Shown piece by piece: positions 1-25,065 of a stretch of 25,065 bases of DNA. Origin of the DNA: a virus; IMG/VR virus record IMGVR_UViG_3300006162_000053, positions 1-25,065 of that record; one strand, 5' to 3'. A model generated the notes under the pieces. It was not told the origin of the DNA. It saw only the letters and a list, made by a program, of their open reading frames with translations, and did not search any database. Position 1 is the first letter of the stretch. Each line of letters opens with the position of its first letter. A program made the position numbers and the translations under genes.

Positions 1-1
1 A

Positions 2-463
2 GAAATGACCGCTGGTCAAGGTGAAGAGGGTGGTGAAGACATGAATGGCCTTGGCGGTGAAGGCGGTGAGGAAATGTCTGCTACTTCTGCTCTAACGGCT
101 GTTATTGATGCAATGAAAGCTGATGCAGAGGCCCGCAAGGCCGAGGCAGATGCTCGCACAGCGGAGGCAAAGTCTCGTGAGGCTGATCTTACAACGCGTC
201 AATCAGAAGCAAAAGTTAAGCAAGAAGAAGAGATCCTTGATATGGATGACTATTACAAGTCCAAGAAAGATGCTGAAAAAGAAGCAAAGCAGTTAGCAAA
301 GTTAGCAAAATGGAAGCATGAAATGGCACGAGAGAAAGGTGAAGAAGGCTTCGCTGATCAACACGCAGAAGGTGCAGACGATGAGGATGAAGAGTTTGAT
401 CTTCCAACATCACGTGTAAATGCTCGTGAAATTGCAGATGCTGTTATGAAGAAGATCCGATAA
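2..463 (+). CDS. Acidic coiled-coil protein, N-terminus cut by window edge
   Basis: Function not recognised. The frame is open to the left edge, with a Glu codon just before the first visible ATG at 5, and no ribosome site can be seen, so this is probably the C-terminal part of a longer protein. Visible residues begin with a Gly/Glu-rich linker (about 1-25), then a strongly helical Ala/Glu/Lys stretch (about 30-110, repeated EARKAEAD/RTAEAKS-type units) that should form a coiled coil, then an acidic patch (DDEDEEFD, about 125-133) and a short basic end. The composition resembles tails of phage portal or prohead-core proteins, but that is only a guess from composition and context. Its TAA stop overlaps the next ATG by one base (TAATG), suggesting coupled translation. 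Confidence 0.6.
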   Translation, partial: EMTAGQGEEGGEDMNGLGGEGGEEMSATSALTAVIDAMKADAEARKAEADARTAEAKSREADLTTRQSEAKVKQEEEILDMDDYYKSKKDAEKEAKQLAKLAKWKHEMAREKGEEGFADQHAEGADDEDEEFDLPTSRVNAREIADAVMKKIR

Positions 464-804
464 TGTTACCATCATTTAAGCAATATCTAAATTTAGTTGA
501 AGATGCATCTGCTGATCCAGCTGCAAAGACGAATACAGATATTACTACCCTTCAAGGGCAGATCAATGACATTGAGCGTAAAAAGACTCAGATGACAGCT
601 CCACTAGATCGTCAGATCAATCAACTTCGTGCAAAGCTAATGACGTTAAATAAGCAATTGATTGCTCAACAAAGTCAGCAAAAGACACAACCTCAACAAA
701 CACCACAACAGGCTCAACCACAGCAAATGGCTCCACAACAAACTCAAACAGGTTTAGGTTCTACTGGGTTCAGTTCTGGACCAACGGCTGCACCATCGAT
801 GTAA
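463..804 (+). CDS. Gln-rich hypothetical phage protein
   Basis: A 113-residue protein of unknown function. The first residues (LPSFKQYLNLVEDA) look like the short helical N-termini common on T4-type phage virion or core proteins. Residues about 27-66 form a predicted coiled coil (TLQGQINDIERKKTQ, then QINQLRAKLMTLNKQL). The C-terminal half is low complexity, rich in Gln and Pro with repeated QQ/PQQ units, ending in a Gly/Ser-rich tail. It starts inside the stop of the preceding gene (TAATG) and has no clear Shine-Dalgarno sequence, so reinitiation is likely. A structural or scaffolding role is possible, but nothing in the sequence proves it. Confidence 0.65.
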   Translation: MLPSFKQYLNLVEDASADPAAKTNTDITTLQGQINDIERKKTQMTAPLDRQINQLRAKLMTLNKQLIAQQSQQKTQPQQTPQQAQPQQMAPQQTQTGLGSTGFSSGPTAAPSM

Positions 805-809
805 ACGAT

Positions 810-1481
810 ATGTTTACTCACGTTGATATAGTCAAGCAGGTACCAAATATTAAATCTTCGGATGGTCCGAAAGGACGCTTCTATACGACTCCTAACGGAA
901 ACAAATATCCTTCAATCACAACGTTACTTGGTGCTGGCGATAAGACGTGGCTTCAAGAATGGCGACAGTCTATGGGGATTGAAAAGGCCGATAAAGAGAT
1001 GAAGCGAGCTGCTGATCGTGGAACAGCTGTCCATTTGATGATCGAGAAGTTTCTCAATAACGAAGAAGAGCCAACAGCTGGTCAAAAGATTGAGCTTGTC
1101 GGTGAATTCAACGCTATTAAAGTAAGATTGCGTAAGATAAACAACATTTACATTCAAGAAGCACCATTGTACAGTGATACGTTGAAGGTTGCTGGGCGAG
1201 TTGACTGCATTGCAGAATACGACGGTAAGCTTGCTATTATTGATTTTAAAACATCGAACAACAACAAAGATAGCAAGATGGTTGAAGATTACTATCTCCA
1301 AACGACAGCATACGCACTAATGTTTGAGGAAATGTATGGAATTAAAATAGATCAGATCGTGATTTTGATGAGTGTCGAGCGAGGAGCGGTTCCGCTAATG
1401 TTTAAACAGAACGTAGATGATTGGATTGAACCACTCGTGAAACGCATAAATACCTATTACAAATCGTTGGAGAAGAAGTAA
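810..1481 (+). CDS. PD-(D/E)XK exonuclease (RecB/Cas4-like)
   Basis: Predicted DNA exonuclease of the PD-(D/E)XK superfamily, 223 residues, the type widespread in T4-like phages. The motif order is clear: a conserved His in RGTAVHLMIEKFL (H75), Glu in QEAPLYS (E117), Asp in GRVDCIA (D132), the core IIDFKTS (D145-x-K147) and the QTTAYA motif (Q164-Y168) typical of RecB/Cas4 nucleases. There are no Cys residues suggesting the iron-sulphur cluster of true Cas4. A role in phage recombination, DNA processing or host DNA breakdown is inferred. The start lies five bases after the previous stop and has no obvious ribosome site; the stop overlaps the next start (TAATG). Confidence 0.85.
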   Translation: MFTHVDIVKQVPNIKSSDGPKGRFYTTPNGNKYPSITTLLGAGDKTWLQEWRQSMGIEKADKEMKRAADRGTAVHLMIEKFLNNEEEPTAGQKIELVGEFNAIKVRLRKINNIYIQEAPLYSDTLKVAGRVDCIAEYDGKLAIIDFKTSNNNKDSKMVEDYYLQTTAYALMFEEMYGIKIDQIVILMSVERGAVPLMFKQNVDDWIEPLVKRINTYYKSLEKK

Positions 1482-2275
1482 TGGATAAGGAACAATTGTT
1501 GTGGCACAACGTGACAAGCGGAATCGATACGATCAAGCTGTTGCTACAACGTAGTGACACACAAAAAGTTATGGCAAAGGACTTTAAGGATGCCATTGCT
1601 TCTGGTCAACTCCGTAAAACATTCGATACGATGGCAAGTCAAGCATCGCACATTGTTCGGTCTTTAGACGATTTAGAACAGCTTAATGCAATGCCACGTC
1701 AAAAACGCTGGAATGAGTCTGTTGAACAATCAGGACAATCTAACAACGGTGAACACCGCGTTGGACAAGACGTTGATATTCGTTTTAGTGGTTTTGAAAA
1801 GTCTGTCAAAGGAAAAGTAGATACAGGTGCAACAACGTCTTCGTTGAATGCAACAAATATTAAAGTTCAGGGAAATCGTGTTTCTTTCCGTTCTCCTGAA
1901 CTATCAAATGGTGTCCTGACACTTGATACAGTCGGTCAGCAAGACGTTTCATCGGCAGACGGTGGAACAGAACCACGTGTACTAGTTAAATTAGACGTTA
2001 CGATTAATGGTGTTAATCTTCGTGATGCAGTTTTCAACCTTAACGACAGATCTCATATGGATAGTATGGTCCTAATTGGTCAGAATTTGATCAAACAAGG
2101 TAATTTTGTAGTTGACATTAATAACGAACCCAATGATAATCCTAATATGGCAACAATGCCTGAGGATGTAGAAATGCAAATTATGCAAACGATTAGGTTG
2201 ATGGAAAAGAACAACCTAACATTCGCCGATTTCATCACATATCTGAAAACAGAAGCCATTAATAGGATTGACTAA
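1481..2275 (+). CDS. Retropepsin-like protease (ATP-dependent zinc protease family)
   Basis: A 264-residue protein with an aspartic-protease-like domain of the RimB/'ATP-dependent zinc protease' family (Pfam Zn_protease, a retropepsin fold). Key signs: KGKVDTGATTSSLNA with catalytic-type D114-T115-G116-A117, a Ser-rich link followed by TEPRVLV (about 155-168), then LNDRSHMDSMVLIGQNLI and FVVDIN (187-214), which matches the family's 'nltdRs.M...LiGr..l.....VD' C-terminal core. An N-terminal helical region (1-90) and a helical tail (225-264) flank the domain and have no match I recognise. Bacterial relatives sit beside RimK-type ligases; no RimK is visible here. A proteolytic role, perhaps in virion maturation or host takeover, is inference. 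Both ends overlap neighbours by one base. Confidence 0.75.
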   Translation: MDKEQLLWHNVTSGIDTIKLLLQRSDTQKVMAKDFKDAIASGQLRKTFDTMASQASHIVRSLDDLEQLNAMPRQKRWNESVEQSGQSNNGEHRVGQDVDIRFSGFEKSVKGKVDTGATTSSLNATNIKVQGNRVSFRSPELSNGVLTLDTVGQQDVSSADGGTEPRVLVKLDVTINGVNLRDAVFNLNDRSHMDSMVLIGQNLIKQGNFVVDINNEPNDNPNMATMPEDVEMQIMQTIRLMEKNNLTFADFITYLKTEAINRID

Positions 2276-2898
2276 TGCCGCCTAAATCGCCATTTTATAT
2301 TGTACAGAATTTTATCTCCCCTCTCCTCTGCGAAGAAATCGTCGATGAGATGGGTTTTCTCGTTGCTGAGCAAAACAACGAAGGACTCGAGGTAAAGACT
2401 GTACGGACAAATGACAAGTATCAGGAAATCATATTTGAGCGCTTGCTCCCATACATCCCAACGTTAGAAGCATATTATGGTTTTGAGTATAAAGGAACGG
2501 AACAACCGATTAATTTTGAGTGGTTCCCCGAGCAAAGCCAAGGTGATTTTATTTGCGAAAATAGTGCTTATCTTCGCAAGAAATGGTTGAGAACAAAGCA
2601 ACGAGACATATCAGGTATTTTGTTCTTAGCTGATTATCAAGACAATATTCCGTTTGAAAAAGATTTCGAAGTATATGGTGGTAAGTTAGAGTTCCCGCAG
2701 TGGCAGTTTGGATTTAATCCACAGCGTGGTACACTAGTTTTATTTCCAAGTGTCCCCAATTTCATCAACATCACGTCACGGATTTTTGCCGGTGACTTAT
2801 ATCAAGCGAGGTTGCATTTGGCAGCAACTTCCCCGTACCTCTATGTGCCAGAGAAGTTCCCAGGAGATATAAACTCCTGGTTCAAAGACGTAAGTTAG
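2275..2898 (+). CDS. 2OG-Fe(II) oxygenase-like protein, metal ligands missing
   Basis: A 207-residue protein with the layout of prolyl-4-hydroxylase-type 2-oxoglutarate/iron oxygenases: RDISGILFLADYQDN (110-124), YGGKLEF (134-140), RGTLVLFPS (151-159) and a G-x-x-Y stretch near 173-176. In active members the iron is held by HxD plus a distal His and 2OG by an Arg. Here the HxD position reads C94-E-N96, the distal His position reads N165 and the Arg position L175. The only His in the whole protein is H181. It may therefore be a binding fold or pseudo-enzyme rather than an oxygenase. It begins in the stop of the protease gene (TAATG) and is followed by a 95-bp gap. Confidence 0.7.
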   Translation: MPPKSPFYIVQNFISPLLCEEIVDEMGFLVAEQNNEGLEVKTVRTNDKYQEIIFERLLPYIPTLEAYYGFEYKGTEQPINFEWFPEQSQGDFICENSAYLRKKWLRTKQRDISGILFLADYQDNIPFEKDFEVYGGKLEFPQWQFGFNPQRGTLVLFPSVPNFINITSRIFAGDLYQARLHLAATSPYLYVPEKFPGDINSWFKDVS

Positions 2899-2952
2899 CA
2901 CGTAAACAGCTTAGCTCCCTACATGGGGTAGGTTTGGCGAAGCGAAACAACC

Positions 2953-2971
2953 GAAGAGTCGACAACTCTTC
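2953..2971 (+). other. Leader hairpin upstream of transglycosylase gene
   Basis: Perfect 7-bp stem GAAGAGT/ACTCTTC with loop CGACA, lying in the 95-bp gap (2899-2993). It is not followed by a T run, so it does not look like an intrinsic terminator. An RNA-processing or translation-control element is possible. A weaker CCTAC/GTAGG dyad lies just upstream, near 2915-2930. Confidence 0.4.
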
Positions 2972-2981
2972 ATAATGAAAG

Positions 2982-2987
2982 AAGGAG
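2982..2987 (+). promoter_or_regulatory. Ribosome binding site fixing start at 2994
   Basis: AAGGAG six bases before ATG 2994. An in-frame ATG at 2988 directly abuts the site and is too close to be used, so the start at 2994 (MKSHLWV) is preferred. Confidence 0.7.
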
Positions 2988-2993
2988 ATGACT

Positions 2994-3833
2994 ATGAAAA
3001 GCCATCTGTGGGTAACTATTACTCTGCTATTCCTTTCGCTTTTTAGCGTGATGGTAAATGCAGAAGAGATAGAAAATACGGATACGATAATCGTAGCGGA
3101 AGTGATTCCTATTCAGCCACTACCTCAAATCCAAGAGATTCCACTAACAGTTGTTAATGAAAACTTGATGTTAGTGTATGATACTTGTAAGGACATGGGG
3201 ATGGAGCAACACGCTGAAACGCTGCAGGGGATATTAATGCAGGAAAGCAGCGGTGGCGATGGATTGTTTAAGGGCGGTAAGACACTTCCCTCGAGAAATT
3301 ACGGAATGATGCAGATTCGTGTTGAAACTGCTCGTGTAATCTTTCGCGATAATCCAGATGTTTTTGCTCGGTACTTTGGTGATCGCGACCTCGATAAAGT
3401 CAAGGATAGCGAAATCAAACACTTGTTGATTTATAACAATGCTGCAAGTGTTAGATTGGCTGCATTATTGTTCAAGCAGTATTGGGAGCTTGCTGGAGGT
3501 GATTGGATTAAAACCGTTGCTGGATACAACATGGGAATCTATGCTGCTATTGATGGTCGCAACGTTAAGATCAACCCATATGCAAGAGGTGTGTTCAAGC
3601 ATATCCAATCAAGAATCCACCCCTTCAATGAACAAGTCGGACTGTTGACTGAATCTGCCGATTGGACTAAAGTATCATTTACGCCTATTGTATCACATAA
3701 TAAAGGAGCTAAACATGGCACAAGCACCAAAGCAACGTCGCGCATCGCTACCACCAAGCCAGGGAAAGAATGTTCTGTCCAATGTGGAAGAACGCAAAAA
3801 GTTCAAGTCCTTGCTAGCAACGATCACTCATGA
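2994..3833 (+). CDS. Exported lytic transglycosylase (SLT/GH23-like)
   Basis: Predicted peptidoglycan lytic transglycosylase, 279 residues. A Sec signal peptide (residues 1-23: basic MKSHLW, hydrophobic TITLLFLSLFSVMV, likely cut after VNA) sends it to the periplasm. The SLT domain spans about 58-205: catalytic Glu in MQESSGG (E84), YGMMQIR (103-109), a helix NNAASVRLAALLFKQYW, and AGYNMG (176-181). Such an enzyme would cleave murein glycan strands, probably for lysis, and its export by Sec would remove the need for a holin to release it. The last 39 codons overlap the next gene in another frame (119 bp), giving a basic, unconserved-looking tail. Start chosen from the AAGGAG site. Confidence 0.85.
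   Translation: MKSHLWVTITLLFLSLFSVMVNAEEIENTDTIIVAEVIPIQPLPQIQEIPLTVVNENLMLVYDTCKDMGMEQHAETLQGILMQESSGGDGLFKGGKTLPSRNYGMMQIRVETARVIFRDNPDVFARYFGDRDLDKVKDSEIKHLLIYNNAASVRLAALLFKQYWELAGGDWIKTVAGYNMGIYAAIDGRNVKINPYARGVFKHIQSRIHPFNEQVGLLTESADWTKVSFTPIVSHNKGAKHGTSTKATSRIATTKPGKECSVQCGRTQKVQVLASNDHS
3703..3708 (+). promoter_or_regulatory. Ribosome binding site inside transglycosylase gene
   Basis: AAGGAG six bases before ATG 3715. It supports the internal start of the DsbA-like gene over the in-frame ATG at 3688, which has no such site. Confidence 0.7.
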
Positions 3834-4059
3834 TTTCGAGAAGATCGATCAGATCAAAGAGCAAATTAAAGAGTCGATTGGTGACGCAGCTCAAACCTAC
3901 AATCTTGATAAGAAGGTTGTCCGTCGTCTTGCTAATACAATGTACAAGCACGACTACGCTTCACGTCAACAAGAAGAACAGCATTTCCGCCTACTATACG
4001 AAACGCTAATTGAAGGTCGTTTGACTGCTGTTGAGTCTGATGATGAAAAGGCTGCGTAA
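3715..4059 (+). CDS. dsbA: DsbA-like dsDNA-binding protein (T4 late transcription type)
   Basis: A 114-residue, mostly helical, charged protein. Residues about 40-95 (KIDQIKEQIKESIGD, then YNLDKKVVRRLANTMYKHD and EEEQHFRLLYETL-type spacing) resemble, as I recall it, the T4 DsbA pattern of an N-terminal helix, a 'g.d.k....l...yhkd' segment and a final 'E.....LYd..f' helix. T4 DsbA is an 89-residue double-stranded DNA-binding protein active near late promoters; this protein is longer by a basic N-terminus (KQRRASLPPSQGK). The first 119 bp lie within the transglycosylase gene in a different frame. The small exported protein starts one base after its stop. The match is from memory, so the name is tentative. 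Confidence 0.6.
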   Translation: MAQAPKQRRASLPPSQGKNVLSNVEERKKFKSLLATITHDFEKIDQIKEQIKESIGDAAQTYNLDKKVVRRLANTMYKHDYASRQQEEQHFRLLYETLIEGRLTAVESDDEKAA

Positions 4060-4060
4060 T

Positions 4061-4258
4061 ATGAAAACTATTCTCGTCCTATCATCGTTGTTGTTTGCTG
4101 GAGCTGCATTTGCTCAATCTCCAAGTGCTCAACATTCACAGCTCAAGCAGCAGCAAATTCTTGCACAACGTGAGTGTGCAAAGATCAAGAATGAAGCTGA
4201 TCGCAAAGCTTGTGAATATCGTATTCGCACAAAGGGTGGTACAGCCACACGCAAGTAA
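4061..4258 (+). CDS. Small exported protein, unknown function
   Basis: A 65-residue protein with a clear Sec signal peptide: MKTILVLSSLLFAGAAFA, predicted cut before QSPS. There is no lipobox Cys, so it is not an obvious lipoprotein spanin. The mature part is about 47 residues, Gln-rich then basic, with two Cys (C39 and C51) that could form a disulphide in the periplasm. Function is not recognised; periplasmic location next to a transglycosylase gene suggests a role in lysis or envelope change. The ATG at 4061 follows the previous stop by one base; its stop overlaps the polymerase ATG (TAATG). Confidence 0.7.
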   Translation: MKTILVLSSLLFAGAAFAQSPSAQHSQLKQQQILAQRECAKIKNEADRKACEYRIRTKGGTATRK

Positions 4259-6930
4259 TGACTGTCATTCACGTTGGTGGTACGCAACAGTGGATTATAA
4301 ATGAGCTGATCGAAAAAGCTAAGGCTAAAGCTGTGCAAGAAGATACCTATAACTATATTTCCGCTATCGTAAAAGGCGATGATGTAATCGTATTCGAAAG
4401 AAGCACGACCAAAGACTCCCCACGTGAGAAGAGAGTCTATCGTGCTCCTTTCTATTTCTACGTTGCTGACGATGACGGTGAAGATGAAACGATCTTCGGA
4501 AACAAATGCACAAAGTTTGAATTTGCTTCTCAGAAGGCTTACTTTGGTGAGCGTAAGCGTTTGATGGAAAGCGACTTCGAACTATTCGAAAGCGATATCA
4601 CAGCAGATCTCCGTATCCTCTCGACAGAATATTATAACGTCCCTGCTCCAAAGCTTCATATATCGTTTTATGACATTGAGGTCGATTACGACGAAGAGCG
4701 AGGATTCTCTTCGCCCAAAGATCCGTATGCTCCGATCAGCTCAATTACGATTTGTCACAAGTGGAAGAACGAATATGTTGTTCTTGTTGTTCCTCCTAAA
4801 GGTTGGCAAGGCACCGAAGATGGTCTTATAACAGAATGTGACACAATCTCACCACTTCCAAGTAATATTCGATTCATAATCTGTACTAATGAAAAAGAGC
4901 TGCTGCTAAACTTCCTTCTTGAAATTGAAGATAGCGATATATTGTCAGGCTGGAATAGTGACTTTTTCGATATGCCATACATTGTTGGTCGTATTGAAAA
5001 GGTTCTCGGTACGAAGATGTTAAAGAAGCTATGTTTCGATGAGTGTGAACCACCTGTGATTCGTGAAGTAGAGATTACTGGTGGAAAGACAAACATTACT
5101 GTCGACTTGAATGGTCGAGTATCATTAGACTATCTTCGCTTGTATAAGAAGTATGAGCCAGGTGAACGCGCGTCGTTTAAGCTGTCTGCTATTGCCGATG
5201 CTGTTGTTCCAGAGATGCCAAAGTTGTCATTTAGCGGATCTTTGCACGATTTATATCGAAACAACTTTTCACTATTCGTTCGATACAACATTCGAGATAC
5301 AGAAATTCTATCTGCATTCGAAGATCGTCTTGGCTATGTTGAAATTGCAAACTTGAATGTCCACATTTCTACAGCACAATTCCGCCACGTGCTCGGTTCG
5401 TTGAAGCTGCACGATCTTGCAACGATTAATTACTGTCATCACACATTGAACTTAATTGTTCCAAACACGAAGCAACCCGACATGGCAAATGATCGTCAGA
5501 TTGAAGGTGCTTATGTTCTTGAACCAAAGATCGGCTTGCATAGTTGGGTCGGATCGATCGACATTACATCACTATATCCGTCTGCTATTCGTGCAATTAA
5601 CATCTCACCAGAAACTCTTCGTGGTCAATTCGTTGATGACGTTAGAGCTGCAGAGGAAATTGCAAAGGGTTCGATGGTTGAGCTTGATCTTCGACTCGAA
5701 TCGAATGGTCAGATTCTTACAAAGACAGCAGCAGACTGGCGTGATTATTTGAAGCAACGTAAATGGGCCATCTCTGGATATGGAACAGTATTCGATCAAA
5801 CGAATCAAGGAATTATTCCACAGGTTCTTGCTGATTGGTTTGCAATGCGTATGCACTATCAAGCATTGAAGAAGAAGGCAGAAAAAGAAGGCGATAAAGA
5901 ACAGGCTGCATATTATGATCGTTTGCAATACGTGTTCAAGATCAAGCTAAACTCATATTACGGTGCATTATCAAATCTGTACTTTAGGTTCTATGACATT
6001 CGTATGGGTGAGTCAACGACAGGAACTGGTCGTAGTGTTCTTCGTTATCAGTGTGGCAAGGCAAACGAATTGCTAACAGGAATTCACGATTACCTCGGCG
6101 ACGCTGTTGTCTATGGTGATACAGACTCTTGCTATTTCAAAACGTATACGGACAATCTAACAGATGCCCGTAAAATAGCTGATCGTGTTGCAAAATTGAT
6201 CAACGATTCGTTTCCTGAATTTATGAGAGAGACATTTTTGTGCAATCCTGGCTTTGATGATAAAGTTAAGGCTGCTCGGGAAATTATTACTGATCGTGGA
6301 ATATTCGTTGAAAAGAAACGATATATCCTACATATCGTTGACAAAGAGGGCAAAACAAAGGATGATCTCAAGGTGATGGGGCTTGATACAAAGAAGACCA
6401 GCATGCCTGCAGCTGTTGCCAAACAGCTGAATATGTTCATTGAGCGATTCTTAAAGGGTGAAGATTGGAACACGATTGCTGAAACAATTGTCGACTATAA
6501 GGATCAGCTACGTGCTGCAGAAGATGTTCTTGAACTTGGATTACCAAAAGGATGCAACAACGTTGAAAAATATACTACTGACTACGAGCGAGACGAGAAG
6601 GCAAGATTGCCAGGGCACGTTGCAGCAGCAATTTTCTACAACATCTGCTTGGAACAATATCACGACAAAGTCAGTCCTCCAATCACTTCAGGAATGAAGA
6701 TCAAAGTATTCTATCTAACAGACACATACGTAAATGGAAAATTCAAAGCTATTGCAATCCCAACAGACATTGACACGATCCCAAAGTGGTTTGTTGACAA
6801 TTTCAAAATCGACTACGACGCTCAAATCGAGCGACTCGTTGACAACCCCCTCGAAAATATCCTCCACGCCATCGGAAAAAATTCCCCAACCAGACAAGAC
6901 ATGTTGGTTGATTCATTGTTTTCTTTCTAG
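4258..6930 (+). CDS. 43: DNA polymerase, family B (T4 gp43-like)
   Basis: Replicative DNA polymerase with proofreading, 890 residues against 898 in T4 gp43. 3'-5' exonuclease motifs: FYDIEV (D139, E141), GWNSDFFDMPY (D238), YNIRDTE (D347). Polymerase motifs: A, DITSLYPS (D435); B, KIKLNSYYG (K561-G569); C, YGDTDS (D621, D623); and EKKRY (685-689), the usual phage KKRY element. The last residues DSLFSF fit a clamp-binding peptide like the one ending T4 gp43, and the clamp gene lies two genes downstream. All catalytic residues are present, so it should be active. It starts in the stop of the small exported gene and ends just before the carboxypeptidase gene, whose ribosome site overlaps its stop. 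Confidence 0.97.
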   Translation: MTVIHVGGTQQWIINELIEKAKAKAVQEDTYNYISAIVKGDDVIVFERSTTKDSPREKRVYRAPFYFYVADDDGEDETIFGNKCTKFEFASQKAYFGERKRLMESDFELFESDITADLRILSTEYYNVPAPKLHISFYDIEVDYDEERGFSSPKDPYAPISSITICHKWKNEYVVLVVPPKGWQGTEDGLITECDTISPLPSNIRFIICTNEKELLLNFLLEIEDSDILSGWNSDFFDMPYIVGRIEKVLGTKMLKKLCFDECEPPVIREVEITGGKTNITVDLNGRVSLDYLRLYKKYEPGERASFKLSAIADAVVPEMPKLSFSGSLHDLYRNNFSLFVRYNIRDTEILSAFEDRLGYVEIANLNVHISTAQFRHVLGSLKLHDLATINYCHHTLNLIVPNTKQPDMANDRQIEGAYVLEPKIGLHSWVGSIDITSLYPSAIRAINISPETLRGQFVDDVRAAEEIAKGSMVELDLRLESNGQILTKTAADWRDYLKQRKWAISGYGTVFDQTNQGIIPQVLADWFAMRMHYQALKKKAEKEGDKEQAAYYDRLQYVFKIKLNSYYGALSNLYFRFYDIRMGESTTGTGRSVLRYQCGKANELLTGIHDYLGDAVVYGDTDSCYFKTYTDNLTDARKIADRVAKLINDSFPEFMRETFLCNPGFDDKVKAAREIITDRGIFVEKKRYILHIVDKEGKTKDDLKVMGLDTKKTSMPAAVAKQLNMFIERFLKGEDWNTIAETIVDYKDQLRAAEDVLELGLPKGCNNVEKYTTDYERDEKARLPGHVAAAIFYNICLEQYHDKVSPPITSGMKIKVFYLTDTYVNGKFKAIAIPTDIDTIPKWFVDNFKIDYDAQIERLVDNPLENILHAIGKNSPTRQDMLVDSLFSF

Positions 6931-6939
6931 GAGTTCATT

Positions 6940-7986
6940 ATGCTCTCGATTTTAAGAGGATTGCTATTGCTGTCTGCGTTTGGCATTGCTTATGCACAAG
7001 AATCAACGCCAGTTGAAGTTCCTCAGATTAATGTAGATCAGCTAACGGATCTTGTTAACTCACTTCCGCCTCCAACCGTCATTGTTCCAGTTGTTCCTGA
7101 ACAAGTTGTGCTACCCATCAAAGCAACATCTGCTCTTGTTGTTGACATCGATAGCAATGAAGTTCTCTATTCGCAAAACGCAAATGAGATTCGACCACTT
7201 GCATCTGTGACAAAGTTGATGACAGCACTTGTCTTGATTAAGTCAGGCGTCAATCTCGACGAAAAAGTAGCAATTACTCAAGAGGATGTGTATAACACAC
7301 GATATAGTTCTATGCGTTCGCGACTTCGTCCTGGGATGCAATTTACTCGACGTGAGCTTCTTGTTCTTGCTCTAATGGCATCAGAGAATCGTGCAGCAGC
7401 CATTCTTGCACGAACGACATTCCCAGGAGGATTAGATGAATTTATTACTGCGATGAATTCTACGGCCTTTGGACTTGGAATGACGAATACACATTATGCT
7501 GATCCAACTGGTCTTCTTGCTGAAAATGTTTCAACAGCAAGCGATCTTCTTTTACTTGCAAAAGCTGTCAATGAAATTGATCTTCTTCGTGAAGACAGTA
7601 CAGAACACACATATCAATTCCAAATCGGTGCTACACGAAAACACCAGCCTGTCTATGCATTATACCATACGACAAATGTTTTGATCGCATTGAACGATAC
7701 GTGGTCGAAGGATCGTTGGAAGATTGAATTGCAGAAAACCGGATACATCCAAGCTGCTATGCATACGACCGTGTTGATTATGACAGACGGAACAAAGCGA
7801 TATGCTGTAATTATGTTGAACACACCGTCAAATGTTCAACGAGCGATCGATACAACGGTAATTCGTGTGTGGCTTGAGACAGGAAAAGTCCCCACGCGCG
7901 CTGATCTCGTTGAGTTATTACCAAAGGGGTTTGTTCCGCTAGAGCACAGTTCCACACGTAAGCACACATCAAAGTTGAAGGGTTAG
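6940..7986 (+). CDS. Exported D-alanyl-D-alanine carboxypeptidase (peptidase S11)
   Basis: Predicted penicillin-binding-protein-type D,D-carboxypeptidase of 348 residues, which would trim the terminal D-Ala of peptidoglycan stem peptides in the periplasm. Signal peptide 1-19 (LSILRGLLLLSAFGIAYA, cut before QES), then a Pro/Val-rich linker to about 60. The S11 active site is complete: SVTK (S89-K92, nucleophile and base), SEN (148-150) and KTG (266-268). Other family pieces are RPLASVTKLMTAL and HYADPTGL. The C-terminus after about 325 is short and basic, without the membrane anchor of PBP5. AGGAG six bases before ATG 6940 overlaps the polymerase stop. Its position between polymerase and clamp genes suggests early or middle expression rather than a lysis role. 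Confidence 0.93.
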   Translation: MLSILRGLLLLSAFGIAYAQESTPVEVPQINVDQLTDLVNSLPPPTVIVPVVPEQVVLPIKATSALVVDIDSNEVLYSQNANEIRPLASVTKLMTALVLIKSGVNLDEKVAITQEDVYNTRYSSMRSRLRPGMQFTRRELLVLALMASENRAAAILARTTFPGGLDEFITAMNSTAFGLGMTNTHYADPTGLLAENVSTASDLLLLAKAVNEIDLLREDSTEHTYQFQIGATRKHQPVYALYHTTNVLIALNDTWSKDRWKIELQKTGYIQAAMHTTVLIMTDGTKRYAVIMLNTPSNVQRAIDTTVIRVWLETGKVPTRADLVELLPKGFVPLEHSSTRKHTSKLKG

Positions 7987-8003
7987 TGTAAATGTGGGAT
8001 AAT
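7975..8003 (+). promoter_or_regulatory. Candidate sigma70-type promoter for clamp gene
   Basis: TTGAAG (7975-7980) and GATAAT (7998-8003) are 17 bases apart, matching the -35 and -10 consensus at 4 of 6 and 5 of 6 positions. Transcription would start near 8010, just before the AGGAG site (8013-8017). TGTAAATG at 7988-7995 also resembles the octamer found at 11550 and 11590, so a late-type promoter is an alternative reading. Confidence 0.45.
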
Positions 8004-8023
8004 AACAAAAATAGGAGAATACT

Positions 8024-8755
8024 ATGCAATTAGATAAAAAGATGCTGGCATTCCTGCAGAATATTGTAAAAACAGCTCAGCTGATCAAGCTCGATGCTGT
8101 TATTATTGAAGCAGGTGATACTGATGCTAAACTCCCAGTAAAGATTCGTGCAATGGATGAGAACAAGACCGTTGTTATGTTCCACGAGCACGCAATGGAT
8201 CTACCATATGCAATTGGATTGAATCGTTTGAACACTTTCGTTGAGCGTTATGAACTTGTCAAGACGAGCGATAACTTTGTCGTTGAGGCGGAGACAACAA
8301 CAGACAATGACGGACGTTCATTTGTTCGTGGTCTTACAATGAAAGGCAAGGGAATCAAAGTTGAGTATCGTTGCGCAAATCCAGCAACAATTACAGCTCC
8401 AAAGGTTCTCAATGACTCCGTCAAGTATAAGATCAAGATGACACCAGAAGCTGTCCTAACGATGCAGAAGGGACAGACTGCAATGGATGCGGAACTTGTT
8501 ACGTTTACATCTGATAAGGATGGTATCAGTTTTCAAATCGAAGACGTCAACAAGGACGGTTTGAATTATATATTTGGTGATCACGTCGAACCTGTCGGAT
8601 CGGGCACCAACACAGATTTCACCTATAAGTATTCACTCAAGACGATCATTCCTTTATTCAAGCAGGTATCAGACGGATACTTTCATATCACAACAAAGGG
8701 AATGTTAAAGTTGACTGTCAACGGTCTTGATTTGTATATCATACCGAGGATTTAA
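8024..8755 (+). CDS. 45: Sliding clamp (T4 gp45-like)
   Basis: DNA polymerase processivity clamp, 243 residues (T4 gp45 is 228). The pattern fits gp45: an N-terminal helix after a short strand (LDKKMLAFLQNIVKT), LNRLNTFVERYEL around 65-77, a central connector like gp45's 'DPSTVVAP' (ANPATITAPK, about 125-134), then a second domain opening KIKMTPEAVLTM and ending TVNGLDLYIIPRI. It would form a ring tethering the polymerase and, in T4-type phages, also activates late transcription. It follows the polymerase by one intervening gene. AGGAG six bases before the ATG and a candidate promoter (7975-8003) suggest it is expressed from its own leader. Sequence identity to T4 is low, so the call rests on pattern and context. 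Confidence 0.85.
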   Translation: MQLDKKMLAFLQNIVKTAQLIKLDAVIIEAGDTDAKLPVKIRAMDENKTVVMFHEHAMDLPYAIGLNRLNTFVERYELVKTSDNFVVEAETTTDNDGRSFVRGLTMKGKGIKVEYRCANPATITAPKVLNDSVKYKIKMTPEAVLTMQKGQTAMDAELVTFTSDKDGISFQIEDVNKDGLNYIFGDHVEPVGSGTNTDFTYKYSLKTIIPLFKQVSDGYFHITTKGMLKLTVNGLDLYIIPRI

Positions 8756-8757
8756 TT

Positions 8758-9159
8758 ATGAGTTTCCTAGACAAGATTTTTGGAAAGAGCAAGGCGACAG
8801 CTGCGCAAGAAGAAATTCTTGCAACGCTTGCACAATTGAAAAAGGACAAGGAAGCAGCTGAGGCAGAAGCGTCATCTCTTCGTAATGCAAAAGCAGAAGA
8901 AGACAAGCTTCGCGCAAGCAACGATCCGTGGGTTACAATCAAGGGCTATAGCTTCGACGAGAAGTTTGGCTTGAAGATCGAGCTTGACTGGAACGAAGCA
9001 TTTGTTGAGTATTTAAAAGCAAACGGCGTTCACGGCAAAGACGAAGAAGTAATTGTCCAGAAGTGGCTTGCTGGAATGTATCTTGATCTCGAATCAAAGC
9101 TATCCGAACGTGTCGATGACGATGTTCCTGTCCAAATGTCTGTTAAGGATTTTGACTAA
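8758..9159 (+). CDS. Conserved phage hypothetical next to clamp gene
   Basis: A 133-residue protein of unknown function. The N-terminus (SFLDKIFGKSK) is amphipathic; residues about 15-52 form an Ala/Glu/Lys coiled coil; residues about 57-125 form a compact domain with DPWVTIKG, LKIELDWNEAFVEYLKANG and VIVQKWLAGMYLDLE. I recall similar domains in hypothetical proteins of T4-like cyanophages, but with no assigned function. It starts two bases after the clamp stop with GAGGA upstream, so it is probably cotranscribed with the clamp and may be a replication accessory protein; that is inference from position only. Confidence 0.75.
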   Translation: MSFLDKIFGKSKATAAQEEILATLAQLKKDKEAAEAEASSLRNAKAEEDKLRASNDPWVTIKGYSFDEKFGLKIELDWNEAFVEYLKANGVHGKDEEVIVQKWLAGMYLDLESKLSERVDDDVPVQMSVKDFD

Positions 9160-9160
9160 A

Positions 9161-9397
9161 ATGAATAAACGAATCAACGAACTTGCTGAACAGGCTGCAT
9201 ACGAGACAAGAATGTCCCATAATAATCCATATTGGAGAATGCAGAATGGGATTGAAGAAGATATCGCTTGGAGAGAAAAATTTGCTGAGCTGCTGATCAA
9301 AGAATGCATCGTTGTTATTAACCAATCAAACGGCGTTGGCGATGACGATGTAATCAAGATTACAGAAGATGTTCAGACGCACTTTGGAATAAAGTAA
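9161..9397 (+). CDS. Small phage protein, paralogue of the gene at 9564
   Basis: A 78-residue helical protein, function unknown. It shares its plan with the gene at 9564: start MN(K/E)R(I/M)xEL, a central (F/L)xEL(L/I)IKECI, and an end HFG(I/L)K. Residues about 20-35 (NPYWRMQNGIEEDIAW) are unlike the paralogue. Small proteins of this type (MNxRI.EL ... IKECI) are common in T4-like phage genomes. The ATG at 9161 follows the previous stop by one base, and its own stop is followed directly by the ATG of the next gene (TAAATG). Confidence 0.7.
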   Translation: MNKRINELAEQAAYETRMSHNNPYWRMQNGIEEDIAWREKFAELLIKECIVVINQSNGVGDDDVIKITEDVQTHFGIK

Positions 9398-9571
9398 ATG
9401 GAAAACAGTTTAAAGACTCTTGTTCAGCAGCTGTTCTATTACCTCGACAAGGAAGAAGAGTCTGATTCTGGTCGTGTGTTTCATCCTGTTCACATTTCGT
9501 GCTGTAGAGCTGCATATACAGAAAAGTTAGATGCGATCCTAAAGCGAATGAAGGAGCTTTCAAGTGAATGA
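9398..9571 (+). CDS. 57-residue hypothetical protein
   Basis: A very small gene, protein starting MENSLKTLVQQLFYYL and ending MKELSSE. It starts immediately after the previous stop (TAAATG) and overlaps the next gene's GTG start by 8 bp, so it fills the gap between the two paralogous genes exactly. The middle holds FHPVHISCCRAAY with adjacent Cys35-Cys36 and two His (29 and 32), which might bind metal. Flanks are helical. No family recognised. Contiguity with both neighbours in a tightly packed cluster is the main reason to call it real. Confidence 0.6.
   Translation: MENSLKTLVQQLFYYLDKEEESDSGRVFHPVHISCCRAAYTEKLDAILKRMKELSSE
9551..9556 (+). promoter_or_regulatory. Ribosome binding site for GTG start at 9564
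   Basis: AAGGAG seven bases before GTG 9564, located inside the 57-residue gene. It supports the non-ATG start over the in-frame ATG at 9576. Confidence 0.6.
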
Positions 9572-9761
9572 GCGAATGAAAGAACTTATGCTTGAGGCTG
9601 GATATGCTGCTCCGGAGCTTGCTGGTAGAGCAAAGAAACTCAATGAGTTGATCATCAAGGAATGCATACGATACTTTAACGAAGACTATCAAAGAGACTT
9701 TAACGTATTGTGGCGTGAAGATTTATCGAAAAAGATTGCAGAACATTTTGGACTAAAATGA
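9564..9761 (+). CDS. Small phage protein, paralogue of the gene at 9161
   Basis: A 65-residue helical protein starting at GTG (read MNERMKELMLEAG). It has the same plan as the 78-residue protein encoded at 9161-9397: LNELIIKECI in the middle and EHFGLK at the end. The two probably arose by duplication, with the 57-residue gene now lying between them. Function unknown. The stop overlaps the next ATG by four bases (ATGA). Confidence 0.65.
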   Translation: MNERMKELMLEAGYAAPELAGRAKKLNELIIKECIRYFNEDYQRDFNVLWREDLSKKIAEHFGLK

Positions 9762-10156
9762 AAAAGCGTTTCTACACTTCGTACTACTCAAAGAAAGGTG
9801 GCGACTCAATGGCTGTTGCTATCAGCCGAAAAGCACCTGACTATTTCCAAGGAAAGCGAGATACACGATTCGCCCCAACGTGGGACATGCTGAATCAGTA
9901 TCATGACGACAAAGACGAAGAGTTGTATACTCGAAAGTACTTGAAGATCCTTTCGCAGTACAGTGCACAAGATGTTGCAGATCAGTTTCCAGACGGAACA
10001 ATCTTCTTGTGCTACGAAGCACCGAATGATTTTTGCCATCGTCATATTTTCGCAGATTGGCTTCGAGCGTACGCTGATGTAGAGATTGATGAGTGGATTC
10101 CGGAAGAGATTCGCAAACAGCAAGCATTGATCAACGACATATTTGGAGTAAAGTAA
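9758..10156 (+). CDS. DUF488-like protein
   Basis: A 132-residue protein of the DUF488 type. The signature is TIFLCYEAPNDFCHRH (81-96): a strand ending in Cys85-x-Glu87, then Cys93-His94-Arg95, matching the family's 'LLCxE....CHR' motif. The N-terminal strand with YTSYYSKK and SRKAP and the region YTRKYLKILSQYSAQDVADQ fit the rest of the fold. DUF488 has no settled biochemical role. The end (INDIFGVK) echoes the HFG(I/L)K ends of the two small upstream proteins, perhaps by chance. It overlaps the upstream gene by 4 bp, and RNase H follows with no gap (TAAATG). Confidence 0.75.
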   Translation: MKKRFYTSYYSKKGGDSMAVAISRKAPDYFQGKRDTRFAPTWDMLNQYHDDKDEELYTRKYLKILSQYSAQDVADQFPDGTIFLCYEAPNDFCHRHIFADWLRAYADVEIDEWIPEEIRKQQALINDIFGVK

Positions 10157-11107
10157 ATGGCTTACAAAAAATCAAAAGCGACACTACCAACGATCGAGTG
10201 CGATTATATTCTTCTCGACATTTCAAACTTGTTGTATGCGTCATTCTTCGTCAACAAAGGCGAGGACGTTGAGACAACAACTGGTCTTGCCATCCACATG
10301 GGGTTGACAACTGTCAATAAGTATTACAAGCAATTTAAGCCAAAGAAGGGTGTCGTGATGGCGTTTGATCGTCGGTCCTGGCGTAAAGAATATACAGCAT
10401 CTGATTTATGCATTTCGAAGAAGCCGTACAAGGGACAGCGTCGTAAAGATATGTCCGTTACACAACAAAAGAAGTATGAAGAATTCCTTGCTCACCTTGG
10501 TGAGTTCGAGAATATCATCGTCAATCATAGCACAGTTATTACATTGATGGAACCTCGTCTTGAGGCAGACGACTTGATTGCTGGATTCGTTCAAAATCGT
10601 CCAGACGATATGTGTGTGATTGTTAGTACCGATACTGACTTTATGCAACTACTCAAGCTACCAAACGTTCGTATCGTCTCTCCTTCAACGGACAAAGAAA
10701 CAACTCTTGAAGAATACGACAACAATGCAAAGTTTTATCTTTTCCAAAAGTGTCTTCGTGGAGACCCAGGCGATAATGTTCAAGCAGCATATCCCGGCGT
10801 TCGAATGACAAGAATCAAAGAAGCGTACACTGATCCGTTTAAGCGTGTCTCGCTAATGAAGGAAACGTGGAAGCATGAAGACGGAACAGAGTTCCAAGTT
10901 GAAAAGTTGTTTGAAGAAAATGATCTTTTGATCAATCTCGAAGCGCAGCCAGAGCCAATTCGTAAATTAATCGAAGAGGTTATTGAACGTGAAACAACGC
11001 GACAGAAGAAGTTTTCACTATTTCACTTCGTTAAGTTCTTGCACAAGTTCGAGTTAAAGAAGATAGCTGATAGCTTTACCAACTATCTCCCGATGCTATC
11101 GAAGTAA
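10157..11107 (+). CDS. rnh: RNase H / 5'-3' exonuclease (T4 Rnh-like, FEN family)
   Basis: A 316-residue flap-endonuclease-family nuclease, close to T4 RNase H (305 residues), which removes lagging-strand RNA primers. Metal-binding acidic residues are in place: LLDISN (D21), MAFDRR (D71), LEADDLIA (E136, D138, D139), STDTDFMQLL (D159, D161) and RGDPGDNV (D203, D206), the last being the helix-hairpin-helix DNA-binding entry. The fold continues with a long helical C-terminus (about 245-316). It starts straight after the DUF488-like stop and converges with the membrane-protein gene with no spacer: its TAA ends at 11107 and the opposite stop begins at 11108. With polymerase and clamp it makes up the replication set. 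Confidence 0.92.
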   Translation: MAYKKSKATLPTIECDYILLDISNLLYASFFVNKGEDVETTTGLAIHMGLTTVNKYYKQFKPKKGVVMAFDRRSWRKEYTASDLCISKKPYKGQRRKDMSVTQQKKYEEFLAHLGEFENIIVNHSTVITLMEPRLEADDLIAGFVQNRPDDMCVIVSTDTDFMQLLKLPNVRIVSPSTDKETTLEEYDNNAKFYLFQKCLRGDPGDNVQAAYPGVRMTRIKEAYTDPFKRVSLMKETWKHEDGTEFQVEKLFEENDLLINLEAQPEPIRKLIEEVIERETTRQKKFSLFHFVKFLHKFELKKIADSFTNYLPMLSK

Positions 11108-11500
11108 TTATTTCCCGTCAGTCTTTGGTGCTGGTGGTGGGATCAGTTGAGCGGGCGCATTTGTTTTCCCGTTCAAGTATGTCATCCAACCTGCACCACC
11201 AACGGTATATGCAAGGTAGACACCAAGCAATGCCTCTGTCAGCGTTTTGTTGTCTGACGCCTGAACAATAACGAAAGTTCCTACAATTAACCCAATAAGA
11301 TATCCAAGTTTGTATGGAGACACTTTCTTGTGTTCGAGGATCATATCCTCCCAATTTACCGGGCTCTTTGGGTTCTTATTCGCCTTGTAAAACAGCCAAA
11401 CGACAAATGTGAGAATGGCTAGCACAACCCACGTGGCACTAGAGAAAGGAATGGCTGCTTGCAGCTGTGAAAGAAAGTTGAAGAATGAAGTTACGTTCAT
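11108..11500 (-). CDS. Three-span membrane protein, holin candidate
   Basis: A 130-residue inner-membrane protein with three hydrophobic spans: about 22-38 (ATWVVLAILTFVVWLF), 65-81 (LGYLIGLIVGTFVIVQA) and 88-108 (TEALLGVYLAYTVGGAG). Between spans 1 and 2 is the polar loop NPKSPVNWEDM; the tail is Pro-rich and basic (PPPAPKTDGK). Size and topology fit a phage holin, and the gene stands alone, opposite to the replication genes, behind a late-type promoter box at 11550-11557. Start at 11500 is chosen because AGGA precedes it at the right distance; an upstream in-frame ATG at 11560 would overlap the promoter box. Holin function is inference; another membrane role is possible. Confidence 0.65.
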   Translation of the reverse strand: MNVTSFFNFLSQLQAAIPFSSATWVVLAILTFVVWLFYKANKNPKSPVNWEDMILEHKKVSPYKLGYLIGLIVGTFVIVQASDNKTLTEALLGVYLAYTVGGAGWMTYLNGKTNAPAQLIPPPAPKTDGK

Positions 11501-11549
11501 ATAAGGTCCTATTGTGTTATCGCTCTGAAATGTTGTTATTTCCCTAATA

Positions 11550-11557
11550 TATTTACA
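11550..11557 (-). promoter_or_regulatory. Late-type promoter box TGTAAATA (leftward)
   Basis: Octamer TGTAAATA on the minus strand, one base from the T4 late promoter TATAAATA, about 50 bp upstream of the ATG at 11500. The identical octamer lies on the opposite strand at 11590-11597. Confidence 0.5.
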
Positions 11558-11567
11558 CAATTACGAT

Positions 11568-11576
11568 TGGTAACCA
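11568..11576. promoter_or_regulatory. Dyad TGGTAACCA between the two promoter boxes
   Basis: A short inverted repeat (TGG-TAA-CCA) centred at 11572, almost midway between the two facing-away TGTAAATA boxes. It could be an operator, but it is short and may be chance. Confidence 0.25.
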
Positions 11577-11589
11577 CAAAAATTTCACT

Positions 11590-11597
11590 TGTAAATA
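11590..11597 (+). promoter_or_regulatory. Late-type promoter box TGTAAATA (rightward)
   Basis: TGTAAATA, one base from T4's TATAAATA, 47 bp before the ATG at 11645. A small dyad (AGGTT-AA-AACCT, 11606-11617) follows near the expected transcription start. Confidence 0.5.
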
Positions 11598-11644
11598 TTT
11601 GTGTTAGGTTAAAACCTGAACAAAAATTTAACAGGAGAATTACA

Positions 11645-12019
11645 ATGGCTATCAATTCAGTTCCTTCAAAGGATTTTCGCCACGTAGAGTGGATTCAGTT
11701 CGAAGACGGTCGTATGCACGAGTGTGCTGTTATCCGCAAGCACCCAAGCGGCATGTGGCTGATCATCCCCATCAACAACCTCGATGATGTAGATCGTCGT
11801 CGTCTAACAGGCATGCTGGCTGATCGTCAAGCTGGTAATCTTGAGTTGTGGGACATTATGTCACAACGTACATTGAACAATGGTATCAATGCATTGGTAT
11901 ATTTCCACCAACTCACCAAGATGGTTACGTCTGATGGTCGAATTACAGATCCACAGACAGGTGTGGCAGGTGGTGTTGTTCCAGGCGTTTCGGGCGTTCA
12001 GCCAGTTCCAGCAAAGTAA
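11645..12019 (+). CDS. Hypothetical protein, single-gene late-type unit
   Basis: A 124-residue protein not assigned to a family. The N-terminal two thirds look globular (FRHVEWIQFEDGRMHE, GMWLIIPINNLDDVDRRRLTGML, LELWDIM); the last 25 residues are a flexible Gly/Val/Pro tail (GVAGGVVPGVSGVQP). It has its own promoter box (11590-11597), a good ribosome site (AGGAG, seven bases before the ATG) and a strong terminator directly after, so it forms a short monocistronic unit, as abundant virion or regulatory proteins often do. An in-frame start upstream at 11567 lies inside the promoter region and is unlikely. No catalytic motif seen. Confidence 0.7.
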   Translation: MAINSVPSKDFRHVEWIQFEDGRMHECAVIRKHPSGMWLIIPINNLDDVDRRRLTGMLADRQAGNLELWDIMSQRTLNNGINALVYFHQLTKMVTSDGRITDPQTGVAGGVVPGVSGVQPVPAK

Positions 12020-12033
12020 AGCAGTAAAAGAAA

Positions 12034-12059
12034 AGAGCCGCATTAGCGGCTCTCTTTTT
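12034..12059. terminator. Bidirectional intrinsic terminator
   Basis: Perfect 8-bp stem AGAGCCGC/GCGGCTCT with ATTA loop (12034-12053), followed by CTTTTT on the + strand and by a TTTTCTTTT run on the - strand. It lies between two convergent genes and should stop both the 124-residue gene and the long minus-strand late operon. Confidence 0.85.
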
Positions 12060-12576
12060 ATCTTTCGTTCGATACAAGCATAAGAGCTTTATATAAATCT
12101 CCAGGGCTGATATCTGTATCTTCAAGACCAGAAAGTCTTCCGCAAAATTCGGAACAAATTTCTCCAGGATCGCTTGCCTTTGGAAGTTTAATTCCAAACG
12201 TATGTAGGAAAAAATCGCGAGCTCCAGTATAGACGGCCGTTCCATAACTATAGTGCTGTTTTGCAAGTTGGCTCAATGCATCACTGGCAACGTCGCTCCA
12301 AGGCTTAACGCCTTTGACAACAACAATCTGTCGGTTTTCATAGAAGCTCATATTAACAACACGGCGCTTTGTTCCACCTTGTGCTTCAACTGCCATTAGA
12401 CGTTTTTGCCCAGCAATTTCAATCCAGAACGCCATATTGCAATGTGTAAATGGTGATCCTGTAAAGAACAGAATAGCATTCTTTAGAGGATGTAGCCAGG
12501 AATAACTATCTTTAAAAAATACAACATCGCCATCTTGTATTACTTCTCTTGCTTGCTCATACGTCATAACATTCAC
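12058..12576 (-). CDS. YiiX/C92-type permuted NlpC/P60 cysteine hydrolase
   Basis: Predicted cysteine amidase/peptidase of the YiiX-YebB group (circularly permuted NlpC/P60 fold), 172 residues from the preferred GTG. Motifs in order: DGDVVFFKD (15-23), catalytic-type His in FTHCNMAFW (H45), MAVEAQGG with E64, and the late Cys in EICSEFCGRL (C141), followed by SPGDLYKA. His before Cys is the permuted order. No signal peptide. As last gene of the structural operon it might be a virion-borne wall-degrading enzyme for entry, or a lipid or peptide hydrolase as in other family members. AGGAG lies seven bases before GTG 12576; the ATG at 12594 puts that site inside the gene and is less likely. Confidence 0.75.
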   Translation of the reverse strand: MNVMTYEQAREVIQDGDVVFFKDSYSWLHPLKNAILFFTGSPFTHCNMAFWIEIAGQKRLMAVEAQGGTKRRVVNMSFYENRQIVVVKGVKPWSDVASDALSQLAKQHYSYGTAVYTGARDFFLHTFGIKLPKASDPGEICSEFCGRLSGLEDTDISPGDLYKALMLVSNER

Positions 12577-12583
12577 GATATTT

Positions 12584-12588
12584 CTCCT
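12584..12588 (-). promoter_or_regulatory. Ribosome binding site for GTG start at 12576
   Basis: AGGAG on the minus strand, seven bases before GTG 12576. It decides the start of the C92-like gene against the in-frame ATG at 12594. Confidence 0.55.
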
Positions 12589-12594
12589 AAACAT

Positions 12595-13863
12595 TTAGTT
12601 GGAAACGGTTGATCGTGCAACAGAAATTGTAATTGTATAAACAACTGTCAATGTTCTGCCTGCTGCTTTGAGAACGGGACTAAACACGAGGTGTGTTAGT
12701 AGACGCTCTCGCTCGGTTGATGGACTCAAAACAGCGTTTTGAATACCAGCATTTTGCCCATTGGTAGGTGTTTGAATAATACCACCAATTGGTGAATTTA
12801 AAGAACTAATAAAGTCTGCTGCGTCAGCAGATGTTGTGCCATTTTTTAAACCGCTGCCGCCTGGCGTAATTGATATTGTGGAAGCAGTTCCGGACGCGCC
12901 ACTCTGGATTGTTAAATATCCAAACGTGTTCTTGCCTGTGATTGTTGAATACGTACCACCAGAAAGATCAGTAATAGCAATTGTAGAATTTCCAGGAAGT
13001 GGATTACCACCGCCCCAAGTTGGATTCCATGTTGTTGATCCAGCATTGATAGCTTGACAAATGTCACCAAACGTAATTGCACCGCTAACGCCCGTCCCCG
13101 CTGCTGGTGTGGTAAATGAAACTGTCGTTGGAGGGCCACTGTTTGCTGCAACGTTGAAAGAATACCACGTTGTTGCTGCTAAACCTGAATTGTCTGTTGA
13201 GACGTGTGTTCCAACGTTAATGTTTTGATAGCCGTTTGTTGGAATTGCTTGCTCACCCGTCGTGTATAAACCAATTTCGTCAAAAATAAAGTCTTGTGCA
13301 GATAATGTTGATACACTAGTTGGATTTGTTTGAGCAACTGGCTCTTGAGCATTTAACACAGCTGTAACAATAACCTGTGAGGTTAGACCAAGTTCTAATG
13401 AACGAACACCAGGACCCGATACGTGAGGAATTGCTGTTGGATCTGCTGATGGAACGCTACCACCACCAATGCGAACTCCTGTATTTAAATCTGCTGATCC
13501 AGGATCAACACCAAGGTTTGGATTTACTGCTGTACTGCCTGGCGTTGGAGGCCAACCAGTAGCGTCAATGATTTTTGAGAATACTTCGTGATAAATTCGA
13601 CTATCCCACGTACCAACGTCTGGTGGTTGTCCATCGTTTGGTGGATTATATGTAATAACATAAGCGCTATTAATTGTTGTTCCACCATTACCAAATGCAA
13701 TACGCTCAATAAAATAATTGAATTCATTGGACAAAGAACGTGCAAACACACGGCATAAATTTTGTGGATGTACAGCGTTATGCTTGTCGAGCAGAACATT
13801 ACCTAGGTCATCAGTAATTTTGCAATGACCAGTAACTGTAGCTTCAATTTTGTCTTTCATCAT
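12595..13863 (-). CDS. Virion structural protein with inserted beta-rich module
   Basis: A 422-residue protein, probably tail- or baseplate-associated. The N-terminal part (1-210) has KITDDLGNVLLDKHNAVH, NYFIERIAFGNGGT and GTWDSRIYHEVF, which I recall from structural proteins of other large phages. Residues about 215-345 are an inserted Gly/Thr/Ser-rich beta module (TFGDICQAINAG, then GYLTIQSGASGTASTISI) that resembles the IN-motif repeats of the giant protein upstream. The C-terminus (LTHLVFSPVLKAAGRTLTVVYTITI) returns to the N-terminal style, so the module looks inserted between two halves of one domain. It begins in the stop of the DUF5659-like gene (TAATG); a second ATG follows at once. 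Confidence 0.75.
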   Translation of the reverse strand: MMKDKIEATVTGHCKITDDLGNVLLDKHNAVHPQNLCRVFARSLSNEFNYFIERIAFGNGGTTINSAYVITYNPPNDGQPPDVGTWDSRIYHEVFSKIIDATGWPPTPGSTAVNPNLGVDPGSADLNTGVRIGGGSVPSADPTAIPHVSGPGVRSLELGLTSQVIVTAVLNAQEPVAQTNPTSVSTLSAQDFIFDEIGLYTTGEQAIPTNGYQNINVGTHVSTDNSGLAATTWYSFNVAANSGPPTTVSFTTPAAGTGVSGAITFGDICQAINAGSTTWNPTWGGGNPLPGNSTIAITDLSGGTYSTITGKNTFGYLTIQSGASGTASTISITPGGSGLKNGTTSADAADFISSLNSPIGGIIQTPTNGQNAGIQNAVLSPSTERERLLTHLVFSPVLKAAGRTLTVVYTITISVARSTVSN

Positions 13864-14087
13864 TATCCCATTCGACGAACACTAGTCGTCAGCGCTTTGA
13901 TTGCATTATTGAATGTTACAGGTTCTACGGAGGCTTTACCTAGGTCATATGCATCAAGCAAAGTAGTATCAACATCATCAAAAACGAATGTTCCTTTTTG
14001 TCCTTGCTTTTCAATTTTCACCATTGTGCAACCATTTAGTTTTAGGTATGCAGCAAGGACGATGTCTGTTGTTTTGTACTCGTTCAT
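13863..14087 (-). CDS. DUF5659-like small phage protein
   Basis: A 74-residue protein matching the DUF5659 pattern as I recall it: YKTTDIVLAAYLKLNGC, then MVKIEKQGQKGTFVFDD, then a helix ending NNAIKALTTSVRRMG. These domains occur widely in phages and integrative elements, with no known function. AAAGGA stands six bases before the ATG, and a late-type box GATAAATA lies 25 bp upstream (14112-14119), so this gene and the two after it may have an internal promoter. The stop overlaps the next ATG by one base. Confidence 0.7.
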   Translation of the reverse strand: MNEYKTTDIVLAAYLKLNGCTMVKIEKQGQKGTFVFDDVDTTLLDAYDLGKASVEPVTFNNAIKALTTSVRRMG

Positions 14088-14111
14088 AGTATTTCCTTTA
14101 TTGTTATTATA

Positions 14112-14119
14112 TATTTATC
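14112..14119 (-). promoter_or_regulatory. Late-type promoter box GATAAATA
   Basis: Minus-strand GATAAATA, one base from TATAAATA, in the only sizeable gap of the minus-strand operon (14088-14122). A transcript would start about 14105, just before the AAAGGA site of the gene at 14087. Confidence 0.4.
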
Positions 14120-14122
14120 GGT

Positions 14123-15256
14123 TTAGCCTGCTGTTAGAGACAGAATAGACCAAGATGTTCCAAGCTGATATATTAAGGCTCCCGTAGCAGATGCTGTTCC
14201 TGCAATAGTTTCAGCAACGTGCACGTCTGTATATATCGGTGAGATTGGATTAGTAGAAGAAGAAACAATCGTGTAAGTTGTATTGACGTTTCCACTTACG
14301 TCCCCCGTATTCCCTGTAATCGTGAATGTTGTTCCTGGTGTGAATGGTGTCATTGACGTTCCGGCATAATTTCCTTGAATCGTCCAATAATTACTTGTTG
14401 TATTAACACCAACGATACTACTCGTAATATCCAACACATAAGCGACGTTACTTTGAATAGCTGGCAATACATATGGATTTCCGGGTGTTGCAACAACATA
14501 TGTTATCTTTGCTGTAGGATCAAAAACAACTCCATTGATTGATGTTGCATGTGAAAGTGACGTTTGTGATGGGGAAACGTTAATTGTCGTATTTGTTCCG
14601 TTGAAAGAAGACGATGCAACGGTATAAAATAATGTTGCGCCGCCGTTAAAACTAGAATAATCTGTATAAAAATAGAAGCCAGGTAGAAAAACTGTTGTCC
14701 AATCACCAGCAATTACAACGTATGTACTTCCATCACCAGTTAAAATTGGAAATGGGTTTGCTGTCCAAAGAATATCTAAACCAATGCCTTGATTTCCCGT
14801 TGGTTGATTCAAGCGAAATGTTCTTGTTTCAAAGAAGTGTATAGCATAAATGCTTGTCGTTGGGATTGTTGCTCCTGGAATGGCAAATGTTCTTGCATTT
14901 GAGGACGAAGGAAGCAACGATGGCGTTGGTATGCTGTAAATTGCATTTAGTGGAATATCATGAAGAGGTGGTGCAAGAACAGCAGCCCAACTAACACTAT
15001 CATATCCACCAATGTCATATGGTTCAACATCGTAATAATCTAATGACGACTGACTAACAGGAACCGGTGCCTCTTGTGTTATTACAATTTGATCTTTTGC
15101 AAGCGAAACAATATCATCAGTCCAGTCATATGAAATGAACGTATCAAGAACCTTTGAGTGATATGGTTTCGTAGTTTCAACAAAATCGATCAATCCTTGA
15201 GAAGGATCGATTGCGAATAGACCTTTGATAATTTGTGCTGTGTATATTGTTGCCAT
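14123..15256 (-). CDS. Hypothetical virion structural protein
   Basis: A 377-residue protein, beta-rich and poor in charge, typical of tail or fibre components. The N-terminus is helical and distinctive: MATIYTAQIIKGLFAID, then FVETTKPYHSKVLDTFISYDW. From about 180 on it is Thr/Ser/Asn-rich, with two related segments of the type 'F.V.g.......t.YtV.SSS....T.I.V': FYTVASSSFNGTNTTINVS and TYTIVSSSTNPISPIYTDVHV. The giant protein carries a similar piece (KYLVTSSYYSPSSDTTQINV). Start at 15256 is chosen because it lies one base after the giant gene's stop; an upstream in-frame ATG at 15277 would overlap that gene. No clear ribosome site, so translation is probably coupled. Confidence 0.7.
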   Translation of the reverse strand: MATIYTAQIIKGLFAIDPSQGLIDFVETTKPYHSKVLDTFISYDWTDDIVSLAKDQIVITQEAPVPVSQSSLDYYDVEPYDIGGYDSVSWAAVLAPPLHDIPLNAIYSIPTPSLLPSSSNARTFAIPGATIPTTSIYAIHFFETRTFRLNQPTGNQGIGLDILWTANPFPILTGDGSTYVVIAGDWTTVFLPGFYFYTDYSSFNGGATLFYTVASSSFNGTNTTINVSPSQTSLSHATSINGVVFDPTAKITYVVATPGNPYVLPAIQSNVAYVLDITSSIVGVNTTSNYWTIQGNYAGTSMTPFTPGTTFTITGNTGDVSGNVNTTYTIVSSSTNPISPIYTDVHVAETIAGTASATGALIYQLGTSWSILSLTAG

Positions 15257-15257
15257 A

Positions 15258-18200
15258 TTAGTCGTCAAAAATTCCATTTACATTAAGAAGTCGAACGCCA
15301 TAAATTGACAACCACGACGTCTTCATTAGCTCTTTATATTTAGCCTTCGTTGTCAATGCATCTTGAAGGACATTAAACCAGATATTATTGACGTGTTGTA
15401 CTGGGAACTGATCGTACATCAACGACAACGATGTTGCAATATTAGCTGGTGTATTCAATGGATACGTTGCAAGGAACGATCCAAGATCAACTGGATAGAA
15501 GTTATTATTTGGATCATTCAAATATGCATTGATTGTTGCTAGCGCTAATGTACCATTAACAAATGCTTGATTAGGACCAAGTCCATATTGTGTCTGTGTT
15601 CCATTTGTTGCATCATATAATTGATATGATAGCTGCGGAACGCGTACAGAAGTATCTGCCAATGTATAGCCAACAATAGCTTCAATCATTCTATTCCACA
15701 ACTCAAGAGGTATTTGTGTGTCTTGTCCTTGGCGGAACAAAAACCACTCTTGATGTTTTGACTTCAAATTTGTGCCTTGATCATTATCACGCAATGTTAA
15801 GTCGCGCAAGAATTTCCAAACATAACGACCATCTGTCCCGTTAACAATTGTTGTTGAAGCTTGACGCAATATTGCTTGACGATAATAGACAGGAACAAAT
15901 GATGACAACACTCCATACAAGTTCGACAAGCTAAATTCAATACCATATGCAATACCAAAACCAAAACGTGCTGCTAACGTTGGATCATCTAATGGTAGTT
16001 GAACAACCATGTACGGTGTTGGAATTGATGCAAAATTTTGTGCCGTACTATATGGAGAAATAGCAGCTTCGCGTGTTGTATCAATTGTTGTTTCGTTTTG
16101 AACCCAGTAATAATATAATGTATTTAAATTGCCTGTTTGGTCATAGTACTGACGTGTACTATATTCATAATTGTATTCAAGTTGTTCTTGTGTCGTACCA
16201 TCATCATAGACGTCTGGATTAAACGATGTTTGAGCAGATGTCAAAGCTGGCAAAGAGCGTATAACGTCAACAACGTCGCGGTCAGCAAGAATTTGATTAA
16301 TTGCTGGCGTTACTTGATATGCATTATCGATTACAAACGTTTGATTGACTGGTTTACCATTAACATAAATTGAAACAGAATCACCAATGTTAAATAACGT
16401 TGGATCGACTGGTATGATTCCTAATCCAACAGGAATAACACCATTTAGTATGTGAGGAAGTGTTGCAATGTATACTCGTTGAGAAGCCAAAGTTACTTTT
16501 GTCCAGTCTGTTGGTTTAAATGCAGGAACCATTGTAAAATCAGACGATGGTATTGTTATTGCACCAGCAACAGGAGAATTGATACCAATATATCCTGTCA
16601 AAGAGCTAAACAAATTTGTATCTGTTATTACTAACGACGAATTTGGTCCAGATGTATTACTTGTTACCTGGAGATTTCCTGATACAAGTCCAACAGTACC
16701 TGCTAGTGTAGTAATTTGTTGTTGGATTTGATTGATCAAATCTGTATACGTTTGAGCATTTTGTCCAGTGATTGATATTGGATGGGTTGATTGATCAATA
16801 TTAATTGATGCCGTATATGTTGGATTAATTTCAGCAGTTCCAACAACCGGTGTCTCTATATCAACATAACCAGCCAAAGAGCTAAACATATTATTGTCCG
16901 CAACTGTAACTGTTGAATTTGTACCAAGTGCATTACTTGTTATAACAATATTTCCAGTATCAAGGGATACCGTAGCATTTGGTAAATTTGCTGATAGATA
17001 TGTAATTAGATCAGCGTATGTTGGTGCAGCTGTTCCAGCAACTGTGAGCGAGTGTGATGTACCGTTGATTGTGATTGTTGCTGAATATGTTGCAGAACCA
17101 ATGAAATTAGTTCCTGGAACAGATGTATTCAATCTAACGTATCCTGTCAATGACGAGAACAAATTATTATCAGCTATTGAGACGGAAGTGGAAGCACCAG
17201 TTGTAGTGCTTTGAATTTGAATATTACCGTTTGTTAATGAGACTACTGCTGTTCCACCAATTTGTGCTTGAAGTTGTGATATTAATACTGTATATGTTGA
17301 AGCAGATGCCTGCGTAACAGAAATTGAATGCGGCGTACCATTGACTGTAATATTTGCTGTATATGTTGGTGTATATGAATTTGTTCCTGCAACAGTCAAA
17401 CCAATGCCGCCTAATGCACTCCACAATGGATATGTACCAGTGTTGACAAAACTGACTGTAGAACTTGCACCAGTAGAATTGCTTACAACTTGCAACTGAC
17501 CATTAACAATTGATACTGTTCCTGCACTACCAATTGCAGACTGTATTGCTGAAATTAATACACCATACGTTTGTGTCGTATAAGCAACAACGCTTACAGG
17601 ATAAGGTATTCCATTAATAACAACGTTACCAGTATACGTATGGTTGATTTCATTCGTTCCATTAACAGGTGGCTCAAGACCAACGTATCCTGGCAAGCTT
17701 GGCCACAAAGATGGCCATCCAAAAATCGACAAGTTTTGCATTGAGATTGTTGAGGATGCACCAGTCTCATTGCTTGTTATACGAATGTTTCCTGTATCGT
17801 CGAGTGTTGCCGTACAAGGTGGCCATCCGTACGTTGACAATGAATTAATTCTTGCGAGAATTGATCCATATGTTGGTATTGAAGCCGAACCCCAGTATCC
17901 TCCGTATCCTCCTGTACCACCAAGTCCATTAACAAGTAAGTATCCTGTATAATTACCAAGTGGCAACGTTGTTGCTTCACTTGCAGAGTGTCCACCACCA
18001 GTATTAACAACTTGATAGCCTGCCGTTGCTGCATGATAAAGACCAGTATTTGTTCCATTAGATATACCTGTTGCAGACAAATAAGCATGTCCGTGCGTTG
18101 CAGGAACCGTTGGTGCAAATCCTGTAGTGTTGGCACCCGTTTGAGTACCACCGACGTTGACTACCTGATAGCCCGCTGTTGCTGGGAATGTTGTTGTAGA

Positions 18201-21200
18201 GTATCCTGTGCTGTTAGTACCAATTTGGTTACCACCAACATTAACTGTAACTAATCCAGCTGTTGCTGGTGCATATGCGAGTCCCGTTGAGCTCGTTAGT
18301 ATTTGAGTACCACCGACATTGACTACTTGAGAACCAGAAATTGTTGTATAATCTGTTATTGATATTGCTGGGCCACCGTATGTAGCTGAGATCGTATATG
18401 TACCATTGTTTCCTGTAGTAACAACATAGTAATTCGTTGCTGGTGTTATTGTTCCAGCGTTTGTACCATCTGTGTATGTTGGAAGCGTTGTTCCTGTAAA
18501 CAATACAAGATCGCCAACACTTAATGTATTGCCTGGTGATGTTAGTGTTGTCCCTGGTGCCCATGAAGTTGGGATTGGTGTACGAGTACGACGGAAAATT
18601 GTTTTGCGGGCCGTTCCTGTTGCAACGTTTGTAGTGAGTAGCGAACCTTGTTGACTTTGAGCTAATGCGTCCCAATTAGAAGGAAGAACACTTGTCTCAA
18701 CCCAACGATATACATTAACACTTGCCCAAGCTGCAAGGTCCCCCCACACTGCAAGGCGATCCTTGACGTTTGGATATACGTTTGCATCATAGTATGGGAC
18801 ATAGCCAATTGCAGACGTATCGAGCCATACCTTACCAGTATATTGTGTATTCCAAGGCTGCGTTGAAATATTATTAGGATTATTTGTTACTGAATATTGT
18901 GCTGGATCTGAATAGCTATACAAATCAATGTTTTGTTCAGCAACAGAGTAATTGTATCCCAAAGCTGGATGCCATAGTTCAACGTTGCTAATAATAACAT
19001 TTGCTTGCGTATCAATTAGCTTTGATGGATTCATTGACTTGCGTGCTGGATTGATTCCATAGATCATTAGCAAATTGGCAAATCCAGGAATGCTAAATGC
19101 AACAACTTCCGCGTTGATTTGTTGGAATTCTGTAACGCCAGTTCCAAAACCATATAGCGTCGTTGTGTATTGATTCAGGTCAGCACCAGCGGCTGTTATC
19201 GATGTTGGTGTATGTTGTACAACACGCATGCTGTCAGAAATAGAGCTTAGTTTTACATAAGCTAATTCTGTTGTAACATTAATTGGTGAATTGGTTGCAA
19301 CCACCCAAGCTGTACCAGACCATACGTATGTTACGTTTGTTGTTGTATCATACCAGTAGTCTACTTGACTCTCTTGTCCTGGTAATACTGGTACTGAACC
19401 GGCAAATATCTTGAGAACAGAAGTTGCTTCACCGTCCAAGAATAATGGACTTGATGTTGCTGCGGGAGGAGCTGTTAATGCAACACTAAAACCAGAGCCA
19501 GAGCCACCAATATAAACATTAGATGTTGTTAGAACATCTGTTGTAGCATATCCCTTGCCACTATCCGTAATGATTACATCTGACACTTTGCCGCCAGTAA
19601 CAACAATAGTTGCTGCTGCACCCGTTCCCGAACCACCATTCAATGGTACACCGTTGTATGTTCCGTTGGTATATCCACTACCACCAACGATTGATCCAAT
19701 CGTGATTGTGTATGTTGGAATAGATGTGTATGGCGTGTATGTTAGATCCTCTTCTTGTTCAGGAAGATTCTTCCAACGATTTGGAACACCAAAATTAACA
19801 ATTTGGAATCCATCAGCAATTCCTTGTACAGTATATGGATCTGTTGATGGTTCAATTGGTGACATGAACTGTAGAAGAACATCTTCAACGGCTCCGTCAG
19901 TACTAAACAATACAATTTCTGGATATACTTTTGGACGCACGTCGCCAAAGTCAGCAACTTTCCAAGCCCAATACTGATCAACTTGAGCACCCAAGAAACG
20001 CTTAGAGTTAATATAAGCTGTGATGGAATTTACAGATCCTTTGTAGCGAATCATACCACGATAGAACAAGAATTGTGTTTGATTATTAACATTTAGCAAA
20101 TCGAGATACGACGCATTGGGCTGATAATCAATCAATGCACGAGCTGTATTAGACATTGGTGTCGTACGAGTTTGTGTGTATGTATCGTACAAGTGTTGCA
20201 GATCATACGCCTGTCCTTCGATATTACGTGTGAAAGTTCCTGCATCCAAGAAATAACCACCAAGGTCAGGACGAAGTTGGTAGTTACGGTTTTCATAGAA
20301 ATCAAGATTAAATTTTTGTGCATTCAAACCAAGGAAAGGATCATAGATCAAGCTTCCCGTGACAGTGTAGTCATTAAACACCATTGCATGTTCATAATCT
20401 TGAATGAATAAATGAGCGCCACCAATGTGTTGGTATGGAGCAACCGATGGCGTATTTGGAAGAACGGGATTGACCATTTGGCTACGTAATGCAAGACGTG
20501 TTAGTTTATCTTGTCGAAGAACAATAATTTCTGATGCATTCATTGGTGCACCTGTTGCATCAAATACCGTTTGTTGTGTTCTGATGTCCGGATATGGTCC
20601 TTGGAATACGTTAGCAACAACACCTTGTGGTGTTGACATCCACATATTATTCTTTAGAGGATTAATTTCTATTGTTGGATAAACATATTGACTATTGTAC
20701 AAACTAATTGTCATGTTACCTGAACCAAGCGACGTTAGAGGAATCGGCTGACCGCCTGACGACGATGGATATAAAGACAGCGTGAATTGTGTTGTATTTG
20801 TTGCACTTACGTTGATGTAGTAGGAAACACCAGGTGCTAACGGTGATGGGAGAACGCCGGATGTTGCAAGAGTAACGCGTGATCCTGTCTTCCATGCTGG
20901 TGCTGTTGTGAATTGTAATAGTCCTGTTGATTGATCAACGACTGTAAAGGGAAACTTATCATTAATGACGAGTTGTGTGTTGCGTATATTGTAAGATTGA
21001 TTAATAAAATTTTCAATCTCATACTGCCAATTAATAGAACGACCTGTCAGTGGATTGATGTCTGTTGTTGTTGTACTATTAAATACAACGTTTTGAGTTT
21101 GTTCATACCCGTTGTAACCATCAATAAAATTGATCAAGTTTTGCATTCCGTTGAGTTGGAATGGTGTCGTTACTGTTTCAACACGAGACGTGTCAAGTTC

Positions 21201-24200
21201 ATAGTGATACCACGTATCCGTTGATGCTCCTGCTCCACCAAATGCTTGGAATGATGATGTGAATTGACCAACCTTGAATGTTCCTGTGCCGGGCGTCGAA
21301 TAGCTTGTGATTGGATTATTTGCTAATGCATCGTTCAACGTATCAGCAAGCATGAATTGATTAGATTGGAACGTTGTGTTCAAATAAATGATATATGGTG
21401 TTTCTAATACCAAAGGCGCTGGTAACTGTTGTGTTGCATTAAGAACAACAACAGTTCCCGTTGACCACGTCGATGGAACTGATGCGCCAAGTAAAGTGAT
21501 AAAACCATCATTTGTTAACGTTGATGGAATTGGTTGTGCAACGTTAATTTGTGTTGTATCAGACGATGGACTATAGTAAGAGGATGTAACCAAATACTTA
21601 CCGTCGTTAATAATCGAATTTGTTATTGATACAGACGAACCAGCAACGAAGACACCAGTAACATCTGTTGCAACAGTAAAATTATTTGCAGCATTATTAG
21701 AATATGTATTTGCATACTTGTACATCGTACAAATACCTGTTGCTTGATCAACCATGAATTGAAATTGAAGAGCAGGATAATACGATATTGTTCGTGAAAT
21801 TGGTGCAAGCGAATTGACTTCAAATTTCCACTTCGCTTCATTGTTGTATTGCATAAAGCCTGGCGGAATGCTTAACAACGAAACATTAAATCCTTCCATC
21901 CACACGTCAGCAATAACTCCATTGTTAATCAAATAAATGTTATAGTCTTGTGCAACAATGTTAAAGAATTGATTAAAAATTTCAAACGTGCTAATATCAA
22001 GAATGCCACCAAATAAGTATGTTAATTGTGGTGTCCAGTTGACCCACAGCTGACGAAATTGATCGTTTGTATCCAGGCTAGTATAACGATTGTAGTTAGA
22101 ATACCACTGATTCAAACCTTGAGCTGTGAATACAGTATTTGTTCCAATCATATCACCGTGGAATACCGTATTTGAGTGAGAGAATACTGTTTGAGAAATT
22201 GCTTCTACGTCAAGGCCATTGATTGTAGCAAAGTTTAATCCAAATGCATAATGAAAAAACTTTGTTGGTTCTATACGGAATGCAACATTCATTTGATCAA
22301 AAGCGTATGAAATGTTTGTTCTCCATTGCCACTCTACAAATGAACCACCACCGTACACGAAGTCTGCATTTGCAGAAATAATTTCGCTGAATGTCGTATA
22401 AAGAGAACGAACAGTATAGAATGGTAGGAATGAAACTGGTGTTATATATGGTGGTAGCAAATCATCAGGATTGTATGTACTGCCTGATACGATTGGTCCA
22501 TCAGTAACATTAACAGGTACGTACGTCCACGTCAATGCTTCTCCAGCAGCTCCGGTACTTACAGCACCACTTGGTAGTAATTGACCAACTGGAACAATAC
22601 CATTCAACACATTGTACCACATTACTGAATTCCACCTACGACTAGGAACGGCGGGTGCATATGTCCCCTTCCACCACACAGGAAGATTAGCATATCCTTG
22701 TAATTTCCACGGTTCTAGATGAGGATATGGTGTATTAAACCAATTGGTATACAGCTGTCTCCAGTCAGAAGCATTTTGTCCTGCTGGGCGAGATGATGTT
22801 ACTGTATATGGTGGTGTTGCAACACCACTCTTCAAATAGTTCCACGTGAATGGATTTGTTGGTGTGTAGTATGTGTTTTGGAATGGCGTTGAAATGTTAT
22901 TATCAATAATGTACTGTGAAAACTGATCATGAAAATATTGTTTTGACAATGATGCATTAGTAGGCGTTGCAACAGTAGTTGCATAGTCAAAGCGTGGTGC
23001 AAAGTATGGTGGAATTACATTCCAAAGCTGCTGTTCGATCTCAAGCAAAGTATAAGCTAATACTTCTTGGAAGCGAGTCTCAATCCATCCGCCACCGATA
23101 TATCCATCACCAACGTGTGTAGGATCAAGTGGAGTCCATCCCGTACCCGTCAAGACCATCAACGTATTTGTTGTTGTATTGAACCACAATGCACCGTTGA
23201 CGATTGCGGATCCTGTTGGTGATGTTGTCGAAATTGATGCAATTCCTAAACGATAGAATACAGGAAGCGTTCCACCTGTTTGATACCAAAATAAAACTGT
23301 CCGTGCAGAACCAAACGTAGACGTTAAGCTAGCGATTGTTGTAGGTGGCGTTGTAGTGGTAATCTTACCATATGTCTGTCCTGCAACACGTGTATCAACA
23401 GTGTTGCAAATTGCGCGGGCAAATGTATCTTCTTGTGTTGCTGAGTATGTAATTTGCATACGGTGTCCATCATGACATACAACTTCACATATGTCTGATC
23501 CCGTATTTGGTTCTGTTAAATTTCTATCGATTACAACATAAGGCTCAACTGCTGGAGCAAGACCAAAGATCGCTGGCGTTGCAATCCAGTTTGGAACACC
23601 AAGTGATTGATAGTAAGCTGTACTATCGCCATATATTTCACCAAAGAAAACATTATCTTGAAGAGCCGTTACAATAATATTGTTAAATGCTGCTGCTGGA
23701 TTAACGATGGAAAGCGTTGATCCGCCAACAAATGTTGATACAACGTGGCTAAGATATGTATCAACGGCAAATAGAGTTTGATTTTGATATTGCTCTTGAG
23801 CAAATGAAATCAAACCCGGCGGTGTTATATTGTTAACGTTAAATGCTGAAATCAAAGAATCGTAACTATCGTTGTGTTCATGAATTGTTCCACCGAGGCC
23901 ATAGTTGTACTGGTTTTGTAATAAGGAATATACACCACCACCTAGTAATCCAGGGACTGGTGGCTGGGCTGAAATGATTGTTTGCAAATGTGTTGATAGA
24001 CTTGAGAGATCAATCTGAACTTTGTTTTGGTGATTGGGATTATAATACATCTGACTTGGAATTTCCCAGTCACCAATCCACGTGCCTGTCGGTGAAAGAC
24101 CACGACTATCAACAATTTGAGAATTGTACCAATCTGTTTGCGCTTGAGCTTCAATCTGTGCTGTTGTCCAAGAAGGATTTGTCGTTTGCAAACTAATTTC

Positions 24201-25065
24201 ATCACTCGCAATATAGTTTGCTTGCTGTGTTGCATATTGTGGTTCTGTTCGCTGATCCCAATCGACTAACTGTGGTACATAAGGAGCAAAATTACTTGCT
24301 GGTTTCCATATTGTTTGCAATGATGGATCACCCGTTGCAATTATAACATTGGTGATTCGAACCCAACCAGTTGCTTGATACTGGAACAGTTGTTGGCGAT
24401 TTGTATCATACCACAACGTACCAATCAAATTATCATCGACAACGTTGCTCAAATATGCTGGTAGCTGCAATGGTGTACCAATAATAGGACGTGTTACAAC
24501 AATCCCCTTTGATGTTTCATTTGTGTTAATAATTTCTACCGTTTCCCACGCTTGTCCATCCCACAAATGTAATGTTTGTGAAGTTGGCTCAAACCAATAT
24601 GTTCCTGTAGCAACTTGTGAAAGATTACGATAGCCGAGCATTGGTCCGTTATCAACGTTGATCAAGTATTGCTCAAAAGTAAAATTTGTTCCGGTGCTAT
24701 CAACTGCAACACGCATTCCAATATATGGATTAACCGTAGCTGATGAACTTTCAGCATATGTAAAAATGGAGGAAGCAGCTGCAATTTCTCCTGTAACAAC
24801 ATTATACGTGTTGAATAAAGGATACTGATTTACGGAAATCTTATTTTGTTCTTGACGTTGATGTACTGTCAAGGAAATGTATTGTGGTTGTGTTCCTGCT
24901 GCTACTGCAAGTGCAAAGTCTGCATCATTTGCAATTGTACGTACGGGAATGCAATCCATTCCCATATCACCAAGAGCAGCTGAACCAATTTCAACGTGAA
25001 CTGTAACACCAGCAGGAAGAGGCGTGTTAAAAACAATACCAACAACGTATTGAAACGTTGGAAGC
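15258..25065 (-). CDS. Giant modular virion structural protein, N-terminus beyond window
   Basis: At least 3268 codons. An ATG exists at 24965, but the frame stays open with protein-like sequence (LPTFQYVVGIVFNTP, LPAGVTVHVEIGSAALGD) to the right edge, so the true start is outside. It is a secreted-adhesin-like mosaic with no enzyme motif seen. Read from the N-side: two 'WYDTN..L..W.GT.W'-type motifs (24355-24610), a third near 23135-23205; an aromatic-rich central part; modules of the type 'tG..V.l...g.LP.pl....YYi' near 21270-21490, 20710-20910 and 18355-18560; a Gly-rich GSGYTNGTYNGVPL/GGSGSGFSV module (19480-19710); a fourth WYDTT motif (19300-19365); VVNVGG repeats; five IN-like repeats; and a compact C-terminus (LELWNRMIEAIVGYTL, YGLGPNQAFV). 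Likely a tail fibre or baseplate-linked protein. Confidence 0.85.
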   Translation of the reverse strand, partial: LPTFQYVVGIVFNTPLPAGVTVHVEIGSAALGDMGMDCIPVRTIANDADFALAVAAGTQPQYISLTVHQRQEQNKISVNQYPLFNTYNVVTGEIAAASSIFTYAESSSATVNPYIGMRVAVDSTGTNFTFEQYLINVDNGPMLGYRNLSQVATGTYWFEPTSQTLHLWDGQAWETVEIINTNETSKGIVVTRPIIGTPLQLPAYLSNVVDDNLIGTLWYDTNRQQLFQYQATGWVRITNVIIATGDPSLQTIWKPASNFAPYVPQLVDWDQRTEPQYATQQANYIASDEISLQTTNPSWTTAQIEAQAQTDWYNSQIVDSRGLSPTGTWIGDWEIPSQMYYNPNHQNKVQIDLSSLSTHLQTIISAQPPVPGLLGGGVYSLLQNQYNYGLGGTIHEHNDSYDSLISAFNVNNITPPGLISFAQEQYQNQTLFAVDTYLSHVVSTFVGGSTLSIVNPAAAFNNIIVTALQDNVFFGEIYGDSTAYYQSLGVPNWIATPAIFGLAPAVEPYVVIDRNLTEPNTGSDICEVVCHDGHRMQITYSATQEDTFARAICNTVDTRVAGQTYGKITTTTPPTTIASLTSTFGSARTVLFWYQTGGTLPVFYRLGIASISTTSPTGSAIVNGALWFNTTTNTLMVLTGTGWTPLDPTHVGDGYIGGGWIETRFQEVLAYTLLEIEQQLWNVIPPYFAPRFDYATTVATPTNASLSKQYFHDQFSQYIIDNNISTPFQNTYYTPTNPFTWNYLKSGVATPPYTVTSSRPAGQNASDWRQLYTNWFNTPYPHLEPWKLQGYANLPVWWKGTYAPAVPSRRWNSVMWYNVLNGIVPVGQLLPSGAVSTGAAGEALTWTYVPVNVTDGPIVSGSTYNPDDLLPPYITPVSFLPFYTVRSLYTTFSEIISANADFVYGGGSFVEWQWRTNISYAFDQMNVAFRIEPTKFFHYAFGLNFATINGLDVEAISQTVFSHSNTVFHGDMIGTNTVFTAQGLNQWYSNYNRYTSLDTNDQFRQLWVNWTPQLTYLFGGILDISTFEIFNQFFNIVAQDYNIYLINNGVIADVWMEGFNVSLLSIPPGFMQYNNEAKWKFEVNSLAPISRTISYYPALQFQFMVDQATGICTMYKYANTYSNNAANNFTVATDVTGVFVAGSSVSITNSIINDGKYLVTSSYYSPSSDTTQINVAQPIPSTLTNDGFITLLGASVPSTWSTGTVVVLNATQQLPAPLVLETPYIIYLNTTFQSNQFMLADTLNDALANNPITSYSTPGTGTFKVGQFTSSFQAFGGAGASTDTWYHYELDTSRVETVTTPFQLNGMQNLINFIDGYNGYEQTQNVVFNSTTTTDINPLTGRSINWQYEIENFINQSYNIRNTQLVINDKFPFTVVDQSTGLLQFTTAPAWKTGSRVTLATSGVLPSPLAPGVSYYINVSATNTTQFTLSLYPSSSGGQPIPLTSLGSGNMTISLYNSQYVYPTIEINPLKNNMWMSTPQGVVANVFQGPYPDIRTQQTVFDATGAPMNASEIIVLRQDKLTRLALRSQMVNPVLPNTPSVAPYQHIGGAHLFIQDYEHAMVFNDYTVTGSLIYDPFLGLNAQKFNLDFYENRNYQLRPDLGGYFLDAGTFTRNIEGQAYDLQHLYDTYTQTRTTPMSNTARALIDYQPNASYLDLLNVNNQTQFLFYRGMIRYKGSVNSITAYINSKRFLGAQVDQYWAWKVADFGDVRPKVYPEIVLFSTDGAVEDVLLQFMSPIEPSTDPYTVQGIADGFQIVNFGVPNRWKNLPEQEEDLTYTPYTSIPTYTITIGSIVGGSGYTNGTYNGVPLNGGSGTGAAATIVVTGGKVSDVIITDSGKGYATTDVLTTSNVYIGGSGSGFSVALTAPPAATSSPLFLDGEATSVLKIFAGSVPVLPGQESQVDYWYDTTTNVTYVWSGTAWVVATNSPINVTTELAYVKLSSISDSMRVVQHTPTSITAAGADLNQYTTTLYGFGTGVTEFQQINAEVVAFSIPGFANLLMIYGINPARKSMNPSKLIDTQANVIISNVELWHPALGYNYSVAEQNIDLYSYSDPAQYSVTNNPNNISTQPWNTQYTGKVWLDTSAIGYVPYYDANVYPNVKDRLAVWGDLAAWASVNVYRWVETSVLPSNWDALAQSQQGSLLTTNVATGTARKTIFRRTRTPIPTSWAPGTTLTSPGNTLSVGDLVLFTGTTLPTYTDGTNAGTITPATNYYVVTTGNNGTYTISATYGGPAISITDYTTISGSQVVNVGGTQILTSSTGLAYAPATAGLVTVNVGGNQIGTNSTGYSTTTFPATAGYQVVNVGGTQTGANTTGFAPTVPATHGHAYLSATGISNGTNTGLYHAATAGYQVVNTGGGHSASEATTLPLGNYTGYLLVNGLGGTGGYGGYWGSASIPTYGSILARINSLSTYGWPPCTATLDDTGNIRITSNETGASSTISMQNLSIFGWPSLWPSLPGYVGLEPPVNGTNEINHTYTGNVVINGIPYPVSVVAYTTQTYGVLISAIQSAIGSAGTVSIVNGQLQVVSNSTGASSTVSFVNTGTYPLWSALGGIGLTVAGTNSYTPTYTANITVNGTPHSISVTQASASTYTVLISQLQAQIGGTAVVSLTNGNIQIQSTTTGASTSVSIADNNLFSSLTGYVRLNTSVPGTNFIGSATYSATITINGTSHSLTVAGTAAPTYADLITYLSANLPNATVSLDTGNIVITSNALGTNSTVTVADNNMFSSLAGYVDIETPVVGTAEINPTYTASINIDQSTHPISITGQNAQTYTDLINQIQQQITTLAGTVGLVSGNLQVTSNTSGPNSSLVITDTNLFSSLTGYIGINSPVAGAITIPSSDFTMVPAFKPTDWTKVTLASQRVYIATLPHILNGVIPVGLGIIPVDPTLFNIGDSVSIYVNGKPVNQTFVIDNAYQVTPAINQILADRDVVDVIRSLPALTSAQTSFNPDVYDDGTTQEQLEYNYEYSTRQYYDQTGNLNTLYYYWVQNETTIDTTREAAISPYSTAQNFASIPTPYMVVQLPLDDPTLAARFGFGIAYGIEFSLSNLYGVLSSFVPVYYRQAILRQASTTIVNGTDGRYVWKFLRDLTLRDNDQGTNLKSKHQEWFLFRQGQDTQIPLELWNRMIEAIVGYTLADTSVRVPQLSYQLYDATNGTQTQYGLGPNQAFVNGTLALATINAYLNDPNNNFYPVDLGSFLATYPLNTPANIATSLSLMYDQFPVQHVNNIWFNVLQDALTTKAKYKELMKTSWLSIYGVRLLNVNGIFDD
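16542..17951 (-). repeat. Five tandem ~92-residue IN-motif-like repeats in the giant protein
   Basis: Protein-level repeats, N to C: 17951-17637 (105 residues), 17636-17364 (91), 17363-17088 (92), 17087-16818 (90) and 16817-16542 (92). Each has Y(T/S)xxxxxNG, a TY..LI..(I/L)...(I/L) helix, a 'G.(I/L).(I/V).S...G..S.(V/L).(I/V)' strand pair and an LFSSL.GY(V/I) end (the end is divergent in copies 1 and 2). The pattern resembles the flagellin/hook IN motif (Flagellin_IN), which forms small beta domains on flagellar proteins. Copies 3-5 are the most alike. Confidence 0.75.
17990..18335 (-). repeat. Short VVNVGG tandem repeats in the giant protein
   Basis: About four imperfect units of 23-29 residues: VVNVGGTQ...STG.A.ATAG, VNVGGNQIGTNSTGY...PATAGYQ, VVNVGGTQTGANTTGFAP, a divergent unit ending ATAGYQ, then VVNTGGG. 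The DNA repeats too (ACCACCGACRTTGACTAC near 18149 and 18310). They lie directly N-terminal to the larger repeats and look like a flexible or beta-helical stalk. Confidence 0.65.

Follow-up and report, generated by a model that had tools for sequence, protein, structure and literature searches.

The closest described relatives of the protein studied here are the PBP7/PbpG D,D-endopeptidases of Gram-negative bacteria such as E. coli, Yersinia (6muq), Enterobacter (6azi) and Acinetobacter. E. coli PBP7 acts only as an endopeptidase, cutting cross-links, and the A. baumannii enzyme both cuts cross-links and trims pentapeptides (PMC13059705, PMC9239154). Overproduction of PBP7 lyses E. coli, for which Ser67, Ser124 and Lys231, lying in motifs equivalent to those described below, are required (PMC11586513).

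The presence of an S11 gene in a phage is not new. The literature has genes named 'D-alanyl-D-alanine carboxypeptidase' in one Limnohabitans phage, in one phage from a lake and in a cyanophage virion; vanY-type enzymes go by the same name. Phage-borne examples by annotation include DacC of uncultured Caudovirales, ORF110 of Limnohabitans phage DC31 and ORF7 of Dishui Lake phage DSL-LC01. The papers on them give neither a subfamily nor a functional test, and none describes a gene between polymerase and clamp. BFVD entries under this name have the same fold as the protein described here, with only 21-29% identity. Erythrobacter phage R6L gp77 and Microcystis phage Mwe-JY26 also contain an S11 domain, but within larger proteins whose genes adjoin tail-structural or lysozyme genes, whereas ours is a stand-alone protein, predicted to be exported and encoded beside replication genes. 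So far, phage S11 genes have received only passing mention as 'auxiliary' D,D-carboxypeptidases, in most cases with neither subfamily nor context given. Our search of the open literature turned up no phage PBP7, and an overview of 224 jumbo-phage genomes mentions neither carboxypeptidase nor penicillin. A PBP7-like identity and a lineage-wide position beside a jumbo-phage polymerase appear to be undescribed in that literature.

We analyzed a 25,065-nucleotide stretch of viral DNA (IMG/VR record IMGVR_UViG_3300006162_000053, positions 1 to 25,065), referred to here as the window. The original prediction, made from the letters of this DNA, was that it encodes a complete S11 D,D-carboxypeptidase with a signal peptide, located between a phage polymerase and its clamp. 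The features relevant to this claim are as follows.

2988..3833, + strand: putative exported lytic-transglycosylase-like protein, SLT fold (PF01464 24.2 bits, cut-off 21.3; hydrophobic N-terminus)
4061..4258, + strand: small protein of 65 aa (MKTILVLSSLLFAGAAFAQ...), predicted by hydropathy to be exported; ends on the polymerase start codon
4258..6930, + strand: family-B DNA polymerase (PHROG 262, E 3e-176), 9 nt 5' of the S11 start
6940..7986, + strand: PBP7-like S11 D,D-peptidase gene, 348 aa (ORF, Pfam, NCBIfam and PDB matches, AlphaFold model)
6940..6996, + strand: putative Sec-type signal sequence MLSILRGLLLLSAFGIAYA, with cleavage predicted in front of QES (hydropathy and inspection; helix 2-18 in the AlphaFold model)
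8024..8755, + strand: divergent sliding clamp, a polymerase processivity factor (PHROG 223, E 7.6e-7; synteny with XacN1 and RAS14)

The gene at 6940-7986 is confirmed as an intact S11 gene of a phage. A GGAG ribosome-binding site precedes the start codon (ATG 6940), and the frame ends with the stop codon at 7984-7986. The product's Pfam match to PF00768 (Peptidase_S11) scored 147.8 bits (cut-off 27.6; E 4.8e-43), so it is not due to chance. All three expected motifs were found in order, namely SVTK at residues 89-92 (Ser89/Lys92), SEN at 148-150, and KTG at 266-268. Across 12 phage relatives and a 29-sequence set that included bacterial PbpG, the catalytic residues do not vary. The predicted signal peptide was likewise recognizable, by hydropathy and inspection only, as a hydrophobic core and A-x-A site within MLSILRGLLLLSAFGIAYA followed by QE; judged on this N-terminus, the protein is probably exported via Sec. 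Its architecture comprises the signal sequence (1-19), a low-confidence linker (~20-55), the catalytic domain (~57-316), and a short basic tail. The location between polymerase and clamp was also borne out, with the clamp-like gene 37 nt past the S11 stop and its identity resting on remote similarity and jumbo-phage synteny only.

The label 'D,D-carboxypeptidase' fared less well. The best NCBIfam family was PRK11669 (D-alanyl-D-alanine endopeptidase, PbpG) with 216.8 bits, compared to 54.2, 50.9, and 42.2 bits for the carboxypeptidase models DacA, DacC, and DacD. None of the latter reached its cut-off (694, 765, and 610, respectively). As the PRK11669 score also fell below its equivalog cut-off of 294, we named the protein 'PBP7-like' and did not file it as PbpG. 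All 12 aligned phage S11 proteins matched PRK11669, with a best E-value of 1.5e-82, which none of the carboxypeptidase models came near. The top PDB sequence matches were the murein D,D-endopeptidases 6muq (164.6 bits) and 6azi (160.5 bits), followed by a next match of 65.8 bits.

Structural comparison agreed with these assignments. An AlphaFold model built from a 29-sequence input (mean pLDDT 89, pTM 0.80) had 6azi as its best fold match (Foldseek E 1.6e-27; Z 36.1, 1.9 Å over 248 residues, 38% identity), followed by 6muq (Z 34.5), K15 transpeptidase (Z 33.5), and PBP5/6 (Z ~31-32). Residues 57-321 aligned to 6azi, leaving just a short helix and the tail beyond them. Overall, the protein shares with PBP7/PbpG the S11 domain, the three motifs, a predicted signal sequence, the lack of a PBP5-type C-terminal domain, a WLETGKV-like C-terminal helix, and 38-39% identity over 246-248 structurally aligned residues. 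It shares family, catalytic fold and motifs with PBP5, PBP6 and the DacA, DacC and DacD proteins, but the C-terminal domain and membrane anchor of the PBP5/PBP6 type are absent from both its sequence and its model. In the S11 tree, DacA and DacD fell outside (100/100), while the phage clade and bacterial PbpG were united (100/97). By sequence, modeled fold, and tree, the protein is nearest to the PBP7/PbpG D,D-endopeptidases and not to PBP5/DacA, and it is better labelled as PBP7-like and probably an endopeptidase. The original prediction had also set this enzyme apart from phage enzymes that cut cross-links, a contrast that finds no support, since its nearest relatives do so.

A true D,D-carboxypeptidase would convert pentapeptides to tetrapeptides, reducing cross-linking and changing host shape. 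Family S11 is named for carboxypeptidases and A. baumannii PBP7 has both activities, an analogy by which a second, carboxypeptidase activity is possible for the phage protein. As its principal function, we consider this improbable given the low DacA/DacC/DacD scores, the missing PBP5/6 domain, and a fold and tree that side with the endopeptidases.

The protein also differs from PBP7/PbpG in several respects. It is phage-encoded, adjoins a polymerase gene, has an N-terminal linker of ~40 aa and a short basic tail, and belongs to sequences which branch beside the bacterial ones and not among them. Just past KTG, the Gly274 and Cys276 that are near-invariant elsewhere are replaced by Met274 and Thr276; the L149 protein, for one, retains both. 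Together with the score below the PbpG cut-off, these substitutions could mean that its activity is altered or reduced. Taken to the extreme, the window copy would be no working peptidase at all, serving as a beta-lactam sink or simply drifting. The two changed residues and a long branch in the S11 tree are what this reading draws on. We regard it as the least probable of the alternatives, as the catalytic motifs and reading frame are intact, pN is below pS, and the copy has diverged as its polymerase predicts (mean residual -0.02).

A survey of S11 genes in related phages, as the original prediction had proposed, was performed by scanning viral contigs with polymerase and S11 alignments, the phage lineage being defined by the family-B polymerase. 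Alignments were needed, as scans with single proteins returned no viral relatives and a two-row S11 alignment was likewise unsuccessful. S11 was found directly 3' of the polymerase in 12 other distinct contigs, some recovered from two assemblies (L032, L036, L038, L039, L041, L052, L080, L081, L128, L137, L149, and L153). All complete S11 proteins from these carriers retained the three motifs, and their N-termini were hydrophobic; the L080 sequence is cut by the end of the locus. Whole-record scans showed one S11 gene per carrier. A basic C-terminal tail was present in most (net +2 to +9 over the last 20 residues), but as a phage hallmark it is only suggestive, given its absence from L153, the truncation of L080, and a bacterial mean of +2.1.

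The 12 usable phage S11 sequences, including that of the window, formed one clade (87/89) beside proteobacterial PbpG, which argues with moderate strength for a single origin. The PbpG of contig L176 grouped with Burkholderiales although the contig has been assigned to Candidatus Fonsibacter lacus, which is probably a binning error. In the polymerase tree, 11 of 12 carriers fell in a single 19-row clade (support 87), and the 17-row group holding the window had a support of 99. S11 presence required six state changes on this tree, which fits an ancestral gain followed by several losses, or some transfer. Many close relatives lack the gene, marking it as accessory. Whole-record scans did not detect S11 in XacN1, RAS14, or records of 350, 364, 292, and 292 kb. 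A 379 kb record of a related jumbo phage (G006; L063/L259) encodes a PBP7-like S11 protein ~150 kb from its polymerase and close to bacterial PbpG, apparently a separate acquisition.

The original prediction had named a recent, decaying host acquisition as one finding that would overturn it. We rejected this reading on the strength of relatives with the gene at the same position, intact motifs, GC (0.42-0.43) and codon use that match the neighboring genes, signs of selection, and polymerase-like divergence. For every pair tested, pN was well below pS (L128/L149, 0.25 vs 0.74; window pairs, 0.40-0.44 vs 0.72-0.79), with synonymous sites saturated. S11 identity tracked polymerase identity (r 0.70, from non-independent pairs), and the window copy was no outlier. 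These patterns indicate that S11 is under purifying selection and ancient, a maintained viral tool and not a recent pick-up. The tree by itself does not reject a separate bacterial source for the window copy (AU test p = 0.199). Our main reason for discounting that source is the insertion site, which the window copy shares with its relatives and which is a stronger argument than the tree for grouping it with them.

In relatives without S11, the gap between polymerase and clamp is nearly empty or holds DUF488, a homing-endonuclease-like gene (L143), or a protein with an N-terminal membrane/export segment (L116). An accessory gene in such a variable slot, which elsewhere holds an exported or membrane protein among other cargo, could serve to exclude rival phages, with an altered wall blocking DNA entry or the tail lysozymes of superinfecting phages. 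Cleavage of cross-links would normally ease entry and not block it, and we consider exclusion very unlikely. DUF488 itself lies directly 3' of the polymerase or of S11 in many relatives (e.g. L032, 11591-11986; L143, 12239-12643); in the window it lies further downstream (9758-10156), before an RNase H-like gene.

The polymerase also places the phage. Its nearest named relatives are those of Xanthomonas phage XacN1 (44% identity) and Stenotrophomonas phages RAS14 and CM1 (43%). XacN1 and RAS14 share the gene order of the window (2OG-oxygenase-like, polymerase, clamp, 8758-like, and RNase H-like exonuclease), but have no S11 gene, their polymerase and clamp matches being just 36-38 nt apart. 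The window is a 25 kb fragment and its relatives reach 379 kb; judging by them, its source is very probably a jumbo phage with a Gram-negative host.

On the 5' side of the polymerase, the SLT-like gene encodes a product with a predicted signal sequence along with Glu-Ser, YGMMQI, and AGYNMG motifs. With the SLT-like and 65-aa protein genes on one side and S11 on the other, the polymerase is flanked on both sides by genes for predicted exported proteins. The 65-aa protein had no Pfam match and has two cysteines in its mature part. Homologues of the SLT-like protein were found at 44 loci of the lineage (some being one contig counted twice), nearly all with hydrophobic N-termini and in carriers and non-carriers alike. 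In 9 of 13 S11 carriers, an SLT-like gene with a hydrophobic N-terminus lies upstream. The SLT-like protein is a possible functional partner of S11; counting against this pairing, its gene occurs both with and without S11. The 3' end of the SLT-like gene overlaps the next gene (3715-4059; PHROG 639/12534, transcription-regulator-like) by ~120 nt in another frame.

The placement of S11 among replication genes is real, and suggests something about timing only. Within the window, we found no T4-type late promoter (TATAAATA), and sigma-70-like and terminator-like sites were no commoner than in shuffled sequences; timing therefore cannot be read from promoters. Because overproduced PBP7 lyses E. 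coli, how much of the enzyme the phage makes, and when, must be important. That lysis also lends weight to the view of S11 as an auxiliary endolysin, an exported enzyme that cuts cross-links and thins the sacculus before holin and endolysin act. Consistent with this, no PF00959 phage-lysozyme match was present in the records of 11 relatives, and by the four families tried some carriers have no endolysin besides the SLT-like gene. Against it, S11 lies with replication genes and not in a lysis or structural region, and relatives without S11 live without it. Moreover, a separate gene of the GH108 endolysin type is present far from S11 in two carriers (237 and 244 kb), so that S11 is not their only wall hydrolase, which argues against it as their lysis enzyme. 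Weakening of the wall before lysis is thus unlikely to be its main purpose, if less so than the other alternatives.

We consider wall remodeling during infection the likeliest role, at about even odds, through periplasmic cross-link cleavage by the PBP7-like protein and perhaps in partnership with the SLT-like protein. What we infer for S11, namely export, penicillin binding, enzymatic activity, a preference for 4-3 cross-links, expression with the replication genes, and this role, would connect as follows. S11 would probably be produced alongside the DNA polymerase and clamp and then be exported by Sec to the periplasm. There, Ser89 would attack in an acyl-serine mechanism assisted by Lys92 and the SEN and KTG motifs. 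The enzyme would open 4-3 D-Ala-mDAP cross-links and possibly trim pentapeptides too. Together with the exported SLT-like protein, it would most likely loosen and remodel the host wall in the replication phase. The result could be wall turnover or cell growth sustained through a long infection, leaving a weaker sacculus for lysis.

More tentatively, some jumbo phages may run a replication-phase wall-remodeling module of their own, in which a PBP7-like endopeptidase and a lytic transglycosylase, both exported, are encoded around the polymerase and the endopeptidase acts as a factor for host growth and not for lysis. We hold this broader proposal to be doubtful; were it true, the infected cell would keep enlarging, or its wall would stay pliable, through a long infection. 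One group of phage S11 genes now has a testable identity as PBP7-like endopeptidases, a conserved jumbo-phage position, and an age. This turns a vague annotation into an answerable question, whether jumbo phages exert control over their host's wall in the course of infection. The interaction between beta-lactams and phages is also touched, as this enzyme should itself be a penicillin target.

Several further observations were made. The S11 query hit 512 viral-contig stretches, and some of these resemble host DNA flanking a provirus. Matches to 'Acinetobacter phage MD-2021a' (H1, H14, and H22) were not used as phage evidence; they carry pbpG, dacA, or dacD in otherwise ordinary bacterial surroundings and resemble contigs of bacteria submitted as phage. 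Further viral S11 lineages exist outside the jumbo clade (L069-L114), an example being L069, where the S11 gene has a head maturation protease on one side and a structural-like gene on the other. No RNA families or tRNAs were found in the window. Its minus strand contains a single 3235-aa ORF (15258-24965) with repeated segments and no near DNA match among phages, probably encoding a large structural or fibre protein. Upstream of the polymerase, a retropepsin-like aspartic peptidase domain (RloA3/RimB-like, PF05618; 1481-2275) is conserved across the lineage. Finally, the polymerase match was split by insertions of ~1-2 kb in L016, L017, L018, L026, L035, L037, L052, L081, and L153, often near residue 610-625, which suggests introns or inteins.
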